A DNA stretch of 64,000 bases from Cobetia sp. L2A1 (GTDB lineage Bacteria; Pseudomonadota; Gammaproteobacteria; Pseudomonadales; Halomonadaceae): NCBI RefSeq assembly GCF_009796845.1, contig NZ_CP047025.1, positions 1,798,001 through 1,862,000 of the forward strand, read 5' to 3'. This document shows positions 1 to 64,000 of the stretch, one piece after another; positions within the stretch are counted from its first letter, which is position 1; each line of letters opens with the position of its first letter. Below the pieces are notes generated by a model that saw only the letters and a list, made by a program, of their open reading frames with translations, did not search any database and had not been told where the DNA came from. The position numbers and the translations under genes are program-made.

Positions 1-1
1 G

Positions 2-997
2 CTGGTCCGTCGTCTATTGGAAGAAGGGCTTGACGTGCATGCCGCCGTGCGTGACCCGGATGACACGACGCGCGTGGCAGCACTCATTGCCCTGTCAGAA
101 AGATTGCCTGGTACATTGCGGCTGTTTGCCAGTGATTTACTGTCTCCTGGCAGTTATGCCGAGGCGATGGTGGGGTGCCGTGTGGTCTTTCATACTGCAT
201 CGCCTTTCACGCTGAACGTGAAAGACCCTGAGCGAGAGCTGGTACAACCAGCCGTGGAGGGCACCCGCAATGTGCTTCAAGAGGCCAATCGTCACGCGAG
301 TGTCGAGCGGGTCGTGCTGACCAGTAGCTGTGCAGCCCTCTACAGCGACAATGCCGATGTACAGACCGCGCCAAAAGGCGTCTTCGATGAGGATGTCTGG
401 AACGAGACGGCGTCTCTCAGCCATCAAGCCTATTCGCTGTCCAAGACGCTGGCGGAGCGAGAGGCCTGGAACATCGCTGAGCAACAGTCGCGCTGGCGAT
501 TGGTGGTCATCAATCCGGCACTGGTGCTGGGCCCCGCGATTGACGAGCACGCCACATCACAATCGATGAATCTCATCACACAGCTATGTGATGGCACCTT
601 GAAGATTGGCGTGCCTGACTATGGCGTGGGAATCGTCGACGTGAGAGATGTCGCTGAAGCGCATCTGGCGGCAGCCTTTTTGCCGAAAGCAAGGGGACGC
701 CATCTGGTGGCAGGCCATTCCAGCAGCTTCATTGAGCTGGCGAGCCTGCTGCGGGCTCATGCGGGTCCGAGTTATCCCATCCCCACACGGCACTTGCCAA
801 AATGGCTGGTCTGGCTGACTGGCCCGCTGGCAGACAAGGCTTTGACGCGCAAGATCGTCGCGCGCAACATCGGGCATGCTTTCCGCTTTGACAACACGCG
901 TAGCCGCGAATGCCTCGGGCTTGAATATCGTCCGCTGGCCGAGACGCTCAATGACATGTTCGATCAGCTGGTCGCGAGTGGACGGTTATCGAAGTGA
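2..997 (+). CDS. NAD(P)-dependent short-chain reductase of the dihydroflavonol-4-reductase type, 5'-truncated by the window edge
   Basis: This is an extended-SDR/epimerase-family oxidoreductase that would reduce a carbonyl or interconvert sugars or aldehydes using NAD(P)H; the substrate is unknown. The frame is open to the left edge (L-V-R-R-L-L-E-E-G precedes the first possible TTG start at 17), and the N-terminal GxxGxxG nucleotide loop lies outside the window. What remains is typical of dihydroflavonol reductases: VFHTASPF, the LTSSCAAL strand with the catalytic Ser, and YSLSKTLAE containing the YxxxK pair, followed by a family-like C-terminus. About 332 residues are visible, close to the family length once the missing 10-15 residues are added. 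The next gene is on the opposite strand. Family assignment is secure, the substrate is not. Confidence 0.85.
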   Translation: MVRRLLEEGLDVHAAVRDPDDTTRVAALIALSERLPGTLRLFASDLLSPGSYAEAMVGCRVVFHTASPFTLNVKDPERELVQPAVEGTRNVLQEANRHASVERVVLTSSCAALYSDNADVQTAPKGVFDEDVWNETASLSHQAYSLSKTLAEREAWNIAEQQSRWRLVVINPALVLGPAIDEHATSQSMNLITQLCDGTLKIGVPDYGVGIVDVRDVAEAHLAAAFLPKARGRHLVAGHSSSFIELASLLRAHAGPSYPIPTRHLPKWLVWLTGPLADKALTRKIVARNIGHAFRFDNTRSRECLGLEYRPLAETLNDMFDQLVASGRLSK

Positions 998-1053
998 GCT
1001 GACTCAGTCATCTGTCGTGCTCTCTATAGATCGGCGCAATTGAGGGGCGCCGT

Positions 1054-1266
1054 CTAGCGATGACGCAAGGGCTCGAGTAACGCATTCAGGCCGTTGTGAT
1101 CAATCTCGTGCATCAAGGCCAGCAGACGGCCAGCTTCGCCCTGCGGGAAGCCCTTGCGCGCAAACCAGCCAAGATAGTCGCCGGGCAGGTCGGCGTAATA
1201 GCGTCCAGCATATTTGCCATAGGGCATCTTCTGGGTAGTCAGTTTCTGCAGGTCTTCGGGGCGCAT
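1054..1266 (-). CDS. DUF3820 family small protein
   Basis: A 70-residue protein of unknown function. It has the compact motif set of DUF3820 proteins: MPYGKYAGRYYADLP near residue 14, then DYLGWFARKGFP and a Leu-rich C-terminal helix. Members are widespread in gammaproteobacteria and are sometimes described as putative quorum-sensing-regulated virulence factors; nothing here adds support for that. No strong ribosome-binding site precedes the ATG. It lies downstream of copD on the same strand with a gap of about 50 bases and could be the last gene of that transcript. Confidence 0.8.
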   Translation of the reverse strand: MRPEDLQKLTTQKMPYGKYAGRYYADLPGDYLGWFARKGFPQGEAGRLLALMHEIDHNGLNALLEPLRHR

Positions 1267-1317
1267 GGCTTGTGTCTCATGGGCTGGGGGTCAAGGTGAC
1301 GTGGCATTATCGCGTAT

Positions 1318-2232
1318 TCAGTGCGGGTTCAGCATGGCAAAGCGTGCGACCAATGCGATCGCCAGTGTCGCCAACATGATTTCCAGCCATGACAAGCGGC
1401 TCAGCATCACACCTGCCTTTGCTTGTGGTGACAGCCTCGGTACCAGGTGATAGCGATTGAAGACCGCAATGCCGACCATCGTCAGCACGAGCAATATCTT
1501 GACGCTGAGCAGCCGCTGATAGTCGTGTGACCAGTCCAGCGGCAGTGCACCGACGATCAACCAGCTATTGAGTGCACCCGAGAGGATGACCACTGCGACG
1601 GCCACATGACCCACGCGCGAAAAGCGAATCAGCGCCGCGACGACGGTGTCGTGCCAGCGGGGCTGATGCAAGAGCCTCAGCGTCGTGATCATCGGGAAGA
1701 GGGCGCCTAGCCAGAAGCCACCCGCCAACAGATGCATCCATTGATTGCCGCGATGCAGCCATTTGAGCTCACCGCCATGCATGGCGGAGTGTCCAGAGAT
1801 CGTCAAAGATGCCAGCAACGCCATGCTGGACATCGCGATGATTTCCAAGCGTCTGCCGGGTGTCATGAGAAGTGCGATCAGACCTGCCAGTGCGATGATG
1901 GCCTTGCAAGACCATGCCAGACCTATCGTGGTCTGGGTCGCGACACGCCAGAGCAGAGAGGGTGCGAGCGCATCTAACCACCCCCTTCCCAGGATGGCCG
2001 TATGCAGGGGCAATTGGCTTACTGTGGCGAGCAGGACCATCCCCATCGCCACGTTGATTACTGAGCCCCAGCGATTCGCGAGCCGCTGGCGCAATTCCCT
2101 TGAGGGCAGTATCAGCAGGTAGCTCGTGATCCCCCAGAGAAACAGCGCCGCTCCATCAAAGACGAAGCGGCTGACAACGAGTGCACTGTCTGGGTCGATG
2201 GCGATGAGTTCAATCCCGACCTGGCCGATCAC
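1318..2232 (-). CDS. copD: CopD-like copper resistance membrane protein
   Basis: A multi-pass inner-membrane protein of 304 residues with about eight hydrophobic segments. It matches the CopD/PcoD family, which works with periplasmic CopC in copper handling, probably moving copper across the inner membrane. Visible signs are the central SMALLASLTISGHSAMHG stretch with conserved His residues, followed by the HLLAGGFWLGALFPM helix and a C-terminal half ending in VKILLVLTMVGIAVFNRYHLVP, all typical of the family. Its ATG overlaps the copC stop by 4 bases, so the two are translationally coupled. Copper as the metal is a family inference. Confidence 0.9.
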   Translation of the reverse strand: MIGQVGIELIAIDPDSALVVSRFVFDGAALFLWGITSYLLILPSRELRQRLANRWGSVINVAMGMVLLATVSQLPLHTAILGRGWLDALAPSLLWRVATQTTIGLAWSCKAIIALAGLIALLMTPGRRLEIIAMSSMALLASLTISGHSAMHGGELKWLHRGNQWMHLLAGGFWLGALFPMITTLRLLHQPRWHDTVVAALIRFSRVGHVAVAVVILSGALNSWLIVGALPLDWSHDYQRLLSVKILLVLTMVGIAVFNRYHLVPRLSPQAKAGVMLSRLSWLEIMLATLAIALVARFAMLNPH

Positions 2233-2597
2233 GGCGTGATGGTGAAGAGGTAGTCGCCCTCTGTCTTGTGTCCGTCAGTCGACAGGACGTGCCATTGGAT
2301 CTCGTATTCGCCTGGCGTGAGCGATTTGGTGACTGGCGCGGTCAGCGTCATGTCCTTGTTTCTGAGTGATGCATCGCCCATTGAAACCGGCTGGCCTTTT
2401 GCATCGGTCATTTGAATACCACTGAACGGCAGCTCCAGTGATTCGGTGAAGGTCAGGCTGATGACCTTGGGCGAGGACACTTTCGCCCCCTCTGCAGGAG
2501 TGGCCGTGTCAATATGGGCATGGGCGAATACCTGGCTGCTGAACAGCATGCCGCCGACGACGAATGAGGTTATCCAATGCTTGGCAAGAGTCATCAT
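2229..2597 (-). CDS. copC: CopC-like periplasmic copper-binding protein
   Basis: Periplasmic Cu-binding protein of the CopC/YobA fold. I chose the ATG pair at 2597/2594 rather than the upstream in-frame ATG at 2660, because AGGA sits just ahead and a clean signal peptide then begins (MMTLAKHWITSFVVGGML..VFAHA). After cleavage the mature protein starts H-A-H-I-D, giving the N-terminal His typical of the Cu(II) site. The second ligand region STDGHKTEGDY is near the C-terminus. A beta-sandwich with TPAEGAKV and LTFTESLELPF completes the family pattern. It is about 123 residues, a normal length. copD follows with a 4-base overlap. Confidence 0.92.
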   Translation of the reverse strand: MMTLAKHWITSFVVGGMLFSSQVFAHAHIDTATPAEGAKVSSPKVISLTFTESLELPFSGIQMTDAKGQPVSMGDASLRNKDMTLTAPVTKSLTPGEYEIQWHVLSTDGHKTEGDYLFTITP

Positions 2598-2702
2598 GAA
2601 GTCCTGTGAGTAGTGGCATCCCCTTATCAGCGGGGAGCTGCAAGGCCGGCAAGTCGACAAGCGTGAGTCGAGGAAATGGCGGTCTTTGGGAGCACCTGTA
2701 AA

Positions 2703-2724
2703 AGCGCTTTTAAAAGTAAGCGCT
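2703..2724 (-). terminator. Probable intrinsic terminator of the tauE transcript
   Basis: The 7-base arms AGCGCTT (2703-2709) and AAGCGCT (2718-2724) form a hairpin. On the minus strand it is followed by a short T run (TTTAC). It lies between the permease gene and copC, both on the minus strand. The stem is short, so confidence is moderate. Confidence 0.5.
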
Positions 2725-2834
2725 CATATAAACACGAGTGCCGTCAAAAGGCATCTGTCGCCAGAGGAGCTGAATCCTGCAAGCTGTGTCGATGGGATAT
2801 GACCACGCCACTGGAAGAAGGCTCCCGCGTGTGA

Positions 2835-3428
2835 CTATCCCGCCGTCAGAGAGGCGACCCCCATCCATGCCAGGCGAAGTGACAGCAGCGTCAGTGACCA
2901 TTTGAAGAGACCTTCGAAATTGTGATTCGACACCCTGTCGAGGAAGCGCAGGCCGATGCGTGTGCCGATCAATCCCGCGATGATCATCAATAGCATCAGG
3001 CCGAGCCAATCGCGGAAGACGAATCCCGCCATGCCGAATACGAAGGCCTTGGTCATATGTTGCGCCACCATGCAGGCGGAGAAGGTAGCTACCTTGGCAT
3101 GTCGCTCACCGCCACCCTGCTTGATGAAGCTGGCAACGAGGGGGCCGCTGGCGCCGATCAAGCTCGACAGCAGGGTAGTGACTGCCCCTGCGATCACGGT
3201 GCCCGTGGTGGATAGCGCTCGTTTGGGCAAGTCTGGTCCCCAGCAGGTCACCAGCACGAACACCGCGATGCAGAGTTCCAGTACACCCGAGGGCAGACGA
3301 ATCAGTAGCCAGGAAGCGACCAGCGCCCCCAGTACGGCCCCCGGCAGAAATGCGAGAAAGCGCCGCCAATCGATATGCCGCCAGGTCATGGCCATGCGCC
3401 CACCGTTGGACCCCAGCTGCACCATTCC
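2835..3428 (-). pseudogene. 3' part of a TauE/SafE-family permease gene split by the mobile element
   Basis: The last 197 codons of a TauE/SafE (DUF81) anion or organosulfur permease. The visible protein has five or six membrane segments, including LPGAVLGALVASWLLIRLP, and begins with the internal family motif VQLGSNGGR. It lacks the first two helices and the Gly-rich signature. Those missing residues, ending in SAAVGVGGGTLLIIV..ALIPVQG, are at 17901-18185 on the same strand. Joining the two pieces at the shared GGA codon (TCC at 3426-3428 and at 17901-17903) restores one uninterrupted frame of about 291 residues. An ATG happens to follow the junction, but a functional permease is unlikely without its N-terminal helices. 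Confidence 0.9.
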
Positions 3429-3441
3429 GTGTTAGAAGGAC
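3426..3441 (+). repeat. Left end of the element: 6-bp core TCCGTG plus 10-bp terminal repeat
   Basis: The core TCCGTG (3426-3431) directly abuts the terminal repeat TTAGAAGGAC (3432-3441). Its first three bases are the last intact codon (GGA on the minus strand) of the permease fragment. The matching right end differs at one core position and one repeat position. Confidence 0.8.
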
Positions 3442-3537
3442 CGCTAGATTTTATAGATATACGCAGGCTCATTGCCACCTTTTTGCGGAAATTCCATATA
3501 GTGAGGACCAAAAAAATAATATATAAAAATCAATCAC

Positions 3538-3588
3538 TTGCCTGAAGTATAACTGTATAATATATCTATAAAAGTACCGTCCAGGAGG
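3538..3588 (+). promoter_or_regulatory. Promoter and ribosome-binding site of the recombinase operon
   Basis: A perfect -10 hexamer TATAAT is at 3556-3561. No good -35 box is seen at the standard spacing; TTGCCT at 3538-3543 is only 12 bases away. A strong Shine-Dalgarno AGGAGG at 3583-3588 lies 6 bases before the ATG at 3595. The operon thus reads inward from the left end of the element. Confidence 0.5.
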
Positions 3589-3594
3589 ATTTGT

Positions 3595-4719
3595 ATGGGG
3601 TCTAACGTCAGGTGTGTCGAAGTAGATTTCAGCGAAGCCAAAGTTGAAAAGGTTAAAAGGCTAGGTGTTGTACCGCAATTTTTTAGTGATGAAGCGACGC
3701 TGCTAAAAGCTGCAAATCAGTATATGAGAGAAAAGTCGAGAAGACTTTCTCCAAAAAGTTTACGAACAGAAGCAGAGCATCTTAAGGAGTTTCTATCTTG
3801 GCTATTTTCGACCAGGATGGAATTTAATGAAATAGATATAGATTCCTTTGACTATTATGTCGAAGCTTTATGTCTTTATAAGAAATCCAATGGAGATGGA
3901 CTTAGTTGGAACACAGTAAATGCTCGTACAACAGGCGTATATCGATTTTTAATCTGGTGTTATAGTAAGGGGCATTGCCCTCATTTAGAACCAAGCGATG
4001 CGCGCTTAGTATCCGATAGCGCAAAAGGAATATATAAAAGTCGCAGACACCTTTCACGTGCAATTCAAGAGCCAGTAAAATTTTTAATCATGGAGGATGC
4101 GCTTAAGTTCATAAGTGCCCTAGGTGTTATCTCAGGACGAAATAGGCCACAAGTCAAGAATCGGAATATTCTAATCGGTGCTCTTATGTTGCAAACGGGA
4201 ATCAGGGTGTCTGAAGTATGTACATTCCCACTATCTGACCTTCCTGAAGTGCAAGAAAGATTGAAGTTAACACCTGCGAGATGTGTAGGGAAAGGCGGTA
4301 AAGCGAGGGTAATACTTATCCCTAACGAACTTTTGCTTAAACTTTGGGAATACGTCGATATTGATCGAGAGAGCATTTGCGAGAAAATAAAAAAAATTTT
4401 CCCTGATGCTATCTCAACAAGTTTATTTATCTCTACAAAAGGCTCGATACTTACCCCTAACTGGGTACAAAAGCTATTTCGTAAAGCAGGCCAATATTCT
4501 AGTATCAATGCCCACCCTCATAGTCTTCGCCACACCTTTGGAACTTATCATTACCTGTTGAATAGAGATCTACAGGGTCTTGCAAAGCTAATGGGGCATG
4601 AAGATGTGCAAACAACTCATGAATTTTATGTAGATACTGCCACCAAGGTGTCCTACGCATCTACGTATTCAGATTGGAATAAAAAAATAGATACACACCT
4701 GGAAGAAATCGATGACTAG
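3595..4719 (+). CDS. Tyrosine recombinase, Tn554 TnpA-like (first of three)
   Basis: Site-specific recombinase of 374 residues, close to Tn554 TnpA (about 360). An N-terminal SAM-like core-binding domain spans roughly residues 40-135, and the catalytic domain 170-360. All catalytic positions are visible: Arg204 in TGIRVSEV, Lys in GKGGK (about 233-236), His309 and Arg312 in HPHSLRHTFG, His335 in LMGHED, and nucleophile Tyr345 in HEFYVD. It should therefore cut and rejoin DNA at the element ends. The gene is preceded by AGGAGG and overlaps the next gene by 8 bases. Codon use is AT-rich, unlike the chromosome. Confidence 0.93.
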   Translation: MGSNVRCVEVDFSEAKVEKVKRLGVVPQFFSDEATLLKAANQYMREKSRRLSPKSLRTEAEHLKEFLSWLFSTRMEFNEIDIDSFDYYVEALCLYKKSNGDGLSWNTVNARTTGVYRFLIWCYSKGHCPHLEPSDARLVSDSAKGIYKSRRHLSRAIQEPVKFLIMEDALKFISALGVISGRNRPQVKNRNILIGALMLQTGIRVSEVCTFPLSDLPEVQERLKLTPARCVGKGGKARVILIPNELLLKLWEYVDIDRESICEKIKKIFPDAISTSLFISTKGSILTPNWVQKLFRKAGQYSSINAHPHSLRHTFGTYHYLLNRDLQGLAKLMGHEDVQTTHEFYVDTATKVSYASTYSDWNKKIDTHLEEIDD

Positions 4720-6790
4720 TGAAAAATATACATCCATACAAGCGCTACACGCTATGGAAATGCGTATACAACGAGATTTATCCTTTACAGCAACTTGTAA
4801 AAATACAAACAAGGAAAAAGTATTTGACTTTTCAAAGAAAAAGTATGCGCGGAAAAATAGTGAAATAATGGAAGTTTTCGTCTGGGCTATTTACAAGCTT
4901 AGACACAAAAGCGGAAACACCACAAAAGTAGCTTACTACGAAAAATGCAACAGTTTCTTTGAATTCTTGGAACAACATAGTATATACAAACCTGAGTCTC
5001 TCGAAACAGCTACTTTTTCTCGATACATTGAGTGGCTTAAACGGCATCCTAGGATGTCATACGCTACAGCAGCTAGTGTATATCGAAGTTTAAGGACTAT
5101 TTTCGATCAAATGGGAAACCATCCTAAGATTAATAAAAAAATTCGACCGCCAAGAAATGCTTTCCCGAAGTCTACCAGTTTGCAAAAAGTAGATGTTGGT
5201 TATGATGATAAGGAATTTAAACAGATACTGAAATCTGTGATACAGAGCTTGAGAGATTCTAAAAAACGCTTAGAAACAGAGTATAATCCTAAATATCTTG
5301 GATTAGAAGCGCCACTAGAAGGTGTTGCAACACTATATGCTGCCACAGGTAAGTATGTAACATGGGCAACGCATGAACACAGAGTTTGGTTTTTTGAGAA
5401 TGCAATGAAATGTCAGGAATTAAACACTTATTCGGAAATAGAAAAAATACCAAAAGGGCATGTTTTCTGGTACTCCATTATTCGTGACTACCCCCATCCA
5501 AAATATAAAAACATTAGACAGTTTTATGAGTATATTGGTGCTGGACCCAACTATAAACCAAAATATATTGACAAGCCAAGCCCTGCTAGATATAGATCAC
5601 CATGGAAAAAGTGGGATTACGTAGTATGGTATTGGGAAAATAAAATGGGAGCACATAACTATACAGAGCGAGAGTTGAAAGAAAAATTTCCAGAATTTAG
5701 AAATGCAATGAAAGAGCATTGGACGAGCGCAAAAAAAGCTATGGAGCAGTTAAATGTTTGGCGTTGGATTTCGTCATATGATCTAACTCCTTACTATTTA
5801 ATGCTGATTATTAGAACAGGTCTTAATCCATCTACTGTGCAACGGCTAAATGTAGATTGCATACAAAAAGATCCAGTTAATGCAGAACTGAAGTATATAA
5901 ATTGGACTAAATATAGATCAAATAAAAAAGATCGAACAATTTCCGAAGAAAAAGCAAAAAATGATACTTGGGCTATTTCTATTATAGAAAGAGTAATAAA
6001 AATCACAGCCAAAATTCGACCTGAAGGGATGAAGGAGTTATGGATTAGTGATGCCAATAATCAGAAAATTCCAAAACCTTTTACTGCTGGATATTTTGAG
6101 TCAGGTGTGAGAAAGCTATTTGAAAAATATCCAGTGCTTTACTCAGATAGTGGTGAAAAAATTAAAGTTTATGCTAAAAATATAAGACCAACTATCGCCT
6201 GGAATGAGTACTTGAGAACAGAGGATCTACACTATTTACAAACCTTGCTTGGACATTCTAATGTATCGACTACCTCAGATTACTTAAGACGCTTGGATGA
6301 TCCAGTTTTTAGAGTTCGTAGATCTATCCATAGTGACGCTATGTTTTTTGGACTCGACCAAGGCAATCATCAAGAAATTAATAAAAAAACTGGAGATAAC
6401 GCAAGAGTTATTGCAAAAGATGAAGATAATGGTATTTATAATGGGCTGCTTAATCATTGTAGAGATCCTAAAAATTCTCCAGTACAAGGACAAAATACAG
6501 GAGAGCTTTGTTCTGTCACAACTGATGTATGCCTTGGTTGCCAAAACTTAATAATTACACCTGTAGATATAATGAAGCACTTTTGTTACATTTATTTTCA
6601 TGACTTCCTGTTAACTATAAACGAGATATCGGTGGAAGAATACGATAAAGCAATTTCATACAAGAAGCATTTTTGGAGTAGATATATTTTGCCAAAGTAC
6701 CCTGATACCATATTGGAGAGTTTAATGGCAGAGGCAAAGTCATCTCCAATCCCTATTTGGGATCCAAAGTGCTATGAGGATACAAAATAA
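4712..6790 (+). CDS. Tyrosine recombinase-like protein, TnpB-like, with altered catalytic site and C-terminal Cys cluster
   Basis: A 692-residue protein occupying the TnpB position. The C-terminal half keeps the recombinase layout but is altered: the first Arg is replaced (TGLNPSTV, Asn372), the H-x-x-R box reads K-N-I-R (Arg492), and His515 in LLGHSN and Tyr524 in TSDYLRR remain. Loss of Arg I suggests it is weakly catalytic or non-catalytic and assists its partners; this is inference. After the catalytic domain, roughly residues 588-635 contain spaced cysteines including CLGCQN, resembling a zinc-binding tail. The N-terminal half is a long Lys/Tyr-rich domain, probably DNA-binding. The start overlaps the previous gene by 8 bases, and the stop overlaps the next ATG by one base (TAATG). 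Confidence 0.85.
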   Translation: MTSEKYTSIQALHAMEMRIQRDLSFTATCKNTNKEKVFDFSKKKYARKNSEIMEVFVWAIYKLRHKSGNTTKVAYYEKCNSFFEFLEQHSIYKPESLETATFSRYIEWLKRHPRMSYATAASVYRSLRTIFDQMGNHPKINKKIRPPRNAFPKSTSLQKVDVGYDDKEFKQILKSVIQSLRDSKKRLETEYNPKYLGLEAPLEGVATLYAATGKYVTWATHEHRVWFFENAMKCQELNTYSEIEKIPKGHVFWYSIIRDYPHPKYKNIRQFYEYIGAGPNYKPKYIDKPSPARYRSPWKKWDYVVWYWENKMGAHNYTERELKEKFPEFRNAMKEHWTSAKKAMEQLNVWRWISSYDLTPYYLMLIIRTGLNPSTVQRLNVDCIQKDPVNAELKYINWTKYRSNKKDRTISEEKAKNDTWAISIIERVIKITAKIRPEGMKELWISDANNQKIPKPFTAGYFESGVRKLFEKYPVLYSDSGEKIKVYAKNIRPTIAWNEYLRTEDLHYLQTLLGHSNVSTTSDYLRRLDDPVFRVRRSIHSDAMFFGLDQGNHQEINKKTGDNARVIAKDEDNGIYNGLLNHCRDPKNSPVQGQNTGELCSVTTDVCLGCQNLIITPVDIMKHFCYIYFHDFLLTINEISVEEYDKAISYKKHFWSRYILPKYPDTILESLMAEAKSSPIPIWDPKCYEDTK

Positions 6791-8664
6791 TGAATGATAG
6801 AATCCCCCTCGAATCCATTGAGCCTACAACTTACCAAATTACTACCGTGCATAGTAGTTTAAAATCAATCAAATATCTTGATATAACCCAGTTAGAGTTA
6901 AAAGAAAAACATGATATAAAAGTATCAGTTAGTTCTAGATATGAAGACAACATTTGGGATTTTCATGTAGAGTTTCCGTATAGCAGTACAACAGAAGTTT
7001 CTTTAAGCTTTAGGATAGAACTTAGTGATGGTACTTTATTAACAGATGATGGTAATAAAAAGTTTTTAGAGCAAGCTAAAGACTTTTATTACACGATGTT
7101 AACAGATCCAGTTGATACGAGGCCGAAGTTTTCAACTTACGTAAAGACAATTAAAAGAGGTTTTAAATGGTTGTTCAGCTATATGAAGAGAAATGGGATA
7201 AAAAAACTTTCCGATATCGAACAATATGATGTAGACGAATTCTTAGAACAAGTCGCTTCTACTAGAATAAAAGGTAAGGAACAGGAACCTATTAATAATA
7301 GAACGTTAGCTACTAGATTAGAGGGTGTTGATTGGATTTACGAACAAAATCCAAAAATGAAAGATGGATTAGAAATAGATATCTTTTCGGAGTACGGTGG
7401 GAGAAGTAGATGGTCTCGCGCCGCGGCCGAAGTTGTATTCAGTCGGAAGGAATCGCGTACTGTAGAAATGCCTGACGAGGTTGCCAGGGAATTAATTCAG
7501 TGTGCTATTTCAGATCTAAGAATAAGCGATTGTCTACAAGAAATATATGACATAGATATTCAATATGAAAGAAAAATGATAGGTTATAAAGAGTGGGTTA
7601 GTATTAGAGAGGTGATTTATCAAAGACATGGTTATTTGGAGGGGCGAATTGAACGACAAAAAAGAGCCACTCTTGAATCCCAGCTATTTGCTGCCTGCTA
7701 TACGATAATAGCCCTATTAACGGGTATGCGTCTTCATGAAGTTTTAAATATCCAGTTTGGATCTGACAAAAATTGGTGCGCTGAAACTTTAGAAATGAAT
7801 GGTCAATTGTTTAAGCTTTCTTTTGTACTAAGTAAAACGACTAAGTTAGAGCCTAAGCCTACTGAATATAAATGGCAAACAGTTCCTATTGTAAAGTCAG
7901 CTTTAGAAGCATTAGAAAAGGTGTCCAAGCGAAATTATGACAATGGTAGCCCTTGGCTTTTCTCAGGTCACAAATCGAGTGCTAGAATGGGAAAGGGAGC
8001 TATAGGGCATAGTCTTAAAAATTTTGCAGTAAAACACGATATTAGATTTAACGGCGAAGTCTGGGATTTAGCGTCCCATCAGTTTAGAAAAAAATTCGCA
8101 AGAATTATGGTGAGACAAGGGCTGGGGCTTCGCGCTCTACAAGATCAGCTCAAGCATTACGATATCGAGATGACAAAACTGTACGGCGACCCAAACCTAT
8201 ATTTTGAATTACAAGCTGAAAAGTTCTTACTCTCGGAAGAATTAATGACGGAATTTATTGGCTCACAGATCCCAATTATCGGCGGAGGTGCAGTTGAAAT
8301 TCAAGAAATTCGTAAAGAGTTTTTAGGGCTGGCAAAAAAAGATCGAGGAAAATTTCTTAAATCCCTTCCGTCACAAGGATTAGTTGAGCAAACTGACGAT
8401 GGTCTTTGTTTCTATAGAGCAAAAAAAGCATTGTGTGGAGGTGATAAGACTAACTGTAGACCCGCTGATTGCAATAATTCTTTCATGGTGGCTACTGGGA
8501 AAAAGAAAACTCTTCTTTATAGGAGAAAAGAAAACAATAGGCTGATTGAATTTTTTCGTGACCAGCCATTTAAGATTATGCACTTGAAGGAAAGAAATAA
8601 AGAAATTGATAAACTGCTATTCCAGATAACATTAATAGAGAGCTCTAATGAAGAAAATATCTAG
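6790..8664 (+). CDS. Large tyrosine recombinase with C-terminal Cys-rich tail (third of three)
   Basis: A 624-residue recombinase. The family residues are present: Arg314 in LLTGMRLHEV, a Lys-bearing strand before the TVPIVKSAL segment, His430 and Arg433 in SHQFRKKFA, His456 in LKHYDI, and Tyr465 in TKLYGD. An N-terminal domain of about 100 residues of unknown type precedes the core-binding region (about residues 105-190). A tail with CGGDKTNCRPADC (about residues 552-566) looks metal-binding. Tn554 itself has only two tyrosine recombinases, so a third active-looking one sets this element apart. Translation is coupled to the genes on both sides (one-base overlap before, 17-base overlap after). 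Confidence 0.88.
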   Translation: MNDRIPLESIEPTTYQITTVHSSLKSIKYLDITQLELKEKHDIKVSVSSRYEDNIWDFHVEFPYSSTTEVSLSFRIELSDGTLLTDDGNKKFLEQAKDFYYTMLTDPVDTRPKFSTYVKTIKRGFKWLFSYMKRNGIKKLSDIEQYDVDEFLEQVASTRIKGKEQEPINNRTLATRLEGVDWIYEQNPKMKDGLEIDIFSEYGGRSRWSRAAAEVVFSRKESRTVEMPDEVARELIQCAISDLRISDCLQEIYDIDIQYERKMIGYKEWVSIREVIYQRHGYLEGRIERQKRATLESQLFAACYTIIALLTGMRLHEVLNIQFGSDKNWCAETLEMNGQLFKLSFVLSKTTKLEPKPTEYKWQTVPIVKSALEALEKVSKRNYDNGSPWLFSGHKSSARMGKGAIGHSLKNFAVKHDIRFNGEVWDLASHQFRKKFARIMVRQGLGLRALQDQLKHYDIEMTKLYGDPNLYFELQAEKFLLSEELMTEFIGSQIPIIGGGAVEIQEIRKEFLGLAKKDRGKFLKSLPSQGLVEQTDDGLCFYRAKKALCGGDKTNCRPADCNNSFMVATGKKKTLLYRRKENNRLIEFFRDQPFKIMHLKERNKEIDKLLFQITLIESSNEENI

Positions 8665-9097
8665 AGGTAGCCATCAAGGATTGCTAAAAAATCGAGAAGA
8701 GACAAAGCGTCTGAACACAGAAGCATTGTGGCAACAGGTTCAGCGATTAAGGAAAGAAAAGCCTAACACTCTTTGGTCATATAAAGAAGTATGGCAGGGA
8801 GCAGGGCTAAAAAGCAATGTGGCACTCAACAGCCCTTGGAATGCAAGTATAAAAGAAGCTGTCGCAGAACATAATAGGCTATTGAGAGAGCAGGCTGAAA
8901 GTGGTACAGCTGGCCAAACCCAGCGAAAGACCTTGCGAATTACTAATAAAGAGCTAAGAAACCAAATAAAGCAGTTAAAAATTGAGCATGAAAAAGCACT
9001 TTCAAAAATGGCTATATGGGAGGCTGAAGCTGATTTTTATCAACGCGATAATGAACGCTTACAGCGTAAAATAAACCGTTTATTAGAAACTGAATGA
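8648..9097 (+). CDS. Small coiled-coil TnpC-like accessory protein (DUF6262-like)
   Basis: A 149-residue basic protein. The N-terminal part, with residues such as GLLKNREETKRLNTEALW and the motif LNSPWNASIKEAV, is of the kind found in small proteins encoded after tyrosine recombinases, such as TnpC of Tn554 (about 125 residues). The C-terminal half (about residues 95-148) is a continuous coiled coil. In Tn554, TnpC affects transposition frequency and orientation and is not itself a recombinase. The gene begins inside the end of the third recombinase gene (17-base overlap), so it belongs to the same operon. The exact family is from memory of motifs. Confidence 0.75.
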   Translation: MKKISRGSHQGLLKNREETKRLNTEALWQQVQRLRKEKPNTLWSYKEVWQGAGLKSNVALNSPWNASIKEAVAEHNRLLREQAESGTAGQTQRKTLRITNKELRNQIKQLKIEHEKALSKMAIWEAEADFYQRDNERLQRKINRLLETE

Positions 9098-9392
9098 CAC
9101 AATTTATCTAAGCTGCCAACAATGCTTACTGTGCGACACTTTATCACAAATTGGCTCGTAGCTTCCGTGCGAAGACATGTCTTTCTTGGATGCATTCCGG
9201 TCTACGAGCCAACTTTGGACTGAAAACTCGATTGTTAGCTGTAAACTAATGTCATCATCCTACACGATCTTCCACCATGGTCCCGATCTCATTGATGGCT
9301 CGATTATGATCTGCGAGAGCCGCATCTGAAGTGGACCCCAGAATTCGGACCAGGCGCTAAGCTCTGATCAGACCGACCAGGAGAGCTTGATC

Positions 9393-9680
9393 ATGAGCAG
9401 GAAACGTCGACAGTACAGCAGTGAGTTCAAAGCCAAGGTAGCCCCTGTCGCCCTCAAGGGGGAACAGCCCACGTCGGAGATCGCAGCCGGCTTCGAGATC
9501 CACCCAGCCAAGGTGAGTCAGTGGTAACGCGAACTGCTGGACAACGCCATCGGCGTCTTCGAGAGCAAGAGCCCCGGTAAAGCCGCCCAGAAGACCCAAG
9601 AGGAGATCGATACGCTCTAACGTGAAATCGGCAAGCTGACGGTAGAGCAGGATTTTTTGTCACGCGGGCTCGGTCGTTGA
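9393..9680 (+). pseudogene. IS3-family orfA with two in-frame stops
   Basis: The reading starts M-S-R-K-R-R-Q-Y-S-S-E-F-K-A-K-V and includes a helix-turn-helix (TSEIAAGFEIHPAKVSQW), the usual IS3 OrfA DNA-binding region. In-frame stops occur at 9525 and 9618, and the frame ends at 9678-9680, giving the normal length of about 95 codons. The stops make it non-functional. Confidence 0.9.
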
Positions 9681-10529
9681 GCTGGGCCCAACGCCTGGCA
9701 CTGGTCGAGCCGCAGGCGCCCGACATCAGCCTCCGACGTCAGTGTCAGCTACTCGGTATCAGTCGCTCCTCGATGTACTATTAGCGCAAGGCGCTACGGG
9801 CCTATGACGTGGAGCTAATGCGTCTGATCGACGCGGAACATCTGCGCACACCGGTCTATGGCTCACGACGGATGTCAGCCTACCTCAATCGCCTGGGACA
9901 CGCAGTGAGCCGCAAGCGCGTTCAGCGATTGATGCTCGGGATGGGGCTACAGGCTATTTATCCGAAGCCATGCACCAGTCGGCCAGGCATGGGACATCGG
10001 ATCTATTCTTACTTGCTGCGGGGGGCGAGTCATCGACCGTCCCAATCAGGTATGGGCGACCGATATCACCTATATTCCTTTGGCGCGCGGGTTCATGTAC
10101 CTGGTGGCCATCATGGGTTGGCACAGCCGTCGCGTGTTGGCCTGGAGAGTCTCCAACACCCTGGATACGGACTTCTGTATCGATGCTTTGGAGGAAGCCC
10201 TGGCGTGCTACGGAAAGCCCGAGATATTCAATACAGATCAAGACTGTCAGTTCACCAGCCAGGCGTTCACCGAAGTTCTGGATGCCCATGATGTTCGGAT
10301 CAGCATGGACGGCAAGCGATGCTATCAGGACAACATATTCGTGGAACGACTCTGGCGCAGTGTGAAGTATGAGTGCGTTTACCTGAAGGCTTTCGAGAGT
10401 GGCGCCCACTTGCGAAGGGATCTGAAGCGTTACTTCGCTTGGTACAACACGGAGCGGCCCCACCAAGGGCTGGACGATGCTACACCTGATGAAGTGTACT
10501 TCTCTCAACCACTGCCCCAGGCGGCCTGA
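9680..10529 (+). pseudogene. IS3-family orfB transposase with a stop and a frameshift
   Basis: A DDE transposase relic. The N-terminal part (SWAQRLALVEPQAPDISLRRQ..) is interrupted by a TAG at 9782. A helper region, YGSRRMSAYLNRLGHAVSRKRV, then follows. The frame breaks near 10020 and continues in another frame with VWATDITYIPLARGFMYLV, FNTDQDCQFTS and ERLWRSVKYE, which hold the three acidic residues. Usual residues have also drifted (MGWH for MDWH, DQDCQF for DQGSQF), showing an old inactive copy. Confidence 0.9.
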
Positions 10530-10596
10530 CGCCGATGATGATCCGATCCGAGCTTAGATGACCTGTCAGATGGTCCAAAGGACGGGGTCCACTTCA

Positions 10597-11395
10597 ATCG
10601 TAGCAGGGCTGCTCCTGGCCGATGTCGACCACACAGCTTGGAGGGCGGCCATCATGGATGAGAACCGTCTCCAGAAGGCGCGCCCGGCGCGACAGCCAAG
10701 TGCAATTCGCAAACCCTTTCAGCGGCTTCCTCCGACATTTGGCTGCACTTTGCTGTAGCCGTCTACCAGTTCGCCTCCCATGTCGCTTCCTCGGGAAGAA
10801 ATATGTCGTAAGTAGCCTTTCACATACTTTGCCAAGTAGTATTAAATGCTAATAATTGAAACCAAAAGTTACGACTTTTTTTGCTACGTCTGTAGGTGGT
10901 GGAGGTGTTAGAGCTGTTGGCGCGGCACTACTTGGAGCGTCTGGTGGAATGCCTGAGAGCCCTAGGCCCGTGGTGATCCGCTAGAGGGCATCAGGTGGCG
11001 GTAGCGTGCCTGATCGTCTGGCATCGCCTGTATAGATAGAGGCACATAGCATCGAAGGTCTCATAATAGAACGTCAGGCGCAGGGATGAGTTCTATTTGT
11101 CACCACATTCGCCGGGCCCGCCTCAAGCTTGTGGTGAAAAGTTCTGCAGCTATTCTATGAATCCAAATTTTCAGGTTGCAATAAAAAACGGAGTACCTAC
11201 TTACGATCCAAAGAGGACATTCCACAGAGGCTGCGTACGCTATTAGAAATAGTAATACTATTGATATGTACTTAATTCTATATTTTCCAATAGTATGAGA
11301 TATGCTGCGATCACGTAGCATAATATATATTGAATATTTGTGGTTTGAAATGAGATGTCAAGCATTCCACATAATACAAATGTTAGGTCATTATC
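10597..11395. other. Gene-poor stretch inside the element
   Basis: About 800 bases without a convincing gene. The first 200 bases are GC-rich and continue the segment interrupted by the IS3 copy (9241-9326). If the IS is removed, a minus-strand frame of some 80 codons without a start or recognisable motif runs across the site, too little to call a gene. A short Gly-rich frame (FATSVGGGGVRAVGAALLG) near 10880-10980 may be a gene remnant. From 11100 the DNA is AT-rich and probably holds the promoter of the CHAT gene. Confidence 0.5.
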
Positions 11396-12454
11396 ATGTC
11401 TATTGAAACTCTGCGGAATCGCATAGCTCAGCTGGAAAAAGAGAAGGCTAACCTCGAAAAGTCGCTGAGCCGAGAACGGGAAAGCGCACGAAAAAGACAA
11501 GCTGAGATTGCGCAAGTGTCACGCTCGATCAATAAGAACATGTCGTTGAGCATGCTGTCTTCTAAAAAGCGTCAGATTGAGTTAAAGCAGAAGCAATTGA
11601 GTGCGTATGAGAAGAAGGCAGCTGATTTTCAGATCAAAGTGGCTAATAAGAATTCGGAAATCATGAGAAAACTCAGTGAAGCGGATAGGGCTGCAAGACA
11701 GGCACAGCGGTATAACATACAGGATGAAAAAAGACGGCAAGACAAACAGATTCATCACTCGAAGCAGGTCACAAGGGAGCTTAAACTTCAGTCGCAAATT
11801 CACAATCAGTTATCGTCAAATCCAATTGTTGTGAAATTTGCAGACTTGCCGAAGAAAATTAACGTTCTATTTATTGCATCGAACCCAAAGGATCAAACAC
11901 AGCTAAAGCTGGATGAGGAAATTCGAGCTATTACTAGAAAAATTCGGGAGTCAGAGTATCGAGATGCGATCGAGCTAAAGGCAATTTGGGCCACACGTCC
12001 GGATGACCTGCTGCAGGCTGTCAACGAGCACAAACCAACAGTCGTTCATTTCAGTGGTCATGGTTCGGATCAAGGAGAACTCGTTTTCCAAGATGACTCT
12101 GGGAGTACTAAATTAGTTTCACTTAAATCCATTGTTCAATTTTTCAAGGTGATGGCTTCAGGAATTGAGCTTGTGGTGTTCAACGCATGCTATTCTCATT
12201 CACAGGCAGAGGAAGTGACAAACCATGTCAAAGCGGCAATTGGCATGAGTGATTCCGTCGGAGATGAAGCCGCTCGTGTATTCGCCGCTCAGCTGTATTC
12301 AGCAATTGGCTTTGGAAAAAACGTTCACGATGCCTTTGAACAAGCAAAAGTAGCACTTCTACTTGCAGGAATTCCGGAAGAAAATATTCCTGAGCTGTTC
12401 GTGGCTGATGGAGTCGAAACTAATAGCTTGATCCTTGTGCAACCACAAACCTAG
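11396..12454 (+). CDS. Coiled-coil plus CHAT-domain caspase-like protease
   Basis: A 352-residue protein. Residues 1-140 are a highly charged coiled coil beginning MSIETLRNRIAQLEKEKANL; the same type of N-terminal module is seen on other bacterial effectors such as TIR proteins. Residues about 155-350 form a CHAT domain (caspase HetF-associated with TPRs): INVLFIASNP strand, catalytic His222 in VHFSGHGS and catalytic Cys265 in VFNACYS, plus GMSDSVGDEAARVFAAQLYSAIG as in caspase-fold proteins. It should be a cysteine protease activated by a partner or signal. CHAT proteases act as effectors in several prokaryotic immune systems. It lies 133 bases before the PIN gene on the same strand. Protease family is clear; a defence role is inferred from its location. 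Confidence 0.9.
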   Translation: MSIETLRNRIAQLEKEKANLEKSLSRERESARKRQAEIAQVSRSINKNMSLSMLSSKKRQIELKQKQLSAYEKKAADFQIKVANKNSEIMRKLSEADRAARQAQRYNIQDEKRRQDKQIHHSKQVTRELKLQSQIHNQLSSNPIVVKFADLPKKINVLFIASNPKDQTQLKLDEEIRAITRKIRESEYRDAIELKAIWATRPDDLLQAVNEHKPTVVHFSGHGSDQGELVFQDDSGSTKLVSLKSIVQFFKVMASGIELVVFNACYSHSQAEEVTNHVKAAIGMSDSVGDEAARVFAAQLYSAIGFGKNVHDAFEQAKVALLLAGIPEENIPELFVADGVETNSLILVQPQT

Positions 12455-12587
12455 AGAAGCCGTAGCAACAGACGTTTGACTCACAGATTTTGCTTCTGCA
12501 CAAGCAGGAATCTCTTTAAATGCCGCTAAAATATGTCGTTAATTTAGCCAGATTCAGTGATAAGAGATAACCGAGAGTGAGAATTGT

Positions 12588-13595
12588 ATGAATTATATGT
12601 TCCTCGATACGTGTGTGTTACTGGATATTTCTACGAAAAGAAGTGATCTCGCGCTTGTGTCCGCATTAGAGATCCTGTTGAGTTCGAACAGCGTAAAATT
12701 AGTTTTGGCTGACCTGGTTGTTGAAGAGTATGAGCGAAATAAGGATAGTGTGGCGAAGAAAACTACACAACGCTTGTCTCAAGAGTTCAGGCAGGTCAAG
12801 GCTGTGGTAAATGAGTTTGCTGGTGAAAAGCAAGCGGCAACCATAAGCGTTCTAAATGATATCAATGCAAGGCTACCTCTTTTAACCGAGGCAAGCTATT
12901 CAACTATTCGTAGAGTTGAAAGGCTGATCGAGTCGGCGGTGGTAACTGCAGTTAGTGAGCGTTCAAAAATCGCTGCCGTTCATCGTGGGCTAGAAAAAAA
13001 AGCGCCATTTCATATAAGCAAAAACTCTGTTGCAGATGCTGTCATTATTGAACAGTTTTTCGAGTTTATGTGTGGTCTAAATAGTGGCGATGATACTTGT
13101 ATTTTTATTACCCATAACCATAACGACTTTTCCTCGAAAGATCATCGTAAACCGCATTCGGATTTTGACGAGATATTTTCATCTTCGCATTCTTTTTATT
13201 TTAATAGTCTAGTCCCCGCTATTAACCACATTGATTCTGACTTGCTTTCCGAAGTTGAGTTCGAGCATGACTTTTCAGAAGAAACCAGAGGATTGAGAGA
13301 AATATTGGACTCTATGGATGAGTTGGTCGATAAGGTCTGGTTTAATCGCCATCAAAACCATATGCGGCTCATCGAAAATGGTAGAATTAAAATAGTTCCT
13401 GAGGGAACTGAGCGCTATGACTCAAATATAATTCATGAGAATATTTTCCAGGGTGCTATAAAATCAGCTGAACTTATTGAAGGAAAGTATGAAGATACAG
13501 GCCCGTGGAGTGACTTTGAGTGGGGAATGCTAAATGGGAAGTTATCAGCGCTACGTTGGGTACTAGGTGATGAATGGGATATGTTGGACACATAA
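12588..13595 (+). CDS. PIN-like nuclease (DUF4935 type) with a distinctive C-terminal tail
   Basis: A 335-residue protein. The first 190 residues form a PIN-like RNase domain of the DUF4935 kind: Asp7 in FLDTCVLLD, Glu46/Glu47 in VVEEYER, Asp150 in SVADAVIIE and Asp180 in THNHNDF, giving the four acidic metal-binding positions. It probably cleaves RNA. Residues about 195-285 have no recognised domain. The last 45 residues (WSDFEWGMLNGKLSALRWV then GDEWDMLDT) are rich in Trp and acidic residues and look like a separate small conserved module. It follows the CHAT gene on the same strand with a gap of 133 bases. A role as toxic effector paired with CHAT is inference. Confidence 0.82.
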   Translation: MNYMFLDTCVLLDISTKRSDLALVSALEILLSSNSVKLVLADLVVEEYERNKDSVAKKTTQRLSQEFRQVKAVVNEFAGEKQAATISVLNDINARLPLLTEASYSTIRRVERLIESAVVTAVSERSKIAAVHRGLEKKAPFHISKNSVADAVIIEQFFEFMCGLNSGDDTCIFITHNHNDFSSKDHRKPHSDFDEIFSSSHSFYFNSLVPAINHIDSDLLSEVEFEHDFSEETRGLREILDSMDELVDKVWFNRHQNHMRLIENGRIKIVPEGTERYDSNIIHENIFQGAIKSAELIEGKYEDTGPWSDFEWGMLNGKLSALRWVLGDEWDMLDT

Positions 13596-13814
13596 GTTAG
13601 AAAATTATTCTAGTAGTCGGCTATTTCCGAGTAGTGAATTTATTGTTCCTTCAGCTTGTGGCCGGGCGTAGTATAAACGGATGACCATACAATTATATAA
13701 CACTTCTCGCTTGAAAAACTAGCATGCGATTTATACCTTCTAATACTCGAAGAAAAAGAGAGTAAAAATTGGACTTCAGGGATATTAGTCATAACAGCAA
13801 AAAACTAACTATTC

Positions 13815-14917
13815 ACCTGGATTCATAGAATAACCGCAGCACTTTGGACCGCACGGTAGAGGCAGGAGGGCCAGCGCCGGTACCCTTCTCGGCTAACCGA
13901 CCAAAGTGAAGCAGAGTATGGAATACCGACAGCTGACTCAGACCCAACGATACCAGATCCACGCCCGTTATGACTTGGGCATGAGCCAGCGCCAGATCGG
14001 CAGGGAGCTGAACCTCCACAGCAGCATGATCAGCCGTGAAATTCGCCTTAACGCCACCGCTGATGGCTATGATCCCGAGCAGCCTCAGACATTCAGTGAT
14101 CATCGGCGCCGCACTGCTACCAAATGGACAAAGCGCCTTCCAGGCATGATGGCCGCCGTTGCCGGTCGGCTACGTGAGGAGTGGAGCCCGCAGCAAATCA
14201 GTGGCTTCATGGCGCCCTTGGCCGGCGTTAGTGTCAGTCATCAATGGATCGACTCCTTGATCTGGGACGACAAGGCACGGGGTGGTGGCCTTTGGCGGCA
14301 TCTCCGTCAGCCCAAACGCCGCAATAAGCACTGCACGCACGCCAAGAGTGCCGGGTTGGGTAAGATCCCCAACCAAGTCGGTATCGAGCACCGCCCAGAT
14401 GAGATTGATGACCGGCGCTTCATCGGCCACTGGGAGGGCGACACCGTGATACAGGGCCACAAGCAATCAGGCCTGGTCACGCTGGTCGAGCGTCGCAGTG
14501 GCTATTGACTGGCGGCACGACTGCCCAAGATCTCGGCCGAGTGACGCAAGCAACCATGATCCGCTTGTTGAAGCCGCGTCGGGGAGCGGTCCAGACGATC
14601 ACACTGGACAATGACTCGGAATTCGCTGGCCACGAAGCGGTGGCCAAGGCCGTGACGGCGGCGATGTACTTCTGCGATCCCTACTGCTCTGGACATTGTG
14701 GGACCAACGAGAATACGAATGGCCTGATACGGCAGTACCTCCCCAAAGGAACGGATTTCCGCCAGGTCAGCAATGCAGAGCTACGCAAGGTGGTCGAAAA
14801 GCTGAATGACCGTCCTCGAAAGCGACTCGGCTACCGGACACCGGCGCAGGTGTGTCTAGGGGAATACTCAGGAGGCCTGAATACCGCAGGTGCTGCGCTT
14901 ATTGCTTGAATTCAGGT
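13815..14917 (+). mobile_element. Decayed IS30-family insertion sequence, about 1.1 kb
   Basis: Imperfect inverted repeats bound the copy: left ACCTGGATTCATAG and onward from 13815, right the complement of ACCTGAATTCAAG and onward ending at 14917. They share AATAA and CGCAGCAC blocks further in. No clear target duplication is seen. It encodes one broken transposase. GC-rich sequence inside the AT-rich element shows a separate origin. Confidence 0.8.
13918..14909 (+). pseudogene. IS30-family transposase, interrupted by a stop and a frameshift
   Basis: The frame starts M-E-Y-R-Q-L-T-Q-T-Q-R-Y-Q-I, typical of IS30, followed by the helix-turn-helix GMSQRQIGRELN and the motif FIGHWEGDTVIQG with the first catalytic Asp. 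A TGA at 14506 stops it after VERRSGY, and about 12 codons later the frame shifts. The other frame then supplies TITLDNDSEFAGHE (second Asp) and GTNENTNGLIRQYLPKG (catalytic Glu). Several usual residues have drifted, so this copy is dead. Confidence 0.9.
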
Positions 14918-14933
14918 CACAAAGCAATAAGCG
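14896..14933. repeat. 12-bp perfect inverted repeat at the IS30 right end
   Basis: CGCTTATTGCTT (14896-14907) and its exact complement (14922-14933) are separated by 14 bases. The second arm resembles the IS30 terminal sequence and lies just outside the IS. It could be a partial second IS end or a hairpin. Confidence 0.65.
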
Positions 14934-15187
14934 AGCCGCACTTTAAAGAAAAGACAGTTCTGTTGCAAGCACATGGAACTATGTTGATTTATGGCTGAAG
15001 TGAGCAGGAAAGCATCATGCTCGTTTTCTATGGAATCAAGCTTATAGTTTTTATGATGCGACATTGCTTCTTTTAAAAGTATCAGTGTCTGATTTATCGA
15101 AATTACGCAATTAGATTGTCAAGCTGCCCTTTGAATATAAGTTATAATTTTAGGTTATTATGTTTTCAATTAATATCGGAGTTGGAT

Positions 15188-16267
15188 ATGAGTGATAAAG
15201 AGAATAAGTATGGTTTAAAGCGTTATGTGCCTTCTGATATTCGAGCGAAAATAAGAAGGGATGCTGGGTTTGGATGTGTTATTTGTGGATGTGTGCTTGT
15301 TGACTATGAGCATATTGATCCTGAATTTAGTCAGGCGAAAGAGCACAATCCTGAAAAAATGACTCTGCTTTGCATATCTTGTCATGGGAGGGTTTCAAGA
15401 AAGATAATATCCAAAAGAGCCGTTTGGGAAGCCAAGAATAACCCTAGATCACTACATGATGGCTTTGTACACGATCTCTTGTTTGTCAATACTGAAGAAA
15501 TGGAGATCAAGATCGGAAACTCATCGTCGAAGAGTACGAAGATAATACTAACTATATGTGGAAAACCTATCATATGGTTTGAGCCTCCTTTCGAGGACGG
15601 AGAGCCTAGTAAGTTATGCGCCATTTTTTATGATGAAAATGGGAAAGCAATTTCTTACGTAAATCGCAACCAATTTACTGCGCTCTCAACTAACCAGGAT
15701 GTTTGGAGCAAGTCCACAAAGCTATCAATAACCTCAAATGATGTCAGATGCTTAGTCATGGATAGGGAAGGAGATAGTGTACTTCACATTTCAAAAATGC
15801 AGGGAAAATATTTAGATACGTCAGTTACAATAGATAGTCAAGATAGATTAATAATGACTCAAGGTGTCTCAACATTAACTATCGGTGCGCTTCGGGTCGA
15901 GAACTGTGGTTCTGCTATTGTTCTTGGTGATATACCAGCGATAGCGAAGTATAATAAATTGTCTCTGGCGGTTTCGATTGCGTATAATTATGGCGCTAAA
16001 GCCGTTTTAGATCTAAAGAATAAGTTTGCTGGCTGGATTGTTAATGGGGAAATTTTTAATCGAAAGTATGAGCTGGTAGGGTTCATGAGGGCAAAGAAAG
16101 TTTATAGTATCGCTAACGAGTTTATAGGCTCCTTGAATGGATCATATATTGCTCATATGGATGATTGCTATGAAAATGGAGAGCCCATTTTCGTATCGCC
16201 AGAAAACATGGAGTTTAAGCGTAACAATCCCAGCATAGGATATGATGTTAGCTTTAGGCTGTTATGA
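15188..16267 (+). CDS. HNH endonuclease with a large uncharacterised C-terminal region
   Basis: A 359-residue protein from the ATG at 15188, chosen because GGAG stands just upstream; an earlier in-frame start at 15116 would add 24 residues without a binding site. Residues 25-72 are an HNH domain with zinc-type cysteines: CVICGC (Cys30, Cys33), EHID (His42), EHNPEKM, and CISCHG (Cys62, Cys65, His66). The remaining 280 residues are beta-rich, with no domain I recognise, and may be a sensing or binding part. A DNA-cutting role in defence is likely from family and location. It stands alone between the IS30 relic and a 500-base gap. Confidence 0.82.
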   Translation: MSDKENKYGLKRYVPSDIRAKIRRDAGFGCVICGCVLVDYEHIDPEFSQAKEHNPEKMTLLCISCHGRVSRKIISKRAVWEAKNNPRSLHDGFVHDLLFVNTEEMEIKIGNSSSKSTKIILTICGKPIIWFEPPFEDGEPSKLCAIFYDENGKAISYVNRNQFTALSTNQDVWSKSTKLSITSNDVRCLVMDREGDSVLHISKMQGKYLDTSVTIDSQDRLIMTQGVSTLTIGALRVENCGSAIVLGDIPAIAKYNKLSLAVSIAYNYGAKAVLDLKNKFAGWIVNGEIFNRKYELVGFMRAKKVYSIANEFIGSLNGSYIAHMDDCYENGEPIFVSPENMEFKRNNPSIGYDVSFRLL

Positions 16268-16764
16268 TGAGTAATTTGGAAAAGCCATCAGTTTGGCCCC
16301 TGAGCTGCACTATGGCGGCATTACATCAGCCTTATCTGAACGTGCGACAGATATAGGCGTCTTAACGCTTGCGTAGGCAGCTTGCCGGCGATCTGCGCTG
16401 AAGACAAGTAGCGCCGAAGGAGATGCTCGACAAGGCTGAACCGCTTGCTATCAATGGAGAGCTTTCGCCTGTGCCAGCGCCGACACTTAAGTCGTGACGT
16501 GCTACTACTACTCGGTTCTCGATCCCTGAATCATTAATTCGGCTAAAAATTCGCGGCTAACAGTGGAGGATAACAACCAAGCATTGTGCTTTGTCTCGAA
16601 GCCTCAAGCTGTGTGAGAGATAAACCTAGGTAGTGGCTCTATCGTTGACGTTGAATTCTTAGTATGACACGAAATCAGTACATTAGAGAAAAGCCTTGGT
16701 GCTGCACTCAGAAGCTGTGGCCAAATTGTTATTAAGTTTTTAATTATATATTATAGAGGTGTCT
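16268..16764. other. Non-coding stretch between the HNH and DUF2971 genes
   Basis: About 500 bases of mixed composition without a convincing gene, RNA or repeat. The last 30 bases are very AT-rich (TTATTAAGTTTTTAATTATATATTATAG) and probably contain the DUF2971 promoter and ribosome-binding site. Confidence 0.5.
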
Positions 16765-17634
16765 ATGCTTTTTCATTACACAAGTTTAAATGGCCTTTTA
16801 GGCATTATAGATAGCAATAGTATATGGGCTAGTCATACTGATTATCTTAATGATTCTATTGAAATTCAGCATGCATTAAGGCTTCTTGAGTCATTTTCAC
16901 GCAATATTTACATGGAAGACGACTATCTTTCTTCATTTGGCTGGGCTGTCGGGCAAGGTATTCGTAATATGGTCCGTGCAACGGAGTATATTTGTAGTTT
17001 TAGTAGGGAGGCTGATTTACTTAGTCAGTGGAGAGGATACTGCCCTAAAGGGTCAGGAGTATGCCTTGGTTTTGATGAAAAAATAATTCGTGATTACTGT
17101 AATGCTAATGGCTTTGTTTTTTCTAAATGCTTATATAATGAAAATGAGCAAAAGGAAGATATAAAGAAGATATTAAATGACTGCTATCAGAGTTTCCCGA
17201 AGCCTTTAATTTCAAGGGATGAATATAACTCTCTTGAAGTGGAAAAACAATGTGAGTATGACGCTTGTTATAGGGAGCATTTAACTATCGGTTTAGGTAA
17301 GAAAGAAGCTGATTTTGCTATAGAGAAGTTGTGTAAAGAGATCCAGGAGTATGCTCCATTGATTAAGGACGGCGGATTTTATGAAGAAAATGAGTGGCGT
17401 GTAGTAGTAAGTAATCCTAAGGGAAAGATCTCTTACCGCGTAGTAGACTCTTACTTAGTGCCTTATATGAATATATCATTTCTTGAAAACAGTAAGGATG
17501 CGCTAAAAAAAATAGTTATTGGGCCCAATCCTAATGCGCAAAAGTGTGCAGCCTCTATAAAGTTGGCCCTTAAATCTAAAGGGTTTATGAATACACAAGT
17601 TGAAATATCTTCAATCCCCTTTAATAATTGGTGA
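16765..17634 (+). CDS. DUF2971 family protein
   Basis: A 289-residue protein. The family pattern is clear: LFHYTSLNGLLGIIDSNSIWAS at the start, YLNDSIEI, ICSFSREADLLSQWRGYCP and GVCLGFDEKII in the middle, and FYEENEWRVVV toward the end. The biochemical role of DUF2971 is not established; members are common in mobile islands and near defence genes. The ATG at 16765 is favoured over the GTG at 16759 because AGAGG ends 5 bases before it. It is the last cargo gene before the right end of the element. A defence role is inference. Confidence 0.8.
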   Translation: MLFHYTSLNGLLGIIDSNSIWASHTDYLNDSIEIQHALRLLESFSRNIYMEDDYLSSFGWAVGQGIRNMVRATEYICSFSREADLLSQWRGYCPKGSGVCLGFDEKIIRDYCNANGFVFSKCLYNENEQKEDIKKILNDCYQSFPKPLISRDEYNSLEVEKQCEYDACYREHLTIGLGKKEADFAIEKLCKEIQEYAPLIKDGGFYEENEWRVVVSNPKGKISYRVVDSYLVPYMNISFLENSKDALKKIVIGPNPNAQKCAASIKLALKSKGFMNTQVEISSIPFNNW

Positions 17635-17890
17635 CAAGAGGTTTATGTTTAATGATGCTCCTACTATTTTCTCTATGCAGTTCAAAGTTAAGCTATAGGA
17701 GGTTGTTAAGATAAAATATAGAGGTTATCTATATCGTAATTGTTATGGTCTATGCTGACGCAATATGTTTGTTTGCGAAATGCTTGGCTTTATCCTACTC
17801 CAACTACTCTGCATACATAGTCTTACATCTACTATATCTACGCTCAAGTGCCCATGTTTCAGCATTGATAGCGTGAATAATGTTGCTTTA

Positions 17891-17906
17891 GTCCTCCTAA
17901 TCCCTG
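17891..17906 (-). repeat. Right end of the element: 10-bp terminal repeat plus 6-bp core TCCCTG
   Basis: GTCCTCCTAA (17891-17900) is the inverted counterpart of the left terminal repeat (9 of 10 bases). The core TCCCTG (17901-17906) directly follows and is in frame with the 5' part of the permease gene (CAG-GGA on the minus strand). Confidence 0.8.
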
Positions 17907-18185
17907 GACCGGAATCAGGGCACCGACAGGCATTACCTGAGCCATGACAATGATCAGCAGGGTGCCACCGCCAACCCCCACGGCAGCCGAGAGAGCAGAG
18001 GTCAGCGCTGCAAACAGGATCAAGGTCAGCGTGACAGGGGGAGACAGGGGAGACGCATACAGTGACCATGAATTCAGGTGGTCCAGCAGCAGAGACAGCT
18101 GTGATATCTCAGGCATGATGCGCGTCTTCTCGGCAGGAGTCTGGCGGTCTTCAGCAGTCGGCATCAAGGCAAGAGCTGCCACCAT
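17901..18185 (-). pseudogene. 5' part of the split TauE/SafE-family permease gene
   Basis: The first 95 codons of the permease whose remainder is at 2835-3428. The peptide includes a first helix (PPVTLTLILFAALTSALSAA) and the family signature GVGGGTLLIIVMAQVMPVGALIPVQG, at which point the element begins. In an intact relative the next residues would be MVQLGSNGGR, exactly what the other piece supplies. The start may be 18185 or an internal ATG at 18116; neither has a clear ribosome-binding site. Confidence 0.88.
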
Positions 18186-18267
18186 GCTGAGCTGAGATTG
18201 AATAGGCGGCTAAGGATACACTGGCAGTGAAGAACTTCCCAAGCGATGGTGCCGAGAATCTTTTCCT

Positions 18268-18318
18268 GACAACAGAACACCCCATCTCAGGGAGACTGAG
18301 ATGGGGTGTTCTGTTGTC
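18268..18318. terminator. 22-bp perfect hairpin downstream of the dioxygenase gene
   Basis: Arms 18268-18289 and 18297-18318 are exact complements with a 7-base loop (GGGAGAC). The hairpin sits between the dioxygenase gene and the permease start, both on the minus strand. No U-rich tract follows on either strand, so it may block or stabilise transcripts rather than act as a classic terminator. Confidence 0.7.
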
Positions 18319-18397
18319 ACTGGTTCACTGTGCTTGCGAGCATGGCATCACGCCAGTGCCCTTGCACAGGTGTCCTCATACAAGGCATGGCGCCTTG

Positions 18398-19645
18398 TCA
18401 CGCAAGTGATTCGCTGTCAGCGCGGACGTCATACTGCTCCGTGACCCGCTGGGTACGTTCATCACGCTTGAGCATGCGATAGCGTGAGCGCACCTCGTCA
18501 CGTTCCAGGTAGCAGCCTTGCAACCAGCGGCTGCCACTCTCGCCTTCAAAGGCATCACGTGCATGCAACAGGCGGCGATTGTCAAAGATGACCATGTCAC
18601 CTGGAGTATAAGTGAAGCGCATGGCAAAGCGCGGTTCACGCAGCATGCGCTGAAGCGTCATGAGTGCTTCATAGGCAGTTTCGGTCTGATCGAAGGGTGC
18701 CATCATCGGGCCACGCAGGAAATCGGCGATCCGCACTTCCAGCAGCTCTCCCGCTTGACCCAGTACGATCATCGGGGAATACCAGACATGGTCGGTATTG
18801 CGCGAGGTGTTTGCATAGCGCCAATGTATCGTGGTGAGCGTCGCGTAAGCTTCAGGATGCTCTTCCTTCATGGCGGTGGCGATGGCAAAGCCATCCATCA
18901 TGACCGCCATGCCGCCTTCCACGCTGTTCTCGATGCAGTACAGGCACTGCAGACCCGGCTGATATTCACGTGTCGGCAAGTCGACATGCGGCGGCAGCGC
19001 GATGGAGGTATAGGCGTTGGAATCCGGGTTCTGAATGGCGCGCACGTTGAAAAGATGCCCGAAGTTGGTCGAACGGATCGAACCGATACGCTCGGCGACC
19101 TTTTCGATGGCGCCTTCTTCTGCTGGCAGGTTACGCAGGCGTACCAATCCCTTGCCGAGCAGCTCATGCAGCGTCGGATTCAGGATGGCAGCCTCTTCCT
19201 TGCTACCGTGTTCAGCACCGGCCAGTGTTGCGGCATCGATGGTGGGTGGCTGCTGGAGTTGATCGCCATTCCAGAGAGATACCGGGGGAAGTTCCGATGG
19301 CAGCGACTGTTGATTGTCATAGTCATTGGCGCGCAGGAACCCCGGATGGAAGCGCAGACGACGATCTTCCGGCGTGAACAGCACCGACAGTGCCCCCTCG
19401 TCATCAATGCTGGCTTCGGCGATCTCCGGCCAGGCGGGAATCAGGGAAAGATCCAGAATCCGCTCACGAGTCGCCGGGTTGATCGTGGAGTCATCGGCAG
19501 CATTCTCACGCAGCCAGACGCTGTGAAAACGGCTGACACGGCCATCGCTCCAGGTCACGCTGAGTTGGCGCGCCTCATGGCTTACGTCTTCCAGGGTTTC
19601 GTCGATCGGCCAGCTATCGTAATCCGGTGTCATGGGCAGTGACAT
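18398..19645 (-). CDS. Gamma-butyrobetaine dioxygenase-like Fe(II)/2-oxoglutarate oxygenase
   Basis: A 415-residue TauD/TfdA-superfamily oxygenase of the gamma-butyrobetaine hydroxylase type, which forms carnitine from gamma-butyrobetaine. The N-terminal DUF971-like domain contains LSVTWSDGRVSRFHSVWLRENA. The catalytic domain carries the H-x-D pair in PPHVDLPTREYQPGLQCLYC and the distal His in NRRLLHARDAFEG, with the 2-oxoglutarate Arg a few residues on (SGSRWLQGCY). The ATG at 19645 was chosen because AAGGAG stands 6 bases upstream; the longer frame to 19759 has no such site. A GlxA-type regulator gene lies upstream on the same strand. The exact substrate is a family inference. Confidence 0.88.
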   Translation of the reverse strand: MSLPMTPDYDSWPIDETLEDVSHEARQLSVTWSDGRVSRFHSVWLRENAADDSTINPATRERILDLSLIPAWPEIAEASIDDEGALSVLFTPEDRRLRFHPGFLRANDYDNQQSLPSELPPVSLWNGDQLQQPPTIDAATLAGAEHGSKEEAAILNPTLHELLGKGLVRLRNLPAEEGAIEKVAERIGSIRSTNFGHLFNVRAIQNPDSNAYTSIALPPHVDLPTREYQPGLQCLYCIENSVEGGMAVMMDGFAIATAMKEEHPEAYATLTTIHWRYANTSRNTDHVWYSPMIVLGQAGELLEVRIADFLRGPMMAPFDQTETAYEALMTLQRMLREPRFAMRFTYTPGDMVIFDNRRLLHARDAFEGESGSRWLQGCYLERDEVRSRYRMLKRDERTQRVTEQYDVRADSESLA

Positions 19646-19719
19646 GCTGAGCTCCTTCCTGTCGTGTATGAATATCTCATGCACATGGTGGCAGCTCTCG
19701 CGGATAATTATTGTGCCTG

Positions 19720-19747
19720 ATTCGACGTGCACTATGCTCAATTCGAC
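19720..19747 (-). promoter_or_regulatory. Candidate AraC-family operator: ATTCGAC direct repeats 21 bp apart
   Basis: ATTCGAC occurs at 19720-19726 and 19741-19747, start to start 21 bases, i.e. two helical turns, in the region upstream of the dioxygenase start. This spacing suits an AraC-family dimer such as the GlxA/CdhR-type regulator encoded next door. Binding is inferred. Confidence 0.5.
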
Positions 19748-19800
19748 ATCTTGAGTCAATTGCCTGGTGCTTGATTACATCAGGCATGAACCCATCAGGC

Positions 19801-19830
19801 ATGGGCACATCGGACATGGGCACATCGGAC
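19801..19830. repeat. Two tandem copies of a 15-bp repeat
   Basis: ATGGGCACATCGGAC occurs twice head to tail (19801-19815, 19816-19830). It is preceded by two copies of the related CATCAGGCATG (from about 19779). The array lies between the regulator gene and the dioxygenase gene. Confidence 0.85.
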
Positions 19831-19886
19831 TTGAGAGATGAGGGAACCCTTTGACGCGATGATCAACGTTGCCTGCCAATCGACGT

Positions 19887-20882
19887 TCAATTCCTGCTAC
19901 GTGGCGACTGGCAACGTGCCTGTGATGGCGTGATGCCGAAGCGTTTGCGAAAGGCACGCGTGAAGCTTGAATGCGAGGTGAATCCGCAGGCCAGAGCAAT
20001 GTCCGTGATGGCGTGGCGTGTATCCTGGATCAGGCTTCGCGCATGGAGCAGGCGGCGTTCACCGTGGTAAGCCTGTGGAGTACAGCCCAATCCCTGATGA
20101 AAGCGTCGCTCAAGCTGGCGCCAGGAAAGGCCCAGCTCCTTTGCCAGCTCGCCGATGCGCAGCGGTGTCTCAAGGCCGTTTTCCATGCGTGTGATGGCCC
20201 GCCTCAGCAGGGGGTCTGCAAGATCGGCGGATTGCTGGCTGAAGCCACGCTGGCGACTGGCGGGCAGACGGCCCTGATCGAGAATCAACTGTTCCCGCAC
20301 GGCGCGATACATGGCCTGGCCGTGTTGACGCCGAATCAGCTCCAGACTCATGTCGAGCGGCGCGCTGCCCCCGGCGCAATAGAAGCCATCCTCATTGATC
20401 TCGTAGAGGGATTCCACGGCATCCACATCATCGAAGCGACCACTGAATTCGGGCAGGCTTTCCCAGTGCAGGGTGACGGTCTTGCCGCTGAGCAGGCCTG
20501 CGCGAGCTAATATGAAGCAGCCCGTATCAATGCCGCCTATCTGGCAGTCAGTGCGTGACAGGACGTTCAGCCATTCCAGTGTGGCGTCTTCAAGCCGTGC
20601 TTCGGGGGCAAAGCTTGAGCAGACAACAAGGCTGTCCATGCCATGCAGGTCTTTCAATGACGTGTCGACAGGCAATGTCATGCCATTGGAGGCTTTCACG
20701 GCAGCGCCTTCCTGACTGGCCAGCGTCCATTGATATAGACGCTTTCCGCTCAACCGGTTCGCGATTCTCAGCGGCTCTATCATCGAGAACAAGGCAACCA
20801 TGGCAAAGCCGGGAATCAACAGGATTCCCGTATGCAGTGAGACATTGGCTTGAGCAGGGCCGGGGGGAGGGGGTCGGTACAT
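19887..20882 (-). CDS. GlxA-family (CdhR/GbdR-like) AraC-type transcriptional regulator
   Basis: A 331-residue regulator. Residues about 15-185 form the DJ-1/PfpI-like domain typical of GlxA regulators (LIPGFAMVALFSMIEPLRIAN, GGIDTGCFILARAGLLSGKTVTLHWE). Residues about 215-320 are the AraC DNA-binding domain with two helix-turn-helices (RIGELAKELGLSWRQLERRF and AITDIALACGFTSHSSFTRAFRKRFG). CdhR and GbdR of this group activate carnitine and glycine betaine catabolism genes, matching the gamma-butyrobetaine dioxygenase gene downstream. The ATG at 20882 is preferred over the TTG at 20903; neither has a strong ribosome-binding site. Its ligand is inferred. Confidence 0.88.
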   Translation of the reverse strand: MYRPPPPGPAQANVSLHTGILLIPGFAMVALFSMIEPLRIANRLSGKRLYQWTLASQEGAAVKASNGMTLPVDTSLKDLHGMDSLVVCSSFAPEARLEDATLEWLNVLSRTDCQIGGIDTGCFILARAGLLSGKTVTLHWESLPEFSGRFDDVDAVESLYEINEDGFYCAGGSAPLDMSLELIRRQHGQAMYRAVREQLILDQGRLPASRQRGFSQQSADLADPLLRRAITRMENGLETPLRIGELAKELGLSWRQLERRFHQGLGCTPQAYHGERRLLHARSLIQDTRHAITDIALACGFTSHSSFTRAFRKRFGITPSQARCQSPRSRN

Positions 20883-20911
20883 CACGCATCGCTTATCAGC
20901 CAAAAGACAGA

Positions 20912-20944
20912 TCGCACCTTAGCCGGTTAATCGGCAAGGTGCGA
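20912..20944 (-). terminator. Terminator of the GGDEF gene
   Basis: Arms TCGCACCTT/AAGGTGCGA plus GCCG/CGGC form a hairpin with a single bulged base. On the minus strand it is followed by TCTGTCTTTT. It lies just past the stop of the diguanylate cyclase gene. Confidence 0.75.
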
Positions 20945-20966
20945 GTCTGCTTGTGACCGCAAGGAG

Positions 20967-22352
20967 TCACAGCATCTTGAGGCAGTTGCGCCCAGCTTCC
21001 TTGGCGGCATACATGGCTTCGTCTGATCGGGCAATCAATGCATCACGCGACGATACATCTTCTGGAGTTGCCACCGTCAGGCCGATGCTCAGCGAGATGG
21101 GGAGTATGCGGCCGTTGTGTACGATCTGACTGTCTTTCACGGCTTGGCGCGATAGATTGATGCGGGTCGCGGCATCACTTGTCAGAGCGTCAGGCAGGAT
21201 GGCCAGGAATTCCTCGCCGCCCCAGCGAGCCAAGGTGTCAGTAGGCAACAGGAAGTCGTGACTCAAGGTTGCCAGATGCTGGAGAGCCAGATCACCTGCA
21301 TCGTGGCCATGTTGGTCATTGATCTGTTTGAAATGATCAAAATCCAGCAATGCCACACAGACGGTTCCTGTGCTCTGAGCGAGAGTGGCCAGACATTCAT
21401 CCAGTACTTTCTGAGCATGACGCCGGTTGGCGAGTCCCGTCAGAGGGTCGGTGATCGCGACCTTCTCGAGTGCCTTGTGTGCCTCTTCCAACGCCTTTAT
21501 GTCATTGAATCTCGCCACTTCATGGCCTGCCCACAGGGCGATCAACCGCACCAATTCGACATCCTGCTGCGTGAATGGCGCCACGGTATCGGCACTTGAG
21601 AAGTTGAAGGTGCCATAGCGCTCACCATCGACGATAACCGGGGCTCCGATATAGGCCTCGAGGTTGAAACTGGCATAGCAGGGATGATGGCGGATGTCGC
21701 TCTTGCCCACATTGTGGAACGCTTGAACGCTGTCAGCCTTGTAGACGTGATCACAATAGGTCTCACTGAGCGAAAAGCTCAAGCCGGGTGTCAACAAGTC
21801 TTCGGGATGGCAGGCGCGTTGAACAACATATTGATCCCCATCAATTCGGCTGAAAATGCCGATCGGCAATCCGAAGTGCGCACATCCCAGATGCAACAGC
21901 GCATCGATGCGGTCATCAAAATCCAGATCTCGAGAGGATGTGATGGCATGCAGGCTGTGAAGTGTCTGCTCTGTAGTGACGCGCCGAGAAACATCACGAA
22001 TGAGCCCGAACATGAATACGCTGTCACTGTCGGGGTCCTTGATGGGGCCGCCGACGGTCTCACCATAAAAGCTCGCACCGTTCTTGCACAGATAACGAAT
22101 CACCGTGCCTTCGCTATTCAGTGCCCCCTTTTCATTGAAGCGAAGCGAACCCTGGCGCTTGAATTCATCAGCATTCAGGTAGAGGCGTTGGGTGGGCTGC
22201 CCGATGACCTCTTCCAGGGAATAGCCAAAGGTATCCTCTGCGCTGGCATTCATGTAGGTGATATTGCGCTGCGCATCAGCCATCAGAATGATGTTGTCGA
22301 TCTGGCCCAGCATCTGGCCAAGCAGTTTCTGTATCATGTCAAAGCTGGGCAT
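20967..22352 (-). CDS. PAS-GAF-GGDEF diguanylate cyclase
   Basis: A 461-residue signalling protein that should make cyclic di-GMP. A PAS domain (about residues 5-125; NITYMNASAEDTFGYSLEEVIGQP) and a GAF domain (about 145-285) precede the GGDEF domain (about 300-460). The active-site signature is WGGEEFLAILP, with DPLTGLANRRHA and DFDHFKQIND, all needed for activity. No RxxD inhibitory site is seen just before the signature, so product inhibition may be lacking. The ATG at 22352 is used because AAGGAG stands 7 bases upstream. No membrane segment is visible, so it is probably cytosolic. The gene is divergent from polB. Confidence 0.93.
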   Translation of the reverse strand: MPSFDMIQKLLGQMLGQIDNIILMADAQRNITYMNASAEDTFGYSLEEVIGQPTQRLYLNADEFKRQGSLRFNEKGALNSEGTVIRYLCKNGASFYGETVGGPIKDPDSDSVFMFGLIRDVSRRVTTEQTLHSLHAITSSRDLDFDDRIDALLHLGCAHFGLPIGIFSRIDGDQYVVQRACHPEDLLTPGLSFSLSETYCDHVYKADSVQAFHNVGKSDIRHHPCYASFNLEAYIGAPVIVDGERYGTFNFSSADTVAPFTQQDVELVRLIALWAGHEVARFNDIKALEEAHKALEKVAITDPLTGLANRRHAQKVLDECLATLAQSTGTVCVALLDFDHFKQINDQHGHDAGDLALQHLATLSHDFLLPTDTLARWGGEEFLAILPDALTSDAATRINLSRQAVKDSQIVHNGRILPISLSIGLTVATPEDVSSRDALIARSDEAMYAAKEAGRNCLKML

Positions 22353-22594
22353 GGTGTCACTCCTTGTGTCATGCCATATGGCGTTTATCATCACTTCCCA
22401 TGTGCCAAGAGGGAGAAGTCCTGCCCCTCGCGCTTCATCTTATCGTATGAGATTGAGACAAGTGTTGGTAACTACGTCCTTCAGCGTACGCCTATTCAAC
22501 GAATTATCGAGGTGTCACTGTGCCTGACGTCTGCAAGACGGGTAGCGAGATTGCTCCGCCGAGCCGTGATGCCACGCCTTGTGATGTGAGGCCA

Positions 22595-25042
22595 ATGACG
22601 CATCATGGCTTCCTGCTGACGCGCCATTGGCAGGATACCACCAGCGGAGTGGTGGTCAGCTTCTGGATACGCACTCACGAGGCGGCGATTCATGTGCAGT
22701 GTGACCCTCAAGAGGTAGTGGCCTTTCTCCCGGCAGCACAGGAGGAAAAGGCGCGCGGTGTCATCGCTGAGGCATTGCTGACGGAGCGGGAGGTGGCGCT
22801 ACGCTCACTGACACTGGAAGATTTTCAGCATCGTCCCGTTGTCGGGCTCTATTGCCGGCAGTATCGCGTACTGGGAAAACTGGTACGTCAGCTGAAAGCC
22901 CGGGGTGTCGATGTCTACGAAGCCGACGTTCGTCCCCCGGATCGCTTCCTGATGGAGCGCTTCATCACGGCTGGCGTGAGTGTGCAGGGCAGCCATCTCG
23001 ACAAGGGTGTCATCCTCGGTGCTCGACTCAAACCCTTGAACGATTTCCGGCCACCTTTGCGCTGGGCGTCACTGGATATCGAGACTGACGCCCATGGCAA
23101 CCTCTATTCCATCGCTCTGGAGGGCTGCGGACAGCGCCAGGTTTATATGCTGGGGCCCGACACTGGTGAGCCCGCAGACGATATCGATTTTTCTCTCGAG
23201 TACCTTGCAACACGCCGCGAGCTGCTGGAGTGCTTGAACCGCTGGATCGCACAGCATGATCCCGATGTCATCATTGGCTGGAATCTGATCCAGTTCGACC
23301 TACGCATGCTGGTGCGACTCTCCCAGCAGGAGCACTTGCCGCTGACACTGGGGCGTGACGGCAGTGTGATGCAGTGGCGTGCCCATTCACAGCAGCCAGA
23401 CCATCATTTTGCCGAGATCGCCGGCCGTTGGGTGGTGGATGGCATCGAAGCGCTCAAGTCTGCCACCTGGCACTTTGCATCCTTCAGTCTTGAGAATGTC
23501 TCGCGTGAACTGCTCGGGGAAGGCAAGGCGATTGATGATCCCTACGGCCGGCTTGATGAAATTCTGCGCATGTTCGCCGAGGACAAGACGTCACTGGCAC
23601 GTTACAACCTCAAGGATTGTGAGTTGGTAACGCGTATTTTCAAACAGGCCGGACTGATGGAGTTTCTGCTCGCCCGCGCCCGCGTTACCGGCTTGCCTGC
23701 CGATCGCAGTGGTGGCTCGGTTGCGGCTTTCACCCACCTCTACCTCCCTCGCTTGCATCGACAGGGTAAGGTAGCCCCCAACCTTGGCGATATCGTCGGT
23801 GAGGACAGCCCCGGCGGTTTCGTGATGGACTCACGGCCTGGCCTTTATGACTCGGTATTGGTGCTCGACTTCAAGAGTCTGTATCCCTCCATCATCCGCA
23901 CCTTTCTGATTGACCCCCTCGGGTTGATCGAAGGACTGCGCGCACCTGATGATGCGGTGCCGGGTTTTCTCGAGGGTCGCTTTTCCCGCGACACACATTG
24001 TTTGCCGGGTATTGTCTCGGAGGTCTGGAAGGCTCGCGATGCCGCGCGCACGTCAGGTGATGCCCCGCTGACACAAGCACTCAAGATCATCATGAACGCC
24101 TTCTACGGTGTATTGGGCTCGCGTGGCTGTCGCTTCTTCGATCCCCGTCTGGCGTCTTCCATCACTCGGCGGGGCCATCAGATCATTCAACAGACGGTCG
24201 AGCTGATCGAAGCACGTGGCTATACCGTCATCTACGGAGATACCGATTCCACCTTCGTGTGGCTGGGCAAGGCTCATGATGAGGATAGTGCCTGTGCCAT
24301 CGGACGAGAGTTGGCGGGACATGTCACCGAGTGGTGGCGAGCGCATCTGGCCGAGACACTGGCGCTCGACAGTGTACTGGAGCTGCAGTTCGAGACTCAT
24401 TACCAGCGCTTTCTCATGCCGACCATTCGAGGTGCGGAAGAGGGCAGCAAGAAACGCTATGCCGGGTTGAGGCAAATCAGTGACACAAAAACGGAGCTGG
24501 TGTTCAAGGGACTGGAGTCGGTGCGCTCCGACTGGACTCCGTTGGCCAAGCGCTTTCAGCATGAGCTGTATCGACGCATCTTCGCCAACGAGCCCTACAT
24601 TGAATACCTCAAGGATTACGTCAGTGCCTATCTGCCACGCCGCTCCTACGGGGCTGACAAGAATGCCGTCGAAGAGGCGGAACACTCACAGGCCCGGGTA
24701 TCGAGACCGACACAGATGCTTGAGATCGAGCCGCTGGTCTATCGCAAGCGACTCAGACGTCGTCTGGACGATTACCAGCGCAATGTCCCCCCGCACGTGC
24801 GTGCCGCGCGGCTGGCGGATGAAGAGAATCAGCGACGGGGTTTGCCCCTGCGCTATCAGAAGGGTGGGTGGATCCGTTACGTGATGACGACGGCAGGCCC
24901 GGAGCCAGTCGAGTATCTCCGCTCGCCCATCGACGTGGAGCACTACCTCAGTCGTCAGCTCAAACCTGTGGCCGACGGCATCCTGGCGTTCGTGAATGAG
25001 GACTTTGATCGCCTGTTGGATCGTCAATTGACCCTGTGGTGA
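22595..25042 (+). CDS. polB: DNA polymerase II (PolB, family B)
   Basis: A family B repair and translesion polymerase, 815 residues from the ATG at 22595 (E. coli Pol II has 783). That start was chosen because GFLLTRHWQD aligns with the E. coli N-terminus; the GTG at 22520 would add 25 unrelated residues. Exonuclease motifs are SLDIETD, IGWNLIQFDLRML and YNLKDCELV. Polymerase motifs are DFKSLYPSI, KIIMNAFYGVLGS and YGDTDSTFVW. A segment of about 30 residues, rich in Arg and Glu (between EYLKDYVSAYL and LVYRKRLRR), is extra relative to E. coli. No LexA box was recognised upstream, although E. coli polB is SOS-induced. The divergent neighbour is the GGDEF gene. Confidence 0.97.
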   Translation: MTHHGFLLTRHWQDTTSGVVVSFWIRTHEAAIHVQCDPQEVVAFLPAAQEEKARGVIAEALLTEREVALRSLTLEDFQHRPVVGLYCRQYRVLGKLVRQLKARGVDVYEADVRPPDRFLMERFITAGVSVQGSHLDKGVILGARLKPLNDFRPPLRWASLDIETDAHGNLYSIALEGCGQRQVYMLGPDTGEPADDIDFSLEYLATRRELLECLNRWIAQHDPDVIIGWNLIQFDLRMLVRLSQQEHLPLTLGRDGSVMQWRAHSQQPDHHFAEIAGRWVVDGIEALKSATWHFASFSLENVSRELLGEGKAIDDPYGRLDEILRMFAEDKTSLARYNLKDCELVTRIFKQAGLMEFLLARARVTGLPADRSGGSVAAFTHLYLPRLHRQGKVAPNLGDIVGEDSPGGFVMDSRPGLYDSVLVLDFKSLYPSIIRTFLIDPLGLIEGLRAPDDAVPGFLEGRFSRDTHCLPGIVSEVWKARDAARTSGDAPLTQALKIIMNAFYGVLGSRGCRFFDPRLASSITRRGHQIIQQTVELIEARGYTVIYGDTDSTFVWLGKAHDEDSACAIGRELAGHVTEWWRAHLAETLALDSVLELQFETHYQRFLMPTIRGAEEGSKKRYAGLRQISDTKTELVFKGLESVRSDWTPLAKRFQHELYRRIFANEPYIEYLKDYVSAYLPRRSYGADKNAVEEAEHSQARVSRPTQMLEIEPLVYRKRLRRRLDDYQRNVPPHVRAARLADEENQRRGLPLRYQKGGWIRYVMTTAGPEPVEYLRSPIDVEHYLSRQLKPVADGILAFVNEDFDRLLDRQLTLW

Positions 25043-25112
25043 TGCGCTTCAATCCATGGCCATCTCCGACGATGTCTGACGGTATTTTGATGGCATGTTG
25101 TTTTTTGAATCT

Positions 25113-25132
25113 AAATGCTAATCTTTATCAAT
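25113..25132 (+). promoter_or_regulatory. Candidate Fur box upstream of the ABC exporter
   Basis: AAATGCTAATCTTTATCAAT matches about 15 of 20 positions of the gammaproteobacterial Fur pattern (AAATGATAATGATTCTCATT). It lies 50-70 bases before the ABC gene in an AT-rich promoter-like stretch. Iron control is inferred. Confidence 0.6.
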
Positions 25133-25181
25133 ATTTCTTGCATTAAATTATGCCAGCCGTAAGATCCCCCTTCACTAACTG

Positions 25182-26978
25182 ATGGCGGCCTCTGGCTGCG
25201 CTCTTCAACGCGCAGTGGATGTCGCCAGAGGCTTGCATCGTGAGGGGAGTGGCAGGGATTTGACGTTATTGCGGGTAGTCATTGCTCAGTATCGCTGGGC
25301 ATTCATGGGTGTGATCGTACTGAGCCTGGCGAGCGCCGGACTCGGCATTGGCGTCATCGCCTATATCAATCAGCGGCTGATCGCCCACTCGGGCATGCAG
25401 TCCAGCGACTTTGTCGGCGTCTTGCCGGAATTCCTCGTGCTGATCCTTCTGTTGCTGGCCGTGACGCTTGGCGCGCAACTGGCACTGACGACGCTGGGCC
25501 ATCACTTCGTGCATGGCCTGCGCGGTCGGGTGATCAAACAGATTCTCGATACTGACATCGAGCGACTGGAGCAGCTGGGCAGCGCCAATCTCCTGGCCAG
25601 CCTGTCCAGTGATATCCGCAATATCACGCTGGCCTTCGTGCGCCTGCCGGAACTGGTACAGGGCATCGTGCTGACGATCGGCGCGGTGGTCTACCTCGGC
25701 TGGCTATCGCCCTGGATGATGCTGGTGACCGCCGCCTGGGTGACGCTGACCATCCTGGGCGGGAGCTGGCTGGTCACTCGGGTCTATCGTCATCTGGCCC
25801 AGGTCCGCGAAGCGGAAAGCCGGCTGTATGCCAACTACGAGGCCGTCATCGATGGCCGCAAGGAGCTGGCGCTCAATCGTGCGCGTGCACGTGAGTATTT
25901 TGACGGAGACTACAGCGTCAATGCCCGGGACTATCAGCGCCACGTCGTGCGGGCCGATACTTACCATCTGAGTGCAGTCAACTTTTCGAACATCATGATG
26001 CTTGGCGCCATCGGTATCGTCTTCTATCTGGCCAATGGACTTGGCTGGGCCTCCAGCAATGTGGCGGCGACCTATTCGTTGACCTTGCTGTTCTTGCGTA
26101 CGCCATTGATACAGGCGGTGGGGGCACTACCGACCCTGCTTGGCGCGGATGTGGCATTCGGCAAGTTGCGCATGCTGGCGTTGGCTCCGGTACGCGAGGA
26201 GTTTGCGGCCGGGTTGCCAACGGCGAACTGTCATACCGCCTCCCGGGTGTCTGCACCCTGGCAGACTCTGAGTCTCAAGGATGTCAGCTTCACCTACGCA
26301 GACCAACAAGGGGAGCAGGCCACTCAGGCGGCCGCATTCTCGGTCGGGCCGCTGAATTTGACGCTGTTACGCGGCGAGCTGGTCTTCCTGATTGGTGGTA
26401 ATGGCAGTGGAAAGTCGACACTGGCCAAGTTGTTGACGGGGCTCTATCGCCCGACATCCGGCGCGTTGCTGCGTGACGGGGATCCCGTGGACGAAGACGA
26501 GCGCGAGGCCTGGCGACAGCAATTCTCGGCGGTCTTCACGGACTTTCATCAGTTTGATCGACTGCTGGGCCCGTCGGCTGACTCTGCAGATCCTGCGCTT
26601 GTCGAGCAGTGGCTGGGGTATCTGCACATGCGCGAGAAGCTGGTACTTGAGGGTGACCGTGTCATCAATACGGCGCTGTCCCAAGGGCAGCGCAAGCGCC
26701 TCGCCCTGTTGATGGCGGTTGCAGAATCCCGAGACATTCTGCTGTTGGACGAATGGGCCGCGGATCAAGACCCGCAGTTCCGCCGTGTCTTCTATCGAGA
26801 TCTGTTGCCACGCTTACGTGAGATGGGAAAGACCGTCTTTGCCATCAGCCATGATGATCACTACTTCCAGCAGGCGGACCGTCTGTTTGAAATGCGTTCA
26901 GGAAAGCTTCAGGAGCTGTCAGGCGCTCAACGTGAGCACATCAGTCGCGATGCCGTGGCTCGGCTGGATGAAGTCTGA
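25182..26978 (+). CDS. PvdE/SyrD-type ABC exporter, fused permease and ATPase
   Basis: A 598-residue half-transporter of the cyclic peptide/siderophore exporter group. Residues about 30-310 carry six membrane helices. The ATPase domain is about 360-590: Walker [10 protein letters not shown], signature ALSQGQRKR, Walker [15 protein letters not shown] and H-loop AISHDDHYF. The Trp-Ala-Ala-Asp after Walker B is typical of PvdE and SyrD. PvdE moves a pyoverdine precursor to the periplasm. No siderophore synthesis genes are visible, so it may export another peptide or help process a siderophore in the periplasm. The family usually starts near the TTG at 25260 ([13 protein letters not shown]), so the first 26 residues may be spurious. 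The siderophore receptor gene follows about 400 bases later. Confidence 0.88.
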
Positions 26979-27277
26979 GTCCATGACTGTATCAATGCGT
27001 CTGTGACATGAACGCCCCTACAGTATTAGCGTCTCTGCAATAACGAGAGCGATGCAAGTGCACGATGCAGCATTGAACACCGTCCGGAGCTCAAGATCGC
27101 AGGGAAGCCTCTGGGCGTCGTGAGAGCACGATGGATCTCACGATGATCACTCATGGATGATAATCGTACCGCTCGCCGCTGATGCACCAGGCACCTTATG
27201 GGGGCCGCAGAGAATGGTGCCGAACAGAATGACGGCCAGTAGCACGGCAGTCGTGCGCGCTCAATCAGGTAAATACG

Positions 27278-27295
27278 AATCATCGTGATTGTCAT
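27278..27295 (+). promoter_or_regulatory. Candidate Fur box upstream of the TonB-dependent receptor
   Basis: AATCATCGTGATTGTCAT matches about 14 of 18 positions of the pattern AATGATAATGATTCTCAT. It lies about 90 bases before the receptor ATG, a sensible operator position. Binding is inferred. Confidence 0.55.
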
Positions 27296-27352
27296 CCCCG
27301 TCTGGCTTGAGCGTGCCTTTTAGAGACGCGCCTACGGGGGAAGTGATGACGC

Positions 27353-27367
27353 GATGAGATTCTCATC
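27353..27367. promoter_or_regulatory. Palindrome GATGAGA-T-TCTCATC before the receptor start
   Basis: A perfect 7-1-7 inverted repeat ending 19 bases before the ATG at 27386. The symmetry resembles a repressor operator, but the sequence is only a weak Fur match. It could also form a small hairpin in the leader. Confidence 0.4.
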
Positions 27368-27385
27368 TTTGCAAGGGAACACCTC

Positions 27386-29467
27386 ATGTCCAGTCATCCG
27401 TCTTACCTCAGCAGCGCCTCCGGCTCGTGCGGCAGACGCTCAATGCAAGACACGCCGCTGTCACGCGCGATTCGACTGTGTATCGCCACGGGGTTGTTGG
27501 CTCAGTCACCGATGCTGCTGGCCGCCAATCCTGACGATACCCTGGTCGTGGTCGGCACCGCCTTGAAGGTCGAGGCGCCGCTGGTGGAAACGCCGCGGTC
27601 GGTCTCGACCGTCAATCGTGATGAGCTCGATACCCGCAACGTGCAGCAGTTGGATGAAACCTTCCGTTATCGTGCCGGCGTCCTGTCCGGCCACTATGGC
27701 TCCGACAACAATACCGACTGGTTCAAGGTGCGCGGCTTTGATCAGTCCACCTATCAGGATGGTCTGCGGATCTATCGTGAGGGCTTCTATCAGTGGCTGC
27801 CGGAAACCTACGGGCTGGAGCGTGTCGATCTGTTCAAGGGGCCGTCGTCCATCCTCTACGGTGAGGCGCCTCCCGGAGGTCTGATCAATGCCATCAGCAA
27901 GCGTCCGACAGATGAGCCGCAGGCCGAGATTCAGATTCAGGTCGGCAATCGCGGGCTGCGTCAGACAGGCCTGGATACCAGCGGATATCTGAACGATAGC
28001 GGCGATGTTCGCTATCGCCTGGTGGGCCTGTACCGTGAGCGCGATGGTGATCTGGACAATACCGACAATGAGCGTTATTACTTCGCGCCCAGCCTGACCT
28101 GGGATATCTCGGACGATACTCAATTGACCGTGCTCGCGAGTCTTCAGAAGGATGATGGTGTCCCCACCAATGCCTTCAAGCTGGCCTATGGCACCGTGGA
28201 TGATACGCCGTTCGGCAAGGTGGACCCGCAGACCAACTACAGTGAGCCGGGTTATGACAAGGATGAGCGCACCCAGTCATCGCTGGGCTACGAACTGCGC
28301 CACCGCCTGAACGATACCTGGTCGCTCGAGCAGGATTTTCGCTACAGCCAGCTGGATCTCGACCTGATCAGCAGCTACATCCTCTATCAATCCTCGGCGC
28401 GAGAAGGTCAACGCGGCTTGCTGTATCGCGAGGGCACCATCGACAGCTATACCGTCGACAACCGCGCCATCGGCAAATGGTATGGCGAGCGTACCGAGAA
28501 TACCCTGCTGCTCGGGGTGGATTATCAGAACCTGAGCCTGTCCGGCAAGGAGGCGGATGATTACGCCTTCGGCGACCCGATTGATCTGTTTGACCCGCAA
28601 TATGGCAATTACACGGCGCTGTCAGATGATCAGATCACGCGTCGAGATATCGACAAGGAGCAGATCGGGCTATATGTGCAGGATCAGCTGCGCATCGATG
28701 ACAAGTGGGTGTTGCTGGCGGGGGTCCGCTACGACCAGGCGGAGACCGAAAACGTCAATCAGACGACGGGTAGTCGCGAGCGCTCTGACGATGACGAGGT
28801 CAGCTGGTCGGGTGGGGTGATGTATCTGACTGACTTCGGCCTCAATCCTTACCTGAGCTATACCGAATCCTTCGAGCCGATCAGCGCCGTCGATGATGGC
28901 GGCTCTCTCTATGAGCCGCGTGAAGGTCGCCAGTGGGAGCTGGGAGCCAAGTACCAGCCGGCCGGCTGGGATGGCTATGTCACAGCGGCTGTCTTCGACC
29001 TCACTGAGGACAATACTCTCGTCACCACGGGGGGAATCCAGATGCAGGAAGGGGAGCGCCAGTCGCGGGGTTTCGAGCTCGAGATGGTGGGCTACCTGAC
29101 TGATCACCTCAAGCTGACCTCAGCCTACACCTATACCGATGCTCGCCTGGAAGATGATGTGCGAGCGCCGCTGATTCCGCGCCACCAGGCCTCAAGCTGG
29201 CTGGATTACGCCTTCGAAAGCGGCACTCTGGACGGTCTGAGACTCGGTGCTGGGGCGCGGTATGTGGGTGAATCCGTGGATGGCGACACTACCGTCTCGG
29301 ATTACCTGTTGTTTGATGCGATGGTCGGCTATGACTTCACTCGCGAATTGAGTGCGCAGATCAATGTCAGCAATCTCACCGACAAGGAATACGTCGCCAG
29401 CTGCAGTTACTGGTGCTATTACGGTGAGTCACGCAGCATCATCGGCAGCCTGACCTATCGCTTCTGA
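27386..29467 (+). CDS. TonB-dependent siderophore receptor
   Basis: An outer-membrane gated channel of 693 residues for ferric siderophore uptake, driven by TonB-ExbBD. A long N-terminal leader ends near ..LAQSPMLLAA. A TonB-box-like DTLVVVGT follows. The plug domain (about residues 65-180) contains VRGFDQSTYQDGLR and ERVDLFKGPSSILYGEAPPGGLINAISKRP, typical of FhuA/FoxA-type hydroxamate receptors. A beta-barrel of about 510 residues ends with NLTDKEYVASCSYWCYYGESRSIIG and a terminal Phe, as needed for barrel assembly. The Cys pair near the end is common in this group. The ABC exporter upstream and the imelysin operon downstream support iron uptake. The ligand is not known. Confidence 0.93.
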   Translation: MSSHPSYLSSASGSCGRRSMQDTPLSRAIRLCIATGLLAQSPMLLAANPDDTLVVVGTALKVEAPLVETPRSVSTVNRDELDTRNVQQLDETFRYRAGVLSGHYGSDNNTDWFKVRGFDQSTYQDGLRIYREGFYQWLPETYGLERVDLFKGPSSILYGEAPPGGLINAISKRPTDEPQAEIQIQVGNRGLRQTGLDTSGYLNDSGDVRYRLVGLYRERDGDLDNTDNERYYFAPSLTWDISDDTQLTVLASLQKDDGVPTNAFKLAYGTVDDTPFGKVDPQTNYSEPGYDKDERTQSSLGYELRHRLNDTWSLEQDFRYSQLDLDLISSYILYQSSAREGQRGLLYREGTIDSYTVDNRAIGKWYGERTENTLLLGVDYQNLSLSGKEADDYAFGDPIDLFDPQYGNYTALSDDQITRRDIDKEQIGLYVQDQLRIDDKWVLLAGVRYDQAETENVNQTTGSRERSDDDEVSWSGGVMYLTDFGLNPYLSYTESFEPISAVDDGGSLYEPREGRQWELGAKYQPAGWDGYVTAAVFDLTEDNTLVTTGGIQMQEGERQSRGFELEMVGYLTDHLKLTSAYTYTDARLEDDVRAPLIPRHQASSWLDYAFESGTLDGLRLGAGARYVGESVDGDTTVSDYLLFDAMVGYDFTRELSAQINVSNLTDKEYVASCSYWCYYGESRSIIGSLTYRF

Positions 29468-29482
29468 GTCTGTCTGCGGGAA

Positions 29483-29524
29483 ATGACGACGCCCCGCAGG
29501 CCTGTGCCTGTGGGGCGTCGTCAT
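29483..29524. terminator. Bidirectional terminator between the receptor gene and the imelysin operon
   Basis: A 13-base stem (ATGACGACGCCCC at 29483-29495 with its complement at 29512-29524), with a CAGG/CCTG inner stem. It separates two converging transcription units. There is no strong U run. Confidence 0.8.
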
Positions 29525-29555
29525 TGGTGGAGCAGATCATCAAGACATCATTCGC

Positions 29556-30740
29556 TCACATCAGCGCAAGGTGGTTGTCCCAGTGAGTATTGGCGAGGCG
29601 AACGGGGCCCAGGGCTGGCAGGCCATCTTCATCGATCAGCAGCCATTCGCCGCGTCCGTTGCTGACCACGAAGCCTGCCGGCGTCTCGTTCGTTGCCGGT
29701 ACCGCCAGCACGCCAGCACAATCGGCGAAATCCAGCGTCGAATCCAGCTCTCCCGTCTGCAGGTTCCAGAGCGTGATCAGGTTGCCACGTGGTGCGGTCG
29801 CGACTGCCAGTTGCCCATCGGGGGTGATGGCGATGCTTGCGATGTACTGCTTGAGCTGCGGGAGATACTCCAGCGGCAAGGGCAGTTCCTCGAGTCCCGT
29901 ACCGGAAGGGCGCTTCATCACGACCAGCGGCCGCTGGTCGGATGCTGGTCCCTGATACTGATAACCCGCCACGATGGTGCCATCGCGACCCACATCCAGA
30001 TGGCGCAGCGACAGCTGATGATGTGAAGGGGAATCCTGCCACTGGATCTCGCCGCTCACCCGGTCCAGCAACGTCAGATTGGACTGCATGGTGTCCAGGT
30101 TGAGCTTGACCCGGCCAGTCTCCGGACGCGTCAGAATTCCACCATTGGCGATGACCAGCAGCTGGCCATTCGGATGCAGTCGAATCTCGTGCGGCCCAAC
30201 ACCACCACTGTTGAATTCGCCGATGCGCGCGAAGCCGCGATTCACGTCGTAGATGCCGATACGTCCTTCCCCGCGCGCGATCGCATTCTCGGTGGTATAC
30301 AGCAGGCCGCCATCCGGGCTGAACACGCCGTGCCCATAGAAGTGGCGATCTGGTGCGGCCACGATCCGCGCGATCTGTTCACCGCTGTCGAGGTGGAAGA
30401 CATTGATTTCCGTCCCCGGACGGCGCGCGAAGATCAGCGCCCAGGGCTTGTCGGGATGACGAGTCGCACCATGAGCGCGTTCCTTGATCGGGCGACGCCA
30501 GCGCTCTACGCCTGAGTAGCTGGTGCAACTGGCGTAGTGCTGGCCACTGTCGTCATCGCAGGCCGAGATGGCTACCCCGAGAGGGGCGCGTCCGCGGGCA
30601 CTGGCAGCATTGTTGCCACCGGCCAACGCCACGCCGCCGGGTAGCCCCATCAGTGGTGCGCAGGCCAATGCCTTCAGCAGTTGTCGGCGCTGTGCCCCGT
30701 CTGACATCGAGCGCCGGGGCTGTGTCGAGAAAGTGTTCAT
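29556..30740 (-). CDS. DUF1513 Tat-exported beta-propeller protein of an iron operon
   Basis: A 394-residue periplasmic protein. The N-terminus has a twin-arginine signal (GAQRRQLLKALACAPLMGLPG), so it is exported folded. The rest is DUF1513, a propeller-like fold, with HFYGHGVFSPDGGLLYTTENA, GRIGIYDV and GVGPHEIRLHPNGQLLVIANGG. Such genes commonly end operons encoding imelysins and a di-haem protein, and the same order is seen here: it starts 6 bases after the imelysin stop. Its biochemical role is unknown. It converges on the receptor gene with a hairpin between. Confidence 0.9.
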   Translation of the reverse strand: MNTFSTQPRRSMSDGAQRRQLLKALACAPLMGLPGGVALAGGNNAASARGRAPLGVAISACDDDSGQHYASCTSYSGVERWRRPIKERAHGATRHPDKPWALIFARRPGTEINVFHLDSGEQIARIVAAPDRHFYGHGVFSPDGGLLYTTENAIARGEGRIGIYDVNRGFARIGEFNSGGVGPHEIRLHPNGQLLVIANGGILTRPETGRVKLNLDTMQSNLTLLDRVSGEIQWQDSPSHHQLSLRHLDVGRDGTIVAGYQYQGPASDQRPLVVMKRPSGTGLEELPLPLEYLPQLKQYIASIAITPDGQLAVATAPRGNLITLWNLQTGELDSTLDFADCAGVLAVPATNETPAGFVVSNGRGEWLLIDEDGLPALGPVRLANTHWDNHLALM

Positions 30741-30746
30741 CGCTGA

Positions 30747-31886
30747 TCAATCGCCATCCGTGCTGTTGAAGCCGAGCGATAGCCCGAGTGCCGGATTGAG
30801 CGTGTCGGCAAAGCCTGCCTGCAACGTTTCGATATGGATCATGGCCTGCTGAAGGTCGCCATTGCGTGGGTCGTCGCGCAGCAGAGCGGCGAGGTCGTTG
30901 GGCAGGGCAGCGAAGGCCTCACGGGCATCGACGAAGTCCTGGGTCGTGGAGGCCACCATGCGCGGATCCACCTGGCCATTCAGGTAGCCGTGAATGCCAG
31001 ACACCTTTTCATTGCCGACCCACAGACGCTCCATCTCTTCCAGCGTCGCGCGAATGTTGGCCAGCCCCATGCCTCCGCGCCAGGACTCCGCTGCATAGGG
31101 ATTGGCGGTGCCACCATTGTCCAGGCCGATTGGGCGGCGCAGCTTGCGGTCCTTGATGGCTTCCAGCTGAACGGTCATCGCGCGTATCAGTGACAGCACG
31201 GCATCTCGTGGGTCACTGAAGCTGCCCTCACCCTTGGCCAGTTGTGGTGCGAACTGCTGCCATTCTTCCAGCAGCGTCCTGCCACTGCCGGCCAGATAAG
31301 CAGTATTGGCTATCATAAGCTCGCAACGACGCGTGTCAGTGGTCAGCGGGGTATCTGCGTACTTGGCATCAAACAGCTGATACTCCACACCGCCAAGACC
31401 CTGCAAGACGATGGACTGCTCGGCCAGGCTGTCAGCCGTGATGGGGGTATCGGCGGCCAGCAGCGTCTGTGTCTTGCGTGCCACCAGATCCTTCTTGTCC
31501 GGCCAGAAGTACAGCTGCCACTGACGCGAGTTCTGCAGGATGGGCCCCATCTCGATCCAGTTGACCTGATTCAATCCGAGCATGGCAGCACGCCAGTTGT
31601 TTTTCAGTGTCTCAAGGGAGACGTCGCCTTCCGTCGCGCAGTATTGTCGCGTATGGGTTTCAAGTGTGGTGAGGCGCGCGGCGAGCTGCTGATGAGCCGT
31701 CGTCAGCGTGTCCGCCGCGAACTGGCTCACGGCAACAGCGCTGTTCTCGGCAGTGTTCGCTTGAGAAGACGTCGCGACCAAGGCCGTGGACAGCAAGGTC
31801 ACGCCAGATATCAACAGCATCGCGTTGGAGCGCTTGCGTTGTGGGCGAGTCGCCAGGCGAGAAGCAGTCATCAGATCACGAGACAT
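30747..31886 (-). CDS. Imelysin-family periplasmic protein (second of two)
   Basis: A 379-residue imelysin (peptidase M75-like) protein, thought to bind iron or act in iron uptake; the peptidase label is historical. A signal peptide (residues about 20-43) is followed by two four-helix bundles. Where imelysins carry the GxHxxE motif, this copy reads LQGLGGVEYQLFD, so the His is absent, as in many second-copy imelysins. It sits between the di-haem protein gene and the DUF1513 gene, all on one strand with short gaps. Shared control by the Fur box at 35121-35142 is inferred. Confidence 0.9.
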   Translation of the reverse strand: MSRDLMTASRLATRPQRKRSNAMLLISGVTLLSTALVATSSQANTAENSAVAVSQFAADTLTTAHQQLAARLTTLETHTRQYCATEGDVSLETLKNNWRAAMLGLNQVNWIEMGPILQNSRQWQLYFWPDKKDLVARKTQTLLAADTPITADSLAEQSIVLQGLGGVEYQLFDAKYADTPLTTDTRRCELMIANTAYLAGSGRTLLEEWQQFAPQLAKGEGSFSDPRDAVLSLIRAMTVQLEAIKDRKLRRPIGLDNGGTANPYAAESWRGGMGLANIRATLEEMERLWVGNEKVSGIHGYLNGQVDPRMVASTTQDFVDAREAFAALPNDLAALLRDDPRNGDLQQAMIHIETLQAGFADTLNPALGLSLGFNSTDGD

Positions 31887-31985
31887 GAACAGGATTTCCT
31901 AAATCAGTGCCGCAGGAGACACGCGGCGATAACAAGATGGACATGGCAAATAGTGCATGCTTATTCGAGTCTGTCGGTATCAGCC

Positions 31986-33503
31986 TCAAAGTGATTCGAG
32001 GAATCGCAGCAGCGCTTCACGTTGATCCGTCGGCAGGGCCACGACAGCATCACGGCTGTCCTGGGCTTCGCCACCATGCCATAACACCGCCTCAAGCAGG
32101 GTGCGTGCACGGCCATCATGCAAGAAGCCTGTGGCAGGATTCACCGTCTGGGCAAGGCCGATTCCCCACAGAGGCGGGGTGCGCCATTCGTTGCCGCTAG
32201 CCTCGAATTCGTGCCGTTGATCGGATAGCCCATCCCCCATGTCGTGCAGCAACATGTCGCTGTAGGGCCAGATCGTCTGGTCGGCCAATTGTTCGGCTAC
32301 GCCACTTTGCGGTGTCGTCAGGCGTGGTCGGTGACAGTTGGCACATTCCAGTTCGCGGAACAGTTGCTCACCCGCTCGCACTTCAGGCGTCTCGATATCG
32401 CGACGTGTCGGCACGGCCAGATTGCGTGAGTAGAAAGCCACATTATCCATCACATTGTCTTCGACTTCCGTCGTGCCGCCGTTGGGCATCTCGTCGCACT
32501 TCTGTACGGGTGTGCAATCAGTGGATCCGACAAGTGTTGAGGTGAGGCCCATATCGCCGGCAAAGGCCTTGGCACTTTGCTGACGAACACTCGGTTGACC
32601 GGCCTTCCAGCCAAAACGCCCCTGTACCAGCGCATCATCAGCGATGGACCATACCGTATTGGCTCTGCCACTGATGCCATCGCCATCACTATCCTGTGGA
32701 TCTGCCCATTCCAGTAGCGTGTCATCGCTGACGGCTTCGAGCAGCCCAAGGCCTACCATGCCGGGGGCAAGGCGAGGTGAGAGGGCGATGGGGCCGGGGT
32801 CCCCATAGCCAGGGTCGGCAATGGTGTAGTGGGGCGCGCGCAGGTTGACCTCATGGCCATCGGCCAGGGTCACGCCCCGTTCCTGGTAGTTCACCTGCAT
32901 GCGACCTTCCACCGGCATGCCAGGTACTGAGGCATTCTGCAGTTGAGTGCCATAGACGGGATGTGGCATCACGCCGCTGATACGACGGAATTCACGCTCC
33001 TCATCGCTCCAGCTGTGCGCGGGACTATCCGGCATGCCCAGCCGCAGGAACAGCCCTATCGCTGGATCTCCCGCCACCGGCAGGCTACCGCGGCCATCCT
33101 TGACGTGACAGTTCTGACAGGCGTTGGTATTGAACAGAGGACCGAGACCATCGCGTGCCGTGGTGCTGGCGGGTGCGATCACCCACGGGCTCTTGAAGAA
33201 GCTGTTGCCGACGCTGAACGACAGGCGTTGATCAAAGCTCATGTTCTTGGCGGGCAGTGAATAGGCATTGGTATCGTGCTTGCGCACGCTGCCTTCACCC
33301 CCGCTCTTGGGGGTTTCCTGCAGTGGCAGGCTTGAGAGATAGCTGGCGACTGTCAGCGGCGAGCCAGGAGACTGGCTCGGGTGTGCGCCCCAGGCGGGGG
33401 TGGTGGCTATCAGACTGGCAATGGCGATAGCCAGAGACAGACTGCGACAAGGGCTGCTGTCAACCGAAGCATGTGGCGTCATGGTCTTGTGCATCAACAT
33501 CAT
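31986..33503 (-). CDS. DUF1111 di-haem oxidoreductase-like protein
   Basis: A 505-residue periplasmic c-type cytochrome. A signal peptide is near residues 20-40 (LSLAIAIASLIATTPAWGA). Two haem-binding CxxCH motifs are visible: TNACQNCHVKDGRG (about residue 135) and LECANCHRPRLTTP (about 390). The family resembles MauG/cytochrome c peroxidase-type proteins and is often called thiol oxidoreductase without proof. It lies between the two imelysin genes, suggesting redox work during periplasmic iron uptake. Start from the ATG pair at 33503/33500, preceded by AGGA. Confidence 0.92.
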   Translation of the reverse strand: MMLMHKTMTPHASVDSSPCRSLSLAIAIASLIATTPAWGAHPSQSPGSPLTVASYLSSLPLQETPKSGGEGSVRKHDTNAYSLPAKNMSFDQRLSFSVGNSFFKSPWVIAPASTTARDGLGPLFNTNACQNCHVKDGRGSLPVAGDPAIGLFLRLGMPDSPAHSWSDEEREFRRISGVMPHPVYGTQLQNASVPGMPVEGRMQVNYQERGVTLADGHEVNLRAPHYTIADPGYGDPGPIALSPRLAPGMVGLGLLEAVSDDTLLEWADPQDSDGDGISGRANTVWSIADDALVQGRFGWKAGQPSVRQQSAKAFAGDMGLTSTLVGSTDCTPVQKCDEMPNGGTTEVEDNVMDNVAFYSRNLAVPTRRDIETPEVRAGEQLFRELECANCHRPRLTTPQSGVAEQLADQTIWPYSDMLLHDMGDGLSDQRHEFEASGNEWRTPPLWGIGLAQTVNPATGFLHDGRARTLLEAVLWHGGEAQDSRDAVVALPTDQREALLRFLESL

Positions 33504-33608
33504 GTGTCCTGGCGTGCGCGGTCAGGGGGCTGAATTCAAGGGTGTGGCCCAGTGACCACTTCCTTCAATTAGCAGGCGCGCAATAATTGCGAGTCCGAAA
33601 CCATCAAC

Positions 33609-33638
33609 GCCCGAGCCCGTCAGATGACAGGCTCGGGC
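33609..33638 (-). terminator. Hairpin after the first imelysin gene
   Basis: GCCCGAGCC (33609-33617) pairs with GGCTCGGGC (33630-33638). It lies between the first imelysin and the di-haem gene with little U run, so it may lower expression of the downstream genes or protect the upstream mRNA rather than stop transcription completely. Confidence 0.6.
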
Positions 33639-33675
33639 GATCGGCCACGGCGTGTTGCAAGAGGCGCTTTACGGA

Positions 33676-34989
33676 TTAGAACTCGTGATCTGCCGTATCG
33701 GCTTTCAGACCGCTGATACCAACCGTGTCAGCGATCTCTTCGATCAGACGCGTCTGGGCGACCAGATCATCGATGCTGGCATTGATGATGGCAGCCCCTT
33801 CGGTATTGCCCGGCGCGATCATCTGATCGAACTTCATGCCGTCTTCGGCTTCAGCGGTATCGACCATGACCTGAAGCTGACCCATGGTGGTGTCGAGCGC
33901 GTCGTGCATCTTCTGGGCCAGTTCCGGATTGTTGTTGGCGACCAGCTGATGCAGGGACGGGCCCTCGAAGGAACGGCCATCCAGGGTCACGTACTTGCCC
34001 TCAAAGACATTCTGAATGCCCTTGGCATTATAGAAGTGCGAGTAGTGGGTGTTGTCCGAGAAGCAATCATGCTCGTCCTCGAAGGAGTTGGCTTCCAGCG
34101 CGACCTTCATGCGCTCGCCACCCAGTTCGCCCAGTGACAGGGAGCCCATGCCGAACAGCATTTTCTCGAGGCCTTCGCCTGCTGGAAGTGCCGTCAATTC
34201 CGCACGGTAGTTGTCCTTGGCACCTTCAGCCCACTGCCCGACCATGTATTCCAGATCGCTGATCAACAGGTCATTGGCGGCCAGCAGATAGGCACCACGA
34301 CGGTCGCAGTGCTCCGCCGTGCAGGCATCGCCCTTGGCGAAGTCGCTGGCCGGGCGATTGCCGGCACCTGCCTGGAAGCCGTTGAGGTCCTGGCCCCACA
34401 GCAGGAATTCAATCGCGTGATAACCACTGGCGACGTTGGCCTCAAAGCCACCCAGCTCATTCAGGGAGGCCAAAAGCTCTGGCGTGATCTCGGTGGTATC
34501 GATCTTGTCGGCACCGATCTGGACACTGTCGCTGGCGATGATGTTGGCGCTGGCGCCCGGGTTGCCCAGTTCTGCCTGGTAGCCGTCACCTTCGACGTAA
34601 TCGATCAGGCCTTCATCCAGCGGCCAGGCATTCAGCTGGCCTTCCCAGTCATCAACGATGGCATTGCCGAAGCGGAACACTTCGCTCTGCTGATAGGCGA
34701 CACGCGCCTGCTTCCAGGCAGTGCGAGCGGCGGCCAGCGTTACCTCGGACGGGGCTTCAATCAGGGCAGCGTTGGCGGCACGCAGCGCATTGGCACTGGC
34801 GAGTGCGTCGCTGTAGGTGGCGTGGGCCACATTGGCGTATTGGGAGACAACGGCTTCGGCGGTGACATCCTTTGCCTCTGCCTGCTGGTGACCTTCATGG
34901 GCGTGAGCAGCACCTGCGAGCAGTGAGACGGAAAGTGCAATCGCGGCGGTGAGCGGCTTACGAGAAGCAAAGCGGAATTGAGCGGTCAT
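33676..34989 (-). CDS. Imelysin-family iron-regulated protein (IrpA-like, first of two)
   Basis: A 437-residue imelysin (M75) protein. A clear signal peptide (KPLTAAIALSVSLLAGAAHA) is followed by a His-rich HEGHQQAEAK segment. The two-bundle fold includes the conserved GxHxxE motif in SGYHAIEFLLWGQD, a likely metal site, and FGNAIVDDWEGQLNAWPLDEGLIDYVEG. The family includes cyanobacterial IrpA, needed for growth at low iron. It is the first gene of the operon 34989 to 29556, and a good Fur-box candidate stands 130-150 bases upstream. Confidence 0.93.
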   Translation of the reverse strand: MTAQFRFASRKPLTAAIALSVSLLAGAAHAHEGHQQAEAKDVTAEAVVSQYANVAHATYSDALASANALRAANAALIEAPSEVTLAAARTAWKQARVAYQQSEVFRFGNAIVDDWEGQLNAWPLDEGLIDYVEGDGYQAELGNPGASANIIASDSVQIGADKIDTTEITPELLASLNELGGFEANVASGYHAIEFLLWGQDLNGFQAGAGNRPASDFAKGDACTAEHCDRRGAYLLAANDLLISDLEYMVGQWAEGAKDNYRAELTALPAGEGLEKMLFGMGSLSLGELGGERMKVALEANSFEDEHDCFSDNTHYSHFYNAKGIQNVFEGKYVTLDGRSFEGPSLHQLVANNNPELAQKMHDALDTTMGQLQVMVDTAEAEDGMKFDQMIAPGNTEGAAIINASIDDLVAQTRLIEEIADTVGISGLKADTADHEF

Positions 34990-35120
34990 GAGGTTCCCTT
35001 GGTCAGTCTATTGTTATGCCGTGCGCGTAAAGCCACGTTGCATGGGCTCCAGGTGTGTCGAGAGGTGACGTTCACGTCTGCTGACCTCTCTTCAATTGGC
35101 CCAGGATCTCATTGAATCAT

Positions 35121-35142
35121 ATTGAGAACCTTTATTATTTGC
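35121..35142 (-). promoter_or_regulatory. Candidate Fur box of the imelysin operon
   Basis: Read on the minus strand, GCAAATAATAAAGGTTCTCA (35142 downward, continuing AT) matches about 17 of 22 positions of GCAAATGATAATGATTCTCAtt. It lies about 130 bases before the first imelysin start. It is the strongest of the three iron-box candidates in the window. Confidence 0.62.
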
Positions 35143-35337
35143 AATCACCTGTCGAGACTTTTGCAACTCTGAGGTGCGGTAAGTGCAATCCATCTAATGG
35201 AAGAATTTTGTAGAGTGATGGCGCCTTTGAGAAGAGAAGACAGTGCTACAAGGATCTGCGCTGAGGTCTGCTATCGTACTGATCGCGTGCTATGCAGGGC
35301 ATTGGATGAGCATAGAGAAAAGAGGCAAGTTGAAAAC

Positions 35338-35366
35338 AAACGGGCTGGCGCAATGCCAGCCCGTTT
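35338..35366 (-). terminator. Intrinsic terminator of the yejABEF operon
   Basis: A 12-base stem (AAACGGGCTGGC with its complement, loop of 5). On the minus strand it is followed by GTTTTC. It lies about 50 bases past the yejF stop. Confidence 0.88.
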
Positions 35367-35417
35367 CATGTGTCGGGACGTGTCAGAGCCCGTCATTACT
35401 CGTTTCGATGCCATACG

Positions 35418-37055
35418 CTAGATGCTGCGCAATCCCGCTGCCGCAATCAGGGCGCGGGTGTAGTCCTGTTGCGGGTTGCCGAGCACGTCAGCAGTAGTAC
35501 CGCTTTCGATCAAGCGGCCTTCGCGCAGCACCATTACCCGGTGCGAGAGCGCACGTACCACTGCCAGGTCGTGGCTGATGAACAGATAGCTCAAGCCATG
35601 TCGCGCCTGCAGATTTCGCAACAGGGCGATGAGCTGTTTCTGGACGCTACGGTCCAGCGCTGATGTGGGTTCATCCAGCACCAGCAGGCGCGGTTCCAGA
35701 ATCAAGGCGCGCGCCAGTGCCACGCGCTGACGCTGCCCGCCGGAGAACTCATGGGGGTAGCGATCCGCACAGGCGCTGGGCAACTCAACCTCTTCCAATA
35801 CTTGAGCGACGCGCTGTCTTACCTCTTGATCAGAGAGTTCCGGCTGATGAAAGCGCAGTCCCTCGCTGATGATGTCGGAGACCGGCATGCGGGGCGATAG
35901 TGAGCCGTAGGGGTCCTGGAAAACGATCTGCATCTGGCGGCGTCGCATGCGTAGCGTCTTGCGATCCAGCGTATCGATGCGCTCACGTTCGAGATGGATC
36001 TCGCCACGTGCGGACTGCAGTTTCAATAGTGCCAGTGCCAGCGTTGTCTTGCCGGACCCAGACTCTCCCACCACGCCCAGTGTCTCACCTCTGGCAAGCG
36101 TCAGATCCAGGGGATGCAGAGCGATGAAGTCGTCCGGGCGCTTCTGAAACAACTTGCGTGTGCGCGAGAAGCGAACTTCCAGCTTGCGCGCCTCGAGCAC
36201 GGGAGTGGCGGCATCGCTGTCGTTGAGCGCAATGGCACTGCCTTCAGGTTCAGCGGCCAGCAACGCTTGCGTGTACTCCGCACTTGGGTGGTCAAAGACC
36301 TGCGCCACCGGCCCTTGCTCGATGCATTCACCGTGACGCATCACGAGCACGCGGTCAGCATGACGACGCACCAGATTGAGGTCATGACTGATGAGCACCA
36401 TGGCCATGCCCTGATCACGGCGCAGGCTATCCAACAGCGCGAGAATGTCCTGTTGTACGGTGACATCCAGAGCTGTGGTCGGCTCATCGGCAATCAACAG
36501 CGGCGGTTGATTGGCCATCGCCATGGCGATCATTATCCGCTGACGCTGGCCGCCAGACAGCTGGTGTGGCCAGGCGTCGATCATTTCTTCCGGGCGCGGC
36601 AGTTGCACCTGACTGAGCAGCTCGAGTACTCGTGCGCGAGCCGCATTGCCTGCAAGTCCTTGATGGAGGCGCAGGCTTTCTGAAATCTGCTCACCGACGC
36701 GCGTCAGTGGATTGAGTGATGTCATCGGTTCCTGGAAGACGAAGCCGATGCGCCCACCACGTACACGCTGCCATTCCCGGGATGTCAGCGTGGCAAGATC
36801 GAGTGTCTTGCCATCGACTCCAGTGAACTCGCGTGTGCCGGTGACATGGGCGTGCCCGGGCAGCAGTCCGAGGCTCGCCAGCAGACTGACAGACTTGCCG
36901 GAGCCGGATTCACCGACGATAGCCAGACATTCTCCGCGCTTCACCTCAAGCGACAGACCTTTGACCACCTCGGTCTTGCCGAAGCGGATGCCAAGATTCT
37001 CGAGGCGAAGCACGCTGGGTTCAGACCCGGATGTGGTCCACGTTGACTGATTCAT
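35418..37055 (-). CDS. yejF: YejF: ATPase of the peptide/microcin C-type ABC importer
   Basis: A 545-residue protein with two fused ATPase domains that power import by YejABE. Domain 1 (about residues 15-255): Walker A GESGSGKS, signature LSGGQRQR, Walker B LLIADEPTTALD. Domain 2 (about 290-535): Walker A GESGSGKTT, signature FSGGQRQR, Walker B LLVLDEPTSALD. Both domains have the oligopeptide-type layout. In E. coli, YejABEF takes up peptides, including microcin C. The ATG overlaps the end of yejE by 4 bases, so it is the last gene of a tightly coupled operon. Confidence 0.95.
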   Translation of the reverse strand: MNQSTWTTSGSEPSVLRLENLGIRFGKTEVVKGLSLEVKRGECLAIVGESGSGKSVSLLASLGLLPGHAHVTGTREFTGVDGKTLDLATLTSREWQRVRGGRIGFVFQEPMTSLNPLTRVGEQISESLRLHQGLAGNAARARVLELLSQVQLPRPEEMIDAWPHQLSGGQRQRIMIAMAMANQPPLLIADEPTTALDVTVQQDILALLDSLRRDQGMAMVLISHDLNLVRRHADRVLVMRHGECIEQGPVAQVFDHPSAEYTQALLAAEPEGSAIALNDSDAATPVLEARKLEVRFSRTRKLFQKRPDDFIALHPLDLTLARGETLGVVGESGSGKTTLALALLKLQSARGEIHLERERIDTLDRKTLRMRRRQMQIVFQDPYGSLSPRMPVSDIISEGLRFHQPELSDQEVRQRVAQVLEEVELPSACADRYPHEFSGGQRQRVALARALILEPRLLVLDEPTSALDRSVQKQLIALLRNLQARHGLSYLFISHDLAVVRALSHRVMVLREGRLIESGTTADVLGNPQQDYTRALIAAAGLRSI

Positions 37056-38167
37056 GCGTTCTGCTCCCGAGCGCTGACATGACGCGGATCAAAGGCGTCG
37101 CGCAGCCCCTCACCGATGAAGACCAGCAGGGTGAGCATGATGCCGAGGCTGAGAAACGCCGTCATGCCAAGCCACGGGGCCTGCAGATTGTTCTTGCCCT
37201 GGGCGACCAGCTCTCCCAGTGACGGTGAGCCGGGTGGCAGACCGAAGCCGAGAAAATCCAGTGCGGTCAGCGTGGTGATGGCTCCGGTAAACAGGAAGGG
37301 GATGAAGGTGAGCGTTGCGACCATCGCATTGGGCAGTACATGACGCCACATGATCAGTCGCGACGGCAGGCCCATGGCCCGCGCCGCCCGCACGTATTCC
37401 AGATTGCGGGCACGCAGGAATTCGGCGCGCACGATATCGACGATGCCCAGCCACGAGAACAGCAGCATGATGCCGGTCAGCCACCAGAGATTCGGCTCGA
37501 CGATACTGGCCAGGATGATCAGCAGGAACAATACAGGCAAGCCAGACCATATCTCGATAAGACGTTGGCCGACGAGATCGACCTTACCGCCGAAGTAGCC
37601 CTGCACGCCACCGATCAGCACGCCCAGCACCATGGATCCTATCGTCAGTACCAGCGCGAAGATGACCGACAGGCGAAAGCCGTAGATCACGCGCGCCAGT
37701 ACATCGCGGCCCTGATCATCGGTGCCCAGCCAATGGCGGCCATTGGGGGCCGAAGGAGCGGGAGAGCCGAGGTTGAGATCCAAGGTGTCGTAGGAGTAGG
37801 GGATCAAGGTATTGAGCATGAAACCCTGCGCACTGATGGCCTCGATCACATAGGGATCGCGGTAGTCGGTGGCCGTTGGAAGAAAGCCGCCGAAGGTCGT
37901 CTCGGGATATTCGTGCAGCATGGGCAGGTAGCTCTCGCCCTGATATTCCACCCATAGTGGCTTGTCATTGGCGATCAGCTCTGCGCCGAGTGAAAGCACG
38001 AACATCACGCCAAAGATGAGCAGCGACCACCAGGCACGGCGGTTATCGCGAAATGCCGCGATCCGTCGCCGCGTGATGGGGGATAAACGGCCCGTCGAGG
38101 CTGGTGCGGCGTGACTGCCGCCATCCTCAAGCTGGCAAGTGGTGTCGGATAGTGTCTCGTGGCGCAT
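37052..38167 (-). CDS. yejE: YejE: inner-membrane permease of the peptide importer
   Basis: A 371-residue oligopeptide-type permease. It has an N-terminal helix (RAWWSLLIFGVMFVLSLGAELIAN), a periplasmic stretch rich in Tyr and Pro, then five helices with the coupling motif FLRARNLEYVRAARAMGLPSRLI. The ATG at 38167 was chosen over 38215 because GGAGG stands upstream and it falls one base after the yejB stop. The C-terminal end overlaps yejF by 4 bases. It pairs with YejB to form the channel. Confidence 0.93.
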   Translation of the reverse strand: MRHETLSDTTCQLEDGGSHAAPASTGRLSPITRRRIAAFRDNRRAWWSLLIFGVMFVLSLGAELIANDKPLWVEYQGESYLPMLHEYPETTFGGFLPTATDYRDPYVIEAISAQGFMLNTLIPYSYDTLDLNLGSPAPSAPNGRHWLGTDDQGRDVLARVIYGFRLSVIFALVLTIGSMVLGVLIGGVQGYFGGKVDLVGQRLIEIWSGLPVLFLLIILASIVEPNLWWLTGIMLLFSWLGIVDIVRAEFLRARNLEYVRAARAMGLPSRLIMWRHVLPNAMVATLTFIPFLFTGAITTLTALDFLGFGLPPGSPSLGELVAQGKNNLQAPWLGMTAFLSLGIMLTLLVFIGEGLRDAFDPRHVSAREQNA

Positions 38168-38168
38168 C

Positions 38169-39263
38169 TCAGGCCTCCCGTGTCGCGAAGTCGATGCGCG
38201 GGTCAATCCACACATACATCAGGTCGGAGATCAGCTTCAGCACCAGACCGATCAAGGTATACAGATACAGCGTGCCGAAGATCAGCGGATAGTCGCGTTG
38301 CAGCACGGCCTCGAACCCGAGCAGGCCAAGACCATCAAGAGAGAAGATGACCTCGATCAATAGCGAGCCGGTGAAGAAGATACCCACCAGTGCCGCCGGA
38401 AGCCCTGCAATGATGATCAGCATGGCATTGCGGAACACATGGCCGTAGAGGATGCGATTTTCGCTGGCCCCTTTGGCGCGCGCCGTCAGCACGTATTGCT
38501 TGTGAATTTCGTCAAGGAAGCTGTTCTTGGTCAGCATCGTCAGGGTCGCGAAGCTGCCAATGGCAGAGGCGGCGACGGGCAAGGCGATGTGATGGAAGTA
38601 ATCCAGAATCTTGCCGCCGGTGGACAATTCATCAAAGTCCGGCGAGGTCAGGCCTCTGAGCGGGAACCAGTCCAGATAGCTGCCACCGGCAAACACCACG
38701 ATCAGCAGGATCGCGAACAGGAACCCCGGGATGGCATAGCCGACGATGACTACGCCTGAGGTCCAGATATCAAAGCGCGAACCATGCACCAGCGCCTTGC
38801 GGATGCCCAACGGAATCGAGATCAGATAGACCAGCAGCGTCGTCCATAGTCCCAACGAGATGGAGACTGGTAGGCGATCAAGCATCAGGTCGATGACTGG
38901 CTTGTCGCGGAAGAAGCTGTCGCCGAAATCGAATTGGGCGTAATCGACCACCATGTCACCGAAGCGTTCCCAGGCGGGCTTGTCGAAGCCGAACTGCTGC
39001 TCCAGTTCTGCGATGAGGGCGGGGTCGACGCCCGAGGCGCCTCGATAGGTGGATGCTCCTCCGCCACCGCTGGTGACACCATCGCCGCCGCCACTATTGA
39101 GGCGGGTACTTGCTCCCGCACTCAGACCATCCAGACGTGACATCAGCTGCTCGATGGGGCCACCGGGAGCGGCCTGCACAATCAGGAAATTCAATAGCAG
39201 GATGCCGAGCAAGGTCGGCACCATCAACAGGACTCGGCGCAGAATATAGGCACCCAAGAGCAA
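38169..39263 (-). CDS. yejB: YejB: inner-membrane permease of the peptide importer
   Basis: A 364-residue permease with the DppB/YejB pattern: N-terminal helix [34 protein letters not shown], six helices in all, and the coupling loop [26 protein letters not shown] low-complexity Gly/Ser-rich stretch (residues about 50-72) follows the first helix; such loops vary. The start has the usual family N-terminus. It follows yejA by about 155 bases and is followed by yejE after one base. Confidence 0.94.
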
Positions 39264-39419
39264 TCTCCCTGCGTGCCATCCTTGACCGACATCTCATATG
39301 CAGGTCGGGTGGCATCGTGTTTATTGGTTTGACTGATGCGGAGGAGCCACCGTGTGGCTCCGTGCACCGTGGCTACGTGAAGACACGGGGCCTGATTCAC
39401 CCACTGATGTGACGTGCGA

Positions 39420-41345
39420 TCATTCGCCGGGTTCGAGAGCGGCATCCTTGGTAGGTTCCACCCACCAGCTGTCCAGACTCAGCAAGTACTCCGGGAAGGG
39501 CTGCGGGTAGCCGAACTTGTCCCACAGGGCAATGCGCGTGGCGGCGAGATGCCACTGGGGCACGACATGAAAACCCCAGCGCAACACGCGATCAAGCGCG
39601 CGGGTGGCTGCGAGCAGATCTTCGCGGGTCTGGGCTTGAATCAGCTTGTCAGTCAATGCGTCGACCACCGGACTCTTGAGGCCGATCAGGTTACGAGAGC
39701 CCGCAACGTCGGCATAGTCGCTGGTCCAGTATTCGCGCTGCTCGCTGCCAGGACTGTTGGACTGCGGATAGCTGCCCACCACCACATCGAAGTCGAAGCT
39801 GCGGCGACGGTTGATGTACTGATTGACATCGACGGTGCGGATGCGTGCCTTGATACCGATACGCGCCAGGTTTCTCAACCAGGGCTGGATGACGCGTTCG
39901 AACTGAGTGTCGTAATTGAGCACCTCGATTGTCAGTGGCTTGCCGGTACTGCGGCTTACCAGCTGCCCCTTGACCACCTGATAGCCCGCGTCACGCAGGA
40001 GGCCCAGTGCCTTGCGCAGGCGTGGACGCAGCTCGGTAGGCTCATCGATCGGTAGCGATTGCTCGAAGACCGACGCGGGAAGCTCGTTCTTGAAGGGCGC
40101 CAGCAGCTCAAGTTCCTTGCCAGTCGGCACGCCATCAGCCGCCATGTCTGAATTCTCGAAGTAGCTGTGCGTCTGCTCATAGGCACCGTAAAACAGGTTG
40201 CGGTTGATCCAGTCGAAATCGAACACCAGGGCCAGCGCCTCACGTACGCGCGGATCCTGAAAGCGAGTGCGCCGCTCATTGAGCACGAAGCCCTGCATGC
40301 CGGCAGGATTGCTGTCGGGCACCTCAAGCTTCGTCAGGCGACCTTCATGCAGGGCGGGTGTGTCATAGGCGGTTGCCCAGCTCTTGGCGCTGCTTTCGAC
40401 ATGCAGATCGATGCTGCCGGCCTTGAAGGCTTCCAGTGATACGGTCTGGTCGCGATAGTAGTCGTAGACCAATGTCTGGATATTGTTGCGGCCCTTGTTG
40501 ACTGGCAGGTCCTTGCCCCAGTAATCCGCCACACGCTCGTAACGCACCTGGCGTCCGGCATCCAGCGAGGCCATGCGATAAGGGCCAGAGCCCAACGGAG
40601 TGTCCAGCGTGGCACGCGTGAAGTCGCGATTCTTCCAGTAATGCTCGGGGAGCACCGGCAGCTGGCCGATGATCAGTGGTAATTCACGTGCGGCGTTGGG
40701 CGCCATGTCGAACCTGACGGTATCGTCATCGATCACGCTGACGCCGGTCACGTCGTGGTAATAGCTCTTGAAGAAGGGCAGGCCTTCATCCTTGAGCAGT
40801 CGATAGGTGAAGACAACGTCTTCGGCCGTGATCGGGACACCGTCATGGAAGCGGGCGCGTGTATCGATATCGAATTCGATGGCACTGCGGTCTTTTGCCA
40901 GCCGTATTCCGCTCGCCAACAACCCGTATTCCGTGAAGGGTTCGTCGGCGGATTGCATCATCAGGGTGTCGTAGATCAACCCGCCGAAGTAGTTGACACC
41001 GGCCACCGAATTTCCCTTGAGAATGAAGGGATTGGTCGAATCAAAACTGCCGATGGCGGCGCGCGTCATGCGGCCACCGACGGGTGCATCCACATTGACA
41101 TAGGGAAAGTGATCAAAGCCTGACGGGTGAACGGGTTCGCCATAAATGGCCAGTCCGTGCACGGTAGGCACATTCAGTGGGGCTTGTTGCGGCGCCTGTG
41201 CAGACGTCGGTGACAGGGCGGCTGTGGGCTGTGAGGTCTGTGCCTGCGCACTGCCTGTCAGCGTACCCCCCAGCATCAGCAAGCCGATGCACAGGGCTCG
41301 CAGCGCACTCGAGGTGCGGCGCGTGACAGGAGAAAAAGGAGGCAT
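39420..41345 (-). CDS. yejA: YejA: periplasmic solute-binding protein of the peptide importer
   Basis: A 641-residue family 5 extracellular solute-binding protein. The ATG at 41345 was chosen over 41465: AAGGA lies 9 bases upstream and a signal peptide then begins (RRTSSALRALCIGLLMLGGTLTGSAQAQ). Mature features are GLAIYGEPVHPSGFDHFPYVN near the start, GSFDSTNPFILKG, and ARFHDGVPITAEDVVFTY, characteristic of YejA-type oligopeptide binders. First gene of yejABEF. Confidence 0.94.
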   Translation of the reverse strand: MPPFSPVTRRTSSALRALCIGLLMLGGTLTGSAQAQTSQPTAALSPTSAQAPQQAPLNVPTVHGLAIYGEPVHPSGFDHFPYVNVDAPVGGRMTRAAIGSFDSTNPFILKGNSVAGVNYFGGLIYDTLMMQSADEPFTEYGLLASGIRLAKDRSAIEFDIDTRARFHDGVPITAEDVVFTYRLLKDEGLPFFKSYYHDVTGVSVIDDDTVRFDMAPNAARELPLIIGQLPVLPEHYWKNRDFTRATLDTPLGSGPYRMASLDAGRQVRYERVADYWGKDLPVNKGRNNIQTLVYDYYRDQTVSLEAFKAGSIDLHVESSAKSWATAYDTPALHEGRLTKLEVPDSNPAGMQGFVLNERRTRFQDPRVREALALVFDFDWINRNLFYGAYEQTHSYFENSDMAADGVPTGKELELLAPFKNELPASVFEQSLPIDEPTELRPRLRKALGLLRDAGYQVVKGQLVSRSTGKPLTIEVLNYDTQFERVIQPWLRNLARIGIKARIRTVDVNQYINRRRSFDFDVVVGSYPQSNSPGSEQREYWTSDYADVAGSRNLIGLKSPVVDALTDKLIQAQTREDLLAATRALDRVLRWGFHVVPQWHLAATRIALWDKFGYPQPFPEYLLSLDSWWVEPTKDAALEPGE

Positions 41346-41570
41346 CGGCAACTTTCCTTGACTGAATGAACGTGGCCCGTGGGCTATTGATGGCATGGAT
41401 AAAAGGCGTGACCACAGCATGTGCATGTCGTCTGAAGAGGACTCTGTAAGAATCGACCTCGCCAAGAGTATCGAAGTTCCTCGCCAGCGGCCATGCTCGG
41501 GCCGGCGGGCGAATACACGAGGTTGCCATATTCACATTGGGTGACGAGTTTCCAGCAGAGAGTGAGACTA

Positions 41571-41605
41571 AAACGCCCCCGGCATCGGTGATGACGGAGG
41601 CGTTT
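41571..41605 (-). terminator. Terminator of mltD
   Basis: AAACGCC (41571-41577) and GGCGTTT (41599-41605) form the base of an imperfect hairpin. On the minus strand it is followed by TAGTCTCACTC. It lies about 50 bases past the mltD stop and ahead of yejA. Confidence 0.7.
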
Positions 41606-41654
41606 GATCCATTCTGTTGCTCGGTATGTTCCAACCACTAACGAGTGCGGCCGA

Positions 41655-43052
41655 TCAGTTCGCGCTGTAGAGCGTCAGCATTTGACCCGGACGTAGATAG
41701 TCAGCCGAGGACAGCTTGTTCCAATGGGCAATCTGACGAGTGGTGACATTGTGGCGAGCGGCAATGCGTGACAGGGAATCACCGCGCTTTACGCGCACCT
41801 TTTGCTGACCATTGGCGCTGGCTAACTGAGTCGCGGTAGTGCCGAGTCTATCCGGTACCATCAGCGCCTGACCGACACGAATCGTATTGCTGGAGATATG
41901 ATTCTTGGCTTTAAGCTCCGACAGTGACAGGCCGCTGCGCCGCGCGATGACTGACAGCGTGTCGCCGCGCTGTACGCGATAGTCGTTCCAGCTCTGTCGT
42001 GCTTCCTCGGGTAACGAGGCAAGCTGGCTCAGGAAGGTGTCGCGTGCCGTGGCAGGAATGACCAGTGAGCTATCCCCTGGACTAGTCGCCCAGCGCTTAT
42101 AGGCGGGATTGAGTGCACGTAGTTGTGACTCGCTGATACCCGCCAGTTTGGCAGCGGTGGAAAGATCCAGCTGCCCACCGGTATCCACGGCGGCGATTTC
42201 GGCCTTGTCTGGAATCTCTGGCAGCGTGATGCCGTACTCATCCGGTGCACGGATGATGGCGGCGAGTGCCAGCAACTTGGGCACATATTCCATTGTTTCA
42301 TTGGGTAGGCTGATGCCCCAGTAATCATCATCGCCATCGGCCCGCTCGCGAGCACGATTCACGGTGCCGGCTCCCGCGTTATAGGCAGCCAGCGCCAGTT
42401 CCCAGTCACCGCCATACCAGCGTTTACCCTGAGATTGGAGATAATCCAGTGCAGCGTCAGTGGCGAGGAGTACATCCTTGCGACCATCGTACCAGCGATT
42501 GCGCGTCAGCCCCATCTCGTCACCTGTGGCCGGCATGAATTGCCACATGCCTGTCGCGCCGCCAGGATGAGCAGCGTCAGGGTCGTAGGCGCTCTCGATG
42601 AAGGGCAGCAAGGCCAGCTCCGCTGGCAAGCCGCGCGCTTCTGTCCGGCGTGTGACATAACGAATCCAGGGACGTGCCTGCTCAGCGATGCGTTCGACGT
42701 GCTTAGGGTGTTCCGTGTACCAGTCGATCCACTTGCGTACGCGCGGGCGTCCGGTGTCCTGCTGTAGTTGGTAGCCTGCGCGAAGCCGCCCCCAGACATC
42801 GTCATAGCTTGCGGGAATGGCGTCCAGTGCTTCCATGAAGTTCATTGGCGAAGCTTGCTGAACACTAGACGCCGTAATGTCATTGATTGCCGTCGAATTG
42901 GCGCTGGCAGGCAGCGCAATCATAGGCAAGCACATGCTAGCACCGATGGAGGCGAGACGGATGAGTTGGCGCAATCGGTACTGGCCGAGAGATGCATGAG
43001 ACGGCGTGTCGGCGGTCTTCTGGCCGTCGGTACGGAGGTCTTTCTGCTGCAT
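41655..43052 (-). CDS. mltD: MltD-like murein transglycosylase with LysM repeats
   Basis: A 465-residue lytic transglycosylase that cleaves peptidoglycan glycan strands. An N-terminal hydrophobic segment (residues about 33-51, ending LPASA) acts as a signal, without the lipobox Cys of E. coli MltD. The SLT domain (about residues 120-260) has the catalytic Glu in LLPFIESAYDP, then GGATGMWQFMPATG and ALAAYNAGAGTVNRA. Two LysM modules at the C-terminus (about 365-410 and 420-463; YRVQRGDTLSVIARRSG and VKRGDSLSRIAARHN) bind peptidoglycan. It is 226 bases from gloB on the same strand, an order found in many gammaproteobacteria. Confidence 0.95.
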   Translation of the reverse strand: MQQKDLRTDGQKTADTPSHASLGQYRLRQLIRLASIGASMCLPMIALPASANSTAINDITASSVQQASPMNFMEALDAIPASYDDVWGRLRAGYQLQQDTGRPRVRKWIDWYTEHPKHVERIAEQARPWIRYVTRRTEARGLPAELALLPFIESAYDPDAAHPGGATGMWQFMPATGDEMGLTRNRWYDGRKDVLLATDAALDYLQSQGKRWYGGDWELALAAYNAGAGTVNRARERADGDDDYWGISLPNETMEYVPKLLALAAIIRAPDEYGITLPEIPDKAEIAAVDTGGQLDLSTAAKLAGISESQLRALNPAYKRWATSPGDSSLVIPATARDTFLSQLASLPEEARQSWNDYRVQRGDTLSVIARRSGLSLSELKAKNHISSNTIRVGQALMVPDRLGTTATQLASANGQQKVRVKRGDSLSRIAARHNVTTRQIAHWNKLSSADYLRPGQMLTLYSAN

Positions 43053-43278
43053 TGAATGATTACTCTATGGCGAGCCGGTATCGGATGGGCACAATACGGG
43101 CTCAGCTAGCCGGACATTCCGGCACAATCAGTGACTGCGGGGGCTGATCGAGATCAAAAGGGCCCTCGACCCGCTGTCACGCGTAACGTCTGTTCCGGTC
43201 GCTGCAAATAGCCACATGGCAATTGTTCTTGTGCCAAGTGGCGGCAGTCACGTGGATACAGACGCGCGGGCAGCGGAG

Positions 43279-44067
43279 CTAGAAGCTGTCCTTCCATTGG
43301 CGCAGTGCCGTAAAGGCTGCCAAGGCGGGGTCTTCTTGGTCCGAGGAGGCCGAAAGGCGTCCTTCCTGTATCAGGTGCCGTTGAAGTGTTGGATTGGCAC
43401 TGTGCAGGAACGGATTGATATGTCGCTCTCGGTTGATGTTTGAGGGCAGTGTGGGGCGTCCAAGCGCACGGATACGCTCGCAGTCTGCGATGACATCATC
43501 CAGCAGGCTATTGTCGGGTTCTGCTGCTTGAGCAAAGGCCAGATTGGCCAAGGTGTATTCATGTGCCGGGAAGACAAGGGTATCTTCCGGTAAAGCAGCC
43601 AGTCGGCTGAGCGAGTCATGCATCTGTTGCGCCGTACCCTCAAACAGGCGGCCACAGCCACCACTGAAAAGGGTGTCGCCACAGAACAGCAGTCCTGGCA
43701 TGCCCGAGGTCACAAATGCGATGTGATCCAGCGTGTGCCCGGGCACTTCCATGACCTCGAATAGACGGCCTTGCACACGGCAGGTATCACCCTGCGCAAC
43801 GTGTTCATCAATGCCTTGAATGGCCGGATTGTGCGGGCCGATGACACGTGGCTGATAACGTTTTATCAGTTCTGGCAGTCCACCCGTGTGGTCTTTGTGG
43901 TGATGGGTGATCAAGATGGTGTCCAGGGTCAAGCCTCGTGATTCCAGAATGTCAATCACTGGAGTGGCATCACCCGGATCAACCACTGCAACGGCATTGC
44001 TGCCATCGCTTTGAATCAGCCAGATATAGTTGTCCTGAAAAGCCGCTATGGGCGTTACGCTCATCAT
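43279..44067 (-). CDS. gloB: Hydroxyacylglutathione hydrolase (glyoxalase II)
   Basis: A 262-residue metallo-beta-lactamase-fold hydrolase that releases D-lactate and glutathione from S-lactoylglutathione. The zinc motif THHHKDHTGG (about residue 55) and the later GHTLDHIAF, LFCGDTLFSGGCGRLFEG and FPAHEYTLANLAFA stretches are as in GloB. The C-terminal helical domain ends in ALRQWKDSF, also typical. It stands upstream of mltD on the minus strand and divergent from the methyltransferase gene, a common gammaproteobacterial arrangement. Confidence 0.96.
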   Translation of the reverse strand: MMSVTPIAAFQDNYIWLIQSDGSNAVAVVDPGDATPVIDILESRGLTLDTILITHHHKDHTGGLPELIKRYQPRVIGPHNPAIQGIDEHVAQGDTCRVQGRLFEVMEVPGHTLDHIAFVTSGMPGLLFCGDTLFSGGCGRLFEGTAQQMHDSLSRLAALPEDTLVFPAHEYTLANLAFAQAAEPDNSLLDDVIADCERIRALGRPTLPSNINRERHINPFLHSANPTLQRHLIQEGRLSASSDQEDPALAAFTALRQWKDSF

Positions 44068-44700
44068 ATTGGTCAGGTGCTCTAGGTCATCTTGTGCGTA
44101 TTTGTCAGTGTATTGTGGGGTCTTGCATGCCGGTGACAGATCGAGAGCTTCAACTTGTCTGTTGGCAACACGCCATCAGACTGAAGCGATAAAAGGCATG
44201 TGGTCATCGGTGAACACCAGAGGTTCACCGTGACGACCTGGATACTGACGAATATGCTTGAATTATTAGCTGCTGATTCTGCTTTCCATCATCTGTTAGC
44301 CTTAATGATAGGGCGATGTACTGATGATGGTAGCGCCTCAGCAACGCGGAATATGTTCTGTCATGGTGGTATCGGGACTGACTATCCTGTCGTCTTGCTC
44401 TTGCTTGCCTGAGTCAATGCGTCTGTCTGTACCATTGAACCGGGCAGTATCATGACCTTTGAGCGACAGTATCGTTCATTGCAGACAAGGACGTGTTTCG
44501 GCCGACAGAGTTGCTACAAAAGAGCCGAGCGAGTGTGCCGAATGAATGTCGTTGAACGTATTTGCACCATTTGACGGCATCAAGCCTGCCGAGCAAGCAT
44601 GTAAGTGTCAAACCCCTTATGGTGTGAGAATGTAGACAAGTGTCAAAATTTACCTGTGTCAGAGGGAGTTCCTCTCTCTGAAACGTCGGGAGATGGATGG
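44068..44700. other. Intergenic region between gloB and the methyltransferase gene
   Basis: About 630 bases with no convincing gene, RNA or repeat. It must contain the two divergent promoters. A GTG-started extension of the methyltransferase frame to 44605 is possible but has no ribosome-binding site. Confidence 0.5.
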
Positions 44701-45546
44701 ATGTGGAAAGGTCCCTTCTCTGTGGTCAGTACTGGTGAGCAGCTCTCGGCGGAAGAGCGGCAGCGTCAACATGCTCGCTTGCTAGGTGCGCATGTAAGAG
44801 CCATGCGTGCCTTCCTTGACGGGCCTGAGGGGCAGGACGTGCTGACAGCTGAGCGCGAGATGCTGACGCCATTGTTTGAGCGCTGCTTCGGCTTCCATAG
44901 TCTGTGTCTTGGCCCGGGAGGCAATGATCTATTGTCACAGTCCACGATTCGCCATGCGATTCGGTGGGCACCCAGTCCGGAGCTTGCCGAATCGCCGTCG
45001 ACATTGATCTGCCCACTGACACAACTTGCGCTACCGGATGAGAGCATGGATCTGGTCATGATCCACCATCTGCTGGAAGTGGCACCTGAACCTCACCGCT
45101 TGCTGCGTGAAGCCGCACGCGTGCTTCGTACCAGTGGCAGTCTGATTATCGTTGCCTGGCAACCGCTGTCGGGTGAGGGGCTTTTGCGCCTTGATCCTCG
45201 GCGTCGTCATATCGCGCCATGGGAAGGTTGCTGGCGGACCCCTGCTGCCTTGCGTGATTGGTTGGCATTCGTGGATTTTGACATTGAGCGTATCGACTAC
45301 GCCGGTTTCCACCTGCCGGGACTGAGGTTGCGTCATGGTTGGCTGGAAAGCCTGGGGCGTCGTTACAACCTGCCGCTAGGCAGCCTTATGCTGATTCGGG
45401 CACGGCGCAATGTCGGCCACGTGCAGCCAATCAATGCCAAGCGTCCTCGCGTTGCCATTCGGGGTGTCGCCATTAGCCAGGCAACCCGTATGTACTCTCG
45501 TGAAGTGCATGCACTTCATCGTGAGTCGGACAAGGACAAGTGCTGA
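44701..45546 (+). CDS. SAM-dependent methyltransferase (type 11)
   Basis: A 281-residue class I methyltransferase. The usual glycine loop is degenerate (FHSLCLGPGGNDLL). The LPDESMDLVMIHHLLEVAPEPHRLLREAARVLRTSGSLIIVAW stretch is the type 11 pattern (motifs IV-VI). Homologues between gloB and rnhA are common in gammaproteobacteria, but the substrate is not known. The ATG at 44701 was chosen because GGGAG lies 8 bases upstream. The gene is divergent from gloB and about 260 bases before rnhA. Confidence 0.88.
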   Translation: MWKGPFSVVSTGEQLSAEERQRQHARLLGAHVRAMRAFLDGPEGQDVLTAEREMLTPLFERCFGFHSLCLGPGGNDLLSQSTIRHAIRWAPSPELAESPSTLICPLTQLALPDESMDLVMIHHLLEVAPEPHRLLREAARVLRTSGSLIIVAWQPLSGEGLLRLDPRRRHIAPWEGCWRTPAALRDWLAFVDFDIERIDYAGFHLPGLRLRHGWLESLGRRYNLPLGSLMLIRARRNVGHVQPINAKRPRVAIRGVAISQATRMYSREVHALHRESDKDKC

Positions 45547-45581
45547 TACATCATCGAGCTCAGTGTCCAATATCATGGAAG

Positions 45582-45638
45582 TAGCAACGGGTAGAGCTAG
45601 CAACGGGTAGAGCTAGCAACGGGTAGAGCTAGCAACGG
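45582..45638. repeat. 16-bp tandem repeat, about 3.6 copies
   Basis: The unit TAGCAACGGGTAGAGC is repeated exactly three times (45582-45629), followed by a partial copy TAGCAACGG (45630-45638). It lies between the methyltransferase and rnhA. Exact repetition suggests recent slippage and possible copy-number variation. Confidence 0.92.
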
Positions 45639-45806
45639 ATAAAGGGCATGACGCTGTAAAAAAACACAGTGGCTTTTGCCGCCGTCCGGCACGAATGGTT
45701 AGAATGACGCTAATTGCTGTGCGTTGTTGTCTGTGATGAGAGTGTTGAAGTGCTGACAGACAAGCCTTGATCGCACGCGTTTCCTTCATTCTTTGAGAGT
45801 GTTCCC

Positions 45807-46295
45807 GTGAGTCAAAGTCCTTCCACGCCAGATTCAGCCACTGACACTTCATCTGCCAAGGTTGTGATTCATACCGATGGTGCCTGTCGGGGTAATCCAG
45901 GGCCGGGTGGCTGGGGCGCGATCCTCGTCAGTGGCAAACATCGTAAAGAGCTCAATGGTAGCGAGCGCGAAACCACCAATAATCGCATGGAAATGACAGC
46001 CGCAATCGAAGCACTGAAGGCGTTGACCAAGCGCTGTGATGTGGTGCTTTGGACAGATTCCGAATACGTCAAGAACGGCATTACCAAGTGGGTCCACGGC
46101 TGGGTCAAGCGTGGCTGGAAGACGGCCGCCAAGCGGCCGGTCAAGAATGAAGAACTCTGGAAAGCGCTATTGGTTCAAAGCGAGCGTCACGACATCGAGT
46201 GGCGCTGGGTGAAGGGGCATAGCGGTGATGAGGGGAATGAGCGCGCCGATAGTCTGGCCAATGAAGCGATCGACGAGATGCAGCGGCGTGGTTAA
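45807..46295 (+). CDS. rnhA: Ribonuclease HI
   Basis: A 162-residue RNase HI that cuts RNA in RNA-DNA hybrids. All acidic residues of the active site are visible: [16 protein letters not shown] (Asp), [11 protein letters not shown] (Glu), WTDSEYV (Asp) and [10 protein letters not shown] (Asp), with [10 protein letters not shown] before the last. A short N-terminal extension of about 18 residues rich in Ser/Thr precedes the core. The start is a GTG. The next gene is dnaQ on the same strand, the arrangement seen in E. coli relatives (there divergent). Confidence 0.97.
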
Positions 46296-46428
46296 GGCGT
46301 TTCGTCAGACGTTTCATTCCAGAAGCGCAGCACCGGATATGTCATGTTCTGATCCGGTTTTTGTATCATGAGGCTCACGCCTGACGGCAGCGACGTGAGT
46401 CGCGCCACTGTCCACCAAGAGGTCTGAG

Positions 46429-47202
46429 ATGCGTCAGATTATTCTCGATACCGAAACGACAGGTATCGATCCGAAGGAAGGCCATCGCCTGATCGAAATC
46501 GGTGCGGTGGAGATGGTCAATCGCCGCCTGACCGGCCGCACCTATCACCAATATGTCAATCCCGAGCGTCTGATCGATGAAGAGGCGATTGGTGTGCACG
46601 GCATCACGGATGAGCGTGTTGCCAACGAGCCGGTATTTGCCGAAGTGGCTGACGCCTTCTGGGAGTTCATCAAAGGCGCTCAGCTGGTCATCCATAATGC
46701 GCCATTCGACGTGGGCTTCATTGATAACGAATTCAGGCTGATCAATTCGAGGCGCAACAATCCACTCGGACCGGTGGCCGATCACTGCGCCATTCTCGAT
46801 ACGCTCAAGCTCGCCCGTACCAAGCACCCCGGTCAGCGTAATAACCTGGATGCGCTGTGCAAGCGCTACGACATCGACAACGGTCATCGTGTCTTACACG
46901 GGGCCTTGCTGGATGCCGAGATCTTAGGTGATGTCTACCTGGCGATGACGGGTGGTCAGACTGCACTGGGGTTGGATGTGCTCGATGAAGGTGATGGCGA
47001 GGAAGGTGGGGTCGTGGGGGTACGTCGCCTGCGAGCCAACCGTCCTCGTCTGGTGACACCAGGGCTTTCTGCACTGGAGCTTGAGCGTCACAATGCCTGG
47101 TGTGAAGAGATACGTGCCAAGGCAGACTGCGCGTTTGATCATGTCACCATCGCAGCGTTGGGCAGCCTTGATTCTCAGGGCAATCCGGCAGGGGATGCCT
47201 GA
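46429..47202 (+). CDS. dnaQ: DNA polymerase III epsilon subunit, 3'-5' proofreading exonuclease
   Basis: A 257-residue DnaQ. ExoI is LDTETTGIDP, with GHRLIEIGAVEMVNRRLTGR following. ExoII is VIHNAPFDVGFIDNEF. ExoIII is HGALLDAEILGDVYLAMTGGQ with the catalytic His and Asp. The C-terminal tail (about 60 residues) is where DnaQ contacts the polymerase subunit. It follows rnhA by about 130 bases, and its TGA overlaps the nudC ATG by one base. Confidence 0.97.
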   Translation: MRQIILDTETTGIDPKEGHRLIEIGAVEMVNRRLTGRTYHQYVNPERLIDEEAIGVHGITDERVANEPVFAEVADAFWEFIKGAQLVIHNAPFDVGFIDNEFRLINSRRNNPLGPVADHCAILDTLKLARTKHPGQRNNLDALCKRYDIDNGHRVLHGALLDAEILGDVYLAMTGGQTALGLDVLDEGDGEEGGVVGVRRLRANRPRLVTPGLSALELERHNAWCEEIRAKADCAFDHVTIAALGSLDSQGNPAGDA

Positions 47203-47975
47203 TGCTGGTGCGTGATCTATCGCGGATGGCTAGCCGCCACGGATATCTGATTCGTATTGGTCGCGAAGGCGTCGCGCCAGCCACTGATGGTGGCATCATT
47301 CAACCGCAGTGCGATTGGCCATCGGGTGCGATAGGCATTGGTGAGTGGCAGGGGGCACCGATTGCCGTGCTCGGCGAGAATGGCTCACCAGAGTGGCCAG
47401 GTGCACGTCAATGGCTTCACAGTTTGCCGCGTGAGCAGTTTCCATTGCTGTCGAGTGCGCTGCAGGTACTCAAGTGGATGCGTGACCATCGTTTCTGCGG
47501 TCGCTGTGGCAAGCGCATGAAGCGTCTTGAGCACGAGTTTGCCATGCACTGCACTGGTTGCCAGCACCGTAGCTATCCTCGTATCTCGCCATGCATCATC
47601 ACGCTGATTACCCGAGGACGCGAACTGCTGCTGGCGCGTAGTCCGCGTTTCGGTCCTGGCATGTACTCGACGCTTGCAGGTTTTATCGAAGCTGGTGAGA
47701 ACGCGGAAGAAGCAGTACGGCGCGAAGTGTTCGAGGAAGTGGGGGTTGACGTCGGGCGGGTGAGCTACTTTCAAAGCCAGTCATGGCCCTTCCCGCATTC
47801 CTTCATGCTGGGCTACTACGCTGAATATGCCGGTGGCGATATTGCCATTGATGGTGTCGAGATCGAAGATGCCCAGTGGTTTACCCCAGAGGATCTCCCG
47901 GGGTTACCACCGAAATTCTCCATCTCTCATGCGCTGATTGATAACTTCTTGCGCTCCGTCGCCAGCGGTCGCTGA
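47202..47975 (+). CDS. nudC: NudC-like Nudix NAD(H) pyrophosphatase
   Basis: A 257-residue NADH/NAD-capped RNA pyrophosphatase. A zinc ribbon (CGRCGKRM and CTGCQH, about residues 98-123) is followed by the SQSWPFPHSFMLGYYAEY stretch typical of NudC. The Nudix box is GFIEAGENAEEAVRREVFEEVGVD. The first 90 residues are a variable domain. Translationally coupled to dnaQ (TGATG overlap), which is not the E. coli arrangement. It ends before a strong convergent terminator. Confidence 0.94.
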   Translation: MLVRDLSRMASRHGYLIRIGREGVAPATDGGIIQPQCDWPSGAIGIGEWQGAPIAVLGENGSPEWPGARQWLHSLPREQFPLLSSALQVLKWMRDHRFCGRCGKRMKRLEHEFAMHCTGCQHRSYPRISPCIITLITRGRELLLARSPRFGPGMYSTLAGFIEAGENAEEAVRREVFEEVGVDVGRVSYFQSQSWPFPHSFMLGYYAEYAGGDIAIDGVEIEDAQWFTPEDLPGLPPKFSISHALIDNFLRSVASGR

Positions 47976-48040
47976 GAGTTGCCTGGCTTGGTCACCAAGT
48001 GTTCGCGCCGTGCCGCATGTGATCAGTGAAGTGAAAGTGA

Positions 48041-48128
48041 CTGACAGTCGCCCAACAAAAAGCCCCTGCCAGTTGGCAGGGGCTTTTTGTTGGGCTGCCC
48101 ACATCGGGCTTCGCCGGGCGACTGTCAG
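48041..48128. terminator. Nested convergent terminator between nudC and the SCP2 gene
   Basis: The inner hairpin has a 20-base perfect stem (48051-48070 with 48075-48094, loop AGTT), giving a T-run on each strand. An outer 13-base perfect pair (CTGACAGTCGCCC at 48041-48053 and its complement at 48116-48128) encloses it and shares bases with the inner stem, so the two compete. The outer arm includes the SCP2 stop codon. Confidence 0.93.
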
Positions 48129-48442
48129 TTGTTCGGGAACAGTGAGGTCAGCTTGGTCGCCAGCATGATGTTACCTGTCGCCTTCAGGCGGCCGGTCATG
48201 AAAGCCTGCATGCCGTCAACTTCGCCTTTCATCACGCCCTTGAGCGTTTCACTGTCAGTGCTGAGGGTGACAGAAGGGTCGTCGTGCTCACCTTCGGCAA
48301 CATCCAGCGTGCCGTCCTTGATGATCATATGGTAATCATCGCTATCAGTAATGTTGAATTGGAAGACTTCATCCATACCCTTTGCGGCTTCCGGATTGAA
48401 GCGGTTTTTAAGCATATCAATGACAGCATTGGCGGTAGCCAT
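48125..48442 (-). CDS. SCP2 sterol-binding-domain protein
   Basis: A 105-residue single-domain SCP2-like lipid carrier. It begins ATANAVIDMLKNRFNPEAAKGMDEVFQF and ends KGEVDGMQAFMTGRLKATGNIMLATKLTSLF, the usual pattern with a hydrophobic pocket. Start at 48442 because AAGGA lies 8 bases upstream; the ATG at 48490 has none. The bacterial ligand is uncertain. It converges on nudC and is divergent from sohB. Confidence 0.93.
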   Translation of the reverse strand: MATANAVIDMLKNRFNPEAAKGMDEVFQFNITDSDDYHMIIKDGTLDVAEGEHDDPSVTLSTDSETLKGVMKGEVDGMQAFMTGRLKATGNIMLATKLTSLFPNN

Positions 48443-48750
48443 GAGGGTATTCCTTCTTGAGACGAGTGGTGATGAGAGCCGACGAAACATGAAAGCGATT
48501 CTCGAGGATGTCTACCAGACTATTTCAAACGATCGTTCCAATCAAGTCGGCGCTGCGATCTCGTCAATTCCATATGCGGGACGTATCTTCTGCGGATGAA
48601 ACGCAGGCAGTGTCAGTCTTTTATACTTGCAGGCAGGCGGCGTTGCCCCCATGTCTGTCGGATCCCTATCCACCGGCTACGTTGCCGGTGAATCTGTTAT
48701 CTGCCCGAGCAAAGGCTCGGCAATCATCTTGTCCGCTCAGGAGTAAGTGC

Positions 48751-49845
48751 ATGCAATGGATTTCGGCCTACGGCCTCTTTCTGGCAGAGGCGATCACTGT
48801 CGTGGTCGCTATCGGTGTCATCGTTCTCCTCATTGCACGTGCGCGTCATGGTGATGGCGGTGAGCGAGAAGCCAAGCTGAAGATTCGGCCTTGGCATGAA
48901 CGCATGAAAGGTTATCAACGTGAGCTTAGTCAAGCAGGCCTCGAAGACGCCGAATATGTCGCCAATGAAAAGGCACGTGCCAAGCAGCACAAGCAAGAAG
49001 CCAAGCTACTCAAGAAGACGCTGAAGGCGAAGGCCAAGAGTGATGGTAAATCATCTGTCGACACTACTGCTCGCACCAGCGGGCGCCGTGCATTCGTGCT
49101 GGATTTTGTGGGTGACATCAAAGCGACCGGTGTTGAAAGTCTGGCGGAGCAAATTACCGCGCTTGAGGGTGTGCTGGGTGAAAAAGATGAAGTGATACTG
49201 AGACTCGAGTCTGGCGGTGGCCTCGTCCATGCCTATGGCCTGGCAGCTGCCCAGCTTGATCGTTTACGTGCCAGTGGTGCACGCCTGACGATTACTGTCG
49301 ACAAGGTAGCAGCCAGTGGTGGCTATATGATGGCCTGCGCGGCAGATCATGTGGTGGCAGCACCGTTTGCGGTGATTGGTTCCATCGGTGTGGTCGCTCA
49401 GGTGCCTAACGTTCATCGTCTGCTCAAGAAGCACGATGTGGATGTCGAGATTCTGACGGCAGGACGTTACAAGCGGACGTTGACCATGCTGGGGGAGAAT
49501 AGTGAAGAAGGACGCGAGAAATTCCTGTCCGATCTGGCGCGCACTCATGAACTGTTCAAGCAGCACGTTGGCAGCCGTCGGCCGCAGCTGGATGTCGAGG
49601 CCGTATCTCAAGGTGATATCTGGTATGGAAGTGAAGCCATCGAGATCGGGTTGATCGATGAGGTAGGTACTAGCCAGACACTGTTGGCCCGCTATCTGAA
49701 AGAAGACGTCAAGGTATTCGAGGTCAGCCTGGAGAAGCCGCGTCGAGTGATGGATCGCTTTGGCAAGGGTGTCACACTGAGCCTGGACCGAGTGCTTGAT
49801 CGTGTGCTGGAACGTAATGCCGAATCCCGCTGGCACCAGCAGTAA
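48751..49845 (+). CDS. sohB: SohB-like inner-membrane serine protease
   Basis: A 364-residue signal-peptide-peptidase-family protease. One N-terminal membrane helix (about residues 8-28) is followed by a charged linker rich in Lys (residues about 60-105), then the S49 domain: nucleophile Ser in KVAASGGYMMACAADHVVAAP and the general-base Lys in AGRYKRTLTMLGENSEEGREKF. SohB suppresses degP loss in E. coli. The ATG at 48751 is preceded by AGGAG and fits the family start; upstream in-frame codons to 48508 are not typical. A terminator at 50077-50109 follows. Confidence 0.94.
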   Translation: MQWISAYGLFLAEAITVVVAIGVIVLLIARARHGDGGEREAKLKIRPWHERMKGYQRELSQAGLEDAEYVANEKARAKQHKQEAKLLKKTLKAKAKSDGKSSVDTTARTSGRRAFVLDFVGDIKATGVESLAEQITALEGVLGEKDEVILRLESGGGLVHAYGLAAAQLDRLRASGARLTITVDKVAASGGYMMACAADHVVAAPFAVIGSIGVVAQVPNVHRLLKKHDVDVEILTAGRYKRTLTMLGENSEEGREKFLSDLARTHELFKQHVGSRRPQLDVEAVSQGDIWYGSEAIEIGLIDEVGTSQTLLARYLKEDVKVFEVSLEKPRRVMDRFGKGVTLSLDRVLDRVLERNAESRWHQQ

Positions 49846-50076
49846 GTCAGGAGTTATCGGCGTGAAGAATCAAGTCGGGAGGGGTACGGCGCTTTGGCGT
49901 ATTCACTGCCAATAGAAGGCCATTCCGTGGCCCGCCTATGTCAGATCGAGTGCGCGAGAGAGGGGTAGTGCTTTTGATGATGAAGTACTATTCACTCTAT
50001 ATTTTCCAGGCGTTGCATTCGCCTGATGCGCCAATAGAGCCGATATGTTGCTCGTGCCTACGCTAGTTGCCTTGTC

Positions 50077-50109
50077 AAAAGGGTGTCAGTCTTCGACTGG
50101 CGCCCTTTT
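50077..50109 (+). terminator. Convergent terminator between sohB and the ArsR gene
   Basis: AAAAGGGTGTCAGT (50077-50090) and ACTGGCGCCCTTTT (50096-50109) pair with a UUCG-type loop (CTTCG) and two G-U pairs, followed on the plus strand by TTTTTTAG. It directly abuts the ArsR stop. Confidence 0.85.
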
Positions 50110-50460
50110 TTAGCGATAGAGTTCCTGTAAAGCGCGAATGACGCCGGCGGCATGCGGGCCTTGCAGTGAATAGTAGATGGTCTGGGACGAGCGTCGGGTC
50201 CGCACCATGCCTTCGCGACGCAAGATTGCCAGGTGTTGGGAAAGTGCTGACTGAGATAGCTCAAGACGAGCGTTCAGTTCGCTGACGGACATTTCACTAT
50301 CACTGAGAAGGCACAAGATGCGCAGTCGGTTCTCATTGCCCATTGCCTTGAGCAGAGCCGTGGCTTCTTCGATGATTCGATCACCAGACTGGTGCAGCGT
50401 GATGACATTGCTGGGCGCAGGCATGGGGCTCGTCCTCGCGGTTGATAATTTGGTATTCAT
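50110..50460 (-). CDS. ArsR-family winged-helix regulator
   Basis: A 116-residue helix-turn-helix regulator of the ArsR/SmtB family. The winged helix is KAMGNENRLRILCLLSDSEMSVSELNARLELSQSALSQHLAILRREGMVRTRRSSQTIYYSLQ. The ELCV metal-binding box of metal sensors is not present; the region corresponding to it reads CLLSDSEMS, so it probably senses something other than metal, such as a redox or organic signal. No partner gene with obvious matching role is next to it. It is divergent from the acyl-CoA synthetase across 440 bases. Confidence 0.92.
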   Translation of the reverse strand: MNTKLSTARTSPMPAPSNVITLHQSGDRIIEEATALLKAMGNENRLRILCLLSDSEMSVSELNARLELSQSALSQHLAILRREGMVRTRRSSQTIYYSLQGPHAAGVIRALQELYR

Positions 50461-50902
50461 GCATAGTCTCCTGAATGTTCAATTCTGGGTAGCGTGTGGC
50501 GTTGTCCAGCCGGTTATGACCTATCCTTGATTAGTGAATGATCAATAACTCCGCGTGTTACGTCCAAGGGCATCTTAAACGGTAAATCATCGAGGGTGGA
50601 GACTTGATGCTTTGACATTTCGACAAGTCTGCTCTGAGCAGGCATTCAAGCGTATGTTTCAGTTTCTTCTCTGAGCGCTTCAGCACCAGAGAAGTGGCTT
50701 GGCCAGTGGAGTTGCACCTCAACAAGGCAATTATGTTCTAAGGTAGATCAAGGTATGACGACATCTACGTAGAGCGTCAGTCTGTGGACGCTATGCGGAG
50801 CATTTATTGTCTGACAGGACTGTTTTGCTCACGCCAGAGGTGATCAACGGAAGTGTAATACAACAACAATAACCGCTACCCCAGCCATGGAAGAGGTGAT
50901 AC
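50461..50902. other. Intergenic region between the ArsR and acyl-CoA synthetase genes
   Basis: About 440 bases holding both divergent promoters. No gene or RNA was recognised. Confidence 0.5.
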
Positions 50903-52879
50903 ATGCTCGAGGACACCCTGCTTGCAGCACGAGAACGCTACATGGCGTTGGTCACCAGTGCCAATGAGGCACCAGAGAACTTCTGGGCGACGCAAGCCCG
51001 ACGCATTCATTGGTTTCGAGACCCAAAGACCATTCTCGCCTGGGATGCTCAGCAACATGCGCGCTGGTATATCGATGGTGAGATGAACATCTGTCATGCA
51101 GCGCTGGACCATCATGTTGCCGAGGGGCGTGGTGATCAGGTCGCGCTGTATTGGGATTCGCCGGTAACCGAGAACAAACGCCAATATTCCTATCGTGAAT
51201 TGCGTGACGAGGTAGCACGACTGGCAGGCGCCCTGCGTAATCTTGGTGTCGAGAAGGGCGATCGCGTCATCATCTATATGCCAATGGTGCCCGAAGCCAT
51301 GATGGCGATGTTGGCCTGCGCGCGGCTGGGTGCCGTGCACTCGGTCGTCTTTGGCGGCTTTTCTCCCAAGGAGCTCGCCGTTCGTATTGATGATGCCGCG
51401 CCCAAGGTCATCATGGCAGCCTCCTGCGGCGTCGAGGTAGATCGCGTCATTCCTTACAAGCCATGGTTGGATGAAGCGATCGAGCTTGCCAAGCATACGC
51501 CAGAAGCCTGTCTGATTCTTCAGCGCGAGCAGCAGCTAGCGACGCTGGGTCCGCGGGATCATGACTGGCAGGAGTGTCTAGATGATGCCCATGCGACGGA
51601 AGCTGTCAGCATGCTAGGTAGTGAGCCGCTTTATATTCTTTATACCTCTGGTACGACTGGCAAGCCCAAGGGCGTCGTGCGTGATCACGCTGGCTATGCC
51701 GTGGCTCTTCATTATTCTATGGAGATTTTATACGGTGTCCGTCCGGGTGACATCTTCATGGCGGCATCTGATATCGGCTGGGTGGTCGGGCATTCCTATA
51801 TCGTTTACGGCCCGTTGCTGATCGGCGCGACGGCTGTCATGTACGAAGGCAAGCCGGTCAAGACACCTGATGCGGGAGCCTTCTGGCGGTTGATCGAGGA
51901 ATATCGCATCAACTGTTTCTTCAGTGCGCCGACGGCATTTCGTGCGATCAAGAAGGAAGACCCGGAGGCATCGCTGCGCAATGGTCGCGACATTTCCAGT
52001 CTACGCAGTCTATTTCTGGCCGGTGAGCGGCTGGACCCGCCGACCTATCACTGGCTGAACGATCTATTGCCGGTCCCTATCGTGGACCACTGGTGGCAGA
52101 CCGAGACCGGCTGGCCAGTTGCAGGGAATTTGCTGGGGCTCGATATGCTTGATGATGCGCAGGCATTACCGCATGCCCCCGTCCCCGCACGTGCAGGCAG
52201 CGCTACCTGGCCGCTACCCGGATTCAATGTCCAGATATTGGATGGCATGGGCGATGAAGTCGCGCCAGGGGAGCAGGGCAATGTGGTGATTCGGCAGCCG
52301 CTGCCACCAGGGTGCCTGACGGGACTCTATCAGGATCCTGGTCGTTTTCAGTCGGCCTATCTCGCGGCGTACCCCGGTTATTATCTGACGGGGGACGGTG
52401 GCTACTTTGACGAGGACGGCTATCTGTTCGTCATGGGACGCATCGATGATGTGATCAATGTAGCGGGGCACCGTCTTTCGACGGGCGAAATGGAGCAGGT
52501 GTTGGGCGCGCATCCAGCGGTTGCCGAGTGTGCCGTAATTGGTATTGAAGATTCATTGAAAGGTGAGATGCCGCTGGGGCTCGTGATCGTCAAGGATGAT
52601 TGGGTTGGCGATGAGCAGATGTTACGTCAGGAACTATGTGAGGGAGTCCGCGTCAGTATTGGCGCCATCGCATCACTCAGGGATGTGTTGATCGTGGAGC
52701 GCTTGCCCAAGACCCGCTCGGGCAAGATTCTACGCAAGATGATCCGTCAGATCGCCGCGGGTGAGCAGTATCAGGTGCCTTCGACCATTGATGACCCCTC
52801 AAGTCTTGAAGACGTAAGAGAGGCACTCAGTGAGGCAGGTGTTGGACGCGCCGAACACGCCCGCTGCACGCTGGAGTAG
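50903..52879 (+). CDS. Acyl-CoA synthetase, propionyl-CoA synthetase-like (PrpE/ACSS3 type)
   Basis: A 658-residue AMP-forming ligase that activates a short acyl acid, likely propionate or acetate. The N-terminal ACAS_N region (FWATQARRIHWFRDPKTIL) is followed by the AMP-binding motif YTSGTTGKPKG. The core includes ASDIGWVVGHSYIVYGPLLIGA, DHWWQTETGWPV and YLTGDGGYFDEDGYLFVMGRIDDVI. The C-terminal Lys motif is LPKTRSGKILRKMIR. This is closer to PrpE than to Acs in that it has DHWWQTETG. No propionate genes are next to it. It ends before a strong terminator at 52936-52968. Confidence 0.92.
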   Translation: MLEDTLLAARERYMALVTSANEAPENFWATQARRIHWFRDPKTILAWDAQQHARWYIDGEMNICHAALDHHVAEGRGDQVALYWDSPVTENKRQYSYRELRDEVARLAGALRNLGVEKGDRVIIYMPMVPEAMMAMLACARLGAVHSVVFGGFSPKELAVRIDDAAPKVIMAASCGVEVDRVIPYKPWLDEAIELAKHTPEACLILQREQQLATLGPRDHDWQECLDDAHATEAVSMLGSEPLYILYTSGTTGKPKGVVRDHAGYAVALHYSMEILYGVRPGDIFMAASDIGWVVGHSYIVYGPLLIGATAVMYEGKPVKTPDAGAFWRLIEEYRINCFFSAPTAFRAIKKEDPEASLRNGRDISSLRSLFLAGERLDPPTYHWLNDLLPVPIVDHWWQTETGWPVAGNLLGLDMLDDAQALPHAPVPARAGSATWPLPGFNVQILDGMGDEVAPGEQGNVVIRQPLPPGCLTGLYQDPGRFQSAYLAAYPGYYLTGDGGYFDEDGYLFVMGRIDDVINVAGHRLSTGEMEQVLGAHPAVAECAVIGIEDSLKGEMPLGLVIVKDDWVGDEQMLRQELCEGVRVSIGAIASLRDVLIVERLPKTRSGKILRKMIRQIAAGEQYQVPSTIDDPSSLEDVREALSEAGVGRAEHARCTLE

Positions 52880-52935
52880 CGGGCTCTCGTCCGATGACAA
52901 TAGTGAAATGTCATCTACAGGAAAAGCCCGTACGC

Positions 52936-52968
52936 AAAAGCCCCGCCATGAGGTATGGCGGGGCTTTT
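52936..52968. terminator. Convergent terminator between the synthetase and NhaC genes
   Basis: A 14-base perfect stem (AAAAGCCCCGCCAT and its complement) with a 5-base loop and T runs on both strands. Confidence 0.93.
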
Positions 52969-53019
52969 TATCGTCTATTGCGAGGCGATATCCGAAGCAA
53001 TCAGCAAGCAGCGCTAGAA

Positions 53020-54621
53020 TCAGACGCGAGCAACCACAGGATTGGCGCGTTCACGACGAGCAAGCCAGGCGATACTGACAACCAGTAGACCGGCAAGACT
53101 CAACCAGCCGAACAGCGTGCTGTCCGTCAGGCCCATGACCAGATAGGCCAGCAGCGATATGGCCGCACCTAACAGCGCATAGGGCAGCTGTGTCATCACG
53201 TGATCGATGTGGTGACAGCTGGCGCCAGTGGACGACAGGATGGTGGTATCGGAAATCGGTGAGCAGTGATCGCCGAAGACGGAGCCCGCGAGTACCGCGC
53301 CCATCATCGGGAGCATCATGCTGATCTCGGTGGCGGCCGCCATATCTCCCGCGATCGGCAACATGATGCCGAATGTGCCCCAACTCGTGCCGGTCGCGAA
53401 GGCCATCAATCCGGAGAGTACGAACAGCAACATCGGCAGCCAGGTCGGGGAGACTACGCCATTGACCAGGGTTGCCAGATATTGACCAGTCCCGAGCGAG
53501 CCGATGATGCCAGTCAACAGCCACGCGAAGACCAGAATATAGACGGCAGGCATCATTGAGCGTGCGCCTTGAACGATGGCACCGACACTTCGACTCGTCC
53601 CCATGCGATGACGCAGCAGCATCAATACGGCCGCCAGCAAGCCTATCGCGCCGCCGATGATCAGTGATTTGGCCACATCCGTCAGCTCAAAAGCACGAAT
53701 GATATCGAAGGCTTCGCCGTCAGCCGCAAGCGCGCTGGCACCGGTCTGTACGATCATGAAGAAGGTCGCGATGACCAACACGACAATGGGGATCAATAGA
53801 TCAATTGGCCGGCCGCGCTCGGATTCTTCCACGTAGGTGTTGCCCGGCGGATTGCCACGCGAGGCATCGAACAGTTCGCCATCACGTGCCGCGATGGCAT
53901 GACGACGCATGGCGCCGAAATTGATGTCGAACCACGCCGAGGCAATTACCAGTACCAGAGCGGCGATAGCGTAGTAGTTGAGCGTAGACAGCTCAAGGAA
54001 AGCACCAAAAGGGCTGATATCCGTGATGTGGTGCGTGGCCAGAATCCCGGCGATCAGGCTGATGATATAGGCCCCCCAGCTGGAGATCGGCGTCAGTACG
54101 CAGACGGGTGCGGCAGTCGAATCAATCAGGTAGGCCAGACGCGCACGCGAGAGCCCCTGGCGATCGGTCAGCGGACGGCAGATATTGCCTACGGCTAGAC
54201 TATTGAAGTAATCATCGATGAAGATGAAGACGCCCAGCATGACCGTCATCAACTGTGAGCCACGACGCGTGGTTACCCGTGCGCGCGCCCAGTTACCAAA
54301 GGCGCGTGTGCCGCCTGCCAGAGTGATCACGCCAACCATGGCCCCGAGTGCCAGCAGGAAGAGCAGGATATAGACGTTCCAGCTATTGAGCGTCACGTCA
54401 CTGAGATGACCGCTCTCGGGTAGCTCAACGAAGACTGCCACCAACTGCTGCCAGAGGTATTTGAGCGTTGCGAGCGGCGCAAAGCCATTCAGCAGAAGCG
54501 CGCCGGAAACAATGCCCAGTCCGAGGGAGAGCATGACACGGCGTGTCAGTATTGCGAGGCCGATGGCTATGATCGGGGCGAGCAGCGAAAGCGGGGACGC
54601 CGCGTAGCTGGTCAGTTCCAT
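53020..54621 (-). CDS. nhaC: NhaC-family Na+/H+ antiporter
   Basis: A 533-residue multi-pass carrier with about 12 hydrophobic segments. Conserved stretches of the NhaC family are FIFIDDYFNSLAVGNICRPLTD, LIDSTAAPVCVLTPISSWGAYI, FATGTSWGTFGIMLPIAGDMA, and SVFGDHCSPISDTTILSSTGASCHHIDHVMTQLPYA. The family exchanges Na+ for H+, or in some members amino or organic acids, across the inner membrane. A sodium-dependent role suits a marine organism. It converges on the synthetase and is divergent from the AGCS symporter gene. Confidence 0.93.
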   Translation of the reverse strand: MELTSYAASPLSLLAPIIAIGLAILTRRVMLSLGLGIVSGALLLNGFAPLATLKYLWQQLVAVFVELPESGHLSDVTLNSWNVYILLFLLALGAMVGVITLAGGTRAFGNWARARVTTRRGSQLMTVMLGVFIFIDDYFNSLAVGNICRPLTDRQGLSRARLAYLIDSTAAPVCVLTPISSWGAYIISLIAGILATHHITDISPFGAFLELSTLNYYAIAALVLVIASAWFDINFGAMRRHAIAARDGELFDASRGNPPGNTYVEESERGRPIDLLIPIVVLVIATFFMIVQTGASALAADGEAFDIIRAFELTDVAKSLIIGGAIGLLAAVLMLLRHRMGTSRSVGAIVQGARSMMPAVYILVFAWLLTGIIGSLGTGQYLATLVNGVVSPTWLPMLLFVLSGLMAFATGTSWGTFGIMLPIAGDMAAATEISMMLPMMGAVLAGSVFGDHCSPISDTTILSSTGASCHHIDHVMTQLPYALLGAAISLLAYLVMGLTDSTLFGWLSLAGLLVVSIAWLARRERANPVVARV

Positions 54622-55133
54622 GTATCACCTGTTTTCAAAGGCAGACGCCGGGACAATGCGTACTACCGAGTGCCATATTGGCTGTTATGGTGCGTGGGCG
54701 TCAGGGAGGTGCACCGCCTGATCGCAGCGCGCCCCAAAAGACCGCCAGTGCCGAAAGGCACGCGGAAAACATTCGGACGCGTACGACACGTCTTGCCACT
54801 TCAAACCTGCTGAAGCAGGTAGACCGGAAAGGTGGCGCATTATGCCCGAGCCGGCGAAACAGCGAAACATTGGTCCTTTAATCTAAAGTCTATGATCCAG
54901 TGAATAGGACCGTCATTTACGCTGTTATCCCTTAAATTCCTGTCATGAAATGCATACAGGCAGTGCGCTCTTCTTGCTTATCCACGTTGAATATGAAGAA
55001 TGGCGCACACCAAAGCATGTCGAGCAGCTTTCCCATTGGAGAGGCTGCTCGCTGTCAGCAGGGGCCGAGGCCTGCCTTGATGCCACTGCTGACAGCGACG
55101 ACGAGACCAAGAACCCGCTAAAGCGAGACCGAC
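54622..55133. other. Intergenic region between nhaC and the AGCS symporter
   Basis: About 510 bases with no convincing gene. It holds a small hairpin (ACCTGCT/AGCAGGT at 54805-54820) and two consecutive hairpins before the symporter, described separately. I compared the leaders with lysine and glycine riboswitch cores from memory and saw no match. Confidence 0.55.
55021..55096 (+). promoter_or_regulatory. Two consecutive hairpins in the leader of the AGCS symporter gene
   Basis: The first is CGAGCAGC (55021-55028) with GCTGCTCG (55044-55051). The second is GCTGTCAGCAG (55051-55061) with its 11-base perfect complement (55086-55096). They share one base at 55051. They end 37 bases before the ATG and could regulate the gene, though no known riboswitch core was recognised. 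Confidence 0.5.
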
Positions 55134-56585
55134 ATGTCGGAAACTACTTCCATCATTCCAGCGCCGATTCTCGCGCTGATCGACGCTGGCAACGGCCTGC
55201 TGTGGGGCAGTGTGCTGATTTACCTGCTCATCGGTGCAGGCATCTTCTTCACTGTCATGACCAAGGGCATCCAGTTCCGTTACTTCGGCCACATGTGGAA
55301 GCTGCTGGCCACTTCTCGTCAAGGCAGTGAAGGGGGCATCTCTTCCTTCCAGGCGCTGGCAACATCACTGGCCGCACGTGTCGGTACCGGTAATCTGGCG
55401 GGCGTGGCCGTCGCCATCTCTTTGGGTGGCCCGGGCGCTATCTTCTGGATGTGGATGACAGCACTGGTCGGCATGTCCACCAGCTTCATCGAGTCCACTC
55501 TCGCGCAGGCCTACAAGGTGCCTCACGATGACAAGACCTTCCGCGGTGGACCGGCATATTACATTGAGAAAGGCCTGGGGCAGCGTTGGATGGCAGTGCT
55601 GTTCTCCATCTTCCTGATCATCGCTTTCGGCCTTGCCTTCAACTCCGTGCAATCCAACTCCATCGCTCTGGCCATGGAACAGGCCTTCAGTGTGCCGCCG
55701 TGGATCATGGGTATCGTGCTGGTCGTGGTGATGATTCCGATCATCTTCGGTGGCATGAAGCGCGTGACGCGTACCGCAGAACTGATCGTGCCAATCATGG
55801 CGATTCTCTATCTTCTGCTCGCCATCTTCGTCGTCGTCATGAATATCAATGAGCTACCGCAGGCCGTGGCCACCATCTTCCGCAGTGCCTTCGGTCTTGA
55901 GCAGGCCGCCGGCGGCGCGCTGGGCTACACCATCGCCCAGGCGATGATGAACGGCATCAAGCGGGGCCTGTTTTCCAACGAAGCGGGTATGGGGTCCGCT
56001 CCGAACGCAGCCGCCATGGCGACCACCAAGCACCCAGCCTCACAGGGCTTCGTGCAGATGCTGGGCGTGTTCATCGATACGCTGGTGATCTGTACCGCGA
56101 CAGCGGCCATCATCATCATGAGTGGTACATTGCAGTCCGGTAGCGACGCAGATGGCATCCAGATCACTCAGGCTGCACTGACCTCTCAGGTCGGCAGCTG
56201 GGGAGGCGGCTTCATCGCGATTGCGATCCTGTTGTTTGCCTTTACCTCGCTGGTCGCTAACTACTCCTATGGCGAGTCGAACATCGAGTACATCTCTGGC
56301 AAGAAGAACGCCAAGCCGGTCATCATGATCTATCGCTTTGCCGTGTTGGGCATGGTCATGCTGGGGGCTGTCGCGAGCCTCAAGAACATCTGGAACTTCG
56401 CTGACCTGTCGATGGGCATGATGGCGCTGATCAACCTGATCGCCATTCTGCTGCTGTCGCCGCTGGCCTTCCGGATCTTCAAGGATTACGACCGTCAGCA
56501 TAAGGCAGGCAAGGAACCGACCTTTGATCCGGACCAGTTCCCGGAACTCAAGGGCAAGATCGATTCGAGCATCTGGAAGAAGTAA
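55134..56585 (+). CDS. Sodium:alanine/glycine symporter (AGCS family)
   Basis: A 483-residue inner-membrane symporter that takes up alanine or glycine with Na+. About 11 hydrophobic segments. The family signature is FQALATSLAARVGTGNLAGVAVAISLGGPGAIFWMWMTALVGM with the FIESTLAQAYK stretch, GGPAYYIEKGLG, and the later GLFSNEAGMGSAPNAAAMATTKHPASQGFVQ. The C-terminus is Lys-rich. The ATG at 55134 has only a weak purine stretch upstream. The leader contains two hairpins. The neighbour nhaC may also use sodium. Confidence 0.95.
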   Translation: MSETTSIIPAPILALIDAGNGLLWGSVLIYLLIGAGIFFTVMTKGIQFRYFGHMWKLLATSRQGSEGGISSFQALATSLAARVGTGNLAGVAVAISLGGPGAIFWMWMTALVGMSTSFIESTLAQAYKVPHDDKTFRGGPAYYIEKGLGQRWMAVLFSIFLIIAFGLAFNSVQSNSIALAMEQAFSVPPWIMGIVLVVVMIPIIFGGMKRVTRTAELIVPIMAILYLLLAIFVVVMNINELPQAVATIFRSAFGLEQAAGGALGYTIAQAMMNGIKRGLFSNEAGMGSAPNAAAMATTKHPASQGFVQMLGVFIDTLVICTATAAIIIMSGTLQSGSDADGIQITQAALTSQVGSWGGGFIAIAILLFAFTSLVANYSYGESNIEYISGKKNAKPVIMIYRFAVLGMVMLGAVASLKNIWNFADLSMGMMALINLIAILLLSPLAFRIFKDYDRQHKAGKEPTFDPDQFPELKGKIDSSIWKK

Positions 56586-56800
56586 GTGTCTGAACGGCAG
56601 CATGAGTTGACGGCCTGACCAACTGGCCAGAATCTGCACTGTCCTGCATGCCAATGGCCGCACATCGTGATACGATGCGCGGCTATTTTGCGTCTTGGGG
56701 CCTGTGGTTTATCGGCCTCGTGATATAGATAATCGTCTCATGCCTCGCGTCAGGGTTCCCTCACCCCTGAGCGGTGACTTGCAGTTAAAAAGGACTTTGT

Positions 56801-57466
56801 ATGTTGATCCTCTCCGACGCCCAATCGCGGCGTGCGCTGATTGCACTTTCCCTGTTTCATATCATGATCATCACCGCCAGCAACTATCTGGTGCAGCTGC
56901 CGATGACCCTGTTTGGCTTCCACACCACGTGGGGGGCCTTCAGCTTCCCATTTATCTTCCTGGCGACAGATCTCACCGTGCGGCTATTCGGCAAGCATCA
57001 TGCACGTCGTATCATTGCCCTGGTGATGCTACCAGCACTGGTGATCAGCTATATGTTGTCAGTGATGTTTCAGGGAGGAAGCTTCGCGGGCATTGAAGCG
57101 CTGGGCGACTTCAATCTGTTCGTGGCACGCATTGCGCTGGCAAGTTTCATTGCTTACGTGATTGGCCAATTGCTCGATATTCAGGTATTTGATCGGCTAC
57201 GCCGCAATGCGCATTGGTGGGTAGCGCCGATGGCCTCGACGCTCTTCGGGAATCTGGCCGACACCTTCGCCTTCTTCTCGGTAGCATTCCGTAATGGGCC
57301 AGATGGTTTCATGGCAGCGCATTGGATCGAAATTGCCTGGGTGGATTACGCCATCAAGTTGGCCATCTCTTTGCTATTATTTTTGCCCATGTACGGCCTG
57401 CTGCTGAACTGGCTGAGTCGTACCCTGGTGGCCAAAGGTCTGGTGGCGAGTCGTGAAGGGGTCTGA
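56801..57466 (+). CDS. yhhQ: YhhQ queuosine-precursor transporter
   Basis: A 221-residue, six-helix transporter of the VUT family (COG1738) that imports 7-cyano-7-deazaguanine or its aminomethyl form for queuosine synthesis. Motifs are ALSLFHIMIITASNYLVQLPM, WGAFSFPFIFLATDLTVRLFGKHHAR, and GNLADTFAFFSVAFRNG. The leader has a small hairpin (TCAGGG 56750-56755 with CCCTGA 56765-56770) but no preQ1 riboswitch pattern I could recognise. The AGCS gene lies upstream, ParA downstream, all on the plus strand. Confidence 0.94.
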   Translation: MLILSDAQSRRALIALSLFHIMIITASNYLVQLPMTLFGFHTTWGAFSFPFIFLATDLTVRLFGKHHARRIIALVMLPALVISYMLSVMFQGGSFAGIEALGDFNLFVARIALASFIAYVIGQLLDIQVFDRLRRNAHWWVAPMASTLFGNLADTFAFFSVAFRNGPDGFMAAHWIEIAWVDYAIKLAISLLLFLPMYGLLLNWLSRTLVAKGLVASREGV

Positions 57467-57557
57467 TTGACCGTGTTTCATCTCGGTTCGCGCACTGTCA
57501 TCTAACTGCTGCCATGATGTGCTAACGTGGAGAAAAACAGGGAGAGGCAGGGTGGCA

Positions 57558-58313
57558 ATGAGAATCGTGGCGCTATACAGCATCAAGGGTGGCGTGGGCA
57601 AAACGGCCTCGGCCATCAACCTTGCTCATTCGGCAGCAGCTTGTGGTCTTCGCGTACTTCTGTGGGATCTTGACCCTCAGGCTGCGGCCACCTTCTATGT
57701 GCGTACCAAGCCGCGCATAAAGGGAGGTATCGAGAAGCTGGTCAAGGGCAAGCAGGAGATGGCGCGAGTGATCCGCGCTACGGAGTACGAAGGGCTGGAT
57801 ATCCTGCCCGCCGAGTTCTCCTACCGGCACCTGGATCATATTCTCGAGGATGAGAAGCGCTCACGACTGCGTAAGCTGCTGAAACCGATTCGTGATGATT
57901 ATGACCTGGTGGTGCTGGATTGCCCGCCGAGTATTTCCAGTCTATCGGAGCAGGTCTTTGCGGCGGCCGATGCGTTGCTTGTACCGCTGATTCCGACGGT
58001 GCTGTCACTGCGCACGCTTGAGCAGCTCAATACCTGCCTGGCGGAGTTGGATCTGGATGCTCAGGTGTGGCCGTTCTTTACGCTGGTTGATCGCCGCAAG
58101 ACATTGCACAAGAACGTGATGTCATCACTCAAAAAGGATTATCCGCTGCAATTGAGCGCCAATATTCCTTATTCGAGTGTGGTCGAGCGGATGGGGATCG
58201 AACGCGCACCGATAGCCGTTTATTCGCGTACCAGCGCACCTGCAGTCAGCTATCGTGAATTGTGGCAAGAGGTTGCCCAGCGTCTTGGCTTGCCAGAGGC
58301 GCCTGCGAGCTGA
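57558..58313 (+). CDS. ParA/Soj-family ATPase, no ParB partner nearby
   Basis: A 251-residue ParA-family ATPase. The deviant Walker A is YSIKGGVGKTASAINLAHSAA (Lys signature), then LLWDLDPQAAATFY (switch I) and DYDLVVLDCPPSISSLSEQVFAAADALLVPLIP (Walker B and switch II). It would bind ATP and move or position a cargo. No ParB or centromere-like array is nearby, so it is an orphan, probably chromosomal and not a partition system. The ATG at 57558 is preferred over 57519 because the family starts shortly before YSIKGG. It ends before the long hairpin at 58360. Confidence 0.92.
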   Translation: MRIVALYSIKGGVGKTASAINLAHSAAACGLRVLLWDLDPQAAATFYVRTKPRIKGGIEKLVKGKQEMARVIRATEYEGLDILPAEFSYRHLDHILEDEKRSRLRKLLKPIRDDYDLVVLDCPPSISSLSEQVFAAADALLVPLIPTVLSLRTLEQLNTCLAELDLDAQVWPFFTLVDRRKTLHKNVMSSLKKDYPLQLSANIPYSSVVERMGIERAPIAVYSRTSAPAVSYRELWQEVAQRLGLPEAPAS

Positions 58314-58359
58314 CGGTTGCTGACAGTGAATGGCTTGCTGTCAGGCGCATGATGGAACA

Positions 58360-58411
58360 CAGATACAATAATGGCCCGCACTCCTTGGAGTGCGGGCCAT
58401 TATTGTATCTG
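58360..58411. terminator. 25-bp perfect hairpin terminator between parA and suhB-like gene
   Basis: Arms 58360-58384 and 58387-58411 are exact complements with a loop of only two bases (TT). Each strand ends with an AT-rich part, as in bidirectional terminators. It separates converging genes. Confidence 0.92.
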
Positions 58412-58457
58412 GCGGGCAACAGCGACGCCGTCATTTACGCCCTACGACATCAAGGCG

Positions 58458-59282
58458 TTAGAGCCCCGGTAAGCCAGAGGTTGCATCCGCGTTTTCCAAT
58501 AATTGTTTTAGGGGGGCATGCAGCGCAGGCGTACTGACGACTATATTTTCGCCGTACAGATCTTCAGGAATGCCATCCGGGCAGCGATAAAGGTGGCCCG
58601 TGCGTGCGCCGGCTTCACGTGCTATCAGCAGGCCCGCAGCAAAGTCCCACGGCAGCACTGTCTCGTAATAGGCGTCCAGACGTCCGCAGGCCACATCGCA
58701 CAGGTCCAGGGCGGCACTGCCATTGCGACGCACATCCTGACAGACCAGCAGCATGGCAGAGAGACGCTTGAGCAGCGGTGGGCGGCTGTCACGGTTGTAC
58801 GGGAAGCCCGTGGCAACCAACGCTCGACTCATTTCTTCCATGCCGCTGACCGAGATCGACTCGCCATTGAGCCAGGCACCCTTGCCGCGAATCGCGGTAA
58901 AGGTTTCTCCCAGGAAGGGGGCGTGAACGACACCCATCTGTACCTTGCCTCGTTCGCACCAGGCGATGGAGACCGCGACATGGCGCAAGCCATGTGCGAA
59001 ATTGACGGTGCCATCGATGGGGTCTATTACCCAAAGACCGCCCTTGGTACCAATGACGTCGCGCTCCGGGGAAAGCTCTTCGGTCAGACGGGCATCTTCG
59101 GGGAACTCGGTCTCCAACGCCTCCGCCAGGAAGGTATCGATCGCTACGTCGATGTCGGTGACTAGCTCATCGCCTTTCTTGTAGTGGTGAGCGAACCCTT
59201 GTTCCTCACGCGCCTTTATCATTCGTTCACCGGCCATTCTGGCCAGCTCCGTTGCGCGTTCCAGGCGTTGTTCCAGCGTCAT
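58458..59282 (-). CDS. Inositol monophosphatase-family phosphatase (SuhB-like)
   Basis: A 274-residue Mg2+-dependent phosphatase. Metal-binding motifs are TEELSPE (the acidic EE), WVIDPIDGTVNFAHG and LPWDFAAGLLIAREAG. The family includes SuhB and CysQ; CysQ has a somewhat different pattern, so SuhB or a general inositol monophosphatase is favoured. The ATG at 59282 was chosen because GGAG lies 6 bases upstream. The adjacent genes give no clue to substrate. Confidence 0.9.
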   Translation of the reverse strand: MTLEQRLERATELARMAGERMIKAREEQGFAHHYKKGDELVTDIDVAIDTFLAEALETEFPEDARLTEELSPERDVIGTKGGLWVIDPIDGTVNFAHGLRHVAVSIAWCERGKVQMGVVHAPFLGETFTAIRGKGAWLNGESISVSGMEEMSRALVATGFPYNRDSRPPLLKRLSAMLLVCQDVRRNGSAALDLCDVACGRLDAYYETVLPWDFAAGLLIAREAGARTGHLYRCPDGIPEDLYGENIVVSTPALHAPLKQLLENADATSGLPGL

Positions 59283-59737
59283 GTAGCTCTCCAGCAGTGT
59301 CGAATAGGGCAGATGAGGGCCTGAATGCCCGTGCGCATCCACCATGTTCCCTTCTGTATAACAGACTCGTGTGGCGAGTTCAGCCTCGTGCTGTCATCGA
59401 CAGTGCGTCGTAAACGCCAAATGATACGTGCGGGTGCGTAGTAAACGTGCGCAACAATGGTGCGCGGTATTTTTCCAAGTGGCAGCAGGGTGCAGGCCTG
59501 GTCATGCATTTATCCCGTCATCTTTCATGGTGTCATCAACCGCGCCTGCCGCGACGTTATCAGGAGCAGGTTAGAGGTACGCATATTTCAACATATGTTT
59601 CATTATTCGCTATATGGCTCACTTGTTGCAGGGTTATGAGTGGCGTTTACTAAGCAAGCCTGTCAGCCAAGCAAGCCTGTCAGTTGATTGCCCGAGCGAC
59701 ATCACGATATCCGGGTCAAGATATTCAAGGAGCGACC
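59283..59737. other. Intergenic region between the phosphatase gene and pucG
   Basis: About 455 bases holding two divergent promoters. An exact 13-base direct repeat, AAGCCTGTCAGCC/AAGCCTGTCAGTT-like, occurs twice near 59657-59685. No gene or RNA was recognised. Confidence 0.5.
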
Positions 59738-61021
59738 GTGAACACGACGTTTGACCAGATTCATCCTCCCCAGCGTTTACTGATGGGCCCTGGCCCCATC
59801 AATGCTGATCCGCGTGTGTTGCGTGCACTCTCTGCACCGCTGATCGGTCAATACGATCCGGCCATGACGCAGTACATGAACGAGACCATGCAGCTCTATC
59901 GCGAGGTCTTTGTCACTGACAATGCCGCGACGCTACTGATCGATGGCACTTCACGCGCTGGCATCGAAGCTGTGCTGGTGTCACTGATTCAGCCGGGTGA
60001 GCGAGTGCTGGTGCCGATATTTGGACGTTTCGGCCATCTGCTGCGTGAGATTGCCGAGCGCTGCGGTGCCGAGGTGCATGTGATCGAATGTACTTGGGGT
60101 GAGGTCTTCCGGCCGGAGCAGGTCGAGGCAGCGATCCGTGAGGTCAAGCCACAATTGTTGGCACTGGTACAGGGCGATACCTCCACCACCTTATGCCAAC
60201 CGCTCGAGGAGATCGGTGCGATCTGTCGCCGTGAAGACGTGCTGTTCTATACCGATGCCACCGCTTCTCTGGCGGGTAATCCGCTCAACACTGATGCGTG
60301 GGGATTGGACGCCGTGACGGCTGGCTTGCAGAAGTGTCTGGCGGGCCCCTCGGGCAGCTCACCACTGACGCTCTCTCCGCGTGCTGTTGAGGTGATACAC
60401 GGGCGTCGACATGTGGAGGCGGGCATCAGTAGCGGCAGTGATCGTCTGGCGGAGCCCGGTGCCCGTATTCGCTCCAACTATTTCGACCTGTCGATGATTC
60501 TCGATTACTGGGGGGAACTGCGTCTGAATCATCATACCGAGGCGACCAGCATGCTGTATGGCGCTCGTGAGTGCGCGCGGCTGTTGGTCAATGAAGGCAT
60601 GGACAACGCCATCGCCCGACATGCTCTGCATGGGCAGGCGATGGTAGAAGGGCTTAAGGGCCTGGGTCTCGAGATGTTCGGGGATCAAGCGCATCGCATG
60701 AACAACGTCAGCGCGGTGATGATACCGGCGGGACTGGATGGCGAGGGCCTGCGTCGCAGCATGCTGGAAGATTTTGGCATCGAGATCGGCACCAGCTTTG
60801 GCCCGCTGCATGGCAAGGTCTGGCGTTTTGGCGTGATGGGGTACAACGCACGACGTGACACCGTGCTGACGACCCTTTCCGCGCTTGAGCAGACCCTGCG
60901 TCGTGGGGGTGTCAGTGTCCTGGCGGGAGGCGGAGTCGGCGCGGCGCTGGACTTCTACCAGGATTATCAGGAGCCACCTGCCGAGAGTGGTACTGCACAC
61001 ACCCCGGGAGGCGAGTCATGA
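59738..61021 (+). CDS. pucG: PucG-like (S)-ureidoglycine--glyoxylate aminotransferase
   Basis: A 427-residue class V aminotransferase (PLP enzyme) that fits PucG, which transfers the amino group of ureidoglycine to glyoxylate in purine breakdown. RLLMGPGPINADPRVLRALSAP at the start, DGTSRAGIEAVLVSLIQPGERVLVP, and the PLP Lys in AGLQKCLAGPSGSSPLT are visible. The GTG at 59738 was chosen because AAGGAG stands 7 bases upstream. It overlaps the allC-like gene by 4 bases, supporting the pathway. Serine-pyruvate or alanine-glyoxylate aminotransferases are close relatives; the context favours PucG. Confidence 0.88.
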   Translation: MNTTFDQIHPPQRLLMGPGPINADPRVLRALSAPLIGQYDPAMTQYMNETMQLYREVFVTDNAATLLIDGTSRAGIEAVLVSLIQPGERVLVPIFGRFGHLLREIAERCGAEVHVIECTWGEVFRPEQVEAAIREVKPQLLALVQGDTSTTLCQPLEEIGAICRREDVLFYTDATASLAGNPLNTDAWGLDAVTAGLQKCLAGPSGSSPLTLSPRAVEVIHGRRHVEAGISSGSDRLAEPGARIRSNYFDLSMILDYWGELRLNHHTEATSMLYGARECARLLVNEGMDNAIARHALHGQAMVEGLKGLGLEMFGDQAHRMNNVSAVMIPAGLDGEGLRRSMLEDFGIEIGTSFGPLHGKVWRFGVMGYNARRDTVLTTLSALEQTLRRGGVSVLAGGGVGAALDFYQDYQEPPAESGTAHTPGGES

Positions 61022-62352
61022 GCGATGCCGGACAGTCGCTCATACAGGACACCATCGCACCACTGGAAAGCGCAGCAGACGTGCTGGCAGCCTGTGATGC
61101 GTTGGCCGCGATCTCGCGCAGTGACAGTGGAATCGATCGCCGCTATCTCACGCGGGAACACGCCGGAGCCAACGCGATGATGGCAGCCTGGCTGGGGGCG
61201 GCTGGCTTGCGCAGCTGGCAGGATGGTGCGGGCAACCAGTGGGGCTGCTGGTGCCCTGCAACGCTGGTGGGAGAACCTGATGTGCCTCGGTTGGTGATCG
61301 GCTCGCATCTGGACAGCGTGCCGGACGCCGGGCGTTACGACGGCATTCTGGGAGTGCTGCTGGGTATTGCGGCGCTGACGCACTTTCAGTCTCAAGCCAC
61401 GCATCACGACAAGACACTGCCTTTTGCGCTGGAAGTGGTGGGCTTCGGCGATGAGGAAGGGGTTCGCTTCGGGGCGACGCTCTTGGGCAGTCATGCGATC
61501 GCCGGCGGCTGGCAGCCCGAGTGGGAAGCGCTCAAGGATGAGGATGGCATGAGTCTGCGTGATGCGCTTCAGGCGTTTGGTCTTTCGGGGCAGACGGCGG
61601 CGCAAGCCTCATTGCAGAGCACGCCACCGCTGGGGTATCTGGAAGTCCATATCGAGCAGGGCCCGGTGTTGGAAGCCGAGAATCTGGCACTGGGTACGGT
61701 CACTGGCATCGCGGGGGCGCGGCGCTTTGCCGTCAATTTCGTGGGCCAGGCAGGTCATGCTGGCACCACGCCGATGGCCATGCGCCAGGATGCATTGTGC
61801 GCCGCCGCCGAGTGGGCGCTGGCGGTGGAAGCCTTGGCACGTGACGTGCAGCAGGGCAAGCGCAGTGACATGCCAGACCACTCATTGGTGGCGACCGTGG
61901 GGTGCTGTGAGCTGCACCCGGGGGCCGTCAATGTCATACCCGGCGGCGCCACGCTCAGTCTGGATATTCGCGCGCTGGATGATGCCCAGCGTGACCGGGC
62001 GTTGGATGAGTTGCTGAGCACGGCAGAGGGCATCGCGACACGGCGTGGTATCCGCGTGACGCATCAGCAAACCCATGCGGCGGATGCGGTCGCCTGTGAT
62101 GCCCATTTGATGAAGGCGGTCGACGCGGGGATTGCATCGACAGGGCAACCTGCCTTCCGGCTGCCAAGTGGTGCGGGTCACGATGCGATGGCGATCAGCC
62201 ACCTGTGCCCAGTAGGCATGCTGTTTCTGCGCTGCGAACGCGGTATCAGCCACCATCCGTTGGAAGCGGTGAACGAAGAAGATGTCGCGCGTGCACTTGC
62301 AGCCCTGATTGCGAGTATCGAGTCACTGGCTGCGGAGCAGGGCAGTCAGTGA
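61018..62352 (+). CDS. allC: AllC-like allantoate amidohydrolase (M20 zinc hydrolase)
   Basis: A 444-residue zinc amidohydrolase. The motifs GSHLDSVPDAGRYDGILG (metal ligands), GDEEGVRFG, GYLEVHIEQGPVLE, and AGHAGTTPMAMRQDAL are typical of allantoate amidohydrolase and N-carbamoyl amidohydrolases. With pucG before it, allantoate to ureidoglycine is the likely reaction. The family also contains N-carbamoyl-beta-alanine and ureidoglycolate enzymes, so substrate is context-based. Its ATG overlaps pucG by 4 bases. Confidence 0.88.
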   Translation: MSDAGQSLIQDTIAPLESAADVLAACDALAAISRSDSGIDRRYLTREHAGANAMMAAWLGAAGLRSWQDGAGNQWGCWCPATLVGEPDVPRLVIGSHLDSVPDAGRYDGILGVLLGIAALTHFQSQATHHDKTLPFALEVVGFGDEEGVRFGATLLGSHAIAGGWQPEWEALKDEDGMSLRDALQAFGLSGQTAAQASLQSTPPLGYLEVHIEQGPVLEAENLALGTVTGIAGARRFAVNFVGQAGHAGTTPMAMRQDALCAAAEWALAVEALARDVQQGKRSDMPDHSLVATVGCCELHPGAVNVIPGGATLSLDIRALDDAQRDRALDELLSTAEGIATRRGIRVTHQQTHAADAVACDAHLMKAVDAGIASTGQPAFRLPSGAGHDAMAISHLCPVGMLFLRCERGISHHPLEAVNEEDVARALAALIASIESLAAEQGSQ

Positions 62353-62399
62353 TGCGGAGTAGAGCAGCCAGTGATGTGAAGCAGGGCAGGCATGACACG

Positions 62400-62933
62400 C
62401 TAATCGGCTGACAGCATGGCAGGAAGTCTCACCGCGGCAATCGCATCAATCTGCGCCAGTGCCTCAGAGAATTCAGCCTCGGTAGTGTGCGGTAAGCGCC
62501 TCTCCAGCTCATTCAGGAGACTTGCTGCACTGTGCTCTTTTACACAGATGATGAACGGTATCTGGTGGCGTGTCTGATAGGCGGCATTGGCAGTAATGAA
62601 CCGCTCGCGTGTGGCGTCGTCAAGTTGATCCAGTCCTGCGCCACGTTGCTCGTCCTGCGAGGCTTGAGACAATGTGTCTAGCTTGGCAACGGCTAGTTCG
62701 GGATGCGCGAGAATCAGCTCGCGTTGCTCAGCATGACTGGCAGCACGCACTGCCTGGGCGCAGGCGTTGAGCAGCACCTCCGGGCTATGGAAGGGCCGTT
62801 CACTGGCGGCGCGCTCCACTACCCAATCGGAGTGCTCATACAATCCGCTCAAGCGACGGGCCAATGCTTCTGGCGGCAAGCCGTTAAGCGTGTCCAGCAT
62901 CACGATGTACTGCATTGGTGTCTCGATTGGCAT
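62400..62933 (-). CDS. uraD: 2-oxo-4-hydroxy-4-carboxy-5-ureidoimidazoline (OHCU) decarboxylase
   Basis: A 177-residue OHCU decarboxylase that makes (S)-allantoin in urate breakdown. The family pattern is LNGLPPEALARRLSGLYEHSDWVVERAASERPF near the start, ILAHPELAVAKLDTLSQASQDEQRGAGLDQL in the middle (catalytic His in AHPEL context), and FIICVKEHSAASLLNELERRL later. The ATG at 62933 has AAGG and GGAG upstream; a later ATG at 62915 is possible. It is on the opposite strand to the neighbouring pathway genes, divergent from hiuH. Confidence 0.93.
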   Translation of the reverse strand: MPIETPMQYIVMLDTLNGLPPEALARRLSGLYEHSDWVVERAASERPFHSPEVLLNACAQAVRAASHAEQRELILAHPELAVAKLDTLSQASQDEQRGAGLDQLDDATRERFITANAAYQTRHQIPFIICVKEHSAASLLNELERRLPHTTEAEFSEALAQIDAIAAVRLPAMLSAD

Positions 62934-63098
62934 GCGCCTTGCTCCACAGTGAAGTTGAAAGGTGTGAGGGATCCAATGAATCATCAGCTTGCAATGCGTA
63001 TGCCGCCGGTCACTCTGGCGTCTATCGGCGGCTTCAAGTAGCGCCAGGATGGGCGACTCACCTCATTGATCAATAGGGGCGAACTGCGGCTTGCACCC

Positions 63099-63112
63099 TG
63101 ACCAATAGGTCA
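63099..63112. promoter_or_regulatory. Palindrome TGACC-AATA-GGTCA between uraD and hiuH
   Basis: A perfect 5-4-5 inverted repeat in the divergent promoter region. A related AGGTCG half-site follows at about 63120. It may bind the purine catabolism regulator, which is not in the window. Confidence 0.45.
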
Positions 63113-63216
63113 AGTTATAGGTCGCACCAAGTAAGTGCAATTGAACAATAGAACACTAGTCTTCAGACCCTGGCTAGACGCTCAATGGATAGATAGCCAA
63201 TAACAAGGATTTGGTC

Positions 63217-63555
63217 ATGCCTAGACTTACTACTCACGTACTCAATCAGGCCGAAGGCATTGCTGGCAGTGGGGTCTGTGTCGTACTGGAGCTCAAGACT
63301 GTCGAGGGCAGTTTTCAAGAAATCGCCCGACGCGTCACCAATACTGACGGGCGCCTCGATGCCCCTCTTCTTGATGATGACCAGCCCGGCGACTATCGCC
63401 TCAGCTTCATGATTGGCGATTATTTTGCCACGCGCCCCTGTGGCAAGGGCATGCTGACCCGTGTGCCCGTCGAGTTCGCGCTTGAGGCTGCAGGTCACTA
63501 CCACATCCCGCTGCTGGTCACGCCGTGGGCCTACAGCGTCTATCGCGGCAGCTAA
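63217..63555 (+). CDS. hiuH: 5-hydroxyisourate hydrolase (transthyretin-like)
   Basis: A 112-residue hydrolase that opens 5-hydroxyisourate to OHCU. The three family motifs are visible: LTTHVLNQAEGIAG near the start (catalytic His), the middle stretch TNTDGRLDAPLL, and the C-terminal YRGS. HYHIPLLVTPWAYSVYRGS carries the second His. The ATG at 63217 has AAGGA 8 bases upstream; the TTG at 63211 is too close. It is followed after 9 bases by puuD. Confidence 0.97.
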   Translation: MPRLTTHVLNQAEGIAGSGVCVVLELKTVEGSFQEIARRVTNTDGRLDAPLLDDDQPGDYRLSFMIGDYFATRPCGKGMLTRVPVEFALEAAGHYHIPLLVTPWAYSVYRGS

Positions 63556-63564
63556 GGAGCAGGC

Positions 63565-64000
63565 ATGAGTGCATATCTACTCGATTGGGCGATGCTGCTG
63601 ACGCGCTGGCTGCACGTGATGGCGGGCATTGCCTGGATTGGTGCGTCGTTCTTCTTCATCTGGCTCGACAATCGTCGTCAGCCTGCCCGCCATGCGGTCG
63701 ATGGGCGTCCGGGGGGTGAGTTGTGGGCCGTGCATGGCGGTGGGCTTTATCATCTGTTTCGCCATGATGGGGTCAGTGAAACACTGCCCAGCGAGATTCA
63801 CTGGTTCAAGTGGGAGGCCTACGTCACCTGGCTTTCTGGCATGGGGCTTTTCACGCTGATCTACCTGTTGCAGCCGCAGGCCTATCTGATAGACCCACGC
63901 GTGTTCGAGATGAGCGGTACCCTGGCCGTGTGCAGTGCTCTGGGGCTGCTGGTCGGCGGCTGGCTGGGCTACGAAGCGATCTGTCGCAGCCCACTCAAGC
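63565..64000 (+). CDS. puuD: Urate oxidase of the PuuD type, N-terminal part, cut by the window edge
   Basis: The first 145 residues of a membrane-bound urate hydroxylase of the PuuD type, whose N-terminal part is a several-helix DUF989 membrane domain. Visible are LLTRWLHVMAGIAWIGASFFFIWLDN, GGELWAVHGGGLYH and WLSGMGLFTLIYLLQPQAYLID. The ATG at 63565 has AAGGAG a few bases upstream. The C-terminal cytochrome c-like region would lie beyond 64000. Directly after hiuH, it supplies the first step of the urate pathway. Confidence 0.92.
   Translation, partial: MSAYLLDWAMLLTRWLHVMAGIAWIGASFFFIWLDNRRQPARHAVDGRPGGELWAVHGGGLYHLFRHDGVSETLPSEIHWFKWEAYVTWLSGMGLFTLIYLLQPQAYLIDPRVFEMSGTLAVCSALGLLVGGWLGYEAICRSPLK

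Follow-up and report, generated by a model that had tools for sequence, protein, structure and literature searches.

How did 14,475 bp of DNA come to lie inside a TauE/SafE gene, which encodes a membrane transporter, in the Cobetia-type genome of a marine bacterium (positions 3432-17906), and what do the bases beside its two ends say of its origin? Transposons that move by tyrosine recombinases without target duplication are poorly understood, and a preliminary description of the window (the whole 64-kb stretch of DNA analyzed here) had proposed that such an element, Tn554-like, splits the gene in frame. The coordinates given there for the ends and for the 6-bp cores hold, and the junctions are as follows.

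2835-3425, minus strand: C-terminal part of the TauE/SafE gene (Pfam TauE, E 3e-17; orthologues uninterrupted in G001, G003, G004 and G005)
3426-3431: left core TCCGTG, the target's own hexamer, read as His-Gly on the minus strand (His in 20/20 uninterrupted tauE genes)
3432-3442: left terminus TTAGAAGGACC, identical in G002, G146 and G296
17870-17874, minus strand: right-end inner box, ACGCT on that strand, 27 bases from the terminus
17891-17900: right terminus GTCCTCCTAA, also present in distant members
17901-17906: right core TCCCTG, which codes Gln-Gly and is foreign to tauE
17907-18185, minus strand: N-terminal part of TauE, in the same frame as the C-terminal part once joined

When the left flank, the left core and the right flank are joined, a single open frame of 291 aa with ALIPVHGMVQLGSNGGR results; rebuilt with the right core instead, the junction reads PVQG. 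The uninterrupted gene was sought in relatives and is whole across the junction in 4/5 same-genus genomes (G001, G003, G004, G005). In the fifth, C. amphilecti N-80, a related element occupies the same tauE codon; the flanks of that copy, joined keeping the left core, are identical to a relative's empty site at 98/98 bases. Insertion at this codon recurs in several genomes. Empty and occupied sites thus agree with the in-frame split, and also with the earlier claim that there is no target duplication and that one of the two 6-bp cores is foreign. The empty target had been predicted as TCCSTG, and the relatives' empty sites now resolve S to G; it follows that the left core is native and the right core foreign. 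The window's core starts with T on both sides and the other tauE-site cores that were read start with G, a coincidence for which we have no explanation.

That the TauE fragments are separate genes or the outcome of an old rearrangement, so that the coordinates define no mobile element, is almost certainly wrong. The GC contrast (35-44% within the element outside its two insertion sequences, 55-59% in the flanks) can be cited in its favor, but low GC inside the element is by itself a sign of foreign DNA and nothing more, and this alternative is refuted by the uninterrupted orthologues in four of the five same-genus genomes together with the exact empty site; the halves are not separate genes there. 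The interior of the element reads as follows.

3595-4719, plus strand: YR1, a tyrosine recombinase of 374 aa whose catalytic boxes are complete (Phage_integrase, E 1.3e-20; alignment)
4712-6790, plus strand: YR2, a 692-aa recombinase-fold protein with Asn for the first catalytic Arg and without the box-II His
6790-8664, plus strand: YR3, a tyrosine recombinase of 624 aa whose catalytic boxes are complete (Phage_integrase, E 9.9e-16; alignment)
8648-9097, plus strand: C4, a 149-aa small protein with a C-terminus that is coiled-coil-like by eye, conserved in 11 aligned members
9327-10597, plus strand: insertion sequence with HTH_21 and rve (Pfam), which we take to be IS3-type; missing from the G002 copy
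11396-12454, plus strand: CHAT-domain cargo protein (CHAT, E 1.8e-11; PADLOC candidate PDC-S66, E 5.5e-16)
12588-13595, plus strand: PIN-domain cargo protein (PIN_12, E 2.5e-24)
13816-14919, plus strand: insertion sequence with HTH_38 (Pfam), presumably IS30-type; 85-97% identical stretches in G146
15116-16267, plus strand: beta-flower cargo protein (Bflower, E 1e-5) with a weak HNH match (E 0.063, below cut-off)
16759-17634, plus strand: DUF2971 cargo protein (DUF2971, E 2.4e-14; PADLOC candidate PDC-S31, E 7.8e-6)

The element's own gene set comprises four members (in order, a recombinase, a degenerate recombinase, another recombinase and a small coiled-coil-like protein), all of which are matched in 8/13 named loci, the other 5 being cut by contig ends. 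YR2 retains the second Arg and the catalytic Tyr, and its model matches XerH/XerA/Cre; among its homologues Asn replaces the first catalytic Arg in 37/37, and the box-II His is present in 0/37. YR3 keeps the first catalytic Arg. The Pfam search with C4 was uninformative and returned no family. In the C. amphilecti copy a full-length PD-Lambda-4_A anti-phage gene stands where the window has other genes, which marks the cargo as exchangeable between fixed ends.

The inverted ends, described earlier as TTAGRAGGAC, match between the two termini at 9/10 bases, and TTAGRAGGAC and GTCCTYCTAA each occur once within the window. Of 275 family genomes, 3 contain the left-end pattern and 4 the right-end pattern (at five places); both counts include the genome of the window, and the reversed-pattern control gave one match in each search; on these counts the ends are more than chance, and a chance origin was rejected. 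Wider searches added little: the right-end pattern was found in 2/348 genomes of one Pseudomonas group (the already known G304, and G420, the latter being another end in the methyltransferase-like gene) and in 3/390 genomes across the order, of which one is the window itself and the other two were judged chance after their flanks were read; this search of 390 genomes yielded no tauE copy beyond those already known. In one search most right-end matches with 1-2 mismatches were probably fortuitous, as the reversed control reached the same level. From it 8 perfect matches were accepted, plus five imperfect ones (G300, G301, G302, G303, W03) in whose flank the gene seen at the left junction goes on. 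An inner box A-Y-G-C-T lies 27 bases from the terminus in 8/11 distinct right ends. Among viral contigs, 22 stretches match a pattern, and none of them encodes a relative. The ends of homologous elements do not fall elsewhere, which leaves the earlier reading of the termini intact.

Related copies with these common ends sit in tauE, in msrA and in what look like comM, C5-methyltransferase and sulfotransferase genes. In 12/12 two-ended copies the left core differs from the right core and imperfect direct repeats surround the 6-nt stagger; 6/12 are split between contigs, with their ends paired by target gene only. This set leaves out G296 (left end only), G420 and G098:C33 (right end only), G297 and G305 (three ends, of which one lies at the edge of a contig and lacks a flank) and G304 (right end in a comM-like gene, with a left contig that adjoins a transposase-like frame). 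The left core is native in 7/7 copies that can be checked against intact relatives (tauE in the window, G002, G146 and G296; msrA in G098, G298 and G299). The native msrA core is Gln-type in 30/30 relatives (23 + 7), that of tauE His-type in all 20 uninterrupted genes. Right cores of tauE insertions are Gln-type, as in msrA, in 4/4 cases (the window, G002, G146 and a solo right end in G098), and of the msrA copies 2/4 (G098, G298) have a right core of the His type seen in tauE; the other two (G299, G305) are Gln-type and so provide no link to tauE. In all, the right core is foreign in type for 6/8 right ends in tauE or msrA. The copies are related to one another, and the two in Cobetia need not be wholly independent events.

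The ends, the exact empty site, the native left core, the foreign right core, the repeated tauE codon and the other target genes are features of the compared sequences, and on that comparison we consider it about 80% probable that the element belongs to the site-specific transposons of the Tn554/GInt/SE group and that its left donor core travels to the right end. Counting against this are the two Gln-type right ends in msrA, the initial T shared by both cores of the window, the relatedness of the copies and the ends paired by target gene only. The recombinases (YR1 and YR3 with complete boxes, YR2 degenerate) and the small accessory protein would join the ends of the element via the 6-bp core, and the donor-site core next to the left end would be carried along in a circular form. 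Upon insertion the target would supply the core at the left end, and the one that had travelled would come to lie at the right end; there would thus be no target duplication, and the right core would be the footprint of the previous site. We infer that core transfer is directional, and likewise the circular intermediate, the travel of the left rather than the right donor core, copying rather than excision, and the roles of the proteins. SEs, strand-biased circularizing integrative elements whose circles form without an empty site, follow the donor-core rule by experiment (PMC9345347, PMC10214605), as does the Tn554-related Tn552-II (PMC12486829).

The same 7/7 count bears on an alternative in which the element moves by cut-and-paste through staggered cuts that leave a symmetric heteroduplex core. 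Following a proposal made for GInts, repair or replication could then put each core at each end, and the sides would carry no direction. GInt circles in Pseudomonas retained one core or the other, with a roughly even split in a mini-element, and an empty site was detectable in three of the tested strains (PMC5385486). Placement on a random side would however give a native left core in all seven copies only 1 time in 128 if these were independent, which is not assured, and we regard this alternative as unlikely.

Much less probable still is that the right-end hexamer belongs to the element, or has drifted since insertion, and keeps no record of a donor. Many right cores do belong to the narrow class NCCCTG. 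Five S. stutzeri-type right ends that are identical or one base apart over their last 60 bp are nevertheless followed by CCCGTG, TCCCTG (three) and GCCCTG, so that the core is not element sequence, and three Shewanella copies, likewise identical or nearly so over that stretch, have the right cores GCCATG, ACCATG and GCCTTG; drift, for its part, would not yield Gln-type cores in 4/4 tauE insertions and His-type cores in two msrA insertions. The different cores on near-identical right ends already largely refute this explanation, and the right-core hexamer looks like a tag from the element's former site.

A broader proposal built on directional core transfer may equally prove right or wrong: the elements would form a distinct lineage with a dead recombinase in second place, shuttling between unrelated genes that share little beyond an NCCNTG-NRYNGG half-site; the right core would be the last address, which would mean that elements have passed repeatedly between tauE and msrA sites; and GInt-like elements would move by an SE-like directional donor-core route. 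If true, this would give them an SE-type route that was previously unsettled for GInts, whose movement the 2023 SE paper lists as not tested and whose strand bias in recombination it calls "elusive" (PMC10214605). Neither the entries listed by literature searches nor a term search within the text of PMC10214605 brought up tauE and msrA as a pair of targets. Genomes do hold readable footprints, since the hexamer at the right end departs from the native gene and fits the core types of other target genes, and the direction of core transfer and the tracing of donors thereby become testable by sequence comparison and simple PCR.

Among known systems the element is filed in the Tn554/GInt/SE group, and by its genes it is not Tn554 proper. 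The label Tn554-like stands for its way of working: Tn554 and its relatives, including Tn552-II, likewise use tyrosine recombinases, make no target duplication and pass the donor core to the right end (PMC12486829). It does not stand for the gene set, compared here by gene content, since Tn554 has the three genes tnpA, tnpB and tnpC, whereas here there are four in a ginABCD/SE layout, including an extra degenerate recombinase. RIT elements likewise have three adjacent recombinase genes, but their proteins have 315-410 aa, all with a catalytic Tyr, and their inverted repeats 34 bp (PMC10214605), compared with 374/692/624 aa, inverted ends of ~10 bp and a fourth gene here; identity with RIT was rejected on protein sizes and gene set. 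A gamma-mobile-trio island was also rejected, as the GmtY model matches YR1 only with E 0.003 and 17 bits against a cut-off of 340.

GInts, like the present element, carry three recombinase-type proteins and a small protein in a four-gene block at one end, have variable cargo, insert site-specifically and show imperfect direct repeats around a 6-nt core (PMC5385486; PMC8865565); a published scheme places ginABCD elements in the Tn554 family, with Tn6571 and Tn6488 subfamilies (PMC8865565). A circular form and a need for all four genes also characterize GInts. They differ in that GinC, the third protein, lacks the first Arg by the paper's description (PMC5385486), whereas here this residue is missing from the second protein and present in the third. 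The block of P. aeruginosa pF011, which may be of Tn6571 type, matches YR1-YR3 at 28, 23 and 24% with no match to C4. Four-gene blocks of Stutzerimonas were not taken as a proven GInt reference, their insertion site not being identified.

In the part of pAQU1 examined no SE reference was recognized, and against the proteins of the one SE compared, that of pSEA1, YR2 has no match to Tfp nor C4 to Srap. YR3 matches IntB of this SE by profile only (probability 74%, E 2.9e-5), and YR1 is 29% identical to its IntA over 187 aa (E 5.6e-9). The gene order here fits that of SEs, intA-tfp-intB-srap; the second SE protein lacks the catalytic motif, and YR2 has lost the first Arg and the box-II His but retains the second Arg and the Tyr. 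SEs likewise bear a 6-bp donor core at the right end (PMC10214605; PMC9345347).

The window is part of a 4.12 Mb genome assembled as one contig (bases 1,798,001-1,862,000), and in it a TauE/SafE permease gene is split by the element, which measures 14,475 bp when the six bases at its right end are counted in. The features concerned are as follows.

2835-3425, minus strand: one half of the TauE/SafE permease gene
3426-3431: left core, TCCGTG
3432-17900: element body, from TTAGAAGGACC (3432) to GTCCTCCTAA (17900)
9327-10597: insertion sequence inside the element
13816-14919: second insertion sequence inside the element
17901-17906: right core, TCCCTG
17907-18185, minus strand: other half of the permease gene

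The terminal motifs TTAGAAGGACC and GTCCTCCTAA occur once each within the 64-kb window, and GC content is 35-44% in the element (its two insertion sequences left out) versus 55-59% in the flanks. Four genes, successive ones overlapping or abutting, lie at the left end; they encode a tyrosine recombinase (374 aa) and, third in order, a recombinase (624 aa), both with catalytic boxes kept, together with a recombinase-fold second protein (692 aa) and a small fourth protein (149 aa). In all 37 aligned homologues of the second protein Asn replaces the first catalytic Arg while the second Arg and the Tyr are retained, and the box-II His is present in none; for its predicted structure (mean pLDDT 79.6, pTM 0.57) the top matches are XerH, XerA and Cre, at E-values between 4e-5 and 9e-4 and with global TM-scores that are low. 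Homologues of this protein number 57, and the named genome loci found are 13 (Cobetia, Halomonas, Pseudomonas and Stutzerimonas, Shewanella, and two metagenome bins), eight of which match all four genes, the remaining five being interrupted by contig ends; the search of family genomes gave matches in 6 of 275, the window's own among them and two being weak fragments.

The preliminary description held that the element splits a TauE gene, and a search of relatives bears this out. The C-terminal part of TauE finds a match in 41 of the 58 related genomes searched, and the gene is uninterrupted, in a single frame with ALIPVHGMVQLGSNGGR, in four genomes of the same genus (G001, G003, G004 and G005). 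In Cobetia amphilecti N-80 (G002), which falls in that genus too, tauE carries an element at the same codon as in the window, with a left junction of CACCAT-GCCATG-TTAGAAGG and a right junction of CCTCCTAA-GCCCTG-CACCGG; fusing these flanks with the left core retained gives the G004 sequence at 98 of 98 bases. Where the window's right core, TCCCTG, codes Gln, the uninterrupted tauE genes read from the 41 matching genomes code His (20/20). Because of this residue and the empty-site identity, the window's left core is native and its right core foreign; the preliminary description had placed a foreign hexamer at one end.

The right-end pattern occurs in 4 of 275 family genomes, at five places, and in further records. 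Target genes, named by reading translated flanks, are tauE, msrA, comM-like, C5-DNA-methyltransferase-like and sulfotransferase-like, with two sites left unnamed (plasmid pF061_1 and one P. chengduensis end). NRYNGG stands right of the core in 17/17 right ends with a readable flank, a count from which G420 was omitted because its search pattern already held that motif, and native tauE and msrA sites are alike around the core (many relatives have CAT-NCCNTG-NNYCGG). Twelve copies could be read at both ends, six of them with both ends on one contig or plasmid.

Table. Left and right cores of the two-ended copies (copy; site; left core; right core).
Window; tauE; TCCGTG; TCCCTG
G002; tauE; GCCATG; GCCCTG
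G146; tauE; GCCGTG; GCCCTG
G098; msrA; GCCCTG; GCCATG
G298; msrA; TCCCTG; CCCGTG
G299; msrA; GCCCTG; TCCCTG
pKF715A; methyltransferase; TCCCTG; TGCCTG
G300; comM; ACCTTG; ACCCTG
Shewanella G301; sulfotransferase; GCCGCG; GCCATG
Shewanella G302; sulfotransferase; GCCGCG; ACCATG
Shewanella G303; sulfotransferase; GCCGCG; GCCTTG
pF061_1; unnamed; CTTCTG; GCCCTG

The two cores differ in 12/12. Five right ends whose last 60 bp agree completely or to within a single base bear three different cores, and the six bases at the right end are therefore not element sequence. In all seven copies checkable against intact relatives (three in msrA and four in tauE, including G296, for which no right end was located), the residue encoded by the left core is the native one; msrA codes Gln in 30/30 relatives read (43 genomes matched). 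Symmetric heteroduplex repair of the core, as proposed for GInts (PMC5385486), predicts no left/right bias and is an improbable account of these cores. Right cores are Gln-type at 4/4 tauE ends (window, G002, G146 and a solo right end in G098) and, at msrA, His-type in two of four (G098, G298) and Gln-type in two (G299, G305).

Experiments reported for SEs (PMC9345347, PMC10214605) describe a donor's left core that travels in the circle and is deposited on the right side of the new insertion, the target core staying on the left, and the same rule is described from experiment for Tn552-II (PMC12486829). On the simplest reading, which borrows this rule, the window element would likewise have carried its donor's left core in a circle and set it down on the right upon insertion, and the target's own core would have remained at the left. 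The most economical source of the tauE copies would then be sites whose core reads NCCCTG (msrA, for instance), and two msrA copies would derive from sites whose core reads NCCRTG (tauE, for instance); for the window element a methyltransferase site could equally have been the donor, since the pKF715A copy, too, has TCCCTG as its left core. The window's cores both begin with T (3426 and 17901), a base found there in 0/20 native tauE genes, and G is the first base of every other core read at a tauE site (left in G002, G146 and G296; right in G002, G146 and G098). A T-bearing donor together with a synonymous change in the window strain would explain this pair, as would partial core conversion, a possible event here. 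A prediction about further right ends in tauE preceded a search of 390 genomes, in which no additional tauE copy turned up.

In Halomonas sp. LBP4 (G098:C33:149000-161000) an intact tauE (514-1269) is accompanied 9.4 kb off by the solo right end (10674-10853), which joins another N-terminal fragment of tauE (171 bp at 84% identity) and has no recombinase genes; it is a scar left by a lost or recombined element. Members of the element family also reside on large Pseudomonas plasmids (P. aeruginosa pF061_1, P. putida pKF715A), a possible route between hosts. Of 11 distinct right ends, 8 have a box, AYGCT (window 17870-17874), exactly 27 bases inward of the terminus; it is perhaps a second protein-binding site.

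The window cargo encodes four proteins, of the CHAT, PIN, beta-flower (with a weak HNH match) and DUF2971 kinds; two of them resemble PADLOC defence candidates. The C. amphilecti copy shares the core block and ends with the window, and its cargo is largely different: it lacks the insertion sequence at 9327-10597 and carries a full-length PD-Lambda-4_A anti-phage protein (E 0; 9204-13058 of the locus). A relative of the insertion sequence at 13816-14919, 85% identical, lies on a G146 contig. Given PD-Lambda-4_A and the similarity to PADLOC candidates, the putative role of the window cargo is likely defence. In E. coli, GInts are reported to carry such genes (PMC10121019).

The published GInt defect in the third protein was looked for and is absent from the window element, and by sequence nothing in it corresponds to Tfp or Srap, proteins of the SE on pSEA1. 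For these reasons we file it in the Tn554/GInt/SE group and call it neither a confirmed GInt nor a confirmed SE: it is like Tn554 and the SEs in behaviour and like ginABCD in gene set, and a published scheme (PMC8865565) places ginABCD elements (Tn6488, Tn6571) in the Tn554 family.
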